The notes under the pieces were generated by a model. It worked only from the letters and a program-made list of their open reading frames with translations, did no database searches and was not told the origin of the DNA. From the NCBI GenBank assembly GCA_003220685.1, contig QHTE01000051.1, positions 6,556 to 70,555 on the forward strand: 64,000 bases of DNA, written 5' to 3'. The DNA comes from Candidatus Rokuibacteriota bacterium (lineage in GTDB: Bacteria > Methylomirabilota > Methylomirabilia > Rokubacteriales > CSP1-6). The translations under genes and the position numbers were made by a program. Of the stretch, positions 1-64,000 are shown piece after piece. Numbering within the stretch: position 1 is the first letter of the stretch; every line of letters starts with the position of its first letter.

Positions 1-1
1 C

Positions 2-166
2 GGCGCGGGCGCGCTGGGTCCGGCGCTGCAGTCGGTCGGCGTCACGTCCGGCTACTATCTCTTCAACGCCGCGCCGTACGTGGTCACGCTCGGCATCATG
101 ATCGCGACGTGCTCGCCGCGGCGCACGCTTTCCGGCGCTCCTGGCGAGCTCAGCATCAACCGATGA
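2..166 (+). CDS. ABC transporter permease, C-terminal end (partial)
   Basis: This is the last 54 residues of a membrane protein whose start lies before the window. The visible tail reads SGYYLFNAAPYVVTLGIMI and ends in a short polar segment. The phrase 'PY-V-TL-I' is typical of the last membrane helix of inner-membrane permeases of the simple-sugar/nucleoside (BMP-associated) ABC family. The downstream ATPase at 1143 belongs to the same family, so this is probably its permease partner; the assignment leans on that context. Confidence 0.7.
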   Translation, partial: GAGALGPALQSVGVTSGYYLFNAAPYVVTLGIMIATCSPRRTLSGAPGELSINR

Positions 167-189
167 GCATGCGGCGCCAGAGCGTCCTT

Positions 190-379
190 TTCACAAGCGA
201 CGTCGGCGCGAGGCGGGCGGGTGGCGCCGGGGCTGGCCCAGCCGGGCCGGCTCCGTCACCCACTCGCCCGAATTGCAGCGCTTCGCGCTGCGGGCGGGAC
301 GAGGGGGTCCCACTTACGCCAGCCCGGCTGGGCCAGCCCCGGCGCCACCCGCCCGGCTTCGGTCGGTGTCGCTCGTGAA
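190..379. repeat. 190-bp inverted-repeat element, MITE-like
   Basis: The arms at 214-247 and 322-355 are perfect 34-bp reverse complements. The match extends outward without gaps to 190 and 379 at 16 of 24 positions, giving 58-bp terminal arms identical at 50 positions. The 74-nt centre carries a nested hairpin (7-bp stem 275-281/285-291 flanked by 265-270/291-296). No reading frame in it looks real, and I see no clear target-site duplication. It lies between a permease gene and biuH. It could be a miniature transposable element, a REP-type repeat, or a strong transcript-processing or termination structure. Confidence 0.75.
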
Positions 380-435
380 GAGGCCGGTCCGGCGGTCATG
401 CTTACAGATCTGTTCTTGCTTAGTACGGAGAACGT

Positions 436-1146
436 ATGACTGACGAGGGGCGAACCGTCGAGCGGTACGTGAAGGCGGAGCCGTATCCGTGGCCTTATGA
501 CGGAGATCTTAGGCCGGACAATACGGCGGTCGTGGTCATCGACATGCAGACGGATTTTTGCGGGATCGGCGGATACGTCGATCGGATGGGGTACGATCTG
601 TCGCTCACGCGCGCGCCGATCGAGCCGATTCGGGCCGTGCTGGCGGCGGCGCGCGCGGGCGGCTTCCACGTGATCCACACGCGCGAGGGCCATCGCCCGG
701 ATCTGTCCGACCTTCCCGCCAACAAGCGCTGGCGCTCGCGGCGCATCGGCGCCGGGATCGGCGATCCCGGCCCGTGCGGGCGCATCCTCGTCCGCGGCGA
801 GCCAGGCTGGGAGATCGTGCCCGAGCTCGCCCCGCATCCCGGCGAGACCGTGATCGACAAGCCGGGCAAGGGCTCGTTCTGCGCGACCGATCTCGAGCTG
901 ATCCTGAGAACCCGCAGCATCCAGAACCTCGTGCTCACCGGGATCACCACCGACGTGTGCGTCCACACCACCATGCGCGAGGGCAACGACCGCGGCTTCG
1001 AGTGTCTGCTGCTCGAGGACTGCACGGGCGCCACGGACTACGGCAACTACAAGGCCGCGATCAAGATGGTGACGATGCAGGGCGGCGTCTTTGGCGCGGT
1101 GGCGCGCTCCACCGACTTCATCGCCGCCATCCGGACAGCGGCGTGA
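436..1146 (+). CDS. biuH: biuret hydrolase (isochorismatase-like cysteine hydrolase)
   Basis: A 236-residue isochorismatase-fold amidohydrolase predicted to cleave biuret to allophanate and ammonia in the cytoplasm. The catalytic triad is visible as D36 (VVVIDMQ), K142 (DKPGKGSF) and C175 ([10 protein letters not shown]). These fall at the numbering I recall for the characterised Rhizobium BiuH, and the N-terminal PYPWPY, RPDNTA, GGYVD.MGYDLS and [14 protein letters not shown] segments also match my memory of that enzyme. The ATG is preceded by GGAG at 427-430. Its stop overlaps the GTG of the following ABC ATPase (GTGA), so the two are translationally coupled. Another amidase of the family is possible, but the match is unusually close. 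Confidence 0.85.
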
Positions 1147-2729
1147 CGCCCGTCGCCGACGAGCCGCGGCGCCGGCAGACCGGCGCGGTCGACGTCGAAG
1201 TCCTCGGCATGACCAAGCGCTTCGGGGCCGTCACCGCCCTCGACGGCGTGTCCCTGCGCGTCGGAGCGGGCTCGTTCACGGCGCTCCTGGGCGAGAACGG
1301 CGCGGGCAAGAGTACCCTGGTGAAATGCCTGGTCGGCTATCACCAGCCGGACGCGGGCGAGATCGTCGTCGGCGGGCGCGAGCGGGAGATCCGCTCACCC
1401 CACGACGCGCACGCCCTCGGCATCGGCATGGTGTACCAGCACTTCACCCTCGTGCCGAGCATGACCGTGGCGGAGAACCTCGTGATGGCCCGCGACACGG
1501 TGCCCGCGGTCGTCGACTGGCCGGCCGAGTGGAGCCGGCTCACCGCGTTCATGGACACGGTCCCGTTCCGGCTCGACCTCGATCGGCCGGTCGCGCGGCT
1601 CGCCGCGGGCGAGAAGCAGAAGGTCGAGATCCTCAAGCAGCTCTACTTGCACCGCCGCTTCATGATCCTCGACGAGCCGACCTCGGTGCTCACGCCGGCC
1701 GAGGCCGACGAGGTGCTCGGCATGCTGCGGGCGATGACGCGCGCGGGCGAGGTCACCGTGCTGATGATCACGCACAAGCTCCGCGAGGTGATGGCCTTCG
1801 CCGACGACGTCGCGGTCTTGCGGCGCGGCAGGCTGGTCGGCAAGGGACAGACGGCAGACCTGACGGGGGCTGTGCTGGCCCACATGATGGTCGGCACGCG
1901 CGAGATTCCTCGGTCGCACGCGACGAAGACGGGCGGGCCGGTCGACGTCGGCGTGCCGCGTCTGGTCATCCGCGATCTGAAGGTCGAGGACGACGTCGGG
2001 CGACCCGCCGTGGAACGGTTGAGTCTCACGGTCCGCTCCGGCGAGATCGTGGGGATCGCGGGCGTCTCGGGCAACGGCCAGCGCGAGCTGGTCGAGGCGC
2101 TCATCGGCCAGCGGCCGACGGCCGGCGGAGAGATCCTCGTCGGCGGCGAGCCCTTCCGCGCCACGCGCGCCGAGATCCGCCGTCACCGGGTGTTCAGTCT
2201 GCCCGAAGAGCCCCTGCGCAACGCCTGCGTGCCCGGCATGAGCGTCGCCGAGAACATGACCTTGCGGAACTTCGACCGGCCGCCCCAGTCGTCGGGCCCG
2301 TGGCTGCGGCGCGGCGCGCTCCGCGCTCAGGCCGAGCGATGGATCCGTGCCTTCGGAGTGAAGACGGAGGGGCCCGACGCGCCGATGGCGACGCTCTCCG
2401 GCGGCAACGTCCAGCGGGCGGTGCTCGCCCGCGAGCTGTCCGAGCCGGTCTCGGTGCTGATCGCCGCCAACCCGGTGGTCGGGCTCGACTTCGCGGCGGT
2501 CGCCGAGATCCACGACCGGATCCTGGCGGCGCGAAACGGCGGCGCGGCCGTCCTGCTCGTCAGCGAAGATCTCGACGAGCTGTTCGAGCTCTCGGACCGC
2601 CTCGCGGTCATCTTCGGCGGACGCATCGTGCACGAGACCGCGACCGCGAGGGCCGACATCGCCGTCATCGGCCCGTGCATGGCCGGCCACCACGCGGCGG
2701 CGCCGGCACTCGCCCCCGCCCGTGCCTGA
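1143..2729 (+). CDS. ABC transporter ATP-binding protein, tandem-domain (simple sugar/nucleoside type)
   Basis: A 528-residue protein with two ABC domains. Domain 1 has Walker A GENGAGKS at residues 50-57, a weak signature (LAAGEKQK) and Walker B (FMILDEPT). Domain 2 has a degenerate Walker A ([10 protein letters not shown]) and a good LSGGNVQR signature. This asymmetric pattern is normal for ATPases working with BMP-type nucleoside and purine importers. I chose the GTG at 1143, which overlaps the biuH stop, because the family's N-terminus begins just after it; the frame stays open upstream. It also overlaps the next hydrolase gene by 8 nt. Together with the upstream permease fragment it probably imports biuret or a related ureide; the substrate is inferred from context only. 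Confidence 0.88.
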
Positions 2730-3384
2730 GATCGCGGCGCGGCCGTACGCGTACTCCTTCGAGCCGACCACCACGGCGCTGGTCGTGATCGACATGCAGC
2801 GCGACTTCATCGAGCGCGGAGGCTTCGGCGAGGCCCTGGGCAACGACGTGAGCCGGCTGGCCGCCATCGTTCCGACCGTGCGAGACCTGCTCGCGTGGGC
2901 GCGCGCTCACCGCCTCCGCGTGGTGCACACGCGCGAAGGCCACCGTCCGGACCTCGCCGATTGCCCGCCGGCCAAGCGCCTGCGAGGCCGGCCGTCGCTT
3001 CGGATCGGCGACGCCGGGCCGATGGGCCGCGTCCTGGTCGACGGCCAGCCCGGCAACGACATCGTCCCCGTGCTAGCGCCGCGCGCCGGCGAGACCGTCA
3101 TCGTCAAGCCCGGCAAGGGCGCCTTCTACGCCACGAAGCTCGACGTCCTGCTGCGCTCGCAGCGGATCACCCACCTGATCCTCGCCGGCGTGACGACCGA
3201 GGTCTGCGTGCAGACCACCATGCGCGAGGCCAACGATCGCGGCTACGACTGCCTGCTGGTCGAGGACGCGACCGCGAGCTACTTCCCGGAATTCAAGCAG
3301 GCCACGCTCGCCATGGTGCACGCGCAGGGTGGCATCGTCGGGTGGACGGCGCCCTTCGCCGCGGTCCGCGCGTCCCTGCCGTGA
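2722..3384 (+). CDS. isochorismatase-family cysteine hydrolase, BiuH/triuret hydrolase-like
   Basis: A 220-residue paralogue of the gene at 436 with the triad D24 (VVIDMQRDF), K129 (VKPGKGAF) and C162 ([15 protein letters not shown]). The GTG start overlaps the ATPase stop. It shares [10 protein letters not shown] and the GD.GP.GR.L segment with BiuH but lacks its PYPWPY and RWRS motifs, so it likely acts on a different amide. In biuret/triuret degraders, triuret hydrolase is a second isochorismatase-like enzyme, which makes triuret or another ureide a reasonable guess. Function beyond cysteine amidohydrolase is unproven. Confidence 0.8.
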
Positions 3385-3404
3385 GCGCGTCCGCGGGGCG
3401 CGCG

Positions 3405-3800
3405 CTAGACGACCGCGAGCGCTTCGACTTCGATCAGGTAGTCCGGGTGCGAGAGCGAGGCGACCTGGACCATCGTGGAGGCCGGGCCCTTCTGGCCGAA
3501 GACCTCGTCGCGCACGGCGCGAAAGTCGAGCCGGTAGCGGACGTCGGTGACGTACGTCGTGATCTTCACGACGTTGGCGAGGCTGCCGCCGCCCGCCTCG
3601 ACGAGCGCCTTGACCGCGCCGAACACCGCGCGCGCCTGGCCCCTGAAGTCGCCGCGATGCTTGACGGTCCCGTCCATCTCGTACGGCACCTGGCCGGCGA
3701 GGAACAGGATCGTCTGAGCGCCTGTCACCTTGATGGCCTGGCTGTAGCCGGGCGGATCGTAGACACCCGGCGCGCAGTATTTCTCGATCTTCGCCGCCAT
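3405..3800 (-). CDS. RidA/YjgF-family protein
   Basis: A 131-residue member of the RidA (YER057c/UK114) family, cytosolic trimers that hydrolyse reactive enamines/imines or act in related deaminations. Visible features are AIKVTGAQTILFLAGQVPYEMDG near residue 30, the G-QAR-VF segment, and LANVVKITTYVTD followed by ASTMVQVASL. The C-terminus EVEALAVV is typical. It lies 48 nt after the FAD oxidoreductase on the same strand and is likely co-transcribed; removing the imine made by an amine oxidase would make sense, but this is inferred. The gene is convergent with the hydrolase ending at 3384. Confidence 0.88.
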   Translation of the reverse strand: MAAKIEKYCAPGVYDPPGYSQAIKVTGAQTILFLAGQVPYEMDGTVKHRGDFRGQARAVFGAVKALVEAGGGSLANVVKITTYVTDVRYRLDFRAVRDEVFGQKGPASTMVQVASLSHPDYLIEVEALAVV

Positions 3801-3848
3801 GACCGCTCTCCTCTCGAGATGATCGCCGCGTGAGCGCCCCGGACGGGC

Positions 3849-5225
3849 TCAGAGCTGCCCCGAATCCCCCCACTGCTCGACGAGCGCGCGATACGCCGGG
3901 TCGTCGTACCGGGACAGCAGGAACGCCGGCGCGTAGCGCGGGAGTGCGCGCCCGGCGATGTGATCGGCCAGGAGATCCGCGGCGCCGTTCGACGACATGA
4001 GCCCGTAGCCGGAGAGCGCCCCCAGGATGTAGGCGCCGTCCACCGGGAGCGGCCCGGAGAGCAGCCGGTTCTCGCGCGTCTTCGTGTAGTAGCCGCCGTC
4101 GACGACAACGCGCGGTAAGCGTGTCAGATACCGCGAGAGCGCCGGGATCATCCGCGACATGCCGCGCAGACAGATCTCGCCGTAGGCGGCGTCGAACTCG
4201 ATAGGAAACGTGGGCTCGACCGGCTCGATGTCGTAGGTCCAGATCAGGAGCACGACCGGGCTGTCGCCGGCACCCTCCGGACGGCCGTGCACGCCCGCCG
4301 GAAACTCCTCGACGAGCCGCTTGTGCTCGGCCGACGCCAGAAGCTCCTGCCGCTCCTCGTCGGACCAGGGCAAGGTGATCGGATCGGTCCAGATCGTCAT
4401 CGGCGCCCAGCGCGGTACCGCTCCGAGCGCGTCGTTGAAGGCCACCTTCGCGTGGCGCTCGGAGAACACCGGCAGGTCGAGCCCGAGCAGGCGGCCGATC
4501 CGGCCGACGAACGGGCCGGCCGCGTTCACGAAGCGGCCTGTCGCGATGCGAAGGTCGCCGCCCCGCGCGGCGATCTGCACGCCGCGTACGCGCCCGCCGG
4601 TCGTGTCGATCCGCTCGACGCGTCCTTCCACGAACCGCACGCCGTGCTCGCGCGCGCGCTCGAGCAGGTACATGCCGAGCTGCTGGGCACTGAACCAGCC
4701 GCAGCGGCGGGCATGCAGCACGGCCACGGTGTCGCTCGCCAGCTGCGGAAAGTATCGGCGCAGGAGCGTCGGGTCGGTGATGACGTCCGTTCCCGTCGGC
4801 TGATCCTCGAAGCCGTCGGCGGGTGCGGGCTCGTAATCGCTCGACGCGTGGCGGTGGATGCGGGCCGGGCCCACGCCGCGGGTGGCGGCTTCCGTCGCGC
4901 GCTCGACGAACGCCGGCACCTGCGCCGGATCGGCCGTCGCGAAGAGATAGCCGCGCCGGTTCAGAAGGAATCGGTTGTCGCTCTCGCGCGCCAGCTCCTC
5001 GAGCAGATCGATGCTGCGGTTCATGAGCGCGACCATGTCGTCGCCGGGTCCCGGCCACCAGTTGCGGTAGCACTCGGTCGACTTGTCGCTGGTGAGCGAG
5101 AGCGGCGGGCCCTCGTCGACGAGGGCGACGCCGGTGACGCCGCGTCGCACGGCCAGGTGATAGGCGGCGGCGATGCCGGCGATGCCGGCGCCGCAGATGA
5201 CGACTTCCGCGGTAGGCGCGCTCAT
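3849..5225 (-). CDS. FAD-dependent oxidoreductase (DAO family)
   Basis: A 458-residue flavoprotein of the D-amino-acid-oxidase/glycine-oxidase fold. The N-terminal dinucleotide site is VVICGAGIAGIAAAYHLA (residues 8-25), with the acidic residue closing the Rossmann strand in VALVDEGPPLSLTS. A second FAD contact is FVNAAGPFVGRIGRLLG, and the C-terminal GALSGYGLMSSNGAADLLADHIAG is the usual flavin-ribityl segment. It probably oxidises a secondary or primary amine, and the downstream RidA gene supports an imine product. The substrate cannot be read from sequence. The start ATG was chosen because the FAD motif follows at once. Confidence 0.85.
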   Translation of the reverse strand: MSAPTAEVVICGAGIAGIAAAYHLAVRRGVTGVALVDEGPPLSLTSDKSTECYRNWWPGPGDDMVALMNRSIDLLEELARESDNRFLLNRRGYLFATADPAQVPAFVERATEAATRGVGPARIHRHASSDYEPAPADGFEDQPTGTDVITDPTLLRRYFPQLASDTVAVLHARRCGWFSAQQLGMYLLERAREHGVRFVEGRVERIDTTGGRVRGVQIAARGGDLRIATGRFVNAAGPFVGRIGRLLGLDLPVFSERHAKVAFNDALGAVPRWAPMTIWTDPITLPWSDEERQELLASAEHKRLVEEFPAGVHGRPEGAGDSPVVLLIWTYDIEPVEPTFPIEFDAAYGEICLRGMSRMIPALSRYLTRLPRVVVDGGYYTKTRENRLLSGPLPVDGAYILGALSGYGLMSSNGAADLLADHIAGRALPRYAPAFLLSRYDDPAYRALVEQWGDSGQL

Positions 5226-5265
5226 GAGGCGAGCTATCGTCGCACGCCCGGCGCGCTTGTCAACG

Positions 5266-5958
5266 CTACTTGATCGGCTGGATCGTCAGCTCTCCGGTCG
5301 AGCGCAAGGTGATCGAGTAGACGCGGTCCTTGCGCACGCGGGTCGAGACCGCCTCGCCGTGCAGCGCCCGCACCCCGCGCCGCTTGGCCTCCTCAGGGTT
5401 GTTGGCCAGCTCCCAGAACCGCGCCCACAGCTCGCGCTCGAACGCGGTCGGCGCCCGCTCGGCGGCGTAGCTCTGCGGGATCTGTCCTTCTTTGTCTAAC
5501 ACTTCGCCTTCGGACGGCCGCTTGCGGTCGGTGAAGATCCGACGGAAAAGCATCAGCGCCTTGCCCTTGAGCGCGTCGCCGGCCATCACGAAATCGTCCT
5601 CGAACTTGATCACCAGCGTGTCGACGTAGATCTCGTCACCGTCGAGCGTGAGCTCGCGCGGCTCGCCGACCGGATCGCCCTGCGAGTCGAGCTCGGTGAA
5701 CCGGACGCGCGTCCGCGGATGACCCTCGGGCCCGGGCGTCTGATCGAGCACGACGAGCCGCGCGCGCCGCTCGGCGTAGCGCAGCAGTCGAATGGCGGCT
5801 TCGAGGGCCTGATTGCGCTCGGTGAGGGCGCGGATCTCCGCGTCCTTCTCCGCGAGCTGGCGCTGCATGGCGCGGCTCGGAGCCAGGACCATCCGGTCGG
5901 CCAGATAGATGCCGCCGGCGGCGGCGGCGACGAAGACCAGGGCCCAGAAGAATCTCAT
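5266..5958 (-). CDS. membrane-anchored coiled-coil protein of unknown function
   Basis: I do not recognise this 230-residue protein. It starts with a hydrophobic anchor (MRFFWALVFVAAAAGGIYLADRM), then a short heptad-like coiled coil rich in K, E and R (roughly residues 30-60: AMQRQLAEKDAEIRALTERN). A beta-rich region follows (TRVRFTELDSQGD, DEIYVDTLVIKFEDDFV). The layout resembles envelope proteins with an N-terminal signal anchor and a periplasmic domain. The frame is open further upstream, but the anchor argues for the ATG at 5958. It is divergent from phnD at 6213. Confidence 0.7.
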   Translation of the reverse strand: MRFFWALVFVAAAAGGIYLADRMVLAPSRAMQRQLAEKDAEIRALTERNQALEAAIRLLRYAERRARLVVLDQTPGPEGHPRTRVRFTELDSQGDPVGEPRELTLDGDEIYVDTLVIKFEDDFVMAGDALKGKALMLFRRIFTDRKRPSEGEVLDKEGQIPQSYAAERAPTAFERELWARFWELANNPEEAKRRGVRALHGEAVSTRVRKDRVYSITLRSTGELTIQPIK

Positions 5959-6198
5959 GGCCGGTATCTCGATGGTACCCGGGCGCCTGGTCACGACCAC
6001 GATGTATTCTCGGCGACCCCGACCTTGTGCCAGGTTGATCCAAGGGACACATATCGGCGGGTTCGCACTGGTCGCGCATCCGGTCATGTACGGGGTCTCG
6101 TGGATCATGACGTTCGTCGTCAACCGGGACGCAGACGGCGAACGCAGTGAAGACCGCATCTCCTGTAGCGATCGCGAAGACGGCGGTCAGGGCGATGG

Positions 6199-6204
6199 TA
6201 CACT
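6199..6204 (+). promoter_or_regulatory. -10 element of phnD, near-leaderless
   Basis: TACACT sits only 8 nt before the ATG at 6213, so transcription should begin at or within a few bases of the start codon. The same arrangement recurs at 46088 and 56645. Confidence 0.45.
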
Positions 6205-6212
6205 CACCGCCG

Positions 6213-7088
6213 ATGGTCGCCCGCGCTCTGGCGCTCCTTGCATTGTGCGTGCTCGCGCTGAGCGTCGCGCCGCCGGGCTTCGCCGTCGCCGCCGAGGGCC
6301 TGCACCTGGTGCTCACGCCCTCGCAGAAGCCGACCGATCTGCTCGCCACCGGCGACGAGTTCGCGCGGGTGCTGACGAAGCTCACGGCAATCCCGGTGCG
6401 GGTCACGGTCGCCTCGGACTACGCCGCGGTGATCGAGGCGCTGCGTAATCGCACTGCAGATCTTGCCTTCGTGCACCCCGTCGGCTATGTCCTGGCGAGC
6501 CGCGAGGCGAAGGCCACGATCATGGTGCGCAACCTCTGGCACGGCAAGAGCTCGTTCACCTCGCGGATCTACGTCCGCAAGGAATCCGGGCTCAAGACGC
6601 TCGAGGATCTGCGGGGCAAGACGATGGCGTTCATCGACCCGGCCAGCTCCTCGGGCTACACCTACCCGATGGTGCTCTTGATCCAGCGCGGGCTCGTGAA
6701 GGACCGCGACCCCAAGACTTTCTTCCGAGAGGTCCTCTTCGCGGGCGCGCACGACGCCGGCATGCGCGCGCTGCTCAACGGCCACGTCGACGCGCTGGCC
6801 TCGTTCGACATGGCCCGCGAGCAATACCTGAGCGACCCGGCCGAGCGCGAGCGCATCATCTATATCGCCGAGACGCCGGAGATCCCCGAGGCCGGCATCG
6901 CGGCGCGCGCGGGCCTCGATCCGGCGACGTTCGCAAAGGTGCGCGACGCCCTCCTGCAGATCCGCGCGCCGGCCTACGCCGCACTCCTGCGTCGGCTCTA
7001 CGAGATCGACGGGTTCGCGCCCGCCGACGACCGCGACTACGACCCGGTGCGCGCAGCGGTCGAGCTGCTCGGCGTCAAGCCGCGCTGA
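6213..7088 (+). CDS. phnD: phosphonate/phosphite ABC transporter substrate-binding protein
   Basis: A 291-residue periplasmic binding protein of the PhnD family. It has a Sec signal peptide (LALLALCVLALSVAPPGFAVAAEG), then the family hallmarks LTPSQKPTDL, AYV-like DLAFVHPVGYVLA, FIDPASSSGYTYPMVLL (ligand loop) and VLFAGAHDAGMRALLNGHVDALAS. An ATG at 6195 is also in frame, but the -10 at 6199 argues for 6213. It heads a phnD-phnC-phnE operon. It could bind phosphonates, phosphite or another oxyanion, which is not resolvable here. Confidence 0.85.
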   Translation: MVARALALLALCVLALSVAPPGFAVAAEGLHLVLTPSQKPTDLLATGDEFARVLTKLTAIPVRVTVASDYAAVIEALRNRTADLAFVHPVGYVLASREAKATIMVRNLWHGKSSFTSRIYVRKESGLKTLEDLRGKTMAFIDPASSSGYTYPMVLLIQRGLVKDRDPKTFFREVLFAGAHDAGMRALLNGHVDALASFDMAREQYLSDPAERERIIYIAETPEIPEAGIAARAGLDPATFAKVRDALLQIRAPAYAALLRRLYEIDGFAPADDRDYDPVRAAVELLGVKPR

Positions 7089-7108
7089 CTCCGGCCGCGG
7101 CCGCTCCG

Positions 7109-7855
7109 ATGATCGAGGTGACGGGGCTGCGGGTCGTCCTGCCGCCTTCGACCGTCGCGCTCCACGGAGTCGACCTCTCGATCGAGCGCGGCGAGTTCGT
7201 CGTGGTCCTCGGTCGGAGCGGCGCCGGCAAGACCACCTTCCTGCGCTGTCTGAACCGCCTGGTCGACCCCACCGCCGGGACGATCAAGGTGGCCGGCCGC
7301 GCCGTCACCGGCGCCGGCGCGCCCGCGGTCCGCGGGGTGCGCCGGCAGATCGGCATGGTCTTCCAGCAGTTCAACCTGGTGCGCCGCGCTTCCGCGCTCG
7401 ACAACGTCCTGGCGGGGCGGCTCGGCTACGTGCCGCCGGTGCCGAGCCTGTTCGGGAGCTTTCCCCGGGCCGATCGCGAGCGGGCGCGCGCGTGTCTGGA
7501 TCAGGTGGGCCTCGGCCACCTCGCCGCGCGGCGGGCCGATACCCTCTCGGGCGGCGAGCAGCAGCGGGTCGCGATCGCGCGCGCGCTGGCCCAGCGGCCC
7601 GCGGTCATCCTGGCCGACGAGCCGACGGCGAGCCTCGATCCGGCCCTCACCAGCAGCATCATGGACATCCTGAAGGCGATCAATGTCGAGCAGGGCCTCA
7701 CGCTCGTCGTGAGCCAGCACCAGCTCGAGACCGCGCTGGCCTACGCCACGCGCATCGTCGGCTTCCGCGAGGGCCGCATCGCCTTCGACGGCCCGCCCGC
7801 GGCCCTGACACCGACTGTGGTCCGCGCGATCTACGGCGAAGGAGAGACACCATGA
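7109..7855 (+). CDS. phnC: phosphonate ABC transporter ATP-binding protein
   Basis: A 248-residue single ABC domain. Walker A is GRSGAGKTTF (near residue 36), followed by LRCLNRLVDPTAGTI, the Q-loop VFQQFNLV, signature LSGGEQQRVAIARAL, Walker B VILADEPTASLDP and the switch histidine in VVSQHQLE. The sequence RCLNRL and QFNLV are typical of PhnC. It follows phnD by 20 nt. Its stop overlaps an ATG at 7852 (ATGA), but that ATG opens only a 36-codon frame; the permease starts 88 nt later. Confidence 0.9.
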   Translation: MIEVTGLRVVLPPSTVALHGVDLSIERGEFVVVLGRSGAGKTTFLRCLNRLVDPTAGTIKVAGRAVTGAGAPAVRGVRRQIGMVFQQFNLVRRASALDNVLAGRLGYVPPVPSLFGSFPRADRERARACLDQVGLGHLAARRADTLSGGEQQRVAIARALAQRPAVILADEPTASLDPALTSSIMDILKAINVEQGLTLVVSQHQLETALAYATRIVGFREGRIAFDGPPAALTPTVVRAIYGEGETP

Positions 7856-7943
7856 AGCTGGGCCGGGACACGTCTAGCCTCAGACCGGGCGTGCGGAGCC
7901 AGGTCGCATCTGTCTCAGGCCACCCTCGGTCCAAGCCGGGCTC

Positions 7944-8699
7944 ATGGCACTCGCTACAATAAAACGAGCCTCATATTTCGTTGCCCTCGTCGTGCTCGCG
8001 TGGCTCGTCTGGGACACCGGCGCCGATCCGGTGCGCCTGGCGCGCGGCCTGCCGTGGATCTTCGACTTCGTCCGGCGCATGATGCCCCCCGACCCGAGCG
8101 TGCTGCCGGCCGCCCTGCTGGGTGCCCTCAAGACGGTCGAGATCGCGCTGCTCGGCACGGGAGTGGCGGCCGTCCTGGCGCTGCCGCTCGGCTTCCTCTC
8201 CGCGCGCAACGTGGCGCCCGGCGCCGTGTTCTACCCGGCGCGCGCGGTGCTCAACTTCTTCCGCAGCGTGGACACGCTCGTCTATGCCCTGGTCTTCGTC
8301 GCCGCGGTCGGTCTCGGCCCCTTCCCCGGCGTCCTCGCCGTCGTGGCGTACACGACGACCTCGCTCGCCAAGCTCTACGGGGAGGCCGTCGAGGGCGTCG
8401 ATCCCGGGCCGGTCGACGCGATCACCGCGACCGGCGCGACGCGGCTGCAAGTCCTGCGCTTCGGCGTGATCCCCCAGGTGCTCCCGCTCTTTCTCTCCTA
8501 CGTCCTCTATCGTCTCGAGACCAACATCCGCGCCGCGACCGTGCTCGGCTTCGTCGGGGCCGGCGGCATCGGCTTCTATCTGCAGACCTATCTCCGAATG
8601 ATCGACTACCGCGCGGCGTCCACGGTGCTGCTGGTGACGGTGGCCATGGTGATGGTGGTCGACGCGATCAGCTCACGGCTGCGCGATCGGCTCGTGTGA
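7944..8699 (+). CDS. phnE: phosphonate ABC transporter permease
   Basis: A 251-residue integral membrane protein of the BPD (binding-protein-dependent) permease family. It starts with one membrane helix (YFVALVVLAWLVWDT), then LKTVEIALLGTGVAAVLALPLGFLSARN, and carries the ATPase-docking EAA loop GEAVEGVDPGPVDAITATGA. YRLETNIRAATVLGFVGAGGIGFYL near the end is characteristic of PhnE. It is slightly short compared with the usual 260-290 residues. The start region is less GC-rich than its surroundings and the gap from phnC carries no recognisable element. Confidence 0.88.
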   Translation: MALATIKRASYFVALVVLAWLVWDTGADPVRLARGLPWIFDFVRRMMPPDPSVLPAALLGALKTVEIALLGTGVAAVLALPLGFLSARNVAPGAVFYPARAVLNFFRSVDTLVYALVFVAAVGLGPFPGVLAVVAYTTTSLAKLYGEAVEGVDPGPVDAITATGATRLQVLRFGVIPQVLPLFLSYVLYRLETNIRAATVLGFVGAGGIGFYLQTYLRMIDYRAASTVLLVTVAMVMVVDAISSRLRDRLV

Positions 8700-8716
8700 C
8701 GGTTTCGTGGCGAGCC

Positions 8717-8745
8717 CTGACAAAGCGCGGCGTCTGGGCTAAAAT
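8717..8745 (+). promoter_or_regulatory. sigma70-like promoter of the 2-aminoethylphosphonate transporter operon
   Basis: CTGACA at 8717-8722 and TAAAAT at 8740-8745 are separated by 17 nt, giving a near-consensus promoter about 30 nt before the ATG at 8775. It implies that the second transporter is transcribed separately from phnDCE. Confidence 0.6.
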
Positions 8746-8774
8746 CGCGCCACCTCGCGAAGGGAGGGCCCTCA

Positions 8775-9824
8775 ATGGCTGAAAAAACGGTCAGACTCGG
8801 CTCGTTGCTGGCGTGCGCGGCGATCGTCGCAGCGGCGATCGGATTCGCGGCGACCACCGTCCGCGCCGCCAAGGCGACCCTGACGGTCTACACGGCTGTC
8901 GAGGCTGACGATCTCAAGAAGTACGCCGCCCGCTTCAACGAAGACTACCCGGACATCGAGATCAAGTGGGTCCGCGACTCGACCGGCGTCATCACCGCCA
9001 AGCTGCTCGCCGAGAAGGCCAATCCGCAGGCGGACGTGATCTGGGGTCTGGCTGCGACGAGCCTCCTGGTGCTCAAGCCCGAAGGCATGCTGATGCCGTA
9101 CGCCCCGAAGGGCGTCGAGCGGCTCGACGCGCAGTTCCGCGACAAGGACAATCCGCCGACGTGGGTCGGCATGGACGCGTGGGTCGCGGCCCTCTGCTTC
9201 AACACCGTCGAGGCCCAGAAGAAGAACCTGCCCAAGCCGGCTTCGTGGAAGGACCTGACGAAGCCCGTGTACAAGGGCGCCGTCGTCATGCCGAACCCAG
9301 CCTCGTCGGGCACGGGCTTCCTCGACGTGTCGAGCTGGCTGCAGCTCTTCGGCGAGACCGAGGGCTGGAAGTACATGGACGCGCTCCACCAGAACATCGG
9401 CGTCTACACGCACTCCGGCTCCAAGCCGTGCACGATGGCCGGCGCCGGCGAGTACCCGCTCGGCGTGTCCTTCGAGTTCCGCGCCGCGCGGCAGAAGAAG
9501 CAGGGCGCGCCGATCGACATCGTGTTCCCCTCGGAGGGCTCGGGCTGGGACATGGAAGCGACCGCGATCGTCAAGGGCACGAAGAACCTCGAGGCCGCCA
9601 AGACGCTCGTCAACTGGTCGGTCACCGACAAGGCGATGAAGCTCTACAACGAGGGCTACGCGGTGGTCGCGATCTCGAAGATGTCGCAGCCGGTCGAGCA
9701 CCTGCCGGCCAACATGCTCGAGCACATGGCCAAAAACGACTTCCAGTGGGCGGCCACGAACCGCGCCAAGATCCTGGCCGAGTGGGAAAAGCGCTACGGC
9801 GCGAAGTCGGAGCCGAAGAAGTAG
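8775..9824 (+). CDS. phnS: 2-aminoethylphosphonate-type ABC transporter substrate-binding protein
   Basis: A 349-residue periplasmic protein of the iron/thiamine/aminoethylphosphonate binding fold. It has a signal peptide (LLACAAIVAAAIGFAATTVRAA), then LTVYTAVEADDLKKY, WVRDSTGVITAKLLAEK, ADVIWGLAATSLLVLK and MPNPASSGTGFLDV. SEGSGWDMEATAIVKGTKNLEAAK near the end matches my memory of the PhnS2-type family (TIGR03261). The ATPase and fused permease that follow support this assignment over a ferric-iron binder. Confidence 0.82.
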   Translation: MAEKTVRLGSLLACAAIVAAAIGFAATTVRAAKATLTVYTAVEADDLKKYAARFNEDYPDIEIKWVRDSTGVITAKLLAEKANPQADVIWGLAATSLLVLKPEGMLMPYAPKGVERLDAQFRDKDNPPTWVGMDAWVAALCFNTVEAQKKNLPKPASWKDLTKPVYKGAVVMPNPASSGTGFLDVSSWLQLFGETEGWKYMDALHQNIGVYTHSGSKPCTMAGAGEYPLGVSFEFRAARQKKQGAPIDIVFPSEGSGWDMEATAIVKGTKNLEAAKTLVNWSVTDKAMKLYNEGYAVVAISKMSQPVEHLPANMLEHMAKNDFQWAATNRAKILAEWEKRYGAKSEPKK

Positions 9825-10918
9825 GGAGAACGGTAACGACGCCCTATCTGCGGATCAGCCGCCTCACCAAGACGTTCGGCGCCTTCACCGCCCTCGACGA
9901 CATCTCGCTCGAGATCGTCGAGGGCGAGTTCGTCTGCTTCCTCGGCCCGTCCGGATGCGGCAAGACCACCTTGCTCCGGGCGATCGCCGGGCTGGACATC
10001 CAGACGACGGGCCGCATCGAGCAGAACGGCCGTGACATCTCCGCGCTGCCGCCGACCAAGCGCGACTTCGGGATCGTGTTCCAGTCCTACGCGCTCTTCC
10101 CGAACCTGACCGCCGCCCGGAACGTCGCGTACGGCCTCGAGAACACGCGCATGCCGCGCGGCGAGCTCGTCAAGCGCGTCCACGAGCTGCTCGACCTGAT
10201 GGGCCTGGCCCAACACGGCAACAAGTATCCCGCCCAGCTCTCGGGCGGCCAGCAGCAGCGGGTCGCGCTCGCGCGCGCGCTGGCGACCTCGCCGGGGCTC
10301 CTGCTGCTCGACGAGCCGCTCTCCGCGCTCGACGCGAAGGTGCGCGTGCACCTGCGCCACGAGATCAGAGCGCTCCAGCGGCGCTTGGGCGTGACGACGA
10401 TCATGGTCACCCACGACCAGGAAGAGGCGCTCACGATGGCCGACCGCATCGTGGTGATGAACGCCGGCGCGATCGAGCAGGTCGGCACGCCGCTCGAGAT
10501 CTACCGCGAGCCGGCGTCGCCGTTCGTCGCCGACTTCATCGGCGTGATGAACTTCGTGGCCGGGACGGTCGTGCGCGACGGCGCGGTCCGGCTCGGCCGC
10601 TCCGAGCTCGCGTGCGACGTCGAGGGCCTCGCCGCCGGGACGGAGGTGACGCTCGCCATCCGACCGGAGGACATCGTGGTTCACGACGGCGGCCGGAGCG
10701 AATCGAACGCCCTGACCGTGCGGGTGGACGCGCTCGTCTTCCTGGGCTCGTTCTTCCGGGCCGACCTGGCCGGCGACGCGGCGGCGGGAGTGCTCCTGCG
10801 CGCCGATCTTCCGGCCGACATGGTCCGGCGGCGCCGGATAACCGAAAAGAGCACGCTCTCGGTGCTGCTGCCGCCCGAGCGGATTCGGATCTACCCCAGG
10901 AGCCCCGTCAATCGCTGA
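9782..10918 (+). CDS. phnT: 2-aminoethylphosphonate-type ABC transporter ATP-binding protein
   Basis: A ~370-residue ABC ATPase with Walker A GPSGCGKTTLL, Q-loop FQSYALFPN, signature LSGGQQQRVALARAL, Walker B LLLDEPLSALD, and a C-terminal TOBE/OB regulatory region (NFVAGTVVRDG, LAIRPEDI). This is the PotA/FbpC-like class used by aminoethylphosphonate importers. The start is uncertain. A good ribosome site (GGGAGA, 9824-9829) precedes GTA-ACG-ACG at 9833, where ATG or GTG would be expected. The nearest standard start is GTG 9782, which overlaps phnS by 43 nt and adds 17 residues; I give that one. Confidence 0.85.
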   Translation: MGKALRREVGAEEVGRTVTTPYLRISRLTKTFGAFTALDDISLEIVEGEFVCFLGPSGCGKTTLLRAIAGLDIQTTGRIEQNGRDISALPPTKRDFGIVFQSYALFPNLTAARNVAYGLENTRMPRGELVKRVHELLDLMGLAQHGNKYPAQLSGGQQQRVALARALATSPGLLLLDEPLSALDAKVRVHLRHEIRALQRRLGVTTIMVTHDQEEALTMADRIVVMNAGAIEQVGTPLEIYREPASPFVADFIGVMNFVAGTVVRDGAVRLGRSELACDVEGLAAGTEVTLAIRPEDIVVHDGGRSESNALTVRVDALVFLGSFFRADLAGDAAAGVLLRADLPADMVRRRRITEKSTLSVLLPPERIRIYPRSPVNR

Positions 10919-10967
10919 CGCCGCGCTCGCGCGCGCGGACCAGGCCGCCGCGATCGTCCGGCCCGAG

Positions 10968-12623
10968 TTGAGCCGCGACGACCGGCTCATGCGCCTCTTC
11001 ATCGGCGTCATCGGACTCTATCTGGTCGCCGCCCTCGCGCTGCCCCTCGGTCTCATGCTCGCCAAGAGCCTGCAGGGATCTCGAGATGAGTTCGTCGGCC
11101 TCGCCAACTACGTCCGCTATTTCTCCACGCCGGCCCTGTCCCAGTCGATCGGCAACAGTCTCGGGGTGTCGATCCTCAGCACCGTCATCACGGTACCGCT
11201 CGCGTTTCTCTACGCCGACGCGCTCACCCGCTCGCGCATGCCCTTCCGCGGCTTCTTCAAGACCGTCGCCCTCGTCCCGATCCTCGTACCCTCGCTCCTG
11301 CCGGGCCTGGCCCTCGTCTATCTCTTCGGCAACCAGGGCCTTCTGAAGGCGGCGCTCTTCGGTCACAGCATCTACGGCCCGATCGGCATCGTGATGGCGG
11401 AGGTGTTCACCACCTTCCCCCACGCCCTGCTGATCGTCCTGGCCGCGCTGGCCCTCGCCGACGCCCGGCTCTACGAGGCGGCGGTGGCGCTGCGCGCGTC
11501 GCGGCCGAAGATCTTCTGGACCGTCACCCTGCCCGGCGCGCGCTACGGCTTGATCAGCGCCACCTTCGTCGTCTTCACCACCGTGGTCACCGACTTCGGC
11601 GCGCCGAAGGTCATCGGCGGCCAGTACAACGTGCTGGCGACCGACGTGTACAAGCAGGTCATCGGCCAGCAGAACTTTCAGATGGGCGCGGTCGTGAGCG
11701 TGATCTTGCTGGTGCCCGCGGTCTTCGCCTTCATGGTCGATCGCGCGGTGCGCCGCCGCCAGGTGGCGCTCCTCTCCGCGCGCGCGGTGCCCTACGAGCC
11801 GAAGCCGCAGCCGCTGTTCGACCTCCTGATGCTGGCCTACTGCGTCGTGATCGGCTGCGCGCTCCTGAGCATCGTCGCGATCTCGCAGTTCGCCGCCGTC
11901 GTGAAGTTCTTTCCCTACAACCTCGCCCTGACCTGGGCCCACTACGACTTCGACCAGAAGGGCGGCGGCGGCTGGGCCTCCTATTACAACTCGATCCGGC
12001 TGGCGCTCCTGACGAGCGTGGTCGGGACCGTCGTCGTGTTCGTCGGCGCCTACCTCGTCGAGAAGGCCCGCGGCTTCGCGCTGGGTCGCGGGATCTTTCA
12101 CTTCCTGGCGATGCTCCCGATGGCGGTGCCCGGCCTGGTCCTCGGTCTCGCCTACATCTTCTTCTTCAACGCGCCGGCGAATCCGCTCAACGTGCTCTAC
12201 CGCACGATGACGATTCTGGTCGTCAACACGATCATGCACTTCTACACCGTCGGGCACCTGACCGCCCTCACCGCGCTGCGCCAGATGGATCCCGAGTTCG
12301 AGACGGTGTCCGCGTCGCTGAAGCAGCCGTTCTACCGGACCTTCTGGCGCGTGACCGTCCCGGTGTGCCTGCCGTCCACGCTCGACATCGCGATCTACAT
12401 GTTCGTCAACGCGATGACGACCGTCTCCGGCGTCGTCTTCATCTACGGGCCGAAGACCGAGCTGGCGTCGATCTCCGTCCTGAACATGGACGACACCGGC
12501 GAGATCGCCTCGGCCGCCGCCATGGCGATGATGATCTTCTACACGAACGTGGGGGCGCGCATGCTCCACCTGATCCTGGCGCGCGCGCTCGAGCGCCGAA
12601 CTCAGGCGTGGCGCCGGCGGTAG
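10968..12623 (+). CDS. phnU: 2-aminoethylphosphonate-type ABC transporter permease, fused two-domain
   Basis: A 551-residue membrane protein made of two BPD permease domains in tandem. The first has EAA loop ALADARLYEAAVALRASRPK with the PGARYGLISATFVVF continuation. The second has TALRQMDPEFETVSASLKQ and PVCLPSTLDIAIYMFVNAMTTVSGVVFIYGP. Fused permeases of about 550 residues are usual for the aminoethylphosphonate family (TIGR03262). The TTG at 10968 is the first standard start, but the frame is open back to 10908. An AGGAG at 10898-10902 would place initiation at ATC 10911, so about 19 extra N-terminal residues are possible. Confidence 0.85.
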   Translation: MSRDDRLMRLFIGVIGLYLVAALALPLGLMLAKSLQGSRDEFVGLANYVRYFSTPALSQSIGNSLGVSILSTVITVPLAFLYADALTRSRMPFRGFFKTVALVPILVPSLLPGLALVYLFGNQGLLKAALFGHSIYGPIGIVMAEVFTTFPHALLIVLAALALADARLYEAAVALRASRPKIFWTVTLPGARYGLISATFVVFTTVVTDFGAPKVIGGQYNVLATDVYKQVIGQQNFQMGAVVSVILLVPAVFAFMVDRAVRRRQVALLSARAVPYEPKPQPLFDLLMLAYCVVIGCALLSIVAISQFAAVVKFFPYNLALTWAHYDFDQKGGGGWASYYNSIRLALLTSVVGTVVVFVGAYLVEKARGFALGRGIFHFLAMLPMAVPGLVLGLAYIFFFNAPANPLNVLYRTMTILVVNTIMHFYTVGHLTALTALRQMDPEFETVSASLKQPFYRTFWRVTVPVCLPSTLDIAIYMFVNAMTTVSGVVFIYGPKTELASISVLNMDDTGEIASAAAMAMMIFYTNVGARMLHLILARALERRTQAWRRR

Positions 12624-12631
12624 GCGTCGCG

Positions 12632-13042
12632 GTGGTGCAAGGTCTCGCTCGGTGGCTTCGCCTCTGGTTCACGCTGAGCGACCCGGTCGATCGTCGGACC
12701 TACTTCAGCCACGGCCTGGCGTTGATGATCCTCAAGTACGCGATCGACGCGGCCGCCATCGGACTGGTCGTTGGACGATTCTGGTCGCCCCTCGACTACC
12801 TGGCGCCGCCGTCCGTGCTGCTTCGCCATCAGGTGCCGTGGCAACGCCCCGAGTGGCTCGGCTGGGCGATGGCGGCGTGGACGCTGCCGTTCGTGTGGAT
12901 CGGGGTCGGCATGACGTTGCGCCGGGCCGTGGACGCCGGCCAATCCGCGTGGCTCTGCCTGGCCTTCTTCGCCGACGCCATCATCTCGCGCATCCACCTC
13001 CGCGTGCTCGACCACGTCAAGGCGCTGTCGGAGCAGCGCTAG
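12632..13042 (+). CDS. small membrane protein, DUF805-like
   Basis: A 136-residue hydrophobic protein. It starts WLRLWFTLSDPVDRRTYFSHGLALMILKY, then has about four predicted membrane helices, and ends R..D.GQSAWLCLAFFADAIISRIHLRVL. The pattern (F-x-D-x-x-RxxY near the N-terminus, a positively charged loop with RRAVDAGQSAWL) recalls DUF805 membrane proteins, but I do not assign a function. A GTG at 12608, overlapping the permease stop, is an alternative start. Its position directly after the transporter and one base before the next oxidoreductase suggests co-transcription. Confidence 0.65.
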   Translation: MVQGLARWLRLWFTLSDPVDRRTYFSHGLALMILKYAIDAAAIGLVVGRFWSPLDYLAPPSVLLRHQVPWQRPEWLGWAMAAWTLPFVWIGVGMTLRRAVDAGQSAWLCLAFFADAIISRIHLRVLDHVKALSEQR

Positions 13043-13043
13043 C

Positions 13044-15494
13044 ATGAGAGAGCGGGCGCGGGTCGTCATCATCGGCGGCGGCATCGCGGGCTGCAGCGTC
13101 GCCTACCATCTGGCGCGGAAAGGCTGGACCGACGTGGTGCTCGTCGACAAGGGCGAGCTGACGAGCGGATCGACGTGGCACGCCGCCGGGATGGTGACGC
13201 ACTTCCACACGTCGCCGACGCTCATGCGGATGCGGAAATACAGCATCGAGCTGTATCGGCAGCTGCAGGCGGAGCCGGGCGCGGCGCAGCACTGGCACGA
13301 GGTCGGCAGCCTGCGCGTCGCGTCGAGCTACGATCAGCTTCGTTTCCTCCAGCGCCAGGTCGGCATGGCCCGCGCGATCGGTCTCGACGTCGACACGATC
13401 TCGCCGGCGGAATCGCTCCGCATCTTCCCCCTGATGTCCGGCGAGAACCTTTACGGCGCGATGTACCTGCCCGGTGATGGCTGGCTCGATCCGAGCGGCG
13501 CCACGATGGAGCTCGCCGCCCGCGCGCGCCGGCTGGGCGTCGAGCTCGACACGGGCGTGCGCGTCACCGGGATCACGCGTACCGCGCGCGGCGCGGTCGC
13601 CGCGGTCGAGACCGATCACGGCGCCATCCGGACGGAGACCGTCGTCGACGCCGGCGGGATGTGGGCCGGGCAGATCGCGGCGATGGTCGGCGCGAGCCTG
13701 CCCATCACGCCGCTCGTCCACCAGCACCTGGCGACGAAGCCCATTCCGGGCAGCGAGCTCCCGCGCACGACGCCGTGCCTGCGCGACCCGGAGAACCTCG
13801 TCTACATGCGCGAAGAAGTCGGCGGCTTCCTCATCGGCGGCTTCGAGCGAAACCCGGTCGCGTGGTCGGTCGGCGGCGTGCCGTGGGACTTCACGCAGCA
13901 GCTCCTGCCGTCCGACTGGGAGCTGTTCAGCGAGATCCTCGAGGGCGCCATCCGGCGAGTGCCCGTCCTGGCGAAGGCCGAGCTGGCGCACCTGGTGAAC
14001 GGCCCCGAGGGCATCACGCCCGACAGCCGCCCGCTGCTCGGTCCGCTCCCCGGCGTGCCCGGCTTCTGGGTCGCGGCCGGGCTCTCGCACACGGGCTTCG
14101 GCGCCGGCGGCGCGATCGGCCACATCGTCGCCGACTGGCTCGTCGACGGCGAGCCGCCGCACGACGTGACCGAGCTGAACGTGCGCCGCTTCGGCCCCGT
14201 GTACGAGGACCGCGGGTACGCCGCCGAGCGCGCGCGCGAGTCGTACAGGTACTACTACATGCTCCGCTATCCTCACGACGAGAACGAGTGGGCCCGCGCG
14301 CGACGCCTGAGCCCGCTCGACGGGAGGCTCGCCGCGGCGGGCGCGGTGTTCGGCGAGAAGAGCGGCTGGGAGCGCGCGAACTACTTCGTGCCCGGCACAC
14401 CGGGGCGCCGCGCCGGCGCGGACCAGCGGCGCTGGGGCTGGGCTCGGCCTGCGTTCTTCGAGCGCGTCGGCGTCGAGCACCGGGCCGTCCGCGAGCGCGT
14501 TGGACTGTTCGACTTCACCTCGTTCGGCAAGCTCGACGTGAGCGGCCCCGGGGCCCTGGCGCTGCTGCAGCGCCTGGCCGACAACGACGTCGACCGCCCG
14601 GTCGGCAGCGTGGTCTACACGCAGCTCCTCAACCCGCGCGGGGGGATCGAGAGCGACCTGACCGTCACGCGCTGGGGCCCTGACCGCTTCCGCGTGACGA
14701 CCGGCAGCAACTTCGTCGCGAGCGATCTCGGCTGGATCCGGATGCACATGCCGCCTGACGGCGGCGTGGACGTGCGCGACGTGACCGACCAGTTCGCCTG
14801 TATCGGCCTCTGGGGCCCCGAAGCGCGGCGCGTGCTCGAGGCCGTCACCGTGAGGGACGTGTCGAACGCCGCCTTCCCGTACATGTCGGCGCAACGGATC
14901 GAGATCGCCGGCGCCGCCGTCGACGCGCAGCGCGTGACCTACGTCGGCGAGCTCGGCTGGGAGCTCTACGTCGAGGGCCGGCAGGCTGTGCGCGTGTGGG
15001 ATTCACTGCTGGCCGCCGGGCGGCCCCTCGGGATCGAGCCCGTCGGCTACAAGGCCGTCGACTCGCTGAGGCTCGAGAAGGGCTACCGGTACTGGAGCAC
15101 CGATCTCACGCCGGCCGAGAACCCGTACGAAGCGGGGCTCGGCTTCTGCGTGCGCCTGCGGAAGGGCGACTTCGTCGGGCGCGAGGCGCTGCTCCGGATC
15201 AGGGCCGAGGGCGCCCAGCGAAAGCTGTGCACGATCACGCTCGCGGCGCCGATGCCCGAAGCCTCCGACCTCTACGGCGGCGAGGCCGTGTCCGCGGACG
15301 GCCGCATCGTGGGCCGCCTGCGGAGCGCGGGCTGGGGCTACACCGTCGCGAAGCACATCGGCCTCGTATATCTGCCGCCCGCGCTCTCGGCGATCGGCAC
15401 GCCGCTCGAGGTGCAAGCCTTCGGCGCGCGCTTCGCCGCTCAGGTCGCGGCCGACGTGCTCTACGATCCAGCCGGCGTCAGACTCCGCCGGTAA
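13044..15494 (+). CDS. FAD-dependent oxidoreductase fused to GcvT-like domain (dimethylglycine/sarcosine dehydrogenase type)
   Basis: An 816-residue two-part enzyme. Residues 1-380 form a DAO-type FAD domain with GGGIAGCSVAYHLA at 11-24. The STWHAAG motif follows, whose histidine (H46) carries covalent FAD in dimethylglycine and sarcosine dehydrogenases. Residues ~420-816 are a folate-binding GcvT domain with its C-terminal barrel: VGLFDFTSFGKLDVSGPGAL, TYVGELGWELYVEG, and DSLRLEKGYRYW. The predicted reaction is oxidative N-demethylation of a secondary or tertiary amine with the methyl passed to tetrahydrofolate. The Rieske gene 55 nt downstream fits a betaine-to-glycine route. The exact substrate is not determined. 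Confidence 0.85.
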   Translation: MRERARVVIIGGGIAGCSVAYHLARKGWTDVVLVDKGELTSGSTWHAAGMVTHFHTSPTLMRMRKYSIELYRQLQAEPGAAQHWHEVGSLRVASSYDQLRFLQRQVGMARAIGLDVDTISPAESLRIFPLMSGENLYGAMYLPGDGWLDPSGATMELAARARRLGVELDTGVRVTGITRTARGAVAAVETDHGAIRTETVVDAGGMWAGQIAAMVGASLPITPLVHQHLATKPIPGSELPRTTPCLRDPENLVYMREEVGGFLIGGFERNPVAWSVGGVPWDFTQQLLPSDWELFSEILEGAIRRVPVLAKAELAHLVNGPEGITPDSRPLLGPLPGVPGFWVAAGLSHTGFGAGGAIGHIVADWLVDGEPPHDVTELNVRRFGPVYEDRGYAAERARESYRYYYMLRYPHDENEWARARRLSPLDGRLAAAGAVFGEKSGWERANYFVPGTPGRRAGADQRRWGWARPAFFERVGVEHRAVRERVGLFDFTSFGKLDVSGPGALALLQRLADNDVDRPVGSVVYTQLLNPRGGIESDLTVTRWGPDRFRVTTGSNFVASDLGWIRMHMPPDGGVDVRDVTDQFACIGLWGPEARRVLEAVTVRDVSNAAFPYMSAQRIEIAGAAVDAQRVTYVGELGWELYVEGRQAVRVWDSLLAAGRPLGIEPVGYKAVDSLRLEKGYRYWSTDLTPAENPYEAGLGFCVRLRKGDFVGREALLRIRAEGAQRKLCTITLAAPMPEASDLYGGEAVSADGRIVGRLRSAGWGYTVAKHIGLVYLPPALSAIGTPLEVQAFGARFAAQVAADVLYDPAGVRLRR

Positions 15495-15534
15495 AGGCGC
15501 CGCCGCGGTCGACGTCGCTCATCGTGACGTCGCC

Positions 15535-15540
15535 TATAAT
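15535..15540 (+). promoter_or_regulatory. -10 element of the Rieske oxygenase gene
   Basis: A perfect TATAAT ends 9 nt before the ATG at 15550, and a GAGGAG ribosome site occupies that gap. The start site of transcription would fall at or just before the start codon. Confidence 0.5.
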
Positions 15541-15549
15541 GAGGAGGCG

Positions 15550-16824
15550 ATGTCGAGCACATTCCTCACGTCGTCCCAGCTCGCCGACGCCCGGGTGCTC
15601 CTCGGCCGTCTGATCGCCGAGCACAAGGCCGGCCACGCGCTCCAGCGCGAGTTCCAGACCGATCCGGGCATCTACCAGCTCGACCTCGAGCGCATCTGGC
15701 GCCGCCACTGGCTCTTCGCCGGCCACACCTGCCAGGTCAAGGGCCCGGGCGACTACTTCGTCTTCGACGTCGACACGGACTCGATCATCGTCATCCGCGG
15801 CGACGACGAGCGCATCCACGCGCTCCACAACACCTGCCGCCATCGCGGCATGAAGGTCTGCCAGGCCGAGTCCGGTCACGTCGCCCGGATCGTCTGCCCG
15901 TATCACCAGTGGTCCTACGCGCGCGACGGCGAGCTCATCGCGTGCGGCGGGATGGACAAGGACGGCGACCTCGACCGGTCCAACTTCGGTCTGCACCGGG
16001 TGCACGTCCGCGAGGTCGGCGGGCTGATCTTCGTCTGCCTGGCCGGCGAGCCGCCGGCGTTCGACGGCGCCGAGGAAGCGCTCGGCGCGCTGCTACGGCC
16101 CCAGGGGCTCGCGCGCGCCAAGGTCGCGGCGACGCGGCGCTACGAGGTGCGCGCGAACTGGAAGCTCGTGTGGGAGAACAACCGCGAGTGCTGGCACTGC
16201 AACGTCAACCACCCGCAGTACATCAAGGCCAACTACGACAACGCGCCGATCGACGACGCGGCGCTCCGGCTCGAGATCGAGACCCAGGCGCGGGCGACGT
16301 CGGACCGTCTCGCGGCCGACGGCGTGCGCATCGACTATCAGGAGGCGGGCTTGGTGCGCTTCCCGTCGCCCGACTGTTGGTGGTCGATCAACCGCACGCC
16401 GCTGGTGCCGGGCTGGGTCAGCGAGTCGATCGACGGGCGGCCCGTCGCGCCGCTGATGGGCTCCTACCGGACGCGCGACGTGGGCACGCTCCGCATGCGG
16501 ACGATGCCGAACTTCTGGAACCACTCGAGCGGCGACCACTCGGTGTCGACGCGGCTCGCGCCGGCCGGGCCGCAGAAGACGCTCGTGCAGGTTCAATGGC
16601 TCGTGGCCGAGGACGCCGTCGAGGGGAAGGACTATACGCTCGACGCGCTGCTCCCGTTCTGGGAGCTGACCAGCGAGCAGGACTGGGACCTCTGCGAGAA
16701 GAATCAGGCCGGCGTGAGCTCGTCGGCCTTCACGCCGGGCCCCTATTCGACGAAGCGCGAATACAACGTGATCCTCTACACGGAGTGGTACCTGCACGAG
16801 ATCGCCCGACCCGCAGCGGGCTAG
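15550..16824 (+). CDS. Rieske non-haem iron oxygenase, glycine-betaine-type
   Basis: A 424-residue alpha subunit of a ring-hydroxylating-type oxygenase. The [2Fe-2S] Rieske ligands are C96-x-H98 and C116-x2-H119 (CRHRGMKVC and CPYHQW). The mononuclear iron site is in NWKLVWENNRECWHCNVNHP. The phrase ENNRECxHCxxNHP is what I recall in GbcA/stachydrine-type amine demethylases rather than aromatic dioxygenases. With the upstream FAD-GcvT enzyme it would demethylate a quaternary amine such as glycine betaine. The ferredoxin reductase partner (GbcB) is not in the window. Confidence 0.85.
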   Translation: MSSTFLTSSQLADARVLLGRLIAEHKAGHALQREFQTDPGIYQLDLERIWRRHWLFAGHTCQVKGPGDYFVFDVDTDSIIVIRGDDERIHALHNTCRHRGMKVCQAESGHVARIVCPYHQWSYARDGELIACGGMDKDGDLDRSNFGLHRVHVREVGGLIFVCLAGEPPAFDGAEEALGALLRPQGLARAKVAATRRYEVRANWKLVWENNRECWHCNVNHPQYIKANYDNAPIDDAALRLEIETQARATSDRLAADGVRIDYQEAGLVRFPSPDCWWSINRTPLVPGWVSESIDGRPVAPLMGSYRTRDVGTLRMRTMPNFWNHSSGDHSVSTRLAPAGPQKTLVQVQWLVAEDAVEGKDYTLDALLPFWELTSEQDWDLCEKNQAGVSSSAFTPGPYSTKREYNVILYTEWYLHEIARPAAG

Positions 16825-16867
16825 CCCCGTTCGTCGAGTTCTCGCCCGCCCGACCGAAGAGCCTGCC

Positions 16868-16873
16868 TATAAT
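16868..16873 (+). promoter_or_regulatory. -10 element for the lipoprotein at 16914
   Basis: A perfect TATAAT lies 40 nt before the chosen GTG start. An in-frame ATG at 16872 overlaps the -10 itself, which argues against that upstream start. Confidence 0.5.
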
Positions 16874-16913
16874 GATCGCGACGGCGGTCGATTCCGGCAT
16901 CGGAGGCTGCTTG

Positions 16914-18146
16914 GTGTTCCGTCACTCGTGGACGATGGCGAGCGCCGGGCTCGCGCTCGCGGCGACCCTGGCGCTCGGTTGCGCGCGCCCGATCGATCTG
17001 GTGAACAGCGACGCGCCGGATTCGGAGCTGGCGGCCCTCGTCGACTCCGACGCGGCGCGACGGCTGCTCGCCGACGTGCTGGCCAGACGCTCCGCCGACG
17101 CCCGGCTCCCGGCCGCGTCGGAAAGGCCGCGCCTGACCGATCTCGCCTCGAGCGAGCCTCAGACCGGGGGCGCCGGCGAAAGTGCCCAGCTCCCGGACCA
17201 GGCGTTTCTGAAAAAGCTCGCGAACCGGACGTCGATGGACTTCTCCGCGCTGGTCTTCGCCCGGGCGCTCGCCGCCGAGCCGCGCAGTCGCGCGGTCCAA
17301 GCGGCGTTCGACCGCTTCCTGCAGGAAGGCGCGGAACGCTCGGCGGATGCCCTGCGAGGCCCGGGCGCCTTCCCGTACACGCTCCTCTTCGCGCCGTCGT
17401 GGCTCTACAAGAGCCATCCCGAGAATGGCTCCGACTTCGCCAACCAGCGCCGGATCCTCGACACGCTCGGCGTGCGCAATCGCTTGATCGAGTCCGGCGA
17501 AAGCGATTCGGTCGAGGACAACGCGGCCGTGATCGCGCGGACGATACGCGAGACGGGCTGCGAGGGCGGCCCGCTCTTCCTGGTCAGCGCCAGCAAGTCC
17601 GGTGCCGAGGCGGCCGCGGCCCTGTCCAGCCTCACGCCCGAGGAAGGCGCCTGCGTCGCGGCGTGGATCAACATCGCCGGCGCGCTGCGCGGGACGCCCC
17701 TCGCCGATTCGGCCCTGCGCGTGCCCGTCAAGTGGCTGGCTCGCGGAATCTTCTTCCTGAGCGGCTGGAGCTGGGACGCACTGGAATCGCTCGAGACCGA
17801 ACGGAGCCGGCGACGCCTCGAAACCTTGCGGCTGCCGGAGACGGTCACGGTCCTCAACATCGTCGCGGTGCCCGTCTCGGGCAGCGTGGGTTACCAGGTC
17901 TACCCCGGCTATCAGGTGCTCGGCTCCCACGGCCCGAACGACGGTGTGGTGCTCCTGGCCGACACGGTGTGGCCCGGCGGCATCAACATCGTCGGCCTCG
18001 GCGCCGACCACCTCTTCGGCCGCTGGCGAGAAGACGCCTACATCCTCGCGATGCTCCGCGCCCTCGACCTCGCCATCCGAAGCCACAACCCCAGACCGGA
18101 GCCCACGGTCACCGCTGCCGACGCGCCCGCGACCGAATCCCGCTAG
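16914..18146 (+). CDS. lipoprotein with alpha/beta-hydrolase-like domain
   Basis: A 410-residue predicted lipoprotein. GTG 16914 follows GGAGG by 7 nt and gives a type II signal ending LAATLALGC with the lipidated cysteine at 23. A helical region follows. The segment from ~160 has a hydrolase-like order: YTLLFAPSWLYKSHPENGSDF, GPLFLVSASKSGAEAAAALSS (a possible S-x-S-K-S-G nucleophile elbow), and DGVVLLADT...GADHLFGRWRED with a plausible catalytic Asp/His. Such proteins often act on lipids or cell-wall esters, but I do not know this one. Confidence 0.7.
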   Translation: MFRHSWTMASAGLALAATLALGCARPIDLVNSDAPDSELAALVDSDAARRLLADVLARRSADARLPAASERPRLTDLASSEPQTGGAGESAQLPDQAFLKKLANRTSMDFSALVFARALAAEPRSRAVQAAFDRFLQEGAERSADALRGPGAFPYTLLFAPSWLYKSHPENGSDFANQRRILDTLGVRNRLIESGESDSVEDNAAVIARTIRETGCEGGPLFLVSASKSGAEAAAALSSLTPEEGACVAAWINIAGALRGTPLADSALRVPVKWLARGIFFLSGWSWDALESLETERSRRRLETLRLPETVTVLNIVAVPVSGSVGYQVYPGYQVLGSHGPNDGVVLLADTVWPGGINIVGLGADHLFGRWREDAYILAMLRALDLAIRSHNPRPEPTVTAADAPATESR

Positions 18147-18148
18147 GA

Positions 18149-18796
18149 TCAGCGACCGATCCGATCACGGTATCGTGAACGGGGCGGCACGGACGAGCCG
18201 GCCGGGAGCAAGATCTTGATGGACGCGCGCCGGCGCGCCTCGGCCAGCCACGTCGCCTGGGCCTCCGAAGCCGCCTGGCGGACCAGCCGCTCGCGCGCGC
18301 CCTCGTCGTGCTCGCCGGGCCCGAGCTCGCGGGTGATCGCGTCGTCGTCCGGGAACACGAAGGCGGCGAAGCGCGCGTCGAGAAACTTCGCTCTCACGAT
18401 GTCCTGCTCGACGAGGCGACGCGCCCAGTCGCGCTCGAGCCGGATCGATCGCAGGACCAGCCGGCGACGCCAGAGACTGCTCAGGCCGAGGTTGATCTCG
18501 AGCCGCGCAAGCTTGAAGAAGTGGGGACCCGGCTCGCCCGGCCGCGCGGCGGCCGTGACGTCGCCGATGACCACGCGACCGAGCCAGGGCTGGACGGAAA
18601 CTCGCTCGACGCGCGTCGGACGCTCGAGCGCCGAGCTGAGTGCGATCTCCAGGCGCTCGCGGGCAAACTCCGGTCCCCAGATACGGACGGCGAGCCACGA
18701 CCCGAGAACCAGCAATAGCGCCAGGGCCAGCAGGGCGCCCGCGGCGTAGCCGAGATAGCGCCAGCGCCGGGCACGTCTCGGGAAGCCCTCGCTCAT
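18149..18796 (-). CDS. AsmA-like N-terminal domain protein (short)
   Basis: A 215-residue protein with one N-terminal membrane helix (YLGYAAGALLALALLLVLGSWLAV). It then follows the AsmA/TamB opening pattern: FARERLEIALSSALERPTRVERVSVQPWLGRVVIGDVTAAA and LEINLGLSSLWRRRLVLRSIRLER. AsmA-family proteins are usually 500-1300 residues, so this keeps only the membrane-proximal repeat. The last 90 residues are polar and unlike the family. It may be a truncated relative with a new C-terminus. Role in lipid traffic is only by family analogy. Confidence 0.6.
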   Translation of the reverse strand: MSEGFPRRARRWRYLGYAAGALLALALLLVLGSWLAVRIWGPEFARERLEIALSSALERPTRVERVSVQPWLGRVVIGDVTAAARPGEPGPHFFKLARLEINLGLSSLWRRRLVLRSIRLERDWARRLVEQDIVRAKFLDARFAAFVFPDDDAITRELGPGEHDEGARERLVRQAASEAQATWLAEARRRASIKILLPAGSSVPPRSRYRDRIGR

Positions 18797-18869
18797 GGCG
18801 CGCTTAGCATACCCAAGCGCGGCCCACCACCGAGCCGCGGGGCAGGCCGTGCGCGAAGCGTGCTCGGGC

Positions 18870-19730
18870 CTACTCGGGCAGCGCGTGCAGCGCGTACATC
18901 GCGATCAACAGATTGCCGGGCTCGCCGAGCTTGCCGAACCAGCGGGCGTAGATCTGCATGATCTCGCGCGACCGGTAGAGGCTCGAGAGCACGCGGTTGA
19001 CGGCCAGCCTGAACGGCGCGTCGCCACGCCGCAGCATGAAGCCGTACGGCTCATAGGACAGGTACTGCTCGCCGATGGCGAATTGTCCCTCCTTCGCCGT
19101 CACCACGAGCCCGATGAGGATGACGCGATCCGAGGCGTAGGCGTCGGCGCCGCCGCTCTCCACCGCGGCGAGCCCATCGCGATGGTCCTTCACCGGCACG
19201 ATCTGCGCCGTGACGAACGCCTTCTGGAGCGCTCCGCGCACCGCTGTCTCGGTCGTCGTCCCCGGGATGAGCGCGATTTTCTTACCGCCGAGGTCCTGCA
19301 TCGCGGCCACCCGATCGGCCTTGATGAGCAGGCTGCCGCCGTCGACGAAGGTCATGTGGCTGAAGTCGACCTGCTCCTGGCGCGAGAGCGTGTTGGTCGT
19401 CGAGCCGCACTCGAGGTCGATCGTGCCGTTCACGACCGCGGCGATCCGCGTCTCCGGGGTCACCGGCACCCACTTCACGTCGAGCTTGGCCAGCTTGAGC
19501 TGCTGCTGGACGCCCGTCACGATCCTCGAGCAGAGGTCGATCGAATAGCCGGCGGGCTTGCCGTCGTTGCCGCGAAACGAGAACGGCACGGATTGCTCGC
19601 GGTAGCCGATCGCGATCGTTCCACTGTCCTTGATCTTCTTCAACGTTCCCTGAAGGTCCTGCGCCGCCGCCGGGCTCGACAGCAAGAGCGCGAGCGCCGC
19701 GGCCGCCAGGATCCGCCCACGCGCGCTCAT
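18870..19730 (-). CDS. amino-acid ABC transporter substrate-binding protein (GltI-like)
   Basis: A 286-residue periplasmic binding protein of the SBP_bac_3 family. It has a signal peptide (ILAAAALALLLSSPAAAQ), then LKKIKDSGTIAIGYREQSVPFSF, GYSIDLCSRI, DLECGSTTNTLSRQEQVDFSHMTF and LGGKKIALIPGTTTE. This is the glutamate/aspartate-binding (GltI) pattern. Its start overlaps the stop of the upstream gene (ATGA). No permease or ATPase is adjacent, so it works with a transporter encoded elsewhere or as a sensor-type binding protein. Confidence 0.85.
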   Translation of the reverse strand: MSARGRILAAAALALLLSSPAAAQDLQGTLKKIKDSGTIAIGYREQSVPFSFRGNDGKPAGYSIDLCSRIVTGVQQQLKLAKLDVKWVPVTPETRIAAVVNGTIDLECGSTTNTLSRQEQVDFSHMTFVDGGSLLIKADRVAAMQDLGGKKIALIPGTTTETAVRGALQKAFVTAQIVPVKDHRDGLAAVESGGADAYASDRVILIGLVVTAKEGQFAIGEQYLSYEPYGFMLRRGDAPFRLAVNRVLSSLYRSREIMQIYARWFGKLGEPGNLLIAMYALHALPE

Positions 19731-20314
19731 TGGCCGGCCCGGTCGAGGGTGACCGCCAGCGCCTGCGTGTAGGTCAGCTCCGCCACGTCACCGGCCTCGA
19801 CTCCCTTGAGGTTCGTCGCGTCCTTCACCTTGATGGTCTCCGTGTTGCCGCGAGGGCCTTTGATGGTCACGGTCTGCGCCTTTCGGTCCACCGCGGTGAT
19901 GGTCGCGGTCACGACGACCTCGCGGCCGACCGCGCCCGAGGGCGTTTCCCCGGGCTTCGAGGCCACCCGGGCTTCCGTCACGCTCGCGCCGGGCGTCGCG
20001 CCGGGCACCTTCTTGACGTCAAGCGCCAGCGCCTCGATGAAGGCGGCGACGACCGGATCGCCGACCTCGACCGCGTCGAGCTTCTTGGGATCCTTCACGT
20101 CGAGCGTCACCGTGCCGCCGCGCGGACCCTTCAGGGTCACCGTGCGGTTGGTCTTGTCGACGGCGTCGATCCATCCGCGGACCGTCACCATGGTGGCCTC
20201 GCCCACGGCCCCGCTCGGGGCCCCCGCCTCCTCGGCGCTCGGCGTGCTCGTCGATCGGCACGCCTGGGCCGCCAGCACGGCGGCCACGCCGAGCACCACG
20301 ATCAGCATCTTCAT
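19727..20314 (-). CDS. lipoprotein with two tandem beta-domain repeats, paralogue of the gene at 32308
   Basis: A 195-residue predicted lipoprotein (MLIVVLGVAAVLAAQAC). Two copies of a ~60-residue unit follow: T-V-x-G-x-I-x-A-V-D-K-x-x-x-T-V-T-L-K-G-P-x-G then V-K-D-P-K-x-L-x-x-V-x-x-G-D and an EALA or QALA end. The first copy is ~45-105, the second ~135-195, with an S-K-P-G-E-T-P-[AS]-G-A-x-G hinge between. I do not recognise the family. A GGAGG precedes ATG 20314. A full paralogue lies at 32308, and both genes have the palindrome described elsewhere near their promoters. Confidence 0.7.
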   Translation of the reverse strand: MKMLIVVLGVAAVLAAQACRSTSTPSAEEAGAPSGAVGEATMVTVRGWIDAVDKTNRTVTLKGPRGGTVTLDVKDPKKLDAVEVGDPVVAAFIEALALDVKKVPGATPGASVTEARVASKPGETPSGAVGREVVVTATITAVDRKAQTVTIKGPRGNTETIKVKDATNLKGVEAGDVAELTYTQALAVTLDRAGQ

Positions 20315-20344
20315 CGTGCGTCCTCCCCGTCCAGGCGTCACCGG

Positions 20345-20442
20345 TCAGAACGACCAGCCGACGCCGAGGAGATAGCGTACATCTTCCTTCTTCGCTCCGG
20401 GCGCCGTCAGCCGATTCCCATTCGCAGTGGGCGAGCCATCAT
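20345..20442 (-). pseudogene. remnant of an outer-membrane beta-barrel gene
   Basis: On the minus strand a promoter region, a GGGAGG ribosome site and an ATG pair (20442, 20439) are present. The ATG frame stops after 11 codons. In another frame, 30 codons read NRLTAPGAKKEDVRYLLGVGWSF and stop. An alternating pattern ending in aromatic F is how outer-membrane barrel proteins end. It therefore looks like a gene whose middle was deleted, leaving the start region and the last strand. Confidence 0.5.
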
Positions 20443-20498
20443 CTGAGCGCCTCCCTTCGGCGCGCGGGGACAATAACAGAGGGCACGCGGCGGGTGGC

Positions 20499-20514
20499 CT
20501 GGACGAAGGTCCAG
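20499..20514. promoter_or_regulatory. palindromic site 1 (CTGGAC-N4-GTCCAG)
   Basis: CTGGACGAAGGTCCAG is a perfect 6+4+6 palindrome. It lies 57 nt upstream of ATG 20442 (minus strand) and a possible -10 (TGTTAT) follows 20 nt after it in that direction. Confidence 0.6.
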
Positions 20515-20535
20515 TCGATGCGCGCCGGGACTCGC

Positions 20536-22890
20536 TCAGCGCCCGGGGCGCGCCCGCAGCTCGGCGACCAGCCGTCGCGCCTCGGGGTCGTCGGGGTACT
20601 GCGCGGCCATTCGCTCGGCGTAGCCGAGCGCCTGCTCGATCGCGCCCTGATCGCGGTTGAACGTGATCAGGGCCACCAGCACGTCGCGATCGTACGGACG
20701 GCGCCGCAGCGCCTTCTCCAGCACGGCGATGGCCTCGCGCGGCTTGCCGGTCGAGTGCAGGCTGACCGCGTAGGTGTAGACGAAGCGCACGTTGTCGGGC
20801 GCGCGCGCGGCCGCCCGCTCGATGTGCCTGAACCCCTCGGCCGTCCGCTGCGCCCGCACGAGCGCGAGCCCGAGCGCATAGTGCAGGGCCGCGTCGTCGG
20901 GCACGGCCGTCAAGCCTTCCGCGAGCACGCGGCGGACGTCGGGCTCACGCTGCTCGGCGCGATAGAGGTCGGCGAGGTTCACGTACGCCGGCACGAACGT
21001 GGGATCCAGGGCGAGCGCCGCGCGGAACTCGGCCTCCGCCGCGGCCACCCGGCCCCTCGTGGCGAAGTAGGTGCCCAGGTTCGTTCGCGACTCCGGCCGG
21101 TCGTCGTTCACGTGCTGGACGGCGACGAATTCCGCGGCGGCGCGCTCGTAGGCGGCGCGAGTGGCTCGATCGAGGGTCTCGGGACGGATCGGCGCGAGCA
21201 CGCGCGCCGCCTCGATCCTGACGAGGCGTACCGCATCGCTCAGGAGCGGAGCGGCGAGAGCGCTCCGCTGGTCGGGCGGCAGCGGTTCGAGCGCCGTCAC
21301 GGCGGCGCGACGCACGAGCGGATCCGCGTCGCCCAGGGCTTGCTTCACCGCGTCCACGCTCGCGGGCGACCGGGCGAGCTCGCGCGGGAATTGAAGCAGC
21401 GCCGAGGCGCGTACGATGGGAGGCTGGAGCGGGTCGCGAGAAATCGCCGCCAGCTGCCGGGAGACCGCGACGGCGCCCGTGCCCGCGGCGTGGAACGCCT
21501 CGGCGAATCGCTGATAGCCGGCCGCATCGTGTCCGTACCACGTTCGCATCGTCGCCGCCGCCCACGTCGGCTCGCGATCGGCGTGACAGCGCGTGCACGC
21601 GTTGGGCACTCCGAGCGCGACCGACTGGTCGGGCCGCGGCACCCGCAAGCTGTGATCGCGGCGCGGATCGATCAGCATGTAGCGCGTCGCCGGCATGTGG
21701 CACCCGGCGCACTCGGCACCCGGACCGCCGGCGCGGTGAAAGTGGTGCGTCCCGACGTCGTATTTCGCCGGGGCGTGGCACTGGGCGCAGACCTGGTTGC
21801 CGGGTGCGCGCAGCTTCTGGCTGTGCGGCTCGTGGCAGTCGCTGCACGTCACGCCGGCCGAGTGCATCCGGCTCTCGAGGAACGATCCCCACGTGTAGAC
21901 TTCGTTGCGCTGCTGCCCGTCGGACCAGTAGAGCGGCGGCGTGAGCAGGGCCGGCAGATAGTGGTCGAGGAACGGCCGGCCCGCGGCGTAGTCGGACGAG
22001 ATCTGGCTGCGCCGCGCGTGACACTGAGCGCACACGCCAAGCTCCAGGGCCGTCGCGCGCGGCACGCTGCGTTTGGCGTTACCCGAGCCCGGGTCGATGG
22101 CCCACCGCACGCCGCGTCGCTCGCGTAAGAGGACCGTCAGCCCCTTGTCGGCGCCGACGTCGTACGTCTGGCCGGGTCGAGCCGCGGCGGCCCACGCCAC
22201 GTGGCGAGATCCGGGACCGTGGCAGGCCTCGCACGCCACGTTGATCTCCGACCACGTCGTCGCATAGCGAGCGGCGGCGGGGTCGTAGCCCTTGCGGACA
22301 TTCGTCGAGTGGCAGTCGGCGCACATGTAGTTCCAGTTCTGCTGCCGCCGGGTCCAGTGGAGCTCGTCGCGGTAGTCGATCTTCTCGTTCGGGTAGAGGT
22401 GGAACCAGCGCTGGCCGCCCGCCTCGCGCTGGCGCGCGTCCCAGGCGATCGACAGCGCCTGCAGGCGGCCGCCCGGCAGCTCGATCAGGTATTGCTGCAG
22501 CGGTCTCACACCGAGCGTGTACTTGATCTCGAAATCGGCGGGCTTGCCGTCCGGCCCGTCGGTCCGGACCATGTAGCGGCCCTCGCGCCGGAAGAACGTG
22601 GAGGTGATCGCGCCGTAGAAGAAGCGGCGATCCGCGAAATCGCCGAGCACGGTGGCGTCGCTCGCCGTCTGCATCGTCTGCGCGTGATCGGAGCCGGCCC
22701 AGGCGGCATGCTCCTGCCGGTGGCAGCCGGCGCACGTTCGAGCACCGACGAAGGTCGCGGCGGCCTCATGGTCACCGGTTCGCGTCGCGCCGGTCAGGCT
22801 GGGAGGCCAGGGCCCGAAGTACCGCCAGGCGACCAGGGCGCCGGCCGCGAGCAAGATCAGGCTGCCGGCGACGATTGCGGTCGTTCGCAT
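20536..22890 (-). CDS. multihaem c-type cytochrome with HEAT and TPR repeats
   Basis: A 784-residue exported protein. The N-terminus is a signal anchor (IVAGSLILLAAGALVAWRYF). Residues ~50-430 contain eight CxxCH haem sites: CAGCH, CADCH, CEACH, CAQCH, CSDCH, CAQCH, CAGCH and CTRCH, in the cytochrome c554-like order. Then come HEAT-like repeats (VDAVKQALGDADPLVRRAAVTALEPL) and at least four TPRs (ALALDPTFVPAYVNLADLYRAE, AVPDDAALHYALGLALVRA). It is likely a periplasmic electron carrier or oxidoreductase docked through its repeats. Substrate is unknown. No partner genes are adjacent. Confidence 0.88.
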   Translation of the reverse strand: MRTTAIVAGSLILLAAGALVAWRYFGPWPPSLTGATRTGDHEAAATFVGARTCAGCHRQEHAAWAGSDHAQTMQTASDATVLGDFADRRFFYGAITSTFFRREGRYMVRTDGPDGKPADFEIKYTLGVRPLQQYLIELPGGRLQALSIAWDARQREAGGQRWFHLYPNEKIDYRDELHWTRRQQNWNYMCADCHSTNVRKGYDPAAARYATTWSEINVACEACHGPGSRHVAWAAAARPGQTYDVGADKGLTVLLRERRGVRWAIDPGSGNAKRSVPRATALELGVCAQCHARRSQISSDYAAGRPFLDHYLPALLTPPLYWSDGQQRNEVYTWGSFLESRMHSAGVTCSDCHEPHSQKLRAPGNQVCAQCHAPAKYDVGTHHFHRAGGPGAECAGCHMPATRYMLIDPRRDHSLRVPRPDQSVALGVPNACTRCHADREPTWAAATMRTWYGHDAAGYQRFAEAFHAAGTGAVAVSRQLAAISRDPLQPPIVRASALLQFPRELARSPASVDAVKQALGDADPLVRRAAVTALEPLPPDQRSALAAPLLSDAVRLVRIEAARVLAPIRPETLDRATRAAYERAAAEFVAVQHVNDDRPESRTNLGTYFATRGRVAAAEAEFRAALALDPTFVPAYVNLADLYRAEQREPDVRRVLAEGLTAVPDDAALHYALGLALVRAQRTAEGFRHIERAAARAPDNVRFVYTYAVSLHSTGKPREAIAVLEKALRRRPYDRDVLVALITFNRDQGAIEQALGYAERMAAQYPDDPEARRLVAELRARPGR

Positions 22891-23026
22891 ATAGGTTCGG
22901 AACGGAGACGCAAGGGCCGAGCCGACGAAGCACTCCGGCCAAATTCCGACCGAACTGTACGGTCACGACCGCGCCAACGCAAGCGGACTCGGCGCCCAGC
23001 AAGCGAGGGCCTCCCGATGAGCGCGA

Positions 23027-23042
23027 TGGGACGAAAGTCCAG
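23027..23042. promoter_or_regulatory. palindromic site 2
   Basis: TGGGACGAAAGTCCAG, one mismatch from the palindrome, lies 49 nt upstream of the TTG start at 23091 and also between that gene and the divergent cytochrome gene (137 nt from its ATG). Confidence 0.55.
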
Positions 23043-23090
23043 TATGACGAGGCGATCCGACCTTGTTAGCTGGGTAGCGGAGGGCCCAGA

Positions 23091-23468
23091 TTGAGGCGAG
23101 CGGTCGTCGTGGCGATGGCGCTGTGGAGCGTCCTGGCGGCCGGTTGCGGGGCCGCGGAGCGCGCCCAGATGGCTTCGACCGGCGCGCCGACGGCCAACGT
23201 GACCGGGGTGTGGACGGGAAGCGCCGGCATCGGGAGCGCGTTCCTCCCGGTCACGATGACGTTGACTCAGAACGGCACCGCGGTCACCGGTGACATGAGT
23301 GTGGGGGGACGCTCGGGGCTGACCGGCGGCGTCAAGGGATCGATCCAGGGAGAGCTGTTGACCCTATCGCTCGAACGCCTGACGCTCGGCGAGCTCACGG
23401 TCAAGCAGGACACGATCACGGGGCAGGTCAAGGCCGGGCTTCCCGTCAGCCTCCGCCGCTCGAGGTAA
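23091..23468 (+). CDS. small lipoprotein of unknown function
   Basis: A 125-residue predicted lipoprotein: VVVAMALWSVLAAGC with the lipidated cysteine at residue 19. A beta-rich domain follows (VTGVWTGSAGIGSAFLPVTMTLTQNGTAVTGDMSV...). The pattern 'GxWxG ... LTQNGxxVTGxM' is common in small periplasmic lipocalin-like or avidin-like beta barrels in which the protein ends in K/R. TTG is chosen because GGAG lies 7-10 nt before it. Function unknown. Confidence 0.7.
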   Translation: MRRAVVVAMALWSVLAAGCGAAERAQMASTGAPTANVTGVWTGSAGIGSAFLPVTMTLTQNGTAVTGDMSVGGRSGLTGGVKGSIQGELLTLSLERLTLGELTVKQDTITGQVKAGLPVSLRRSR

Positions 23469-23543
23469 CGCCGGGCCTCCGGATCACCGGGGTCGTGTAC
23501 CATACGGGCTCCGGAACGATAGGGATTGCGAAGGGAGCATGAT

Positions 23544-26500
23544 GTGAGACTCCTCCGCGGCGCTCGCCATGCGGCACTCGCGCCGTGGGCGCTGTTCCTC
23601 GCCCTCCTGATCGCCCCATCGGCGATGGCCGCTGACGGTGTGTCCCCGGTGATCGGCGAGACCCTGCGGCCGGTCAACGTGCTGCTGCTCTTCGCCTCGC
23701 CGAGGCTCACTCCGGCCCAAATGGCCATCGACGAAGCGTTCCGATCCACCCTGACGTCGCGGCTGTCGGCGCCGGTCTACTTCTACACGGAGTATCTCGA
23801 CCTGACTCTGTTCCACGGCGACGAGCCGCGGCCCGAGCTCCGAGCGCTGCTCGAGCGGAAGTATCGTGGCGTCAAGCTGGACCTGGTCGTCGCGCTGGCC
23901 AGCACCGCGCTGCGGTTCGCGATCCAGTATCGAGCCGACCTCTTCCGGGGCGCGCCCGTCGTGTTCGCCAGCGTCGACCGGGCCGCGCTCGGCGACCTCC
24001 CGCTCCGCGACGACATCACCGGTATATGGCTGAACGCGGACTGGGCGAGGACCCTCGACGCGGCCCTGCGTCTGCAGCCCGCGACGCGCCGGGTGGTCCT
24101 GATCACGGGGACGTCAAGCACCGATCGGGTATGGCAGGCCGCGGCCAAGCGTCAGCTCGACGTCGACCGCTACCGGGCGGGAGTCGAAATCGAATACCTG
24201 ACCGATCTCTCGGTCGACCAGGTCCTGCAGCGCGTCGCCGGGCTCTCGAGGGGCACGATCGTGCTGTTCGGAGCCTTCTCGCGCGACGCCACCGGTCAGA
24301 ACCTCATCGGAGCGGAAGTCGTCCGGCGCGTCGCCGCGAGCTCTCGCGTGCCGGTGTACGGACCGGGCGAGACGTACATCGGCGCCGGAATCGTCGGCGG
24401 GCACGTCGTCAGCTTCCAGGCCCAGGGCGTGCGGGCCGCCGAGCTCGCGGTTCGCGTGCTCGGCGGAGAGCGTCCAAGCCCCGCCGACGGCGGGACGAAC
24501 GCGTACGTGTTCGACTGGCGCCAGCTGCGGCGTTGGGGGCTCGACGAGGCCCGGCTTCCGGCCGGGAGCGAGGTGCGCTTCCGGACCCCGTCGCCGTGGG
24601 ATCTCTACAAGTGGCAGCTGCTGGGCGGCGTCGCCCTGGTGACGCTCCAGACCGCCCTCATCGTCGGTCTGCTCGTGAACCGGCGACAGCGCCGCCGGGC
24701 TCAGCAGGCACTCGCCGAGCGCCTGCGCTTCGAGACGCTCGTCTCCGAGCTCTCGGCCGCCTTCGTCACCTCACCCGCCCGCGAGGTCGGCGGCCGGATC
24801 GAGAAGGCGCTCGGGCGCATCGTGGAGGACCTGCGCCTGGACCGCGCGGTGCTCGCCGAGCTCGACGACCGGCGCCCCGACGTGATCGAGGTGACGCATT
24901 CGTGGACCCGCGACGGAGTGCCGGCCATCGTGGGATCACTGGAGAAGCGGGCATTCCCGTGGGTGGCCTCGCGGCTGCAGGCCGGTCACATCGTGGCCGC
25001 GGGGCGACTCGACGACCTGCCCGACACGGCCCAGACCGATCGGCGCAACATGACCGCGCTGGGCACCCGGTCATTCGTGGCGGTGCCGCTGATCATCGAG
25101 GGCGTCGTCGGCGGCGCCCTCGCCTTCAGCTCGATCCGCGCCGAGCGCGAGTGGCCCGACGAGCTGGCCCAGCGCCTGCGGCTCCTCGCCGAGATCTTCG
25201 CCAACGCGCTCGCGCGACGCCGGGCCGCGAGTGCGGCACGTGAGAGCGAGGATCGCTTCCGACTGCTGGCCGACACCGCCCCGCTGATGATCTGGATGGC
25301 CGAGCCCGACGGCCGGCGCACGTATTTCAATCGGCGCTGGCTCGACATGACCGGCCGGCGCCCCGACGAGGATCTGACGGACGGCTGGGTCAACAGCGTG
25401 AACCCGGACGACCGCAAGGCCGCCAGCGAGACGTACTACCGGGCGGTCGCCGAGCGGAGATCCTTCACGATCGACTACCGGTTGCGGCGCCGGGATGGCG
25501 AGGACCGGTGGATTCTCGATCACGGCGTGCCGAGGATCGACGAGGACGGTAGCTTCGTCGGCTACGTCGGGTCCGTCATCGACATCACCGCGCTGAACAC
25601 TGCGCTCAAGGCCGTGCTCGAGAGCAACGCGCTCCGGAGTGCCATCTTCGGCTCGCTCTACGGCCAGGTGGCCGCCATCGACCGCGACGGCGTCATCATC
25701 GCCCTCAACCATTCGTGGACCCGCTTCGCCGAGGAAAACGCCGAGCCGGCCCGGGGCCTGGCAGTGGGCGCCAACTGTCTCGAGGTCTGGCGGGCGGCGG
25801 CCGCAGGCGGTGATGCCCATGCCTATCGCGCGCTGGAGGCCGTCACCGCCGTCCTCAACGGCAAGAAGGAGGACGTCCGGCTGGAGTACGCCTGCCGGTC
25901 CGGGGCCGTCGAGCGCTGGTTCGAGATGGCCGTCGAGCCCTTCCGCCGTCCCGAAGGCGGCGCCGTGATCTCGTACATCGACATCACGCGCCGCCACAAC
26001 GCCGAGGAAGAGGCGCGCCGTCAGCGCGAGGACCTCGCGCACGCCCAGCGCGTCACCACGCTCGGCGAGCTGAGCGCCTCGCTTGCGCACGAGATCAATC
26101 AGCCGCTGGCCGCCATCGTGACGAATGCGCAGGCGGCGATCCGCCTGCTCGAGCGCCAGGGCATGGCGCACGCGGACGTGTCGGAGGCCCTGACCGACAT
26201 GGCCGCCGACGCCCGGCGAGCGTCGGCGATCATCCAGCGCCTGCGGGCGCTGTCGCGCAAGGAACACGCGCCCCAGTCAGGGATCGCGCTCAACGATCTG
26301 ATCGACGACGTCGTGAGCCTGCTGCGTCACGACTTCATGCGCAAGCGGATCACAGTCCTGCGCGTCTTCGATCCCGTCGTGCCCTCGATCGCCGGCGATC
26401 CGGTTCAACTCCAGCAGGTGATCCTGAACCTCCTCGTCAACGCGAGCGAGGCGATCGCCCACAACGACGGCGGCCGGCGCGAGATCGCCATCGTGACCAC

Positions 26501-26765
26501 CCGTCGGACGCCGGGCCTGGTCGAGATCGCGATTCGCGATTCCGGAATCGGGGCGAAGGAGTCCGAGCTCGCCCGGATGTTCGAGCGATTCGTGAGCACG
26601 AAGCCCGGGGGGCTCGGGATGGGCCTGGCGATCAGCCGGACGATCGTCGAGGCCCACGGCGGCCGGATCCGGGCCATCGCCAACCCCGACCGGGGGCTCA
26701 CCCTCCACGTCGAGCTCCCCTGCGAGCAGAGCGTCACCGAGCACAGCGGCTCGCCGTCCCGCTGA
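23544..26765 (+). CDS. sensor histidine kinase with periplasmic ABC-substrate-binding-like domain, GAF and PAS
   Basis: A 1073-residue membrane kinase. It has a signal peptide and a ~310-residue periplasmic domain resembling ABC substrate-binding lipoproteins (NVLLLFASPRLTPAQMAIDEAF, VVFASVDRAALGDLPL, VPVYGPGETYIGAGIVGGHV). One membrane helix follows at ~356-376, then GAF (~390-560), PAS (~570-690), a second PAS-like region, HisKA with H849 (SLAHEINQPLAAIVTNAQAA) and HATPase (VNASEAIAHND, GLGMGLAISRTIVEAHGG). The FixL-like kinase core suggests a FixJ-type partner. GTG 23544 follows AAGGGAG. The receiver protein at 26893 is the nearest partner. Confidence 0.85.
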   Translation: MRLLRGARHAALAPWALFLALLIAPSAMAADGVSPVIGETLRPVNVLLLFASPRLTPAQMAIDEAFRSTLTSRLSAPVYFYTEYLDLTLFHGDEPRPELRALLERKYRGVKLDLVVALASTALRFAIQYRADLFRGAPVVFASVDRAALGDLPLRDDITGIWLNADWARTLDAALRLQPATRRVVLITGTSSTDRVWQAAAKRQLDVDRYRAGVEIEYLTDLSVDQVLQRVAGLSRGTIVLFGAFSRDATGQNLIGAEVVRRVAASSRVPVYGPGETYIGAGIVGGHVVSFQAQGVRAAELAVRVLGGERPSPADGGTNAYVFDWRQLRRWGLDEARLPAGSEVRFRTPSPWDLYKWQLLGGVALVTLQTALIVGLLVNRRQRRRAQQALAERLRFETLVSELSAAFVTSPAREVGGRIEKALGRIVEDLRLDRAVLAELDDRRPDVIEVTHSWTRDGVPAIVGSLEKRAFPWVASRLQAGHIVAAGRLDDLPDTAQTDRRNMTALGTRSFVAVPLIIEGVVGGALAFSSIRAEREWPDELAQRLRLLAEIFANALARRRAASAARESEDRFRLLADTAPLMIWMAEPDGRRTYFNRRWLDMTGRRPDEDLTDGWVNSVNPDDRKAASETYYRAVAERRSFTIDYRLRRRDGEDRWILDHGVPRIDEDGSFVGYVGSVIDITALNTALKAVLESNALRSAIFGSLYGQVAAIDRDGVIIALNHSWTRFAEENAEPARGLAVGANCLEVWRAAAAGGDAHAYRALEAVTAVLNGKKEDVRLEYACRSGAVERWFEMAVEPFRRPEGGAVISYIDITRRHNAEEEARRQREDLAHAQRVTTLGELSASLAHEINQPLAAIVTNAQAAIRLLERQGMAHADVSEALTDMAADARRASAIIQRLRALSRKEHAPQSGIALNDLIDDVVSLLRHDFMRKRITVLRVFDPVVPSIAGDPVQLQQVILNLLVNASEAIAHNDGGRREIAIVTTRRTPGLVEIAIRDSGIGAKESELARMFERFVSTKPGGLGMGLAISRTIVEAHGGRIRAIANPDRGLTLHVELPCEQSVTEHSGSPSR

Positions 26766-26892
26766 GCCGATCGGCCCGCCCCTATGCGACCAACAACGCA
26801 TTGGCGCGGTCCTCGCGCTCGGCGATAGTGGCGCCGCCCGGGCCTCAGGTGGATCGTCCGAGAGCCCGGGAAGAAGGCGAGGACCGGACCGG

Positions 26893-27273
26893 TTGAGTCC
26901 GTCGGCGGCACCGCTACCGCTCGTCTACGTCATCGACGATGACGCCTCGCTCCTGCGAGCCCTCCGCCGCCTGCTCGGCGCGGGCGGCTTCCGCGTGTGC
27001 ACGTTCTCGTCGGCCGAGGAGTTCCTGGAGTCGGCAGAAGCCACGCCGGCATGCCTTGTGCTCGACGTGCACCTCGGCGGGCTCAGCGGGCTCGACCTGC
27101 AGGAGCGTCTCGTCGCCGCCGGACGCCGGATTCCCATCGTCTTCATCACCGCCCACGACGACGCGGTCACGCGCGAGCGCGCGCGCCGCGCCGGCGCGAT
27201 CGACTACCTCCGGAAGCCCTTCAACGACGACTCGCTGATCGCCGGCATCAAGCGCGCCCTCGGCGACGCCTGA
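26893..27273 (+). CDS. single-domain response regulator (receiver)
   Basis: A 126-residue stand-alone receiver. The acidic pair is in YVIDDDASLLRALRR, the phospho-acceptor is D58 (CLVLDVHLGG), T/S switch is FITAHDD, and the conserved lysine is in YLRKPFNDD. There is no output domain, so it probably acts as a phosphate shuttle or via protein contacts. It starts at TTG, 127 nt after the kinase at 23544, and is presumably its partner. A bidirectional terminator follows at 27329. Confidence 0.85.
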   Translation: MSPSAAPLPLVYVIDDDASLLRALRRLLGAGGFRVCTFSSAEEFLESAEATPACLVLDVHLGGLSGLDLQERLVAAGRRIPIVFITAHDDAVTRERARRAGAIDYLRKPFNDDSLIAGIKRALGDA

Positions 27274-27328
27274 AGACACGGCGGATCATCGAGATCGAGA
27301 GCTGCTGACAGCGGGAGAGTTGGCGATT

Positions 27329-27363
27329 CGCGGGAGCGCGCGAGGTCGTCGCGCGCTCCCGCG
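27329..27363. terminator. bidirectional terminator hairpin
   Basis: A perfect 15-bp stem (27329-27343 with 27349-27363) and a 5-nt loop lie between the convergent receiver and Pal-like genes. There is no clear T-run on the plus side. Confidence 0.7.
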
Positions 27364-27374
27364 GGATGGCGAGC

Positions 27375-27965
27375 CTATTTCTCCTTGATCAGGAACACGT
27401 CTCGACGGTTCTGCGACCAGCAGGCCTCGCTGTGCTCCCTGCAGAGGGGCCGCTCCTCGCCGAACGAGACGAGCGTGATCCGGTCACTCCCGACGCCCTG
27501 CGCGACCAGATAGTTCATCGCGGCCTTCGCGCGGCGATCGCCGAGCGCCAGATTGTACGCGTCAGTGCCGCGCTCGTCGCAGTGCCCCTCGATCAGCAGA
27601 ATCTGCTTCGGGTTGGCGGAGAGCCACTTGGCGCTCGCGTCGAGGATCTTCGCGTCGGCCGGGCGGATGTCCGCCTTGTCGAACGCGAAGTGGATCGGCT
27701 TGAGGTTGTCGTTCGCCATGTATTCCTTCGGCGGCGCCGGACGCGGAGCCGGAGGTGGCGGAGCCGGCGCGGCCGCGGCGGGCGGCGGCGGAGGCGCGGC
27801 CGGCGGGGGGGCCGGCGCGGGAGCCGGCGGCGGCGCGGCCGGCGCTGGCGCAGGCGCCGGCGCCGCCTCGCGAGCCGTGGCGACCGGCCGCTTGGCGCAG
27901 GCCGCGACGAAAAGGAGCCCGATGATCATCGAGGCGAGAATTGAACGATCAATGAACGTGCGCAA
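27375..27965 (-). CDS. pal: peptidoglycan-associated lipoprotein (Pal/OmpA family) with Ala-Pro linker
   Basis: A 196-residue lipoprotein: signal LASMIIGLLFVAAC, then a ~55-residue linker almost wholly of A and P, then an OmpA-C domain. Family motifs seen are IHFAFDKADIRPADAKILDASAKWL, ILIEGHCDERGTDAYNLALGDRRAKAAMNYL and VSFGEERPLC. This is the peptidoglycan-binding layout of Pal. The long low-complexity linker is unusual and may span the periplasm. TTG start at 27965 follows GGAGGG. No Tol genes are adjacent, so it may be an accessory Pal. Confidence 0.85.
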   Translation of the reverse strand: MRTFIDRSILASMIIGLLFVAACAKRPVATAREAAPAPAPAPAAPPPAPAPAPPPAAPPPPPAAAAPAPPPPAPRPAPPKEYMANDNLKPIHFAFDKADIRPADAKILDASAKWLSANPKQILLIEGHCDERGTDAYNLALGDRRAKAAMNYLVAQGVGSDRITLVSFGEERPLCREHSEACWSQNRRDVFLIKEK

Positions 27966-28040
27966 GGTTTGCCCTCCGCTCCTTTTCTGCTACACCATTT
28001 CGGTGCTGATACACCTATACGGCCCCTTGACTCCGCTCAA

Positions 28041-28056
28041 TGGGACGTTGGTCGGA
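28041..28056. promoter_or_regulatory. palindromic site 6 (weaker)
   Basis: TGGGACGTTGGTCGGA keeps the GAC-N4-GTC core. It is 76 nt upstream of the Pal-like start at 27965, and a possible -10 (TATAGG) follows 21 nt after it on that strand. Confidence 0.35.
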
Positions 28057-28129
28057 TAAGGTCGCGACTCAGGGCACGGTGAGGCTACCACAAGACCAGA
28101 ACGGCCGCTCGGGCTGGGGCGCGACGCGG

Positions 28130-28135
28130 TAAACT
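28130..28135 (+). promoter_or_regulatory. -10 element for the lipoprotein at 28178
   Basis: TAAACT lies 42 nt upstream of the ATG in an otherwise GC-rich stretch. Confidence 0.35.
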
Positions 28136-28177
28136 CTTCACGCCTTTGGCAACGCGACCGTTTCTCGGGAGGTGCCG

Positions 28178-28600
28178 ATGCGGGCCGACAAATCACGGAT
28201 CTGCGCGCTGGGTTTGGTGATCGCGCTCGGGCTCGCCGGATGCGCCGGCAGCGGATCGACGACGACCGCGCCGGTGGCGATCACCGATCTCGCCAGCGTC
28301 GCGGGCAAATGGGTCGGTCTCCTCGAGATCGCGGGCTCTCGCGATCGAGAGGACTATGTCGAGGTGACCATCGCGGGCGACGGCACCTACCGGGCGGCCT
28401 CGGCGCGCACGATCGGTGTCATGGATGCCAGGGGCACGGTGAAGGTCGCCGACGGCAGGCTCTTGATTCAGGGCGAGAGCGGCGGCAAAGGGACGGCGAC
28501 GCTCTACACGCAGCCGGGACAGCCGCCGCGCCTGCTGCAGGTGAACGGAACGGCCGGCGACGGGCGGCCCTACATCGTGCGGCTGCGGCCGCAGTCCTGA
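28178..28600 (+). CDS. small lipoprotein of unknown function
   Basis: A 140-residue predicted lipoprotein with the signal ALGLVIALGLAGC. A beta-rich domain follows: VAGKWVGLLEIAGSRDREDYVEVTIAGDGTYRAASARTIGVMDARGTVKVADGRLLIQG. The repeated 'G-x-W-x-G ... G-T-Y ... G-x-L-x-I' pattern resembles small lipocalin-like folds and the neighbour at 23091. ATG 28178 is chosen over GTG 28172 because GGGAGG lies 5-6 nt before it. It is 7 nt before the next kinase gene, so likely in one transcript. Confidence 0.65.
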   Translation: MRADKSRICALGLVIALGLAGCAGSGSTTTAPVAITDLASVAGKWVGLLEIAGSRDREDYVEVTIAGDGTYRAASARTIGVMDARGTVKVADGRLLIQGESGGKGTATLYTQPGQPPRLLQVNGTAGDGRPYIVRLRPQS

Positions 28601-28607
28601 GGGTGCC

Positions 28608-30992
28608 ATGAGCAGGACCCCGACGGACCGAGCGTCGACGATCGTCGCGGCGACGCTCGTGTGCGTCGGCTACTTCATCGGCGCCCGGGTCGGCTTCGCG
28701 TTCACGATCCACCCCTCGCCGGTGTCGACCCTGTGGCCTCCCAACTCGATCCTGCTGGCCGCGCTGCTACTGTCGCCGACGAGGTCGTGGGCGATCCTGC
28801 TCCTCGCCGCGTTCCCGGCGCACCTCGCCATCCAGCTCGCCAACCATATCCCGCTGACGATGATCCTGCTCTGGTTCGTCAGCAATTGCTCGCAGGCGCT
28901 GATCGGGGCGACCTGCATTCGCCGCCTCACCCGAGGCCCGACGCGGTTCGACGATTCGCGTCACGTCGGCGCCTTCGTCCTCGGCTCGATCGTCGGCGTG
29001 TTCGTGTCGTGCTTTCTCGATGTCGGCTTCGTGGAGCTCGTGGGAGGCTGGGGCGAAGGGGCCTTCTGGCAGCTCTGGCGCGCGCGCTTCTTCTCGAACG
29101 TGCTGGCGGAGCTGACCGTCGTGCCCGCGATCGTCGCATGGTCCCAGATCGACGGGCGGAGCCTGCGGAGAGTGTCCGCGCGCTCGCTCGTCGAAGTGGT
29201 CGGGCTGGGCGTCGGCCTCCTCGGCGTCAGCGCGCTGGTCTTCGTGTGGCGGGAATCGGGGCTCGGCGGGATCCCGGCGCTCCTGTACGCGCCGGTGCCG
29301 TTCCTGGTGTGGGCCGCCGTGCGGTTCGGGTCGATCGGCACGAGCACCGCCACCATGGTGGTCGTGCTGCTCGCGACCCGCGGAGCCATGAATCGCGTCG
29401 GCCCGTTCGTCGCGAGCTCCCCGGGCGACAGCGCCTTGTCCATCCAGCTCTGGCTCATCTTCACCTCCATTCCCCTGCTGCTCCTGAGCGCGGTCATGCG
29501 GGAGCGAAAGCGGGCGGAGCGCGCGGCGGTCTTCAACGAGGAGAGCCTGAAGGTGGCGCTCGACGCCGCGCAGATGACGATCTGGGACTGGAGCCTGCCC
29601 CCGGGCGACACCACCTGGCAGCGGGAATCGAGCCCCGCGCCGTTCGGCGCCATGCTGCGCGTCGTCCATCACGAGGACCAGCCCGCGGTGGCCGAGGCGA
29701 TCACGGCGGCGATCGCGAAGGGCTCGCCCTGGGACGTCGAGTTTCGCGTGGTGCATCCCGACGGCAACGTCCGCTGGGTCATGGGCAAGGGCGAGGTCTT
29801 GCGCGACGAGGCCGGGCAGCCGACGCGACTGCTCGGCGTCAACGTCGACGTCACCGACCGCAAGCGGGCTGACGAGGCCGTGCGCGCGTCCGAGGAGCTC
29901 TTCGCCCGCGCCTTTCGCTCGAGCCCGGACGCCATGGCGATCAGTCGGCGCGCGGACGGCCAGATCATCGACGTCAACGATCGCTGGGAGGCGCTCTTCG
30001 GCTACACGCGCGCGGCCGCGGTGGGGCGCACGATGGCGGAGCTGCCGCTCGCCGCCGACGCCCCGGACCGGGAGACCTTGCGACGCTTGATCGAGGCGCC
30101 GGGCCCCGTGCGCGACGTCGAGGCGCACTTCATGACCCGTTCGGGTGAGCAGCGCGAGACGATCATCGCGACCGAGACCGTCGAGATGGGCGGCCACGCG
30201 TGCTTCATCACGACGATCCGCGACATCACCGAGCGCCAGCGCGCCCAGCGCGAGGCGCAGGAGCAGCGCCAGCTCCTGGCGCATCTGGGCCGCGTCGCGG
30301 TCCTCGGCGAGCTCTCCGGCGCCCTGGCCCACGAGCTCAGCCAGCCGCTGACCGCGATCCTGAGCAACGCCCAGGCGGCCCGCCGCATGCTCGCGCGCCA
30401 GCCGGTCGACCTGCGCGAGATCGACGAGATCCTGGAGGACATCGCCAGCGCCGACCGGCGGGCCGGCGAGGTGATCCGACGGCTGCGCGCGATGTTCAAG
30501 CGCGGCGAGTCGAACCCGCAGCTCCTCGATCTCAACGAGATCACGCGTGACGTGCTCGACTTCGCGCGCAGCGACCTCTTGACCCGGCACGTGCAGGTGA
30601 CGACCCGGCTCGCCGCGGACCTGCCGAAGGTCCGGGGCGACAGCGTGCAGGTGCAGCAGGTGCTCCTGAACCTGATCGTCAACGGCTGCGAGGCGATGAT
30701 CGGCAACGAGCCCAACGATCGGGCGCTCGTGATCGAGACGAGCGTCGTCGACCACGACACGGTTGGAATCGCGGTCCTCGACAACGGCAGCGGCATCCGG
30801 GCCGACATCCTCGACCAGCTCTTCGAGCCGTTCGTCACCACCAAGCACCAGGGGCTGGGGCTCGGCCTCACGATCTGTCGCTCGATCGCCACCGCCCACG
30901 GCGGGCAGCTGTGGGCCGGCAACAACGCGGATCGCGGCTCCGCGTTCCGCCTGCTGCTCCCGCGCAACGACGGCCTGACGCCGTCGGCCTGA
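28608..30992 (+). CDS. MASE1-PAS-PAS sensor histidine kinase
   Basis: A 794-residue membrane kinase. The first ~300 residues form a MASE1 integral membrane sensor (about eight helices; FTIHPSPVSTLWPPNSILLAALLL and IPALLYAPVPFLVWAAVRFG are typical). Two PAS domains follow (~330-430 and ~435-555; SPDAMAISRRADGQIIDVNDRWEALFGY). The kinase core has H575 (ALAHELSQPLTAILSNAQAA) and HATPase motifs (LNLIVNGCEAMIGNE, DNGSGIRADILDQLFEPFVTTK, GLGLGLTICRSIATAHGG). MASE1 ligands are largely unknown. FixJ-like regulators at 31022 and 31805 are the probable partners. Confidence 0.88.
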   Translation: MSRTPTDRASTIVAATLVCVGYFIGARVGFAFTIHPSPVSTLWPPNSILLAALLLSPTRSWAILLLAAFPAHLAIQLANHIPLTMILLWFVSNCSQALIGATCIRRLTRGPTRFDDSRHVGAFVLGSIVGVFVSCFLDVGFVELVGGWGEGAFWQLWRARFFSNVLAELTVVPAIVAWSQIDGRSLRRVSARSLVEVVGLGVGLLGVSALVFVWRESGLGGIPALLYAPVPFLVWAAVRFGSIGTSTATMVVVLLATRGAMNRVGPFVASSPGDSALSIQLWLIFTSIPLLLLSAVMRERKRAERAAVFNEESLKVALDAAQMTIWDWSLPPGDTTWQRESSPAPFGAMLRVVHHEDQPAVAEAITAAIAKGSPWDVEFRVVHPDGNVRWVMGKGEVLRDEAGQPTRLLGVNVDVTDRKRADEAVRASEELFARAFRSSPDAMAISRRADGQIIDVNDRWEALFGYTRAAAVGRTMAELPLAADAPDRETLRRLIEAPGPVRDVEAHFMTRSGEQRETIIATETVEMGGHACFITTIRDITERQRAQREAQEQRQLLAHLGRVAVLGELSGALAHELSQPLTAILSNAQAARRMLARQPVDLREIDEILEDIASADRRAGEVIRRLRAMFKRGESNPQLLDLNEITRDVLDFARSDLLTRHVQVTTRLAADLPKVRGDSVQVQQVLLNLIVNGCEAMIGNEPNDRALVIETSVVDHDTVGIAVLDNGSGIRADILDQLFEPFVTTKHQGLGLGLTICRSIATAHGGQLWAGNNADRGSAFRLLLPRNDGLTPSA

Positions 30993-31021
30993 CCGCGGCG
31001 GCGCGCCGCGCCGCCCCGCGG

Positions 31022-31663
31022 TCAGTCGCCGGGGCGGAGCCCGAGCCGGTCGGCCTGGCGGACGAGCTCGGCGACCGACCCGGCCTGGGTCTTCTGCATC
31101 ACGCGCCCGCGGTGGAACTTCACGGTCTTCTCGCTGATCCCGAGGTCTCCGGCGATCTGCTTGTTGAGCCGCCCCTGGATGACCAGCCGCAGCACGTCCC
31201 GCTCCCGGGGCGTGAGAGTGTCGAACCGCACGCGGATGCCGGCGACTTCCGCTCGATCCCGGCGCGCCTCGCGGTCGCGCCGCAGCGCGCCATGGATGAT
31301 GTCGAGCAGGGCCTGGTCGCTGAACGGCTTCTGCAAGAAGTCCACCGCGCCCGCCTTGATCGCGCGCACGCTCGAGGGCACGTCGGCGTGGCCGCTGATG
31401 AACACGATCGGCACGTCGTGGCCCGCGCGGATCAAGCTCTCCTGGAGCTCGAGCCCGCTGGGCCCGGGCAGACGCAGATCCAGCACGACACACGAGGGAC
31501 GATCGGGCAGCGGCTTCTTGAGGAACTCCTGGGCCGAGGCGAACGTCTCGACGTCGAGGTCGACCGAGCGGAGGAGCCGCTCCAGCGAGCGACGCACCGA
31601 GTCGTCGTCGTCGATCACGAAAACGACCGGCTGGTCCAGCGGCTCCTCCGGGGTAATCGCCAT
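31022..31663 (-). CDS. FixJ-family response regulator
   Basis: A 213-residue regulator with an N-terminal receiver (FVIDDDDSVRRSLERLL, phospho-acceptor D62 in VVLDLRLPG, FISGHAD, FLQKPFSD). The C-terminal LuxR-type helix-turn-helix is LTPRERDVLRLVIQGRLNKQIAGDLGISEKTVKFHR. The start is the ATG at 31663 preceded by AAGGAG; the longer open frame upstream is chance. It is convergent with the MASE1 kinase. It is a candidate binder of the palindromes found in this region, which is inference. Confidence 0.9.
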   Translation of the reverse strand: MAITPEEPLDQPVVFVIDDDDSVRRSLERLLRSVDLDVETFASAQEFLKKPLPDRPSCVVLDLRLPGPSGLELQESLIRAGHDVPIVFISGHADVPSSVRAIKAGAVDFLQKPFSDQALLDIIHGALRRDREARRDRAEVAGIRVRFDTLTPRERDVLRLVIQGRLNKQIAGDLGISEKTVKFHRGRVMQKTQAGSVAELVRQADRLGLRPGD

Positions 31664-31743
31664 GCAGCGTGCTCCTTCCGACGGGTCCGCGCCGACGCTC
31701 CGGCGCGTCGGCGTAGGGTAGTTGGTCGGGGGCCGCAGAGCAA

Positions 31744-31759
31744 TCCGACTTTGGTCCAG
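31744..31759. promoter_or_regulatory. palindromic site 7 (weaker)
   Basis: TCCGACTTTGGTCCAG keeps one full half-site and the GAC-N4-GTC core. It is 45 nt upstream of the receiver gene at 31805, and TACTAT (31784-31789) follows 24 nt after it. Confidence 0.4.
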
Positions 31760-31804
31760 CGCCGGCGCCGGGGCCGCGTTTGCTACTATCGAGAGCAGAG
31801 CCTC

Positions 31805-32227
31805 ATGAACAGTTGTTTGCCGCGCCCCCGACCTCTCGTCGCCGTCGTCGACGACGAGGAATCGATCCGTAAGTCCCTGCGACGGCTTCTCAGGGCGGCC
31901 GACCTCGACGCCGTAGTCTACGCCTCCGGACAGGAGTTTCTCGACTCCCTGAGAGGGTGCCAGCCCGATTGCCTGGTCCTCGATCTGCAGATGCCCGGCC
32001 TGACCGGGCTCGAGGTTCAGCGGTCCCTCACCGGGATCGGCGCCCGGTTCCCGACGATCATCATCACCGCCCACGACGACCCGGAGACCCGGGCCCGATG
32101 CCTCGCGGCCGGTGTCGCCGCGTGTCTCTGCAAGCCGCTCCACGACGCGATGCTGCTGGACGCGATCGCAGACGTGATGGGCCGCGTCGCGGCATCGGCC
32201 GTCGCCGAAGCCCCACCGAGCAGCTAG
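31805..32227 (+). CDS. single-domain response regulator (receiver)
   Basis: A 140-residue receiver. The acidic pair is VAVVDDEESIRKSL, the phospho-acceptor D60 is in CLVLDLQMPGLTGLEVQ, the switch residues are IITAHDDPETR, and the lysine is in CKPLHD. A short Ala/Pro tail has no output domain. It closely parallels the receiver at 26893. It is divergent from the FixJ-type gene across a 141-nt promoter region. ATG 31805 was chosen because the receiver fold begins about ten residues after it. Confidence 0.85.
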   Translation: MNSCLPRPRPLVAVVDDEESIRKSLRRLLRAADLDAVVYASGQEFLDSLRGCQPDCLVLDLQMPGLTGLEVQRSLTGIGARFPTIIITAHDDPETRARCLAAGVAACLCKPLHDAMLLDAIADVMGRVAASAVAEAPPSS

Positions 32228-32242
32228 CTCCCCGCCGGCTTC

Positions 32243-32258
32243 TGGGACCTAAGTCTCA
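32243..32258. promoter_or_regulatory. palindromic site 3
   Basis: TGGGACCTAAGTCTCA is 50 nt upstream of the ATG at 32308. It is the paralogue of the gene that lies downstream of site 1. Confidence 0.45.
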
Positions 32259-32307
32259 TGGCCTATTCGTCCGCGCGTCATACCCTTGAGCACCAGGGAG
32301 GGCCCAA

Positions 32308-32931
32308 ATGAGCCTGAAAGTGACGAGTGTTACCGCGATCGCCGTCGTCCTGCTGTGGTCTCAGTCACCGGCGGCTGCTGACCGGCCGCAGCTCGCCCAG
32401 ACCTCGGGCACCGAGAAGACGCCGGCGGCGACCGAGAAGGCGCCGGGACGCGCCGCGGGCCGGGCCGTCCAGGTCAAGGGAACCGTCGCCGCCGTCGACA
32501 AAGACAACCGCACCGTCACGCTCAAGGGGCCCAAGGGCCGCACCGTGACCCTCGAGGTGCAGGATCCCCAAAAGCTCGACGCGATCAAGGTCGGCGATCC
32601 CGTCGTGGCCACCTACATGGAAGCGCTCGCCTTCCAGATCAAGAAGTCCGGCACCGCGACACCCGGGACGACGGTACAGGAGACCCGGGTCAGCTCGAAG
32701 CCGGGCGAGACGCCGGCCGGCGCGATCGGCCAGGAGGTCACCGTCACGACTACCATCACCGCCATCGACAAGAAGGCCGGGACGGTCACGATCAAGGGAC
32801 CTCAGGGCAACACGGAGACGGTCAAGGCGAAGGACCCGAAGAACCTCGACCTGGTCAAGGTGGGCGACCTGGTCGAGATCACCTACGCGCGGGCGCTCGC
32901 CGTGTCGCTCGACAAGCCGGCGAAGAAGTAG
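32308..32931 (+). CDS. exported protein with two tandem beta-domain repeats, paralogue of the gene at 19727
   Basis: A 207-residue exported protein with a Sec signal (VTAIAVVLLWSQSPAAA) instead of the lipobox of its paralogue. The two ~60-residue units are VKGTVAAVDKDNRTVTLKGPKG...DPQKLDAIKVGD and TTTITAIDKKAGTVTIKGPQG...DPKNLDLVKVGD, ending in ARALAVSLDK. The hinge SSKPGETPAGAIGQE is nearly identical to that of the 19727 protein. The family is unknown to me. A GGGAGG lies just before the ATG. Confidence 0.75.
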   Translation: MSLKVTSVTAIAVVLLWSQSPAAADRPQLAQTSGTEKTPAATEKAPGRAAGRAVQVKGTVAAVDKDNRTVTLKGPKGRTVTLEVQDPQKLDAIKVGDPVVATYMEALAFQIKKSGTATPGTTVQETRVSSKPGETPAGAIGQEVTVTTTITAIDKKAGTVTIKGPQGNTETVKAKDPKNLDLVKVGDLVEITYARALAVSLDKPAKK

Positions 32932-33006
32932 GCCGAGGACGAAACAGACGAGCGCGCTCGGGTCGAGCGCCGAGGTTGCCAGCTGACGAACGAGGAGCTT
33001 CGCCTC

Positions 33007-34596
33007 GTGGAAGCGCACCAGCCGACGACGCCGTGGAAGAAGTGGGGGCCCTACCTCTCCGAGCGACAGTGGGGCACGGTGCGCGAGGATTATGGCGACG
33101 GCGGCGACACCTGGAACCACTTCAGTCACGACCAGGCGCGCTCGCGCGCCTATCGCTGGGGTGAGGACGGGCTCGCCGGCATCTGCGACGATCGGCAGAT
33201 GCTCTGCTTCGCCCTGGCGCTCTGGAACGGCAACGACCCGATTCTCAAAGAGCGCCTCTTCGGCCTCACCAACAGCGAGGGCAACCACGGCGAGGACGTC
33301 AAGGAATACTACTTCTACCTCGACAGCACCCCGACGCACTCGTACATGAAGTATCTCTACAAGTATCCGCAGGCCGCCTTCCCGTATGCGGACCTGGTCG
33401 CCGGCAACAAGTCGCGCGCCCGGCTCGAGCCGGAGTACGAGCTGCTCGACACCGGCGTCTTCGACGACGACCGCTACTTCGACGTCTTCGTCGAGGGCGG
33501 TTTCCTCGGCCTCGACAACATCGGCGTGTTCGACCGGAGCGCTCCCCTGCCCAGCGGGGGACGTCTCGAGCAGGCCGACGGCACGGCCTGGATGGCGTTC
33601 TACTGCCAGACCATGCTGCAGCTGGCGCTCGAGCTCGCCCTGCACGACCCCGTGTACCAGAAGCTCGCCGCGAAGTTCTACGAGCACTTCCTGTGGATCG
33701 CCGGCGCGATGGACCACGGCGGCGGCCAGGTCGACCTGTGGGACGAGGACGACGGCTTCTTCTACGACCTCCTCCGGCTGCCGACCGGCAGCGCCGTGCG
33801 GCTCAAGGTGCGGTCGATGGTCGGGCTCCTGTCGCTCTGCGCCTCGACCGTCTTCCCGCCGATCGTCGAGAGTCGGCTGCCGGTCCTCATGGCGCGCGTG
33901 CGCGACTTCACGCGTTGCCATCCGCACCTCGTGGCGCGCATCGCGTCGCCGGGCCGCCTCGGCTACCGCGAGGGGCGTCTGCTCGGGCTCCTCCCCGACG
34001 ACAAGCTCCGCCGCGTGCTGCGGTACATGCTCGACGAGAGCGAGTTCCTGAGCCCCTTCGGGATCCGCGCCGTGTCGAAGATCCACCGCGACCACCCGTA
34101 TGCGTTCGCGATCGAGGGCCAGACCTATCGCGTCGACTACGAGCCGGCCGAGTCGACCAGCGGCATGTTCGGCGGTAACTCGAACTGGCGCGGGCCCATC
34201 TGGCTGCCGATGAACATCCTGCTGATCCGCGGGCTCCTGAACCTCTACGCCTTCTACGGCAAGAGCTTCACCGTCGAGTGCCCGACGGGCTCGGAGCGCT
34301 CCATGACGCTCTTCGAGGTGGCGCACGAGATCGGCCGCCGCATCACGCGCATCTTCTTGCGCGACGAGCAGGGCGGGCGGCCGGTGCACGGCGGCGCGAA
34401 GAAATTCCAGGGCGACCGGTACTGGCGCGATCTCATCCTCTTCTACGAGTACTTTCACGGCGACAATGGCGCCGGGATCGGCGCCAGCCATCAGACGGGC
34501 TGGACGGGGCTCGTCGCGCCGCTCATGCACCTGTTCGGCTCGTTCAGCGCCGAGTCGATGCTCGAGACTCTGGGGAAGGCGGTGGACACGCGCTGA
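33007..34596 (+). CDS. MGH1-like glycoside hydrolase (GH63-related), internally deleted
   Basis: A 529-residue relative of the ~880-residue 'glucosidase' family with an (alpha/alpha)6 catalytic domain. Residues 1-163 match the family N-terminus (WGPYLSERQWGTVREDY, SRAYRWGEDGLAGICDDRQ, EGNHGEDVKEYYFYLDSTPTHSYMK). Residues 164-529 match its C-terminal half (GGFLGLDNIGVFDRSAPLP, ADGTAWMAFYCQ, WDEDDGFFYDLLRLP, FGGNSNWRGPIWLP, HQTGWTGLVAPL). From memory of the family, about 350 residues between DRYFDVFVE and GGFLGLDN are absent, including the region expected to hold one catalytic acid. It may be inactive or an assembly join. It overlaps the amylase gene by 4 nt. Confidence 0.8.
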   Translation: MEAHQPTTPWKKWGPYLSERQWGTVREDYGDGGDTWNHFSHDQARSRAYRWGEDGLAGICDDRQMLCFALALWNGNDPILKERLFGLTNSEGNHGEDVKEYYFYLDSTPTHSYMKYLYKYPQAAFPYADLVAGNKSRARLEPEYELLDTGVFDDDRYFDVFVEGGFLGLDNIGVFDRSAPLPSGGRLEQADGTAWMAFYCQTMLQLALELALHDPVYQKLAAKFYEHFLWIAGAMDHGGGQVDLWDEDDGFFYDLLRLPTGSAVRLKVRSMVGLLSLCASTVFPPIVESRLPVLMARVRDFTRCHPHLVARIASPGRLGYREGRLLGLLPDDKLRRVLRYMLDESEFLSPFGIRAVSKIHRDHPYAFAIEGQTYRVDYEPAESTSGMFGGNSNWRGPIWLPMNILLIRGLLNLYAFYGKSFTVECPTGSERSMTLFEVAHEIGRRITRIFLRDEQGGRPVHGGAKKFQGDRYWRDLILFYEYFHGDNGAGIGASHQTGWTGLVAPLMHLFGSFSAESMLETLGKAVDTR

Positions 34597-36101
34597 GTCG
34601 ATTCCCGGCGCTGTATCAGATCAACACGCGAGCGCGCCTTTACGAAGTCAGCGAGTCCCTCGGGCGGCCCGCGACGCTCGACGACTTCTCCGATGCCGAC
34701 CTCGACCGGATCGCCGCCGACGGCTTCGACTGGGTGTGGCTCCTCGGCGTGTGGCAAACGGGCGAGGCGGGCCGCGCGGTCTCGCGCCGGCGGCCGGACT
34801 GGCAGGCCGAATACCGCGAGGCGCTGGTCGACGTGAGGCCGGCCGACGTGACCGGCTCGCCCTTCGCGGTGCGCGAGTACACGGTGCATCGCGATTTCGG
34901 CGGGCCGGCGGCGCTCGCGCGCCTGCGCGACCGCCTGCGCGCCCGCGACGTGCGCCTCGTGCTCGACTTCGTCGCGAACCACACCGCGCTCGACCATCCG
35001 TGGGTGTCCGAGCATCCCGAGTTCTTCGTGCACGGCAGCGAGGCCGATCTGGCGCGCGAGCCCCAGAACTACGTTCGCGTGGACACGCGGGCGGGCCCGC
35101 GTGTGCTCGCCCACGGTCGCGATCCGTATTTTCCGGGCTGGCCCGACACGCTGCAGCTCAACTATCGCCACCAGTCGCTGCGCCAGGCGATGACGGACGT
35201 CCTGCGGCAGCTCGCCGACCAGTGCGACGGCGTTCGCTGCGACATGGCGATGCTCCTCCTGCCCGACGTGATCGCGCGCACCTGGGGCGAGCGGTCGCGG
35301 CCGGCCGACGGCAGCACCGCGATCGACGAGCCGTTCTGGCCCGACGCGATCGGAGCGGTGCGGCGTCGGCGGCCCGATTTCGTCTTCGTGGCCGAGGTGT
35401 ACTGGGGCCTCGAGTCGACCTTGCAGCGGCAGGGCTTCGACTACACGTACGACAAGCAGCTCTACGACCTCCTCCGCGCGCAGGACGCCGAGGCGATCAT
35501 CACCCACCTGCGCGCGGACCCCGAGCTCCAGCGGCGGTCGGTGCACTTCCTCGAGAACCACGACGAGCCGCGCGCCGCCGCGACCTTCGCTCCGGCCACG
35601 CACCGCGCGGCGGCCGTGCTGGCGCTCCTGGCGCCCGGCATGCGCTTGGTCCACGAGGGACAGCTCACCGGACGCCGGGTGCGCGCGTCCAACCATCTGC
35701 GCCGCCGCGCGCCCGAGCCGGTCGACCGCGAGCTCGAGGCCTTCTATGCCCAGCTGCTCGCGATCATGCGCCGCGAGGAAGTGCGCGAGGGTCAGTGGCG
35801 CCCACTCGATCGCGAGCCCGACGCGCGCGGCGGCGCCTCGTGGCGGCAGCTCGTCGCGTTCTCGTGGGAGCGCGGGGAGCGCCGCCTGCTCGTCGCCGTC
35901 AACTGGGGATCCGCCCGCGCTCAGGGCTACGTACGCCTCTCGTTCTCCGGCCTCGACGGCTCGACGTGGCTGTTGACGGACCTCCTGGATCCGGCGCTTC
36001 GCTCCGAGCGCGACGGCGCCGAGCTCGCGAAGCGCGGCCTCTACCTCGAGCTGCCCGGCTGGCGGCCTGCCGTGCTCGCCCTGAGCGCGGCCGCACGGTA
36101 G
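34593..36101 (+). CDS. alpha-amylase-family (GH13) glycoside hydrolase
   Basis: A ~502-residue GH13 enzyme with all four conserved regions: VLDFVANHTALDHP (I), CDGVRCDMAMLL with the nucleophile Asp (II), FVFVAEVYWGLE with the acid Glu (III) and FLENHDEPRAAATF (IV). The product side (trehalose, maltose or glucan) cannot be decided. No ATG, GTG or TTG fits the N-terminus. The CTG at 34593 overlaps the previous stop as CTGA, and the conserved sequence RFPALYQINTRARLYE begins three codons later, so I take CTG as the probable start. It forms an operon with the upstream hydrolase. Confidence 0.82.
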   Translation: MSRFPALYQINTRARLYEVSESLGRPATLDDFSDADLDRIAADGFDWVWLLGVWQTGEAGRAVSRRRPDWQAEYREALVDVRPADVTGSPFAVREYTVHRDFGGPAALARLRDRLRARDVRLVLDFVANHTALDHPWVSEHPEFFVHGSEADLAREPQNYVRVDTRAGPRVLAHGRDPYFPGWPDTLQLNYRHQSLRQAMTDVLRQLADQCDGVRCDMAMLLLPDVIARTWGERSRPADGSTAIDEPFWPDAIGAVRRRRPDFVFVAEVYWGLESTLQRQGFDYTYDKQLYDLLRAQDAEAIITHLRADPELQRRSVHFLENHDEPRAAATFAPATHRAAAVLALLAPGMRLVHEGQLTGRRVRASNHLRRRAPEPVDRELEAFYAQLLAIMRREEVREGQWRPLDREPDARGGASWRQLVAFSWERGERRLLVAVNWGSARAQGYVRLSFSGLDGSTWLLTDLLDPALRSERDGAELAKRGLYLELPGWRPAVLALSAAAR

Positions 36102-36128
36102 CCGCGCCCGACAAGCGGCGAGCCCGCG

Positions 36129-37862
36129 TCAGAATCGGTGCTTCAGCTCGAACTCGGGCAAGGGCAGCTTGCCCTCGGCGCGCCAGCGCCGCACTTCGGC
36201 GGCCGCGGCTCCGGCGCGCTCGGGATCCATGCCGCCCGTGCTGGTGTAGGTGGTCAGGGCCGGCAGCGCGAACGCCGTCCCCGCGGCGGTCACGATGTCC
36301 ATCACCCGCAGACAGAGGTCCTCGCGAACCGCCAGGAAGTCGTTCGCGTCCCGGGTGCGGACGTAGACGAACAGCTCGACGTCGAGCGAGCTCTCCCCGA
36401 AGCCGCTGAATCGCACGCGCGAGGTGTCGGGGTCGAGCCGCGGGTGCGCGTCGAGGAGCGCGCGGATGCGGACGAGGACCCAGCGCAGCTGGTCCGGCGC
36501 GGTCTCGTAGCGCAATCGCAAGGTCGTGCTGAACAGGATGCGGTCCCGCTCCTGGAGGTTCTCGACCTGCAGGGTGAGGAACCGGGCGTTCGGGATCGTG
36601 ATCACGGAGCGGTCGGGGGTACGCAGGCGCGTGGACCAGAGGCCGATCCGCTCGACGGTCCCCTGCTGGTCGCCCACGCGGCAGAAGTCGCCCTCCTGCA
36701 CCGGCCGATCGCCGATCACCGCGAGGCCGCCGAACAGATTCTCCACGGTCCGCTGGGCGGCGAGCGCGATGCCGATACCGCCGACGCCGATCGCGGCGAT
36801 CAGCGCGCTGACCTGCACACCCACGGCTTCGAGGAGCATCAGGACCGCCAGGACCGACACCACGATCTTGAGCCCGCGCTGGATGAAGTCGATGACCGGC
36901 TGACTCGGCGGCTCCGGGCGTCGCAGCAGACGCCGCCTCACGATCTGGCTCGAGACTTCGATCAGACGCAGCGCGAGCCAGGTCACGATGATGACGAGCA
37001 GAAACTTCTGGGCCCCGTGAAGGACCGGGAGGACCGCCACCGGCAGCGCGAGACTGGGTTCTCCGGCCTTGAAGACGATGAGCCCGACGAGCCCGCGGAG
37101 CGGCGAGAGCGCCCGACCGAAGGTGGGATCGTTGACGTCGAAGCCGACCCGGATCGCCACCCGGCGCGTCAGCGGCAGCCCGGGTCGAACGACGAGACAC
37201 GCGATGAGCCAGGAGGCGCCGAGCAGGACCAGCAGACCGATCCACTGCCACAGCGCGAGCCGCAACACCCGTGTCTCGACGAGGAACGGGGGCAACCGCT
37301 CGCCGACGATGCCGTAGCTCACTTCGCGATAGAGGTCGGGGATTCGCGTGACGGTGACGTTCGAGAACTGCCAGATGGGGACGCCGTCGTCACGAGGCAC
37401 TCGCTCGAGTAGGATCGAGAACGTCCCCTTCTCGGTCTCGATCCGTCCCACGAGCTGGCGGCCCTTCGCCAGTCCCGTCTCCGGTCGGCCCTCGGGTTCG
37501 TCCGAGACCGTGCCGAGATCGTAGATCGTGTTGTCGAGCACGACCCGGAGCTGACGCGCGAGCTCCGGTCCGCGCGTGGCGACGCCGGCCGCGGGAATGC
37601 GGCGCAGATCGAGGTAGCTCATGGCGCGGCGGTAGTTGTGCAGGGTCGTCGCCTCGAGAAAGCCGCGGATGGTGCTCTGGGGCGTTCCGCGTCCGAACTC
37701 GTCGGGCGGCGGCGGCGCGGTCTCCGGCGCGGCCGTCGAGCCGCCGGCAGGATTGGCCGCCGTCGCCGGCAACGCCGTCGCGAGCGCGAGCGCGACGAGG
37801 CCGACGCCGAGCACGAGCCGCCGAATCACGAATCGACGGGAGGGGAGGCTGATTGTTCGCAT
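36129..37862 (-). CDS. MscS-family mechanosensitive ion channel
   Basis: A 577-residue inner-membrane channel. A signal-like N-terminus is followed by a ~120-residue periplasmic domain (RGFLEATTLHNYRRAMSYLDLRRI) and at least four membrane helices. The MscS pore region is LIAAIGVGGIGIALAAQRTVENLFGGLAVIGDRPVQEGDFC, and the beta domain is GTVERIGLWSTRLRTPDRSVITIPNARF. It fits the larger YbdG/YnaI-type MscS proteins. ATG 37862 follows GGGAG by 7 nt. Palindromic site 4 is 52 nt upstream of the start. Confidence 0.88.
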   Translation of the reverse strand: MRTISLPSRRFVIRRLVLGVGLVALALATALPATAANPAGGSTAAPETAPPPPDEFGRGTPQSTIRGFLEATTLHNYRRAMSYLDLRRIPAAGVATRGPELARQLRVVLDNTIYDLGTVSDEPEGRPETGLAKGRQLVGRIETEKGTFSILLERVPRDDGVPIWQFSNVTVTRIPDLYREVSYGIVGERLPPFLVETRVLRLALWQWIGLLVLLGASWLIACLVVRPGLPLTRRVAIRVGFDVNDPTFGRALSPLRGLVGLIVFKAGEPSLALPVAVLPVLHGAQKFLLVIIVTWLALRLIEVSSQIVRRRLLRRPEPPSQPVIDFIQRGLKIVVSVLAVLMLLEAVGVQVSALIAAIGVGGIGIALAAQRTVENLFGGLAVIGDRPVQEGDFCRVGDQQGTVERIGLWSTRLRTPDRSVITIPNARFLTLQVENLQERDRILFSTTLRLRYETAPDQLRWVLVRIRALLDAHPRLDPDTSRVRFSGFGESSLDVELFVYVRTRDANDFLAVREDLCLRVMDIVTAAGTAFALPALTTYTSTGGMDPERAGAAAAEVRRWRAEGKLPLPEFELKHRF

Positions 37863-37913
37863 CACACTGCTCCCTGGTCGCGAAGACTACGTGAACTCTA
37901 GCTCATTCCGTCC

Positions 37914-37929
37914 CTGGACCAAGGTCCGG
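37914..37929. promoter_or_regulatory. palindromic site 4
   Basis: CTGGACCAAGGTCCGG, one mismatch from a perfect palindrome, is 52 nt upstream of the MscS start at 37862 (minus strand). Confidence 0.6.
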
Positions 37930-37950
37930 CGTGACAAGGTATACGCGTGC

Positions 37951-38247
37951 TCAGAGGTCGAGGAGGGATCGCGATCCGGTCCCGCCCTCGAGCAAGTCGT
38001 GCTGGATCATGCGGCGCCACAGCTTCTGAGCGATCTCGTCGACGGGGACGATCCGGTCGTGTCTGAGCACCTCGCTCGCGGTCGCGACCTCGCCGGCCGA
38101 CACCGGCTCGCGCGATAGCTCGGCGACGTCGAAGGACGGCGGCCGCGCCGTGGACGTGGTGTTGATGTCCCAGGTGTAGATCGGCGTGCAGCCGACCCCC
38201 AGCACGGCCGCGAACGCGATCGGCGACCATCTGTGCGCTGTCGTCAC
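37951..38247 (-). CDS. small lipoprotein of unknown function
   Basis: A 98-residue predicted lipoprotein with the signal SPIAFAAVLGVGC and a short polar domain (SFDVAELSREPVSAGEVATASEVLRHDRIVPVDEIAQKLWRRMIQHDLLEGG). I do not recognise it. GTG 38247 is the only start that keeps the signal. It lies 89 nt upstream of the MscS gene on the same strand, but site 4 sits between them, so each probably has its own promoter. Site 5 is 60 nt upstream. Confidence 0.65.
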   Translation of the reverse strand: MTTAHRWSPIAFAAVLGVGCTPIYTWDINTTSTARPPSFDVAELSREPVSAGEVATASEVLRHDRIVPVDEIAQKLWRRMIQHDLLEGGTGSRSLLDL

Positions 38248-38306
38248 GGTGGCTCAGCGTACCCCGATCGCGCGGCCCGTGAAATGCCTCGACCCGCGCG
38301 GTTCGG

Positions 38307-38322
38307 TTGGACCAAGGTCCAG
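38307..38322. promoter_or_regulatory. palindromic site 5
   Basis: TTGGACCAAGGTCCAG is a near-perfect palindrome 60 nt upstream of the lipoprotein start at 38247 (minus strand). It is also about 190 nt upstream of the plus-strand gene at 38515. Confidence 0.6.
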
Positions 38323-38469
38323 TTCCCAGGCCGTCCTCGACGAGCCTAGTCGTTCGGTCGAGGGGCCAGCGGGCCCCCCGGCGCCACGCGTCACGGCGAG
38401 CACAGCGCCATTGTCGGAAGTGGATCGCGAGCGTCACCCTCGGCAATCCGACCTCGGGCCGATGCGCGG

Positions 38470-38475
38470 TAGAAT
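38470..38475 (+). promoter_or_regulatory. -10 element for the cysteine-synthase-like gene
   Basis: TAGAAT lies 40 nt upstream of the ATG at 38515 within a GC-rich stretch. No clear -35 is visible. Confidence 0.4.
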
Positions 38476-38514
38476 GACTCCCATGCCTTTTTCCCGAAGG
38501 GTCGGATAGGCGCC

Positions 38515-39444
38515 ATGCCCTGGGATCCCCGAATCCAGGCGCTGGTCGATCGCTACCCCGTGCTGCGGGCGGTGGGCGACACTCCGCTCGTACCGGTGGA
38601 CGTGTTGCGGCGCGAGCTGCCGGACGTCGAGGTGTTCGCGAAGATGGAGTCGCTGAACCCCGGCGGCTCGCTCAAGGACCGGCCGGTGCTCCGGATGCTC
38701 CTGGGCGCGCTCGACGACGGTCAGCTCAAGCCTGGCAAGACCGTCCTGGACAGCTCGTCGGGCAACGCAGGCATCGCCTACGCGATGATCGGGCGGATCA
38801 TCGGCGTGCCGGTCGAGATCGTGATCCCCAGCAATGCGAGCGCCGAGCGCAAGAAGCGGATGCTCGCCCACGGGGCGAAGCTCACGTTCACCGACGCGCT
38901 CCTCGGCTACGACGAGGCACTCCGGGAAGTGCGCCGCCGCTACGAGGCCGACCCGGACCACTACTTCTTCTGCGATCAGTACAGCAACCAGGACAACTGG
39001 CGAGCGCACTACGAGACGACGGCGGTCGAGATCCTGCAGCAGACCGGCGGCCGCCTGACTCACGTCGTCGTCGGTGTCGGCACCGGCGGCACCCTGACCG
39101 GCCTGGGCCGGCGCGTCAAGGAGCACGATCCGACGATCCGTCTCGTCTGCGTCATCCCCGAGGCGTTTCCCGGCGTGGAGGGACTCAAGCCGCTCGGACG
39201 CGCCGAGGACATCGTCCCGGCGATCCTCGACGAGAAGCTGATCGACGAGCGCGTGCCGGTGACCGTCGACGAGGCGTATCGAATGTGCGTGCGGCTGGCG
39301 GCGTCAGGGCTGTTCGTGGGTCAGTCGTCCGGCGCGTACATGGCCGGCGTCGAGCGGGTGGCGCGACGCCTCGGCCGCGGCCGCTTCGTCACCCTCTTCA
39401 ACGACATCGGCGAGCGCTACTTCTCCACCCGCCTCTGGGACTGA
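38515..39444 (+). CDS. PLP-dependent cysteine-synthase-family protein
   Basis: A 309-residue fold-type II PLP enzyme (CysK/CysM/CBS family). The cofactor lysine is K54 in NPGGSLKDRP; the substrate loop is DSSSGNAGIAYAMIG; the PLP-phosphate glycine loop is VGVGTGGTLTGLGRRVKE; FNDIGERYFST is at the C-terminus. It probably makes cysteine or a related beta-replaced amino acid from O-acetylserine or a phosphorylated serine. Which acceptor it uses is not evident, and no serine acetyltransferase is adjacent. Confidence 0.9.
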   Translation: MPWDPRIQALVDRYPVLRAVGDTPLVPVDVLRRELPDVEVFAKMESLNPGGSLKDRPVLRMLLGALDDGQLKPGKTVLDSSSGNAGIAYAMIGRIIGVPVEIVIPSNASAERKKRMLAHGAKLTFTDALLGYDEALREVRRRYEADPDHYFFCDQYSNQDNWRAHYETTAVEILQQTGGRLTHVVVGVGTGGTLTGLGRRVKEHDPTIRLVCVIPEAFPGVEGLKPLGRAEDIVPAILDEKLIDERVPVTVDEAYRMCVRLAASGLFVGQSSGAYMAGVERVARRLGRGRFVTLFNDIGERYFSTRLWD

Positions 39445-39586
39445 CCGTCGCGACGTCCTCGGCCCGGCGCCGGGGTGGCTCAGGGGCAGGAGGGCTGGAA
39501 ATTCCGTTCCACCCCCCACTTGAAATTCGAGATATCCTACGCCCTGAGCGCCCCATGACGGGGGGCCAAGACGAAGGGGGCCAACA

Positions 39587-40459
39587 ATGCCAGGTGACAG
39601 GGTGTTCGATCGAAGCGCAGAGGATCTCGGCAACATCATCGCGCTCGAGCACGTCAACGTGAAGATCCCGGACCAGATCATCGCGACGAGCTTCTACGTG
39701 ACGGCCCTCGGGCTCACACGCGACCCGTACCTCATGACCGGCACCGAGAACATGTGGATCAACGCGGGCCAGCAGCAGTTCCACATGCCGACAGGGAAGC
39801 CGGAAGTGCTCCGCGGCGTCATCGGATTCGTCGTGCCCGATCTCGAGGGCCTGAAGATGCGGCTCACGAGCGCGCGCGAGAAGCTGGCGGGGACGAAGTT
39901 CATGTGCGCCGCCGACGACAAGTACGTCAGCGTCACCTGCCCCTGGGGCAACAAGATGCGGTTCCACGCCCCGGGCCCCGAGTTCGGCGAAATGACCCTC
40001 GGCGTCCCCTACGTGGAGTTCGCCGTGCGGCCCAACACCGCCGTCGGGATCGCGAAGTTCTACCAGACCGCGATGGGCGCGCCCGCGTCGGTCACGTTCA
40101 ACGGCAACACCGCGGCCAAGGTGCAGGTCGGCGTCAAGCAGCATCTGATCTTCCGCGAGACGACCGAGCCCGAGGCGCCATACGACGGCCATCACATCGC
40201 GATCTACGTCACGAACTTCTCGGGCCCGCACCGGTGGCTGAAGGACCGCGGCCTCATCAGTGAGGAGTCGAACCCGGTCCAGTACCGGTTCAAGGACATC
40301 GTCGATCCGGAGACCTCGAAGGTGCTCTTCACCATCGAGCACGAGGTCCGCAGCGCGACGCACCCGATGTTCATGCGCCCGCTGGTCTCTCGCAACGCGG
40401 CGCAGCAGCAGAGGACCTACCAGCGCGGCCGCGACGCCTACTACCCCGGCGCCAACTAG
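39587..40459 (+). CDS. VOC-superfamily protein (glyoxalase/dioxygenase fold)
   Basis: A 290-residue protein with two VOC modules. The first starts IIALEHVNVKIPDQIIATSFYVTALGLTRDPYL; the second has VPYVEFAVRPNTAVGIAKFYQTAMGAPA and HHIAIYVTNFSGPHRWLKDRGLI. Metal ligands plausibly include H in LEHVNV, the H in QFHMPTG and a later Glu, but I cannot assign them firmly. It may be an extradiol-type dioxygenase or an isomerase. An AAGGGGG ribosome site precedes the ATG. The 142-nt upstream gap has an AT-richer stretch (39500-39545) likely holding its promoter. Confidence 0.75.
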   Translation: MPGDRVFDRSAEDLGNIIALEHVNVKIPDQIIATSFYVTALGLTRDPYLMTGTENMWINAGQQQFHMPTGKPEVLRGVIGFVVPDLEGLKMRLTSAREKLAGTKFMCAADDKYVSVTCPWGNKMRFHAPGPEFGEMTLGVPYVEFAVRPNTAVGIAKFYQTAMGAPASVTFNGNTAAKVQVGVKQHLIFRETTEPEAPYDGHHIAIYVTNFSGPHRWLKDRGLISEESNPVQYRFKDIVDPETSKVLFTIEHEVRSATHPMFMRPLVSRNAAQQQRTYQRGRDAYYPGAN

Positions 40460-40474
40460 ACCGCCGCCACGAAA

Positions 40475-40509
40475 GCTTCCCGTCGCCGGCTCTTCCGGCG
40501 ACGGGAAGC
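40475..40509. terminator. bidirectional terminator hairpin
   Basis: A perfect 15-bp stem (40475-40489 with 40495-40509) and 5-nt loop lie between the convergent VOC and FecR genes. Confidence 0.75.
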
Positions 40510-40600
40510 GATGTCCCGCCCCCAACCTTCTTTTCGGCTTTCTGTGCCTCGGCGCGCGCCGCGCGCCCTTCCGATTGCACGCGGCGCGTACGATGTCGCG

Positions 40601-41671
40601 CTACGGCTTGTGCAGGATGGTGGGGAGGATGGTGTTGGTCACCGGAGCCGTCAGGCCCGTGACCACACCGATCGCGCCGCCGGTCGCGGCGCCGAGCGAG
40701 CCGGTCGCGCCGCCGGTCACCGCACTGAGCGAGCCGGTCGCCCCGCCGGCGACCGGGCCGAGCGTGCTCGTCGCGCTACTCGTCAGCGTAGAAAGACCAC
40801 TGGTCGCCGCGCCGACAGCGCCGGTCGCGGTGTTCGTCACGCCGCCGACGACCGTGCCGACCCCGCCGGTCGCGCCCGGGCCCGCGCTCGAGCCGGGCTG
40901 AGCGGACGTGGCTTGTGTCGGGCTCGAGCTCGTCACGCCCACGAGCTGCATGGCGTCGCGCAGCGAGATCTGCTTCACCTCGGCGCTGAGCGCCTCGGTG
41001 CTGGCCGCCGGGGCGGTCTGCGGCACCAGGCTGAAGTCCGCGGCGAGACTCGCCGCCGCTTCGCGCGTGATCTTCTGCGGCGAGGACACGGGTTGCGCGC
41101 CGATCACGGTCACGCGCTCGAGCGCCCCGACCTTCACCGCGGGTCCGCTGAGCACGCCCGTCGCGCTCAGCCCGGTCACGTCGACGAGGCCGCGCAGGAT
41201 CGTGATCGTCGACCGATGACCGCCGGGCGCCGGCTGCACCTCGGCGACGACGACGGTGCCGCGGATGGCCGTGACCGCGTTCGGCGTGCGGATCTCGATG
41301 ACCTCGCCCGGCTTCATCAGCCCCTTCGCGACCGCCACCACCGCCCGGCCGTCACCGAGGTGGATCGTGGCCACGCCCGGCACCTCGGTGATCGTCAGCA
41401 CCGACCGCTCGCGCGCGATGACGGTGGCCTTGCCGCCCAGCAGCACCCGCACGAGCGAGCGCTCGCCGGTCGTGATCCGATCGCGGAGGAACAGATCGTC
41501 CTTGAACTGGAGGGGCCGGGGCTCCGGCAGCGCCACGCGCGCCACCGTCGCGACACCCACGACGTTGGTCACCACCCCGACCGGCTCGAGCGCAAGAGTG
41601 GAGGACGCCAGCAGCAGCGCCGCGGCGCCGGTGAGCAGCAGTGCTGCGATGACTCGCCTGACGAGACTCAT
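40601..41671 (-). CDS. FecR-domain protein with 11-residue repeats at the C-terminus
   Basis: A 356-residue exported protein. A signal peptide (VIAALLLTGAAALLLASSTLA) is followed by a FecR-like domain (~30-190): LFLRDRITTGERSLVRVLLGG, VIEIRTPNAVTAIRGTVVVAEV. FecR domains sense envelope signals, but no anti-sigma transmembrane part is visible. The last ~90 residues are Gly/Ala/Thr-rich with an 11-residue period (VGAATSGLSTL, LGPVAGGATGS, LSAVTGGATGS, LGAATGGAIGV), seven copies. ATG 41671 follows GGGAG. Confidence 0.75.
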   Translation of the reverse strand: MSLVRRVIAALLLTGAAALLLASSTLALEPVGVVTNVVGVATVARVALPEPRPLQFKDDLFLRDRITTGERSLVRVLLGGKATVIARERSVLTITEVPGVATIHLGDGRAVVAVAKGLMKPGEVIEIRTPNAVTAIRGTVVVAEVQPAPGGHRSTITILRGLVDVTGLSATGVLSGPAVKVGALERVTVIGAQPVSSPQKITREAAASLAADFSLVPQTAPAASTEALSAEVKQISLRDAMQLVGVTSSSPTQATSAQPGSSAGPGATGGVGTVVGGVTNTATGAVGAATSGLSTLTSSATSTLGPVAGGATGSLSAVTGGATGSLGAATGGAIGVVTGLTAPVTNTILPTILHKP

Positions 41672-41976
41672 TGGATCTCCCTCGCCGTCGCCACGTCCGA
41701 TGTCTCCGTCGGCTCTCGGTGCGCGCGGCGAAGTGCTCAGGGAGCAAGCGAAATGCCACGACATTCCGGATTTCCACAATAATCAAACCGAAAGGTTCTC
41801 CTGGATTTGGACCACCGGTCACGGACTCGCGCTGGTCGCGCGCGAGCCAGACTGTCCGCTTCTGGCCAGTCTGGCCGTGTCAAAACAGATTCCGGATTGT
41901 TGCGTTCGCGCGCGAGTGGGACTACGCTCGCCGTCACTCGCGCCCGCGCTCGCACGAGCGCGCAAAGGAGCCGGAC
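41672..41976. other. 305-bp divergent intergenic region
   Basis: It separates the FecR gene (minus) from the amidohydrolase gene (plus). An AT-richer patch at 41766-41815 should hold the divergent promoters. TTGGAC followed by an off-spacing GGTCAC at 41808 resembles half of the palindrome, but I do not call it a site. I see no gene or RNA in it. Confidence 0.5.
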
Positions 41977-43110
41977 ATGTCCCTCAGCGTGATGTCGGCC
42001 GACAGCCACATGGATTTGATCTATCTCCCGCCCGACACGTTCACGTCGCGCATGGCGTCGCGGTGGCGCGACCGCGCGCCGCAGGTGATCGAGCGCGACG
42101 GTCGCAAGGTGTGGGTCTCGGGCGACGCGGTGCTCGGGCCGTGGGGCGTGTACGGCCCAGGCGTGACGGGCGGACGGCGCGGCCGCATCCTCGCGGACGC
42201 CGGCTTCGCCTCCGGCACGCAGACCCGGCCCTCGAATCCCGCCGAGCGTCGCCAGGATCAGGAGCGCGACGGCGTCGAGGCCGAGATCATCTACGGCATC
42301 ATCGGGATCTCGCGCGGGCTCTTCACGCACAGCGGCATCGCCGACCACGAGACGCTCGCGGCGGTGTACCGCGCGTACAACGACTACATCGCCGACTTCA
42401 ATCGATCCGAGCCCGGCCGCTTCTTCGGGCTCGGCTGCCTGCCGAATCACGACGCGGAGGCCGCCGCCGATGAGGTGCGGCACTGCGCCGAGCTCGGCCT
42501 GCGCGGCGCCGTCTTCGTTCCGTGGGGCTCGAAGCTGCCGGTGTGGCACCCGATATGGGAGCCGCTGTGGGCGACCGCAGAAGACACTGGTCTCGTCCTT
42601 TCTTTTCACGTCTTCGAGGGCGGCGCCGCGACGGTGGGCTACGCCGTTCAGGGTATCCAGAGCCCGGCGTCCGCGGGCTCGTGGACCGTGGTCGCGCCGC
42701 TCCAGATGGACGAGATCTGCGCGTCGGTGATCCTGTCCGGCGTCTGCGAGCGCCATCCGAAGCTCACCCTGGTTCTCGGCGAGAGCGGGATCGGCTGGCT
42801 GCCGTACATGCTCGAGCGTCTCGACGACACCTACGAGGAGCGCCTGGCCGACGACCTCGAGCTCAAGCTGCCGCCGAGCGCCTACTTCAAGCGGCAGATG
42901 TACGCGACCTTCCAGAAGGACTTCCACGGCGTGCGCGCGATGGCGGAGATCGCGCCCGACAACGTCATGTGGGGCTCGGACTATCCGCACCGCGACGGCA
43001 CCTGGCCCTTCTCGCAGAAGGCGATCGAGGAGCAGTTCCGCGGCATCTCGCCGGCGGTCCAGTCGAAGATGCTCTGGGAGAACGTGCGGCGCGTCTACCG
43101 GGTCGCCTGA
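41977..43110 (+). CDS. amidohydrolase-family protein (amidohydrolase_2 / decarboxylase type)
   Basis: A 377-residue TIM-barrel metal enzyme of the ACMSD/amidohydrolase_2 type. The N-terminal metal pair is SADSHMDL. Other expected ligands are a His in LVLSFHVFEGG and the Asp in NVMWGSDYPHRDGTWPFS. Such enzymes hydrolyse or decarboxylate aromatic or unsaturated acids; the exact reaction is unknown. The ATG at 41977 follows AAAGGAG. The 4-oxalocrotonate-tautomerase-like gene lies downstream, which suggests aromatic catabolism. Confidence 0.8.
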   Translation: MSLSVMSADSHMDLIYLPPDTFTSRMASRWRDRAPQVIERDGRKVWVSGDAVLGPWGVYGPGVTGGRRGRILADAGFASGTQTRPSNPAERRQDQERDGVEAEIIYGIIGISRGLFTHSGIADHETLAAVYRAYNDYIADFNRSEPGRFFGLGCLPNHDAEAAADEVRHCAELGLRGAVFVPWGSKLPVWHPIWEPLWATAEDTGLVLSFHVFEGGAATVGYAVQGIQSPASAGSWTVVAPLQMDEICASVILSGVCERHPKLTLVLGESGIGWLPYMLERLDDTYEERLADDLELKLPPSAYFKRQMYATFQKDFHGVRAMAEIAPDNVMWGSDYPHRDGTWPFSQKAIEEQFRGISPAVQSKMLWENVRRVYRVA

Positions 43111-43160
43111 AACAGGCGCCGCGCCCCGCGCCCGACCGCGCCGCCGGTGCTGGGCCTGTC

Positions 43161-43189
43161 TTGCCCGGCGAGCGGCCCACTGCGATAAT
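43161..43189 (+). promoter_or_regulatory. sigma70-like promoter of the tautomerase gene
   Basis: TTGCCC (43161-43166) and GATAAT (43184-43189) are 17 nt apart, 35 nt before the ATG at 43224. Confidence 0.5.
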
Positions 43190-43223
43190 CCGTGTCACGA
43201 ACGAACCCTGCGAGGAGAGAGCC

Positions 43224-43406
43224 ATGCCGAACATCACGATCCAGTGGTACGCCGGACGGACCGACCAGCAGAAGCGCGAGATCACCGCCGCGATCACCGA
43301 GGCGATGGTGAAGATCGGCAAGACGACCGCCGACCAGGTCCACATCGTCTTCCAGGACGTGGAAAAATCGAACTGGGGCGTCAACGGAAAGCTGGCAACC
43401 GACTAG
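43224..43406 (+). CDS. 4-oxalocrotonate tautomerase-family protein
   Basis: A 60-residue tautomerase subunit. Met is followed directly by Pro (MPNITIQW), the catalytic base after processing. TDQQKREITAAITEAM, VHIVFQDVEKSNWGVNGKL complete the pattern of the family. It would isomerise 2-hydroxymuconate-like acids in aromatic ring degradation. It is the full length of the family (58-62 residues), with GAGGAGAGA before ATG. It is likely functional although it borders a decayed region. Confidence 0.85.
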   Translation: MPNITIQWYAGRTDQQKREITAAITEAMVKIGKTTADQVHIVFQDVEKSNWGVNGKLATD

Positions 43407-43439
43407 GGTGATCATGACCGACGCGCGCCTGACGGGGCT

Positions 43440-43655
43440 CGCCGCCGGTGGCGCGGGTTCCCCTGCTTCGGGATCTCGCTCCTGGCTGGGCTGAAGGCCA
43501 TCCCCGGCGAGCTCTACGAGGCGGCGGCGGTGGACGGCGCCAACATCGCGTAGCGCTTCCGCCACGTGAGGTTGCCGTCCCTGCGCAACAATCTGGACCT
43601 TCAACGACTTCGCGATCGTCTACATCCTCACCAAGGGCGGGCCGGGCGCGAAGTG
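43440..43655 (+). pseudogene. decayed sugar-type ABC transporter permease (MalF/UgpA-like)
   Basis: In one frame: GLKAIPGELYEAAAVDGANIA then a TAG where Gln is expected, then RFRHV-LPSLR, the permease EAA loop. After a frame change: TFNDFAIVYILTKGGPGA, a signature of the C-terminal part of carbohydrate permeases. The segment is far too short for a ~290-residue permease, carries an in-frame stop and a frameshift, and lacks its start and partner genes, so it is a remnant. Confidence 0.75.
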
Positions 43656-43894
43656 ACGAGCTCGGCCACCTCTTCATCGTGGCGCGCTCGCAGCCCGATC
43701 TGTACGACTTCCTCGCTCAGGAGCTCTCCGGCGCCGAGAAGATCCGGGTGCTCCTCGATCGGCGCCGCGGGGAGCAGCGCCAGCGGGCCGAGGAGCTGAC
43801 CGAAGAGCGGCGGCGCGCCGAGCGGCGCCGCGAGCAGCTCGATCAGGGCCTCCGTGACTGGGGCTTCGGGGTGGCCCCGCGACGGCACGGATGA
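43655..43894 (+). CDS. small basic coiled-coil protein, start unclear
   Basis: Beginning about 43655 a frame reads DELGHLFIVARSQPDLYDFLAQELSGAEKIRVLLDRRRGEQRQRAEEL and then a highly charged Arg/Glu-rich coiled-coil tail. This is a hypothetical type I have seen in such genomes, but with no known role. No good start lies at its beginning; the formal GTG at 43448 would add ~69 residues that are out-of-frame permease remnant. It may be a truncated gene or may use an unseen start. It overlaps the next pseudogene by 4 nt (ATGA). Confidence 0.4.
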   Translation, partial: DELGHLFIVARSQPDLYDFLAQELSGAEKIRVLLDRRRGEQRQRAEELTEERRRAERRREQLDQGLRDWGFGVAPRRHG

Positions 43895-44638
43895 CCGACC
43901 ATCTCCTCGTCGAGCGGGACGGCCCCACCGCGCTACTCACCTTCAATCGTCCCGACGCGCGCAACTCGGTGACGTTCGAGATGTACGAGGCGCTGCACGA
44001 CGCGTGCGTCACGCTCGACGCCGACCCGTCCGTGCGCGCGCTGATCATAAAAGGCGCCGGCGACCGGGCCTTCGCGAGCGGCACCGACATCCGCCAGTTC
44101 CTCGACTTCGAGACCCGCGAGGACGCACTCGGCTACGAAGCCCGCCTGACGCGGGTGCTCTCGAGGCTCGCCGGCATGAGCAAGCCGACGATCGCCATGC
44201 TGCAGGGCGACGCGATCGGGGGCGGTCTCTTCATCGCGCTGGCGTGTGACCTGAGGCTCGCGGCCCCTCACGCGCGCTTCGGCGTGCCGGTGGCCCGTAC
44301 GCTTGGCAACTTTCTGGCCCCAGTGAGCCTCACCTTGCTGGTGTCGGTGCTCGGTCCCAACCGCGCGCGCGAGATCGTGCTGACGGCCCGACTGCTCGAC
44401 GCTCAGGAGGCAAGGCGCGCCGGAGCTCGAGTCGCGCGCGCGAGAGCTCGCCGCGAGCCTGGCCGAGCTGGCCCCGCTCACGCTCGCCGCGACCAAGGAG
44501 GCCACGCGCCGGATGCTCGCGGCGCTGGCGCCGCGGGACCTCGACGATCTCATCCTGTCCTGCTACCTGAGCCGGGACTTCCGCGAGGGCGTGCGGTCGT
44601 TCCTGGAGAAGCGAACGCCTGACTGGCAGGGGCGCTGA
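43891..44638 (+). pseudogene. enoyl-CoA hydratase/isomerase family gene with internal frameshift
   Basis: The first ~172 codons are a good crotonase domain: oxyanion loop GAGDRAFASGTDIRQF and MLQGDAIGGGLFIALACDLRLAAPHARFGVP. Near 44410-44420 the frame changes. Beyond it the other frame continues PELESRARELAASLAELAPLTLAATKEATRRML and ends DWQGR at a stop at 44638. About 20-30 nt seem lost at the join (the usual AAGLVHEVVP segment). A sequencing error is possible, but the adjacent decay supports a genuine pseudogene. Confidence 0.75.
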
Positions 44639-44756
44639 TTCGCCGGGCGGGAGGTCGTTTCGTCGGGACGGTCTAGTGGGTCTGTCCGAGGGAGGTCGAT
44701 CCAACAGCCTGCTGGTTGGCGGCCGAATGACACCACCCGGCGCGCCGAACCAGCAT

Positions 44757-44945
44757 CTAGTTGTTGCTCGTCATGTTGAGGATGCGGCCCTCGAGCTGAT
44801 GGAGGAGCGGGACGTACTCGTCGCTGCCGCAAGACGGGCAGGTCGGGTCGCCCAGCTCGAAGCACTCTTCGCAAGCCACGCAGACGGCGAGGCTGCGGAG
44901 CGAGATCGGAACCCGTGAGAGCGAGCGAACCATCGTGCTGATCAT
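44757..44945 (-). CDS. 62-residue zinc-ribbon-like protein
   Basis: A 62-residue protein with five cysteines in CVACEECFELGDPTCPSC (C22, C25, C28, C36, C39), a likely zinc ribbon. ATG 44945 follows GGAGGG. A very AT-rich promoter region precedes it (45000-45040), with an AGACGA-GG-TCGTCT inverted repeat at 44988-45001 next to it. It lies alone between a decayed region and a large gap. It may be a DNA/RNA-binding or redox regulator; function unknown. Confidence 0.7.
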   Translation of the reverse strand: MISTMVRSLSRVPISLRSLAVCVACEECFELGDPTCPSCGSDEYVPLLHQLEGRILNMTSNN

Positions 44946-45351
44946 CGCCTTTCCCTCCTGCCGGGTAGTTAACGCAAAGGCGATACCAGACGAGGTCGTC
45001 TTTATAACTATCTATATTAACTGGAGTTTTTCTAATTTCCGGCCGGGAGCAGGACCTCGACTGGCTCGATCCTTACCGCTACGCAGTCGCCAGATCTGAT
45101 CAACCACGGACCACTCGGGACGCCCGACGACGCGAGGGGACGCGCGAATCGCTCGTGTCGTCCGCGGGTTCCGCATCAAACGCGGCGCTCGCCATCGAGC
45201 TCAGGCGCGGACGGCGGCGGCCGGCCCGCGAGCCGCCGATCGACCCGCCAGGGCTCTTGTCGGGGCCGGTCGCGATCGCTCGCCCGCTCAGTTTGCGGAG
45301 AGACTGGATCGCGCCTCGAGATCATTGCGCGCGCCGGCCCAGACTCGCGAT

Positions 45352-45395
45352 GCCCGGGGGCGCGGCGAACCGCGCCCGGGGGCGCGGCGAACCGC
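45352..45395. repeat. 22-bp tandem duplication
   Basis: Two perfect adjacent copies of a GC-rich 22-bp unit lie at 45352-45373 and 45374-45395. Confidence 0.9.
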
Positions 45396-45410
45396 GCCGA
45401 GGACACGTGC

Positions 45411-45416
45411 TAAAAT
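45411..45416 (+). promoter_or_regulatory. -10 element for the gene at 45447
   Basis: TAAAAT lies 30 nt before the GTG. Confidence 0.4.
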
Positions 45417-45446
45417 TTCGTGGATGAGATCAGGCGTGAGCGTTCG

Positions 45447-45734
45447 GTGAGTCGCGGGGGGCACTACGGCTTCGAGCGCCGGCGCCGGGCCGATATCCAG
45501 AAGGCGAAGCAGGAAGCGAAGCGACAGCGCAAGAGCGAGCGCGCGGAGTCCGGCGCGAGCGGGCCCGAGCTCGGCGAAGCCCAGGATACCGGCGCGCCCG
45601 CGGGCATGTGGGAGTGGTTCTCACCGAGCCGCGGCCGCACCGTCGTCTCGGCGCCCAAGACGCGGCCCGATCCCGACCCGCCGGACGACTGGGTTCTGCT
45701 GACCGACGTCGAGCCCGAGACCCGTCCCGAGTAA
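45447..45734 (+). CDS. small basic protein of unknown function
   Basis: A 95-residue protein starting SRGGHYGFERRRRADIQKAKQEAKRQRKSERAESG, strongly basic and helical, then an acidic Pro-rich tail (DPDPPDDWVLLTDVEP). I do not recognise the family, but short proteins with a basic N-terminal helix like this are seen in several Gram-negative phyla. GTG 45447 is preferred to an in-frame GTG at 45420 because the -10 at 45411 leaves too little space for the latter. Confidence 0.6.
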   Translation: MSRGGHYGFERRRRADIQKAKQEAKRQRKSERAESGASGPELGEAQDTGAPAGMWEWFSPSRGRTVVSAPKTRPDPDPPDDWVLLTDVEPETRPE

Positions 45735-45798
45735 GCTCTGATTCAGGGGCGCGCCTCGGTCGGCGGGGCCCCAGGCTCGCGACGGCCTGCGGCTCGCG

Positions 45799-46005
45799 CT
45801 ATTTCTTCGCCGCCTCCGAAGCCTGAAAGCCGACCTTGTTGTGCGTGCCGTCGCACAACGGCTTGTTGCTCGACGCTCCACACCGGCAGAGCGCGATCCT
45901 CGCCTGGCCCGCCGTGTTGATCGGGGCTCCGGTCGGATCGTAGAGCTCGCACTCGCCCTCGACCAGGTACGGGCCGTTCGGCCGGGCTGTGATCTTGACG
46001 GCCAT
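45799..46005 (-). CDS. CDGSH iron-sulfur domain protein
   Basis: A 68-residue protein with the CDGSH [2Fe-2S] motif: C40-x-C42-x8-C51-D-G-x-H55, in CRCGASSNKPLCDGTH. The three-Cys-one-His ligand set is complete. The single domain fits the small bacterial mitoNEET-like redox proteins. The ATG at 46005 follows AGGAGG. It is divergent from the radical SAM gene at 46101. Confidence 0.92.
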   Translation of the reverse strand: MAVKITARPNGPYLVEGECELYDPTGAPINTAGQARIALCRCGASSNKPLCDGTHNKVGFQASEAAKK

Positions 46006-46087
46006 CGTGTGAGTCCTCCTTGGGGTTGAGCAGCGCCCATCAAGATACCACCATGATCGACCGGCGCGCCGCGGCCGGCGCGCGGGG

Positions 46088-46093
46088 TACACT
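46088..46093 (+). promoter_or_regulatory. -10 element for the radical SAM gene, near-leaderless
   Basis: TACACT ends 7 nt before ATG 46101, so the transcript should start at or very close to the start codon. Confidence 0.45.
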
Positions 46094-46100
46094 CGTGGCC

Positions 46101-47516
46101 ATGAGGGAGCCCGGCGCGATCTTGCTCGTCGCGTGCTACGAGCTCGGCCACCAGCCGCTAGCCGTCGCGTGGCCGGCGGCGTTTCTCGAGCGTGAGGGCT
46201 ACGCGCCGGCGGTGATGGACGTGTCGGTCGAGCCCTTCGATCCCGAGCGTGTACGCCGGGCGCGGCTGGTCGCGATCTCGGTGCCGATGCACACGGCCCT
46301 CCGTCTCGGCGTGGCGGTCGCACGGCGCGTGCGCGACGTGAACCCGACCTGCCACATCGCCTTCTACGGACTCTACGCGACGCTCAACGCGGGCCACTTG
46401 CTGGCGGGCCTGGCCGATTCGGTCATGAGCGGCGAGATCGAAGGGGCGCTGGTCGATCTGGCGCGGAACCTGGAGGGCGCGGGCCGACCGCCGGCGCCGA
46501 GCCGGCCCCTGCCAGTGCTCGCGAAGCTCGACTTTCCCGCGCCGAGCCGCGCGGCTCTGCCTTCGCTGAAGAAGTACGCGCACCTCGAGCGAAGCGGCGG
46601 GCGCGAGCTCGTCGGCTACGTGGAGGCCAGCCGAGGCTGCAAGCACCTGTGCCGGCACTGTCCGATCCCTCCCGTGTACGGCGGGCGCTTCTTCGTCGTG
46701 CCGGTCGAGGTCCTGCTCGCCGACATCCGCCAGCAAGTGGAGGCCGGCGCCACGCACATCACGTTCGGCGATCCCGACTTCCTCAACGGCCCCGGTCACG
46801 CCCTGGCCGCCGCGCGCGCCCTGCACGAGGCGTTTGGGGCGCTCACGTTCGACTTCACGGCGAAGATCGAGCACCTGCTGCGCCACCGCGATCGGCTGCC
46901 GGAGCTCGCGCGGCTCGGCTGCGCGTTCATCGTGTCCGCGGCGGAGTCGCTGAGCGACGCCGTCCTCGCGCATCTCGACAAAGGGCACACGCGCGCCGAC
47001 ATCGAGACGGCGATACAGCTCACCGCGGCAGCCGGCATCACGCTGCGTCCCACCTGGGTGGCCTTCACGCCGTGGACCACGCTCGACGACTATCGTGAGC
47101 TGCTGGACTTCGTCGAGACCAAAAGGCTCGTCGACGCGGTCGACCCGGTCCAGTTCGCAATCCGTCTCCTGGTGCCGCCGGGCTCGCTCCTGCTCGAGAG
47201 CCCGGCGCTGCGTCCGTTCCTGGGTGAGCTGGTCGAAGACCAGTTCTATCACCGCTGGACCCACCCCGATCCGCGCATGGAAGCGCTTCACGTAGCGGTG
47301 TCGTCCCTGGTCGCCGCCGCGGCCGACCGGCACGAGGACGCCGCCGTCACCTTTCAGCGGGTCTGCGAGCTGGCGGACCAGAGTGCGGGTGTGGCGCGGC
47401 GACCGATGGCGCCGCCGGCGGCCCGGCGCACGCGGCCGCCGCGACTGACCGAGCCCTGGTTCTGCTGAGCGGAGCCTACCGAGGGCCAGTTGGCCCTGGA
47501 ACGCAAACTCGGGTAA
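46101..47516 (+). CDS. CUAEP-tail radical SAM selenoprotein (predicted Sec at residue 456)
   Basis: A 471-residue protein read through an in-frame TGA at 47466-47468. Residues 1-120 look like a B12-binding-type Rossmann domain (ILLVACYELGHQPL...YAPAVMDVSV, AFYGLYATLN). The radical SAM cluster is C180-x3-C184-x2-C187 (SRGCKHLCRHC). The chain reaches RLTEPWFC (C455), then TGA, then codons for A-E-P-T-E-G-Q-L-A-L-E-R-K-L-G and TAA at 47514. The CUAEP tail with TGA as the U matches the radical SAM family I know as CUAEP/CCAEP-tail (seleno)proteins. If TGA were a plain stop the protein would end at 47468. The substrate is unknown. Confidence 0.82.
47479..47499 (+). promoter_or_regulatory. predicted bacterial SECIS element
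   Basis: Ten nt after the TGA a hairpin forms: CC-[G]-AGGGCC, loop AGTT (47488-47491), GGCCCT-GG. The apical loop lies 19 nt after the TGA, has G within its first two bases and a 6-bp upper stem. These are the recognised properties of bacterial SECIS elements that bind SelB. Confidence 0.7.
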
Positions 47517-47539
47517 AGTAACGATTTGAGAGGTGCGTC

Positions 47540-47821
47540 ATGAGCGACGATTTGAAGACCCGTGTTCAGGAGCTGCTCGATTCCACGATCAACCCCGCGG
47601 TTGCCGGCCACGGCGGCTTTGTCGAGCTCGTCGACGTGCAGGACAACCGGGTCTATCTTCAGATGGGCGGCGGCTGCCAGGGCTGCGGCGCCGCGGACAT
47701 CACGCTGAAGCAGGGGATCGAGCGACTAATCAAGGAAGAGATCCCCGAGATCGCCGAAGTCCTCGACGCGACCGATCACTCCGCCGGGAGCAACCCCTAC
47801 TACACGCCGGGCAAAGCGTAG
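47540..47821 (+). CDS. NifU-like C-terminal domain iron-sulfur protein
   Basis: A 93-residue single NifU C-terminal domain (Nfu type) carrying the cluster-binding C46-x2-C49 (GGGCQGCGAADITLKQGIE). It would assemble or donate [4Fe-4S] clusters in the cytoplasm. It starts 24 nt after the extended radical SAM stop and is probably in the same transcript, so it may service that enzyme's cluster. GAGGTG precedes the ATG. Confidence 0.88.
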   Translation: MSDDLKTRVQELLDSTINPAVAGHGGFVELVDVQDNRVYLQMGGGCQGCGAADITLKQGIERLIKEEIPEIAEVLDATDHSAGSNPYYTPGKA

Positions 47822-47852
47822 CGCCCACGCCCCGCGTGGGCGGCTGACGCCG

Positions 47853-49094
47853 GTGCGGGCGTCGGGGGCTCGGTTACTGCTTCTCCTGCCGACGACGACG
47901 TATCGCACCGAGGCGTTCGTCGAGGCCGCCGCCAAGCTGGGCGTCGAGCTCGTGTGCGCCTCCGAGCGAGCGAGCACGCTCGAGCACCTGGCGCCCGACG
48001 CGCTCGTCACGCTCGATTTCGCCGATCCGCTCGGGAGCGCCGAGACGATCGCGCGTTTCGCGGCGCGCCGACCGATCGACGCCGTCGTGCCCGTGGACGA
48101 CCTCACCACGGTCGCCGCCGCCGCCATCAGCCAGCGCCTGGGCCTCAAGGCGAACTCCCTGCCCGCCGTCGCCACCGCGCGCGACAAGCACGCGATGCGC
48201 CGCTGTCTGGCCGCGGCCGGCGTGCCGGTGCCGCGCTTCGGGCTCGTGGGCCTGGCCGACGATCCGGCGGCCCGCGCCGAGCGCGTCGAATTCCCGTGCG
48301 TCCTCAAGCCGCTCGCGCTCTCGGCCAGCCGCGGCGTGATTCGCGCGAACGACGCGCGAGAATTCGTGGCGGCCTTTCGCCGGATCGCGGCGATCCTCGA
48401 GAGTGTGGAGGCACCGTTGCCGGACGAGGCCCGCCAGGCACTGCTCGTCGAGGAATTCATCCCGGGACGCGAGGTCGCGCTCGAGGGATTGCTGATCGGC
48501 GGCACGCTCCACGTGCTGGCGATCTTCGACAAGCCGGATCCTCTCGACGGCCCGTTCTTCGAGGAGACGATCTACGTCACGCCGTCACGCCTGGCCGAGC
48601 CCGTTCAGGCCGCCATCGCCGCGGTGACTCGCGACGCATGCGCGGCGCTCGGGCTCACCGAGGGGCCGATCCACGCCGAGCTGCGCCTGAACGAGCGAGG
48701 CCCATTCGTGCTGGAGGTCGCCGCGCGCTCGATCGGCGGTCTGTGCTCGCGCACCCTGACCTTCGGGACGGGCCTGAGCCTCGAGGAGCTGATCCTCTGC
48801 CTGGCACTCGGCCGTCCCCTCGAATCGCTCGAGCGCGAGCGGCGCGCCGCCGGCGTCATGATGATTCCGATCCCGCGCGCGGGACGGCTCGCGTCGGTCC
48901 GCGGCGCCGACGAGGCTGCCGCGGTCGACGGCGTCGAGGAAGTGGCCATCACGATGCACCCGGGCCAGGCCGTGGTCCCGCTCCCCGAGGGCTGGCAGTA
49001 TCTCGGGTTCATCTTCGCCCGCGCCGAGACACCGGCCGCCGTCGAGCACGCCCTGCGCCAGGCGCACGCCCGATTGCACTTCGCCATTGAGTAA
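47853..49094 (+). CDS. ATP-grasp-domain protein
   Basis: A 413-residue ATP-grasp ligase. Features seen: N-terminal LLLLLPTTTYRTEAFVEAA, the ATP-binding FPCVLKPLALSASRGVIRAND, lid VEEFIPGREVALEGLL, and the metal-binding GPIHAELRLNERGPFVLEVAARSIGGL. This is the amino-acid/carboxylate-amine ligase class. Its natural ligand is unknown. GTG start 32 nt after NifU and 8-nt overlap with the kinase at 49087 place it in the radical SAM operon. Confidence 0.85.
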   Translation: MRASGARLLLLLPTTTYRTEAFVEAAAKLGVELVCASERASTLEHLAPDALVTLDFADPLGSAETIARFAARRPIDAVVPVDDLTTVAAAAISQRLGLKANSLPAVATARDKHAMRRCLAAAGVPVPRFGLVGLADDPAARAERVEFPCVLKPLALSASRGVIRANDAREFVAAFRRIAAILESVEAPLPDEARQALLVEEFIPGREVALEGLLIGGTLHVLAIFDKPDPLDGPFFEETIYVTPSRLAEPVQAAIAAVTRDACAALGLTEGPIHAELRLNERGPFVLEVAARSIGGLCSRTLTFGTGLSLEELILCLALGRPLESLERERRAAGVMMIPIPRAGRLASVRGADEAAAVDGVEEVAITMHPGQAVVPLPEGWQYLGFIFARAETPAAVEHALRQAHARLHFAIE

Positions 49095-52000
49095 GCGGCA
49101 GCGCCCCAAGCCGGCGAAGCGGACGCGACCGGTCCCGGACTGCCACGGCCGGACTCTTCGTCAGGCGGACGAGCGCGCCGAGCGACTGACCGCGCTCAGC
49201 CGGCTGACGCGCCTGATGACGTCGGCGACCGACGGCACCGCCGCGTTCCGCGGCATTGCCGAGGCCGCCACCATCCTCCTGAAGGCGAAGATGGCCTACG
49301 TCTGGGTGGATCAAGGCGCCGACACGTTGCGCGAGGGCGGGAGCTTCTGGGCGGGGCCCGAGCTCGCGGGCCGCATCGTGCCCGTACCGCGCGAGGGCAG
49401 CATCGCCGGCTCCGTGCTCACCTCGCGCCAGCCGGAATACCTCGAGGATGTGCAGCGCGATCCGCGCTGGCGCCAGCGCGCCCTCGCCGAGACGAGCGAT
49501 CTCCACGCGTGCATCGCCCTGCCGTCGATCCACCACGATCGCGCGGTCGGCGCGCTGATCGTCGCGTTCGGTCACCGGGGCAGCTTCACGTCCGAGGAAA
49601 AGAATCTCGCGGGGCTGCTGGCCGACCAGGCGGCCATCGCCATCGAGAACGCGCGCCTCTACGAAGAAGCGGGCCAGCGCCAGCGCGAGGCCGAGCTGCT
49701 CGCCGACGTGGTCCGAACCGTCAACACCTCGCTGGACCCCGCCACCGTGCTCGAGCGCATCGCCGAGGGCGCGCAAGAAATCTGCCGCAGCGACATGGCG
49801 ACCATCGCGCTCCGTGATCCCGGGAGCGATGCCGTCGTGTTCCGCCATTGGCCGGGCACCCGCTACGAGGGCTATCCCTCGTTCCGGATCGCGCCCGGCC
49901 AGGGGGCGGGCGGACAGGTCCTCGAGACGGGCCGCCCCTTCCGGACGGATTGCTACCTCGAGGACCCGAGGATCGGCCCGGAGTTCGCGACCGCCGTGCG
50001 CGAGGAAGGCATGCGCGCGTACATGGCCGTGCCCATCACGATCGAGGGGCACGTGGAGGGCTTTCTCGGAGTCTCCAACCGGGACGACCGCGTCCTCTCC
50101 GACCGCAACGAGCAGATCCTGCTCCAGCTCGCCGCCCACGCCGCCGTGGCGATCCACAACGCGCGGCTCTTTGCCGACAACGCCGCCCGCCGTCGGGAGG
50201 CCGAGGCGCTGACCGAGGTTGGCGGCGCGGTCGCGTCCTCCCTCGATGTCCAGAAGATCCTCTCGCTGGTCGTCGACCGCGCCTGCGCGCTGCTCGGCAC
50301 CCAGCGCTCGGCGGTCGCGCTGGTGAACGCGGACCGGCCCGGGACCGCGACACACTTCGTGGCCAGTCGCGGGATGAGCCGGGCGTTTCCGGCGATGCGC
50401 CCGCTGCACCCGCGCGACGGCACCACGCCGACGGCGATCGTCGAGCGCCGCCCGGTGTGGTCGGCCGATCTGCTGAACGATCCGGCGTTCGACCTCACGG
50501 CTTCGACGCGCGCCGCCGTCGAGGCCGAAGGTTACCGGGCCGTGCTGTCCGTGCCCCTTCTAGTCGGCGAGCGTGTGCTCGGCGCGCTCGTGACGTACCG
50601 CGACGACGTCGGGCCGTTCTCCGTACGGCAGGTGGAGCTGATGCAGGCGTTTGCCCACCAGGCTGCCCTCGCGCTGGAGAACTCACGCCTGTACGAGGAA
50701 AGCGAGCGCCGGCGCCGCGAGTCCGAGGTGTTCGCGGGGGTCGCGCAGGCGATCACGTCGTCCCTCGATCTCGACACGGTGCTGCGTCGCATCACGGACA
50801 GCGCCAGGGAGCTGGTCGGCAGCGACCTGGCGATGATCGGCTTCCGGGAGGGCGACTCGGAGGCCGTGACGGTCCGCCACCGCGTCGGCTCGCGGTACCG
50901 GCCGGACCGCACGTTCGTGATCGAGCCGGGCAAGGGCTTCGGCGGGCGGGCGCTGCTCACGGGCCACCCGCTCCGGACCGACGACTACCAGAACGATCCG
51001 GCCGTCGGCAGGGAGTATCTCGGCGCCGTCGTGAAGGACGACAGCGTCAGTGCGATGGTCGTGCCGATCAAGAGCGAGGCGCGCGTGGTCGGGCTCCTGT
51101 ACGTCGCCAACCGCTCGCATCGGCCGTTCAGCGACCACGACGAGGCCACGTTGCTGCGACTCGCCGACGAGGCCGCCGTCGCCATCCGAAACGCCCAGCT
51201 CTTCGCGAGCGAGCGCGAGAGCGAGCGCCGCTATCGCACGCTGGTCGAGAGCTCGATCCAGGGCATCCACATCCACCGCGACTGGATCACGCTGTTCGTC
51301 AACCCGGCGTTCGCGCGAATGCTCGGTTACGACAGCGCCAGCGAGCTCACCGGCCTCGACACGCGGCGCTGGCTGGCGCCGCACGAGCTGGCGCGCCTCG
51401 AGAGCGACCGCGCGGCGCGCCTTCGCGGCGAGGCGGTCCCCTCGCAGTACGAGCTTCAGGCCACCCGGCGCGATGGCTCGCTCATCTGGGTCGACATCCA
51501 GGTCGCCGAGATCCTCTGGGAGGGCGAGCCGGCGGTCCAGTCGACGGTGCTGGACATCACCGAGCGCAAGCGCGCGGAGCAGGCGCTCCGGCAGAGCGAG
51601 GCGCAGCTCAGACAGGTGCAGAAGATGGAGGCGGTCGGCCAGCTCGCCGGCGGGGTCGCGCACGACTTCAACAACCTCCTGACAGTGATCACGGGCCGGA
51701 CCGAGCTCCTGTTGCTACGCCTGGCGGCCGACGACCCGCACCGACGCGATGCCGAGCTGATCAGGAAGACGGCCGACCGCGCGGCCTCGCTGACCCAGCA
51801 GCTGCTCGCGTTCAGCCGCAAGCAGATGCTCCAGCCGCGCATGCTCGACCTGAACGGCGTGGTCGCCGGCATGGCCCAGATGCTCAAGCCGCTCGTCGGC
51901 GAGACGATCGAGCTCGACACCCTGCTCGATCCGACGCTCGGCCGCGTGAAGGCCGACCCGGCGCAGATCGAGCAGATCGTCCTGAATCTCGCCGTGAACG

Positions 52001-52740
52001 CCCGCGACGCGATGCCGCAGGGCGGACAGCTCACGATTCAGACCGGCAACGTCGAGCTCGACGACGCGTTCGTCGCCGCGCATCCGGGCGCCGGCGCCGG
52101 CCCCCACGTGATGCTCGGCGTGCGCGACACCGGAACCGGCATGAGCGCAGAGGTTCAGGCGCACCTGTTCGAGCCGTTCTTCACCACCAAAGGGGTCGGC
52201 AAGGGCACCGGGCTCGGGCTGGCGACGGTGTACGGGATCGTCAAGCAGCACGGCGGCTACATCCGCATCGAGAGCGGGCCGGGTGCGGGCACCGTCGTCA
52301 GGATCTATCTCGCCCGGGTCGCGCCGGTGTCCGAAGACGCGCCGGCGCTCGCGGCCGACGCGCCGGCCACCGTGGGATCGGGCACCGTGCTCGTCGTCGA
52401 GGACGAGGGCGAGCTGCGCGCGCTCGCCGCCGAGGTGCTCGGGATCGCCGGCTACTCGGTGCTGTCGGCGGGCAGCCCGAGCGCGGCGCTCGAGATCGCG
52501 CGGCGCCACGAGGGGCCGATTCATCTGCTGTTGACCGACGTCGTCATGCCGGAGATGAGCGGGCTCGATCTGGCGGATCGCCTCGTGCAGAGCCGGCCCG
52601 GCCTGAAGATCCTGTACATGTCGGGCTACACGGACGACGCGATCGTGCATCACGGCGTGCTGGATCCCGGGACGGCCCTCTTGCAGAAGCCATTCACGCC
52701 CGACCGGCTGACGCGAAGGGTGGGCGACCTCCTCGCGTAG
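49087..52740 (+). CDS. hybrid sensor histidine kinase with four GAF domains, PAS and receiver
   Basis: A 1217-residue soluble kinase. Four GAF domains (~45-195, ~200-365, ~370-540, ~545-710) are followed by PAS (~715-830), HisKA with H859 (GQLAGGVAHDFNNLLTVITGRTELLL), HATPase (VLNLAVNARDAMPQGGQ, GLGLATVYGIVKQHGGY) and a receiver with D1151 (LLLTDVVMPEMSGLDL). No membrane helix is visible. Redox or small-molecule ligands could bind the GAFs. TTG start overlaps the ATP-grasp stop region. The link to the radical SAM operon is positional. Confidence 0.9.
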   Translation: MSKRQRPKPAKRTRPVPDCHGRTLRQADERAERLTALSRLTRLMTSATDGTAAFRGIAEAATILLKAKMAYVWVDQGADTLREGGSFWAGPELAGRIVPVPREGSIAGSVLTSRQPEYLEDVQRDPRWRQRALAETSDLHACIALPSIHHDRAVGALIVAFGHRGSFTSEEKNLAGLLADQAAIAIENARLYEEAGQRQREAELLADVVRTVNTSLDPATVLERIAEGAQEICRSDMATIALRDPGSDAVVFRHWPGTRYEGYPSFRIAPGQGAGGQVLETGRPFRTDCYLEDPRIGPEFATAVREEGMRAYMAVPITIEGHVEGFLGVSNRDDRVLSDRNEQILLQLAAHAAVAIHNARLFADNAARRREAEALTEVGGAVASSLDVQKILSLVVDRACALLGTQRSAVALVNADRPGTATHFVASRGMSRAFPAMRPLHPRDGTTPTAIVERRPVWSADLLNDPAFDLTASTRAAVEAEGYRAVLSVPLLVGERVLGALVTYRDDVGPFSVRQVELMQAFAHQAALALENSRLYEESERRRRESEVFAGVAQAITSSLDLDTVLRRITDSARELVGSDLAMIGFREGDSEAVTVRHRVGSRYRPDRTFVIEPGKGFGGRALLTGHPLRTDDYQNDPAVGREYLGAVVKDDSVSAMVVPIKSEARVVGLLYVANRSHRPFSDHDEATLLRLADEAAVAIRNAQLFASERESERRYRTLVESSIQGIHIHRDWITLFVNPAFARMLGYDSASELTGLDTRRWLAPHELARLESDRAARLRGEAVPSQYELQATRRDGSLIWVDIQVAEILWEGEPAVQSTVLDITERKRAEQALRQSEAQLRQVQKMEAVGQLAGGVAHDFNNLLTVITGRTELLLLRLAADDPHRRDAELIRKTADRAASLTQQLLAFSRKQMLQPRMLDLNGVVAGMAQMLKPLVGETIELDTLLDPTLGRVKADPAQIEQIVLNLAVNARDAMPQGGQLTIQTGNVELDDAFVAAHPGAGAGPHVMLGVRDTGTGMSAEVQAHLFEPFFTTKGVGKGTGLGLATVYGIVKQHGGYIRIESGPGAGTVVRIYLARVAPVSEDAPALAADAPATVGSGTVLVVEDEGELRALAAEVLGIAGYSVLSAGSPSAALEIARRHEGPIHLLLTDVVMPEMSGLDLADRLVQSRPGLKILYMSGYTDDAIVHHGVLDPGTALLQKPFTPDRLTRRVGDLLA

Positions 52741-52768
52741 CCAAAAGTAAAGGGCTGAGCAGCCCGAG

Positions 52769-52918
52769 CTATCCGGAAATGCGGAGCTGGGCGAGGAGGC
52801 TCCAGCCGATCGCCGAGGCGAGGTCGCGGAGCTCGATCTCGCCGGCGGCCGGCAAGCCGTGCGTCACCAGATAGAGCACGATCGCGTACTTCACGAGGCG
52901 TTGAACCGCGACCAGCAT
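52769..52918 (-). CDS. 49-residue protein of unknown function
   Basis: An ORF below usual size limits: MLVAVQRLVKYAIVLYLVTHG then PAAGEIELRDLASAIGWSLLAQLRISG. It has one possible membrane segment and a GAGGG ribosome site before the ATG. It sits in the gap after the hybrid kinase. It may be a real small protein; chance cannot be excluded. Confidence 0.4.
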   Translation of the reverse strand: MLVAVQRLVKYAIVLYLVTHGLPAAGEIELRDLASAIGWSLLAQLRISG

Positions 52919-52998
52919 GTCCCTCGCCCTCCCCTCGGCGTCTTGCCGATGATGGGACGCCGGGGGAGGACGAGACGTTTACGCCGAATTCGATTCGA

Positions 52999-53370
52999 TC
53001 AGGGGCGTGGCTTGAGCTCGATCATGTGGCCGTCGGGGTCGCGCAGGTACAGCGACGGTCCGTCGCCGAACGCGCCGAATCGCTGGACCACGTCGCCCTC
53101 GAGTGCCACGGCCTTGCGGCGCAGCTCCTCGGCGACCGCCTTGAGGTCGTCGCAGCGGATCGACAGGCAGAAGTGGTCGGGGCCGACCGGTCCCGCCTCG
53201 GTCGCCGGCAAGAGGTCGATCAGCGCCTCGCCGAATCGCAGATGGATCAGCGAGATCCTCTCGTTGAACTTGGCGAGCGTGCAGCCCAGCACGTCCTCGT
53301 AGAAGCGCTGCGACCGCGCCTGGTCGCTTACCCGGAGGACCACGTGATCGATACCGAGCGGCTTGAACAT
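52999..53370 (-). CDS. VOC-family (glyoxalase-like) protein
   Basis: A 123-residue single-domain VOC protein: LGIDHVVLRVSDQARSQRFYEDVLGC with His as the first metal ligand, then DHFCLSIRCDDL and PSLYLRDPDGHMIELKP with Glu as the last ligand. It may be a lactoylglutathione lyase-like or fosfomycin-resistance-like enzyme. GGAGG stands before ATG 53370; an upstream in-frame ATG at 53379 has no better site. Confidence 0.85.
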   Translation of the reverse strand: MFKPLGIDHVVLRVSDQARSQRFYEDVLGCTLAKFNERISLIHLRFGEALIDLLPATEAGPVGPDHFCLSIRCDDLKAVAEELRRKAVALEGDVVQRFGAFGDGPSLYLRDPDGHMIELKPRP

Positions 53371-53426
53371 CGCCACCTCCATGATCACGAGCAATTCATC
53401 AGCGAGGCAAGACTATCACGCGCCGG

Positions 53427-55960
53427 TCATTCCTGGCGGAGCACGGACAGGGGCTTGCGTCCGAGCAGCCTGACGGTCGCCAGCAGACCGATCGCGAGCG
53501 AGACGAGCGTCGTCAGGGCCACGCCGAGGATCAAGGTCTCGGGCTCAAGCGTCCAGGGCGTGTCGAGCACGAATCGCAGGACAATCCAGGCGAGCACGGC
53601 GGCCAGCGCCGTCCCGCCGACCCCCGCCGCCGCGCCCAGGCACGCGTACTCGACGGCGAAGGCGCGCGCGATCGCCCAGCGGGTGGCGCCGAGCGTTTTG
53701 AGGATGACCGACTCGTAGAGCCGCTGGTACCGCGTCGCCGCGAGGGCCCCGGCCATGACGACGAGGCCCGCGGCGATGCTGAAGAGCGCCATGAACCGCA
53801 CGGCGAAGGCGATCTGGGCGAGGACCTCCGAGACCCGCTCGAGCACGCCTCGCAGCGGGATCGCGGTGACGTTGGGGAAGGCCGCCACCACGCGGTCCTG
53901 AAGCGCCGTCTCAACGTCGGGCGGCACGCGCGCCGTCGCCAGATAGATCGTCGGGGCGCCGTCGAGGGCGCCCGGCGAGAGCACCATGAAGAAGTTGGCA
54001 CTCAGGCTTTGCCAGCCGATCTTCCGCAGGCTCATCACCTCGGCCTCGATCGGCACGCCCTGAACGTCAAACGTGAGCGTCCCGCCGACGCCGACCCCGA
54101 AGTACTTCGCGGCCTCGTCGTCCACCGACACGCGCGGGCGCGCCGCCGCCTCGTCGGCGGTCCACCAGCGCCCGCGCGTGATCGTGTTCGCAGGCGGCGC
54201 CGCCGACCACGTCAGCATGTACTCGCGCGTGAGGTACCAGTTCTTCTCCGGCGCCTCGCGCTTGCGGCGGTCGATCAGCTCGCGCGTGACCGGCGTTCCG
54301 TCGATCGCGGCGAGCCGCGCGCGGACCACCGGCGTCACCACCGGGACCACGCCGCTCACCTCGCCGACGAGCCGGGTGAACGGCTCCCGCTGGTCGGGCT
54401 GCACGTCGATGAAGAAGAACGACGGGGCTTCGCGCTTCTGCTCGTAGGCGAGCTGCCGGCCCAGGTTGGCCTCGAGCAGCGCGATCGCGACCAGGAGCAT
54501 GACGCCGAGCCCGACGGCCACGACGACCCGCACGGTGTGGCCGCCCGGTCGATCGAGCCCGGCGAGCCCCTGACGCCACGCGAGCCCGCGCGCCCGCGGC
54601 CACCGGGCAAGCCGCATCAGCGCGCGGGAGAGCCCGAGGAGCAGGGCGAGCGCGGCCAGCGCGGCGCCGGCGAAGATACCCCCGAGCCTGAGCGATCCGG
54701 CTTGCCAGGTCGCGAGCGCGGCCAGACCCGCGACGATCGGTAGCGCCGCGACCCACGGTCTTCGGGCGCGCCAGCCGCTCTGGTCGACGTCGCGCCGCAG
54801 GATCAGCGACGGAGGCACGGCCCGGACGGAGAGCAGCGGCCAGAGCGCGCAGAGCAGGGCGGCGAGCAGGCCGAGCGCGATCCCGCGCCCCAGGGTGCCC
54901 GGGTCCAATCGGACCTCGAGCACGAACGGCGCGAAGGGGGCGAGCGCCCTGACGAGCAGCGGCTGCGCCGCCACGCCGAGGGCGGCGCCGACGAGGCTCC
55001 CGAGGAGCGCCAGCGCGAGCGTCTGGATCAGGTACGTCGCGAGGAGCACGCGCGAGCCGGCGCCCAGATACTTGAGGATCGCGATCGTTGCCAGCTGGCG
55101 GCGGAGAAACGTCGTCACGGTCGAGGCGATGCCGACGCCGCCGACCAGCAGGCTCGCGAGCCCGACGAGGCCCAGATACGTGGCGAGCTGCGAGAAGAAC
55201 CGGCGAAGACCGGGCTGCGACTCGTCGAACGCCGCGATCCGAACCGACGGATCGCCGATCGCCCGGGCCAGAGCGTCGGCGGCGGCGCGCGCCGACAAGC
55301 CGCTTGGGAGGCGCACGAGCGTCCGATAGCGAACGCGGCTGCTGATCTGCAGGAGCTCCGTGCGCGCCAGCGCGTCGGCGGCGATGATCACGCGCGGTCC
55401 GAGGGGCACCAGACCGACCGGGCGATCCGGCTCGCGCGCGAGCACGCCGGTGACGGTGAAGCGCGCGGAGCCGATCACCAGCGGATCGCCGACGGCGATC
55501 CCCAACCGCTGAAGGAGCGCCGCCTCGACCACCGCGCCGCCGGCGTCGCCGCGATCCGCGAGCAGTCCGTCGAGCGGCGTGGGCGGCTCGGTCTCGACCC
55601 GGCCATACAGCGGATACGCGCGCTCGACCGCCTTCAGCTCCACCAGGAGGGTCGCGCCGCGCGCGGGGACGCGCGCCATGGCCACCAGCTCGCGGACCGT
55701 CGTGGTGACGGCGCCCGCGCGCACCAGCTCGTCGACGGCGGCGCGCGGGGCGGGATCGAGCGGCTGGGGCGCGCGGAGCTCGAGGTCGCCGCCCGTGAGC
55801 GCGCGGGCCTCGCGGGTCAGGGTGCGATCGAGGTTCGCGGCGAACGTGCCGACCGAGACCAGCGCGGCGACGCCGAGCGCGACGCAGCCGAACAGGACGG
55901 CGAAATGCCGCGCGGCGCCGTGGGTCTCGCGCCACGCCATGCGCAGGGCGAACGCGAGGC

Positions 55961-55964
<4 letters not shown>
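53427..55964 (-). CDS. ybbP: FtsX/YbbP-like ABC transporter permease
   Basis: An 845-residue membrane protein with two FtsX domains (LVGLASLLVGGVGIASTVTTFLRRQ in the middle and LVVMAGALAATRYQRLYESVILKTLGATRWAIARAFAVEYAC at the end). A large extracytoplasmic domain follows the first helix. It is close to the E. coli YbbP length (804). Its start overlaps the ATPase stop (ATGA). YbbAP with TesA form a conserved block of lipid or lipoprotein export; the substrate is unproven. Confidence 0.9.
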
Positions 55965-56629
<665 letters not shown>

Positions 56630-56644
56630 CCCCGAACCTCATAC

Positions 56645-56650
56645 TACACT
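56645..56650 (+). promoter_or_regulatory. -10 element of tesA, near-leaderless
   Basis: TACACT ends 6 nt before the GTG at 56657. Confidence 0.45.
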
Positions 56651-56656
56651 GGCCCC

Positions 56657-57292
56657 GTGAGGCCCCTTCGCGCCGGCGCGCTCGTCATCGTGTCGTGCCT
56701 CACCCTGTTGAGCGTCACGCCCGATGAGGCGCGCGGCGCAGCCGTCGTGGTCGCGCTCGGCGACAGTCTCACCGCCGGGTTCGGCGTCGCCGCCGACGAG
56801 GCGTTCCCGGCGCGGCTCGAGGCGCGCTTGAGGACCGAGGGCTACGCCTACCGCGTCGTCAACGCGGGTGTGAGCGGCGATACCACGGCCGGCGGACTCC
56901 GGCGGGTCGACTGGGTGCTGCGCGCGAAGCCAGAGGTCGTCATCGTCGCGCTCGGCGCCAACGACGGCCTGCGCGGGCAGAGCCCGCAGGCGACGCGCGC
57001 CAACCTCGAGGAGATCGTCGCGCGCCTGCGGACCGCCGGCGTGCGCGTGCTACTAGCCGGGATGCGTCTGCCGCCGAACTATGGCGGCGAATACACGAAA
57101 GAGTTCGAGGCGATCTTTCCGGCCGTCGCGCGGCGGGCCAAGATCGCGCTGATGCCGTTTCTCCTGGACGGCGTCGCCGGCGACCCCCGTCTCAACCAGG
57201 CCGACGGGATCCATCCGACCGTCGCCGGCCAGCAGGCGATCGCCGACCACCTCTGGCCTTATCTGCGTCCCTTGCTCCGGCCGGCGAAATAA
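56657..57292 (+). CDS. tesA: SGNH/GDSL arylesterase (TesA-like)
   Basis: A 211-residue exported esterase. The signal is ALVIVSCLTLLSVTPDEARG. The nucleophile is S37 in VALGDSLTAGFG, the oxyanion block is GVSGDTTAGGL, the GAND motif is VALGANDGLRG, and D183/H186 are in QADGIHP. This is the TesA arrangement (acyl-CoA thioesterase I / lysophospholipase / arylesterase). The divergent ybbAP pair is the usual neighbour. Confidence 0.92.
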   Translation: MRPLRAGALVIVSCLTLLSVTPDEARGAAVVVALGDSLTAGFGVAADEAFPARLEARLRTEGYAYRVVNAGVSGDTTAGGLRRVDWVLRAKPEVVIVALGANDGLRGQSPQATRANLEEIVARLRTAGVRVLLAGMRLPPNYGGEYTKEFEAIFPAVARRAKIALMPFLLDGVAGDPRLNQADGIHPTVAGQQAIADHLWPYLRPLLRPAK

Positions 57293-57549
57293 CAGGCGGT
57301 CCGCCCTCGTCTCATCTGGCGACCGGGAATCGCCCGGGACGGCCGGAACCGGAATGGGCAGGACTCTCAGACAGGGACCGGCCGTATTACAGCGCCGCGG
57401 CGCCCGTGACGGTGCGCGGATCATCGATAACGGGGCGCGCCCTGCGTTAGTGGTCGCGCGCGGGGCGCGCCCCAAGGTGTAGACGCCGTGCCCGCCGCGA
57501 CGTTATTTCCGCCAGATTCTCGCCGGCGCCTCTCTAGGATGGACCGGCC

Positions 57550-58242
57550 ATGCTTCGCTCGCTCGCTCTGGTGGTGCTGCTCTCGCTCGCGACCGGGTGC
57601 GCGCTGATCCCGCCCTCGCATCCCGACCTGGCCTACTATCCGTCGCCGCGCGATCCAGGCGCCGTCAAGATCTCCCGCACCCTCTGCCGCGCCGCGCAAG
57701 CCGTGGGCGACGATCCGGACCGCTACTCGTTCGCGATGATCGAGACGGGGAGGGTCACCTCGTTCGCCGCCGACGACGCGACGTTCTATTTCTCCGACGG
57801 CCTCGCGCGGCTGCCCCAGCACCACGTCGACGCGCTGGTCGCCCAGAAGGTGGCGCACGAGGTCCTCGGACACACCGGCCAGCGGCGTACGTTGTCGCTG
57901 GCGATCACTGCGGCGTTCGCCATGCTGGGCCTCTTCGTGCCGGGCGGCGGCCTGGCGGATTTCGTCGTGAACCCGCTCGTCATCCGGGCCTACTCGCGCG
58001 AGCAGGAGCTCGCCGCCGATCAGCGGACGATCGAGATCCTGCGAGACATGGGTCACGCGGCCCCCCGCCAGGCGCTCGCCGTGGCGCTGCGCGCGGCCGC
58101 GGCCGCGAATCCACCCGCCTCTCCGTTCATCGAGCAGCGCATCCTCGCGCGCGAGCCCGATCTCGAGGACCGCCTGGCCGCGCTCGAGCCGCTCGAGGCG
58201 ATGCCCGTGGTCGCCGTCCGCAAGGCCGCCGCGCGACGATAG
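57550..58242 (+). CDS. lipoprotein M48-like metallopeptidase
   Basis: A 230-residue lipoprotein (LVVLLSLATGC, lipidated C17) with a zinc peptidase motif H103-E-x2-G-H108 (VAHEVLGHTG) preceded by SFAADDATFYFSDGLARL and followed by AYSREQELAADQ with a plausible third-ligand Glu. It resembles the M48 BepA/YcaL-type outer-membrane quality-control proteases, in a short version. The 257-nt gap upstream has no gene; it is GC-rich with two GGGGCGCGCCC copies at 57427 and 57456. Confidence 0.8.
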   Translation: MLRSLALVVLLSLATGCALIPPSHPDLAYYPSPRDPGAVKISRTLCRAAQAVGDDPDRYSFAMIETGRVTSFAADDATFYFSDGLARLPQHHVDALVAQKVAHEVLGHTGQRRTLSLAITAAFAMLGLFVPGGGLADFVVNPLVIRAYSREQELAADQRTIEILRDMGHAAPRQALAVALRAAAAANPPASPFIEQRILAREPDLEDRLAALEPLEAMPVVAVRKAAARR

Positions 58243-58303
58243 CGTCCGAGCGCACGCGCCGATCGCCTTCGGCGCGAGGTCGGCCGACCGCGCTGATCTC
58301 GGG

Positions 58304-58309
58304 TAGAAT
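58304..58309 (+). promoter_or_regulatory. -10 element for the thiolase-like gene
   Basis: TAGAAT ends 9 nt before the GTG at 58319. Confidence 0.4.
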
Positions 58310-58318
58310 CGTGCACCT

Positions 58319-59728
58319 GTGAACGGGATCGTCGCGTACGGCGCCTACCTGCCCTACTTCCGCCTCGATCGCAAGGCGATCGGCGAGTTGCTGGGCGCGT
58401 CCGCCGGCACCGGCACGCGCTCGGTCGCCTCCTACGACGAGGACACTACGTCGATGGCGGTCGAGGCGGCCCGCGCGGCGCTGCGATCCGCGCCCGCCGT
58501 GGCGCCCAGCGCCCTATACTTCGCCACGGCCGCCCCGGCGTACCTGGACAAGACCAACGCGAGCGCCATCCACGCGGCGCTGGCGCTCGACGCGCGGGCC
58601 GCCGCCTTCGACATGCTGGGCTCGGTGCGATCGGGCGCCGGCGCCTTGTCGGCGGCGATCGACGCGTCGAGGCCGACGCTCGCCGCGCTCGCGGACATCC
58701 GCACGGGCTGGCCCGGGGGCGGCGACGAGCGCGAAGGCGGCGACGGCGCGGCCGCGTTTCTGCTGGCCGACTCGCGCGATCGGTCGGTGCTCGCCGAGCC
58801 GGTGGCGCGGGCGTCGGCCACGGCCGAGTTCCTCGAGCGCTGGCGACTGCCCGGCGACGCGGTTTCCCGGCAGTGGGAGGAGCGCTTCGGCGAGCACGCG
58901 TACGTACCGCTCGGCAACGCCGCGGTGAGCGACGCGCTCAAGCAGGCCGGAGTGAGCGCGGCGGCCGTCAAGAGCTGGATCGTCACGGGCCCCCACAGCC
59001 GCGCCAGCCGCCGCGTTGCCTCCGCGGTGGGCGCCGCCAAGGAGACCATCGCCGACGACCTGGCCGCGAGCATCGGCAACACCGGAACGGCGCACGCGGG
59101 GCTCATGCTGGCTGACGCGCTCGACCGCGCGAAGGCCGACGAGCTCATCGCGGTGGTCTCGCTGGCCGACGGCTGCGACGTCACGATCTGGCGCGCGACG
59201 GCGGCCGTCGCGGCCCGGACGACGGCGACGCCGGTGGCCGCGCAGCTCGCCTCGGGCGGCCGGGTCAGCTACGCGACGTTCCTGACCTGGCGCGGCTTCC
59301 TGCCGCGAGAGCCGCCGCGCCGGCCCGATCCCGAGCGTCCGGCAGCGCCGCCCTCGTTCCGCGCCGAGGCGTGGAAGTTCGCCTTCACCGGTAGCCGCTG
59401 CCAGGCGTGCGGCGCCCGACACGTTCCGCCGCAGCGGGTGTGCGTGAAGTGCCACGCCGTCGATCGGATGGCCCCCGAGCGGCTCGCCGACATTCCCGCG
59501 ACGATCGCGACCTTCACGGTGGACCGGCTCGCGTACTCGCTCTCGCCGCCCGTCGTCGCCGCGGTCATCGACTTCGAGGGCGGCGGTCGGTTCCAGTGCG
59601 AGCTGACCGATGTCGACCCGGGCGCCGTCAAGATCGGCGACCGCGTGGAGATGACGTTCCGCCGGCTCTTCACCGCCGGCGGCGTGCACAACTACTTCTG
59701 GAAGGCCCGGCCGCTCCGCGGGCGTTGA
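58319..59728 (+). CDS. thiolase-like/HMG-CoA-synthase-like protein with DUF35 OB domain
   Basis: A 469-residue protein. The first ~310 residues follow the HMG-CoA synthase/KAS-III fold (VAYGAYLPYFRLDRKAIGELLG, AFDMLGSVRSGAGALSAAIDA, GNTGTAHAGLMLADALDRA). The catalytic Cys expected after AFD is missing; this segment reads MLGSVRSG. A C-terminal DUF35 part holds a zinc ribbon (CQACGARHVPPQRVCVKCH) and an OB barrel. It lies 292 nt upstream of a thiolase. In archaea DUF35 proteins bridge thiolase and HMG-CoA synthase, so a complex with that thiolase is plausible. It is unlikely to be an ordinary condensing enzyme. Confidence 0.8.
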   Translation: MNGIVAYGAYLPYFRLDRKAIGELLGASAGTGTRSVASYDEDTTSMAVEAARAALRSAPAVAPSALYFATAAPAYLDKTNASAIHAALALDARAAAFDMLGSVRSGAGALSAAIDASRPTLAALADIRTGWPGGGDEREGGDGAAAFLLADSRDRSVLAEPVARASATAEFLERWRLPGDAVSRQWEERFGEHAYVPLGNAAVSDALKQAGVSAAAVKSWIVTGPHSRASRRVASAVGAAKETIADDLAASIGNTGTAHAGLMLADALDRAKADELIAVVSLADGCDVTIWRATAAVAARTTATPVAAQLASGGRVSYATFLTWRGFLPREPPRRPDPERPAAPPSFRAEAWKFAFTGSRCQACGARHVPPQRVCVKCHAVDRMAPERLADIPATIATFTVDRLAYSLSPPVVAAVIDFEGGGRFQCELTDVDPGAVKIGDRVEMTFRRLFTAGGVHNYFWKARPLRGR

Positions 59729-59747
59729 GAGGGTCGCAGGCCCGAGC

Positions 59748-59933
59748 TCAGAGCCACGCGAGCAGCAGCCAGCCGAGCAGCAACGTCACCACGGTCACCG
59801 GAACACCCACCCTGCTGTACTCGACGCCGGTGCGATCGATCCGGAAGCCGGGTACCCGTCCAAGAGCCAGTCCGACGTAGGAGGCGACGAAGGCCGCGAC
59901 CGCGATCGCCCGGCTCCACTCGCTCACGGCCAT
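59748..59933 (-). pseudogene. internally deleted anion transporter (ArsB/NhaD-like)
   Basis: A 61-codon frame. Residues 1-36 (AIAVAAFVASYVGLALGRVPGFRIDRTG) read as the start of a ~400-residue anion permease, and residues 37-61 (VEYSRVGVPVTVVTLLLGWLLL) as its last helix. The membrane core between them is gone. From family knowledge about 340 residues are missing, in frame. It is therefore either a deletion remnant or an assembly artefact; a tiny two-helix protein is formally possible. Confidence 0.65.
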
Positions 59934-59969
59934 GGCCAAAGCATACCTGCGCGCTCGCAGGCTCCCTGA

Positions 59970-59975
59970 TAAAAT
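59970..59975 (+). promoter_or_regulatory. -10 element for the thiolase gene
   Basis: TAAAAT lies 45 nt before the thiolase ATG at 60021, in an otherwise GC-rich region. Confidence 0.45.
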
Positions 59976-60020
59976 TGGCTTCCGCCCGGCTTTGATCGGG
60001 CGATCGGAGGAGGGCACGCG

Positions 60021-61220
60021 ATGGCGAGCAACGGGATCCGCGACCGGGTGGCGATCGTCGGCATGGGGTGCACGCCGTTCGGCGAGCATTGGGACAAGGG
60101 CGTCAACGATCTCCTGGTCGATTCCACGAAGGACACGCTCGCGTCGGCGGGGATCGCCCTCGCGGACGTCGACGCCTTCTGGCTCGGCACGCTCTATTCG
60201 GGCCAGTCCGGCCTCACCCTCTCCCGCCCGCTCAAGATCGACTACAAGCCGGTGAGCCGGCTCGAGAACTACTGCGCCACCGGCTCCGAGGCCTTCCGCA
60301 ACGCGTGCTACGCGGTCGCGTCGGGCGCCTACGACATCGCGATGGCGGTCGGCGTCGAGAAGCTGAAGGACTCGGGCATCTCGGGCCTTCCGGGCCAGCC
60401 GGTGCCCGGCGACGGCACCCGGGCGGGGCTCACCGCGCCGGCCACCTTCAGCCTGCTGGCGCCTGCCTACGGCAAGAAGTACGGCGTCGAGGATTCGACG
60501 CTGAAGGACGTGATGACGCGGATCGCCTGGAAGAACCACAAGAACGGCGCGCTGAACCCGCGCGCGCAGTTCCGCAAGGAAGTCCCGAAGGAGACGATCG
60601 CCTGCTCGCCGCTGGTCGCCGGGCCCCTGGGCATCTTCGACTGCTCGGGGGTCAGCGACGGCTCCGCCGCCGCGATCATCGTCCGGGCCGAGGACGCGCA
60701 CCGCTACACCGATAAGCCGCTCTACGTGAAGGCGCTCTCGTTCGTCGCCGGTCCGGCCGCCGGCCCGATGGACCCCGACTACGACTACACGACGTTCCCG
60801 GAGGTCGTGGCCTCCGCCGTGGACGCCTACGCCCAGGCCGGGATCAAGGACCCGCGGCAGGAGCTGGCAATGGCCGAGGTCCACGACTGCTTCACGCCGA
60901 CCGAGCTCGTGCTGATGGAGGACCTGGCGTTCGCCTCGCGCGGCACGGCGTGGAAGGAAGTGCTCGCGGGCACGTTCGATCTCGACGGCGAGCTCGCCGT
61001 GAACCCGGACGGCGGCCTGAAGTCCTTCGGCCATCCGATCGGCGCCTCGGGCCTGCGCATGCTCTTCGAGGCGTGGCTGCAGCTGCGCGGCGAGGCCGGC
61101 AAGCGGCAGATCGCGTCGGTCGCGCGCGGCCGCAAGCTCGCGCTCACCCACAACCTGGGCGGCGCCCCGGGCGAGTGCGTGTCGTTCGTCAGCGTGGTCG
61201 GCTCGGAGCCGGCCGCGTAG
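60021..61220 (+). CDS. thiolase (acetyl-CoA acetyltransferase, SCP-x type)
   Basis: A 399-residue thiolase. The nucleophile is C85 in LENYCATGSEAF. Other active-site elements are VHDCFTPTELVLMED and GGLKSFGHPIGASGLRM with the conserved His. The SCP-x/archaeal class fits. It would cleave or form beta-ketoacyl-CoA. The DUF35-type gene upstream is a likely partner. GGAGG precedes the ATG. The 3' end overlaps the convergent LLM gene by 32 nt. Confidence 0.9.
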   Translation: MASNGIRDRVAIVGMGCTPFGEHWDKGVNDLLVDSTKDTLASAGIALADVDAFWLGTLYSGQSGLTLSRPLKIDYKPVSRLENYCATGSEAFRNACYAVASGAYDIAMAVGVEKLKDSGISGLPGQPVPGDGTRAGLTAPATFSLLAPAYGKKYGVEDSTLKDVMTRIAWKNHKNGALNPRAQFRKEVPKETIACSPLVAGPLGIFDCSGVSDGSAAAIIVRAEDAHRYTDKPLYVKALSFVAGPAAGPMDPDYDYTTFPEVVASAVDAYAQAGIKDPRQELAMAEVHDCFTPTELVLMEDLAFASRGTAWKEVLAGTFDLDGELAVNPDGGLKSFGHPIGASGLRMLFEAWLQLRGEAGKRQIASVARGRKLALTHNLGGAPGECVSFVSVVGSEPAA

Positions 61221-62229
61221 CGGGCGCGAGCGCGCGAAGCGCGTCGAGCTGGATCGCGCGGCGCCGCGCCGGATCTTGCTCGAGCGTCGACAGGGCGAGG
61301 AACACGGTGTCCACGCCGGCGTCCAGGTAGCGCTGGACGTGGGTGCGGATGGCTTCCAGCGAGCCCCGGATGATCAGATCGTTCATCACCCGCTCGGGCA
61401 CCGCCGCGACGGCGGCCCGCCGATCGCCGCGCTGCCAGGCGCTCCACATCGGTCCGAGCGCCTCGCCGCGCCCTAGCCACTCCTGGAACGCCCGATAGAC
61501 CGGGACGTTCAGGTACGCGGTGACGTACCGGCGCACCGCCAGCTCCGACTCCGGGCTCGGCGGATCGACGTTGATCAGGAGACGCGCGGTGATCTCGAGC
61601 GCGGCCGGATCGCGCCCGATCAGGCGGGCGGCCTCGCGACACACGGCGACCGACTTCGGCACGTCGTCCGCCGAGAGCCAGTTGACGATCACGCCATCCC
61701 CCACCTCGCCGGCGACGCGAAGCATCCCGGGCCGTAGCGCCGCGACGTAGATCGGAATCGGGTGCGCGGGCGGTCGGCTCAGCCGGAAGCCGTCCACGGA
61801 GAAGGTCTCGCCGCGGAAGACGACGCGCTCGCCGGCGAGCGCCCGGCGCAGGAACTGCGCCGTCTCGCGTACCCGGGTGGCCGGCCGGCTGAACACCCCG
61901 CCGTTCCACGACTCGACGATCGGCTGCGAGCCCGAGCCGATGCCGAGGCAGAAGCGCCCCGGCGCCACCTCGGCGATGCCCGCCGCGCACATCGCCAGGG
62001 TCGCCGGGCCCCGCGTGAACACGTTGGCGATCGCCGTCCCGAGCCGCATCGACGTCGCCGCGCCGACGACCGCGAGCGGCGCGAAGCAATCGACGCCGTC
62101 GGCCTCGAGCGACCACGCGTCGACGTAGCCCATTCGCTCGGCCTCGCGCGCGATCTCCGCGTGCTCGCCCAGCGCGAAGCCGTCGAGCGGCACCGACAGC
62201 GCGAGCCGCTTCGGCCCGGTCGTGCTCAT
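61189..62229 (-). CDS. LLM-class F420-dependent oxidoreductase
   Basis: A 346-residue luciferase-like monooxygenase-class protein with a (beta/alpha)8 barrel. Seen: LSVPLDGFALGEHAEIAREAERMGYVDAWSLEADGVD at the start, LGTAIANVFTRGPATLAMCAAGIAEVAPGRFCLGIGSG, and LRPGMLRVAGEVGDGVIVNWL. This is the F420-using LLM pattern rather than bacterial luciferase. Its ketone, alcohol or other substrate is unknown. It lies 9 nt after the LarA-like gene on the same strand. Confidence 0.85.
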   Translation of the reverse strand: MSTTGPKRLALSVPLDGFALGEHAEIAREAERMGYVDAWSLEADGVDCFAPLAVVGAATSMRLGTAIANVFTRGPATLAMCAAGIAEVAPGRFCLGIGSGSQPIVESWNGGVFSRPATRVRETAQFLRRALAGERVVFRGETFSVDGFRLSRPPAHPIPIYVAALRPGMLRVAGEVGDGVIVNWLSADDVPKSVAVCREAARLIGRDPAALEITARLLINVDPPSPESELAVRRYVTAYLNVPVYRAFQEWLGRGEALGPMWSAWQRGDRRAAVAAVPERVMNDLIIRGSLEAIRTHVQRYLDAGVDTVFLALSTLEQDPARRRAIQLDALRALAPATRPAPSRPR

Positions 62230-62238
62230 GGGCCGCGC

Positions 62239-63621
62239 TCAGTCCGGTCGCGCCGCCGGCGGCTGCCTGACATACGCGATCGGGGCGGCGGAGCCGTGAG
62301 CCTTCTCGGCCAGCGCCACCGCCTCCTCGACGCTGCCGGCGACCTCGAAGCCCAGGTGGCGCGGCACCGCCGGGTCGCGCGGCGCGGCGACGATCACGCG
62401 GCCGACGTGACCCAGACGCTTGAGGGGATAGACCGCGAAGATCGCGTGCACGGGATGGAAGCCGAACCGGGAGCGGTAGGCCTCCACGTAGTCCGGCCGG
62501 CGCGCGTAGTCGTCGGCGAAGCGCCGCATGATCTCGTGCGGATCTCGCGTCGCCCCGAGCACGCGCTCCCACACCTCCGGGTACGACGGGTGCGCCACCC
62601 GATCCCAGCGCGCGGGCACCGGCGTCGCCATGATCACGGTGCAGCCGGGCTTGCCGATCGCCTCGACGAGCCCGCCGAGGTAGCCCAGGCCCGACGAGAT
62701 CAAGGTGAGGATCGGATTCACGTGGGAGAAGACCGCGTACGGGCTCGAGTCCGGCACGCCGTAGACGACGACGTCGAAGCGCTCGCGCGCCTGGTCGCGC
62801 CGGGGCGGAAACATTGCCGCCATCGCGGTCACGATCGCCCCCCGCGCGTCGGCGACCGCGCCGGCGACGACCTTGGCGACCGTAAAGGGGTCGGTACCCA
62901 GCGTGTCGATCTTGAAGACGCGCCGTCCCAGGCGGCCTTCCAGGTGCCGCCCCATCTCGTCGAGCACCGCGTGCATGCGGTTGCCGTGGACCGACATCGA
63001 CATGCCGTCGGGGGTGTGGGTCACCCGGATCGAGTCGTAGGTCGAGAGCCCGACGCACACGGACTTCCAGCCGCCGTTGAAGCCGCGCATGTGCCCGGCG
63101 TTGACGTAGACGACCAGATCGGACTCGGCGACGAGACGGTTCACGACGACCGGATAGCCGTGCTCGGGTGTTCGACCGAGATCGACCAGGCCGGCCGGAT
63201 CCTCGGCGTCGTGGCAGGAGAGGCGCTCACCGAACTCGGCGACCAGCGTGGCGCCGATGATCCGCGAGAGCTCGGCCGGGCGGAGCTTTCGATGGAGCGC
63301 GTTGGCGCAGACCAGCGAGACCTGCCGCCGCGCGACGCCCGCCGCCGCCAGCTCGGCCAGCACCGCCTCGATCGCGATCGAGCGGATCGGGCCGTAGGAC
63401 GGCACCGTCGCGTCGTCGAACGCGATCGTCACGCGTGCGCCCGGCTTCACCATCGCGCCCAGGCGCGGAAGGCCCAGCGGCTGCGCGAGCGCCTGCCCGA
63501 CCGCCGCGGGCAGATCGTCGAGCGGCCCCGGGGTGATCGCTTCGGTGTTGGACAAGACGCGCGTCCGCGCGGGGAGCGTCCCGGTCAGGGTCGTCTCGCC
63601 GTAGGGCAGCTCGACGTTCAC
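62239..63621 (-). CDS. lactate-racemase-domain (LarA-like) protein
   Basis: A 460-residue LarA-family protein (DUF2088). Matches include GARVTIAFDDATVPSYGP, CANALHRKLRPAELSRIIG (nickel-pincer His region), AGHMRGFNGGWKSVCVGLSTYDSIRVTHT (Lys and His region). LarA homologues racemise 2-hydroxy acids, using a nickel-pincer cofactor. Whether this one needs the pincer biosynthesis genes LarB/C/E cannot be judged; none are nearby. It precedes the LLM gene and is likely co-transcribed. Confidence 0.8.
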   Translation of the reverse strand: MNVELPYGETTLTGTLPARTRVLSNTEAITPGPLDDLPAAVGQALAQPLGLPRLGAMVKPGARVTIAFDDATVPSYGPIRSIAIEAVLAELAAAGVARRQVSLVCANALHRKLRPAELSRIIGATLVAEFGERLSCHDAEDPAGLVDLGRTPEHGYPVVVNRLVAESDLVVYVNAGHMRGFNGGWKSVCVGLSTYDSIRVTHTPDGMSMSVHGNRMHAVLDEMGRHLEGRLGRRVFKIDTLGTDPFTVAKVVAGAVADARGAIVTAMAAMFPPRRDQARERFDVVVYGVPDSSPYAVFSHVNPILTLISSGLGYLGGLVEAIGKPGCTVIMATPVPARWDRVAHPSYPEVWERVLGATRDPHEIMRRFADDYARRPDYVEAYRSRFGFHPVHAIFAVYPLKRLGHVGRVIVAAPRDPAVPRHLGFEVAGSVEEAVALAEKAHGSAAPIAYVRQPPAARPD

Positions 63622-63652
63622 GGCGTACGGATCGCGCGAATCGGATCGCGGC

Positions 63653-64000
63653 TCACGGACTTCCGTAGATCCGGCGGTACTCGTCCCAGGCGAGGACGAC
63701 CCGCTTGACGTAGAGACGCGTCTCGTCGAAGGGAATCTGCTCGACGAACGCCTCGATATCGTCGGTGCGCCGCGTGCTCATCCATTGGCGCACGTTCTTG
63801 GGCCCGGCGTTGTACGCGGCCAGCGCCAGCCGCGGATCATTGAACTCGCGCATCAGGCCGGCGAGAAAGCGGGTCCCGAGCTCGATGTTGAAGCCGGGAT
63901 CGTCGAGGTCGCCGGGCGGCGCCATGAGCCGGGCGGTCGCCGGCATGAGCTGCATCAGCCCGCGCGCGCCCGCCGGTGACATCGCGCGCGGATAGTAGCT
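63653..64000 (-). CDS. lytic transglycosylase (SLT domain), C-terminal part
   Basis: The last ~115 residues of a peptidoglycan lytic transglycosylase whose start is beyond the window: SYYPRAMSPAGARGLMQLMPATARLM, then LGTRFLAGLMREFNDPRLALAAYNAGPKNVRQWM and FVEQIPFDETRLYVKRVV. GLMQLMPATA, AYNAGP and IPFDETRLYV are Slt70-class motifs. The frame stays open to the window edge. Confidence 0.9.
   Translation of the reverse strand, partial: SYYPRAMSPAGARGLMQLMPATARLMAPPGDLDDPGFNIELGTRFLAGLMREFNDPRLALAAYNAGPKNVRQWMSTRRTDDIEAFVEQIPFDETRLYVKRVVLAWDEYRRIYGSP

Follow-up and report, generated by a model that had tools for sequence, protein, structure and literature searches.

ArsL is a radical SAM enzyme of the biosynthesis of the arsenic antibiotic arsinothricin, and ArsL-type proteins encoded on plasmids of Pseudomonas, Alicyclobacillus and Priestia terminate in the motif RCCLKC. 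A cobalamin-type radical SAM fold that works without cobalamin is exemplified by AprD4, and mammalian thioredoxin reductase, with a selenenylsulfide in its C-terminal tail, provides a model for a redox relay. The NCBIfam collection contains the family NF040546 (rSAM_CUAEP), designated 'CUAEP/CCAEP-tail radical SAM (seleno)protein', with a curated cut-off of 500 and with a CxxxCxxC motif and a C[U/C]AEP tail as membership features.

A CUAEP-tail radical SAM gene and its relationship to ArsL

The window analyzed here is a stretch of 64,000 nucleotides from a contig of a Candidatus Rokuibacteriota bacterium. It contains on its forward strand a coding region (46101..47516) for a predicted protein of 471 amino acids with selenocysteine at position 456. 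The reading frame extends from an ATG codon at position 46101 to a TGA codon at 47466-47468 that is preceded by codons for TEPWFC and followed in frame by codons for AEPTEGQLAL; if the TGA is read as selenocysteine, the product ends with ..RLTEPWFCUAEPTEGQLALERKLG. The top model for this protein was NF040546 with a full-length equivalog match of 675.6 bits, and both features of the family are present; the earlier note had named the CUAEP-tail family correctly. The motif C180-K-H-L-C184-R-H-C187 of the radical SAM [4Fe-4S] cluster is encoded at 46638..46661 (forward strand), and its three cysteines are invariant in an alignment of 52 homologues. The Pfam model Radical_SAM also matches the protein, and the B12-binding model yielded 29.2 bits in the N-terminal part, compared with a gathering score of 32.1. 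As judged from the sequence data, the gene almost certainly encodes a genuine selenoprotein of the NF040546 family. Since this family has already been named by NCBI, the selenoprotein status is not new and the gene in the window represents a further member, which differs from the family in no substantial respect but has a private frameshift in the last six or so codons.

The next-best model was that of ArsL (NF040542), with 319.8 bits against a cut-off of 450. The window protein is homologous to ArsL over about 390 residues, with 32-38% identity to the plasmid-encoded examples, and a MAFFT alignment placed the vicinal cysteine pair of RCCLKC on C455-U456, although terminal cysteine pairs can align by default and the window protein has about 50 extra residues ahead of the pair. 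According to these comparisons ArsL is the nearest characterised relative, with the CUAEP family as its sister; the window protein may work in a similar way, and the shared vicinal pair suggests that it handles a soft substrate or intermediate in both families. In contrast to ArsL, which is not a selenoprotein and is encoded in an ars operon context, the window protein carries a CUAEP tail and its gene is devoid of such a context. Genes for an ars transporter, ArsQ or ArsN were not found near the CUAEP gene in 81 loci, and ArsM/ArsR-like open reading frames were detected in only one of them (L076), so that an arsenic-gene neighbourhood was rejected. As ars genes are essentially absent from the CUAEP neighbourhoods, and considering also the score below the cut-off and the different tail, the protein was not classified as ArsL proper.

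The gene clusters encoding RCCLKC proteins on the plasmids of Alicyclobacillus and Priestia (L134 and L135) include genes for an ATP-grasp enzyme, an AhpD-like carboxymuconolactone decarboxylase, ArsM or ArsR, ArsN1 and a GTP-binding protein, and might specify an arsenical peptide pathway. The ATP-grasp enzymes of these clusters are about 25% identical to those linked with CUAEP genes, and a specific kinship between the two was therefore rejected.

The selenocysteine codon, its SECIS hairpin and the decoding machinery

The TGA codon at 47466..47468 lies within the segment 47457..47477 (both on the forward strand) that encodes the tail W453-F-C455-U456-A-E-P459. Among the 52 aligned sequences W453, F454, C455, E458 and P459 were invariant and position 456 was occupied by selenocysteine or cysteine; moreover, the pattern WFC[U/C][A/S/T]EP was found in nearly all of about 110 loci from GTDB and from genomes of the phylum, and the tail is conserved across at least ten phyla. 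In a search of 95 Methylomirabilota genomes, 63 contained matches above the NF040546 cut-off, and exactly one TGA was present in every tail-reaching match among the matches listed. The selenocysteine form occurs in Rokubacteria, Acidobacteria, Chloroflexi, Thermomicrobia, Poribacteria, Planctomycetes and others, whereas a cysteine codon (TGY) is present in nearly all homologues from Nitrospirota, in one from Nitrospinota and in those from Ignavibacteria/Bacteroidetes; the alignment comprised 63 distinct rows with TGA versus 31 with cysteine at this position. The apparent stop codon is almost certainly read through into a family-conserved tail, as the earlier note had proposed, and the relatives do finish in WFC[U/C]AEP. 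The placement of the Cys-Sec pair at the C-terminus holds insofar as the pair lies near the end of the protein; it does not occupy the extreme end, since at least a dozen weakly conserved residues follow. Two selenocysteine-form genes, with tails of the QLAL and QFGPL/QLGPL types, were noticed in at least one Rokubacterial genome (G058; contigs C120, the source of L108, and C135), which suggests that the copies are paralogues.

Downstream of the TGA codon, a bacterial SECIS hairpin is located at 47482..47497 on the forward strand, with a 6-bp stem AGGGCC/GGCCCU enclosing the loop AGUU. The published rules for such elements demand a loop of 3-9 nt, a stem of 4-16 bp, a spacing of 16-37 nt, a G as the first or second loop nucleotide and a minimum free energy of at most -7.5 (PMC13188914). 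All of them apply to this hairpin, which is spaced 19 nt from the UGA, has a 4-nt loop with G in its second position followed by U, and folds with -10.8 kcal/mol alone and with -13.0 kcal/mol as part of the segment 47479-47499, where the spacing, loop G and stem of a SECIS-like element had originally been noted. Folding a single 61-nt sequence from the region gave no significant result (z = -0.9), and for this reason comparative evidence was relied on instead. Defined by five or more base pairs around a loop of 4 or 5 nt, the helix was present in 63 of 63 distinct selenocysteine homologues versus none of the 31 cysteine homologues, and synonymous-codon shuffles within alignment columns retained it in a mean of 47 and a maximum of 52 of the 63 rows. 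Compensatory changes were observed at pair 2 (C-G to U-A), pair 3 (G-C to A-U) and pair 6 (A-U to C-G), and the loop G was found in all selenocysteine rows, with A in its place in 19 of the 31 cysteine rows. A search of Rfam revealed no matching SECIS family at the site 47482-47497.

The 3' end of the gene is peculiar to the window. A comparison with the closest relative (L016; 88% identity) revealed one extra G, the window reading CCCTGGAACG and the relative CCCTGAACG. This +1 insertion at 47498..47501 (forward strand) is absent from all close relatives and is located just 3' of the SECIS stem, outside both stem and tail motif. The sequence in the relatives is ..LALNANSGRVTI-stop, which places their stop codon about 9 nt further on, and other Rokubacteria show the tail pattern ..GQLALxxNSGxVxI. 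Because of the extra G, the last six or so codons are shifted and the final residues as well as the TAA codon at 47514 are private to this copy; the insertion could be a true mutation or a sequencing or assembly error. The TAA codon at 47514-47516, regarded in the earlier note as the real stop, is therefore the stop of the window as it stands but looks wrong as the ancestral end of the gene.

The components for selenocysteine synthesis and insertion are encoded in the same genome, as anticipated. A tRNA-Sec was detected with 69.8 bits (gathering score 47) and was also reported by ARAGORN with the anticodon tca (UCA); the genes for SelA (588 bits) and SelB (363 bits), both over the curated cut-offs, share with it a stretch of about 5 kb of contig C73. 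SelD (335 bits, likewise over its cut-off) is encoded away from this cluster, and one in-frame TGA in the respective match (G000 C19:189837-190781) indicates that SelD is probably a selenoprotein itself. A tRNA-Sec was found in eight of nine related genomes tested, two of these nine apparently being repeats of the same assemblies. Among 40 genomes sampled outside the phylum of the window, the SelA score exceeded its cut-off in 13 of the 16 that have the selenocysteine form and in 0 of the 24 that have the cysteine form (Fisher p = 5e-8); the three exceptions are metagenome assemblies that may be incomplete.

These data bear on one alternative, namely that the TGA is an ordinary stop codon and the downstream similarity is due to chance or is vestigial. 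Standard annotation does halt at this codon: in Thermomicrobium roseum the annotated coding region WP_012643191.1 (RefSeq), belonging to the homologue at 5953-7389 of L132 (plasmid NC_011961.1), ends at the TGA and CUAEP continues in frame, so that the expected truncation by an automatic pipeline is seen in an actual record. An ordinary stop is at odds, however, with the maintenance of the AEP tail and the SECIS element across phyla and with cysteine at the same codon in genomes where SelA was not detected. The pattern of exchange between selenocysteine and cysteine rules this alternative out, and we assign it a vanishingly small probability.

The tail columns were removed before a phylogenetic tree was calculated, and three ArsL-type proteins served as its root; on this tree the distribution of selenocysteine and cysteine needs only three changes. 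The deepest CUAEP rows contain selenocysteine, which makes losses to cysteine in Nitrospirota and Ignavibacteria the simplest reading, and the exchange is seen in lineages in which SelA was not found. This reading is provisional since the loci were drawn from the best 80 database matches.

Conserved neighbours and predicted fold

Immediately downstream of the radical SAM gene the window encodes an Nfu/NifU-like Fe-S scaffold protein of 93 amino acids (47540..47821, forward strand; PF01106, 5.5e-25), a homologue of which adjoins the CUAEP gene in at least 20 loci from several phyla. It is followed by a gene for an ATP-grasp ligase with an L-amino-acid-ligase C-terminal domain (47853..49094, forward strand; PF13535 and PF18603). 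Such an ATP-grasp gene is the strongest genomic partner of the CUAEP gene: it was present nearby in 57 of the 81 loci, and among the 43 loci with flanks of at least 3 kb it was present in 33. The window ATP-grasp protein is about 44-62% identical to its counterparts in the other phyla sampled. Clusters of antisense-strand open reading frames obtained in the neighbourhood search were taken for shadows of the GC-rich ATP-grasp gene and dropped. On its upstream side the radical SAM gene directly adjoins a divergent gene on the reverse strand (45799..46014), which encodes a CDGSH iron-sulfur protein (PF09360, 4.2e-19).

The AlphaFold2 model of the window protein has a mean pLDDT of 92.5, with a value of about 68 (by block) for the tail residues 451-460. 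Its predicted architecture resembles a B12-binding-like domain combined with a radical SAM barrel, and the closest solved folds are those of OxsB, AprD4, TsrM and MgmA. AprD4, OxsB and MgmA have the overall fold in common with the window protein (TMq 0.58-0.68), whereas identity amounts to 15-19% and a CUAEP tail is not established there.

Possible roles of the Cys-Sec pair

In all likelihood the UGA codon at 47466 is decoded as Sec456 by tRNA-Sec and SelB under the direction of the hairpin at 47482-47497. The combined observations can further be arranged into a tentative mechanism, in which Fe-S clusters would be supplied by the Nfu-type scaffold protein. The enzyme would have an ArsL-like fold and cleave SAM at the cluster bound by C180, C184 and C187. 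Its C-terminal Cys-Sec arm would enter the active site, where it could hold a soft substrate, such as a metalloid or chalcogen, or shuttle an electron. An ArsL-like transfer of a 3-amino-3-carboxypropyl or other radical would then yield an unusual amino acid that could be ligated by the neighbouring ATP-grasp enzyme. We favour such ArsL-like chemistry, with the Cys-Sec pair acting on a soft or metalloid substrate or on a radical intermediate, while rating it as less likely than not.

Two other roles of the tail were considered. The Cys-Sec pair might form a selenenylsulfide and serve as a redox relay, either to reduce the Fe-S cluster or to restore a thiol in the active site; this corresponds to the redox-active pair of the earlier note, and we rate it as less likely than not. 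The vicinal position of the two residues close to the C-terminus and the Fe-S or iron-handling neighbours (Nfu, CDGSH and YggX-type) are consistent with such a relay, but none of the conserved neighbours of the CUAEP gene was recognised as a reductase gene, and in ArsL, an enzyme acting on As(III), the matching alignment position is occupied by a vicinal cysteine pair, which suggests substrate binding. Given the alignment of RCCLKC with the Cys-Sec pair, binding of a substrate or metalloid is no less plausible than a redox role. Alternatively, the protein might be a cobalamin-dependent radical SAM methyltransferase or catalyze a reaction of a related kind, and its tail might act on the substrate. 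The nearest solved folds and the N-terminal B12-binding-like domain point in this direction; the Pfam score for this domain lies below the gathering score, however, and the AprD4 fold can function without the cofactor, and we regard a cobalamin enzyme as unlikely.

If the ArsL-like chemistry is extended to the family as a whole, the CUAEP proteins might constitute a conserved, largely selenium-dependent sister branch of ArsL in an unrecognised pathway, in which a SAM-derived radical would meet a metalloid or chalcogen held out by the Cys-Sec arm, and the ATP-grasp enzyme would conjugate the resulting amino acid; this proposal is speculative and distinctly unlikely. A 2026 review of prokaryotic selenoproteomes contains neither NF040546 nor CUAEP in its text (PMC13188914), and by this silence the family appears to be under-described outside NCBIfam. 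As in T. roseum, annotation pipelines can truncate a CUAEP enzyme at its key residue. The use of selenocysteine extends to a functionally uncharacterised enzyme family that is found across Rokubacteria, and its function can be tested directly thanks to the kinship with ArsL, the invariant WFC[U/C]xEP tail and the ligase of the ATP-grasp type linked to it. If the proposed pathway exists, it would span phyla of soil and sediment, with selenocysteine in Rokubacteria, Acidobacteria and Chloroflexi and with cysteine in Nitrospirota and others.
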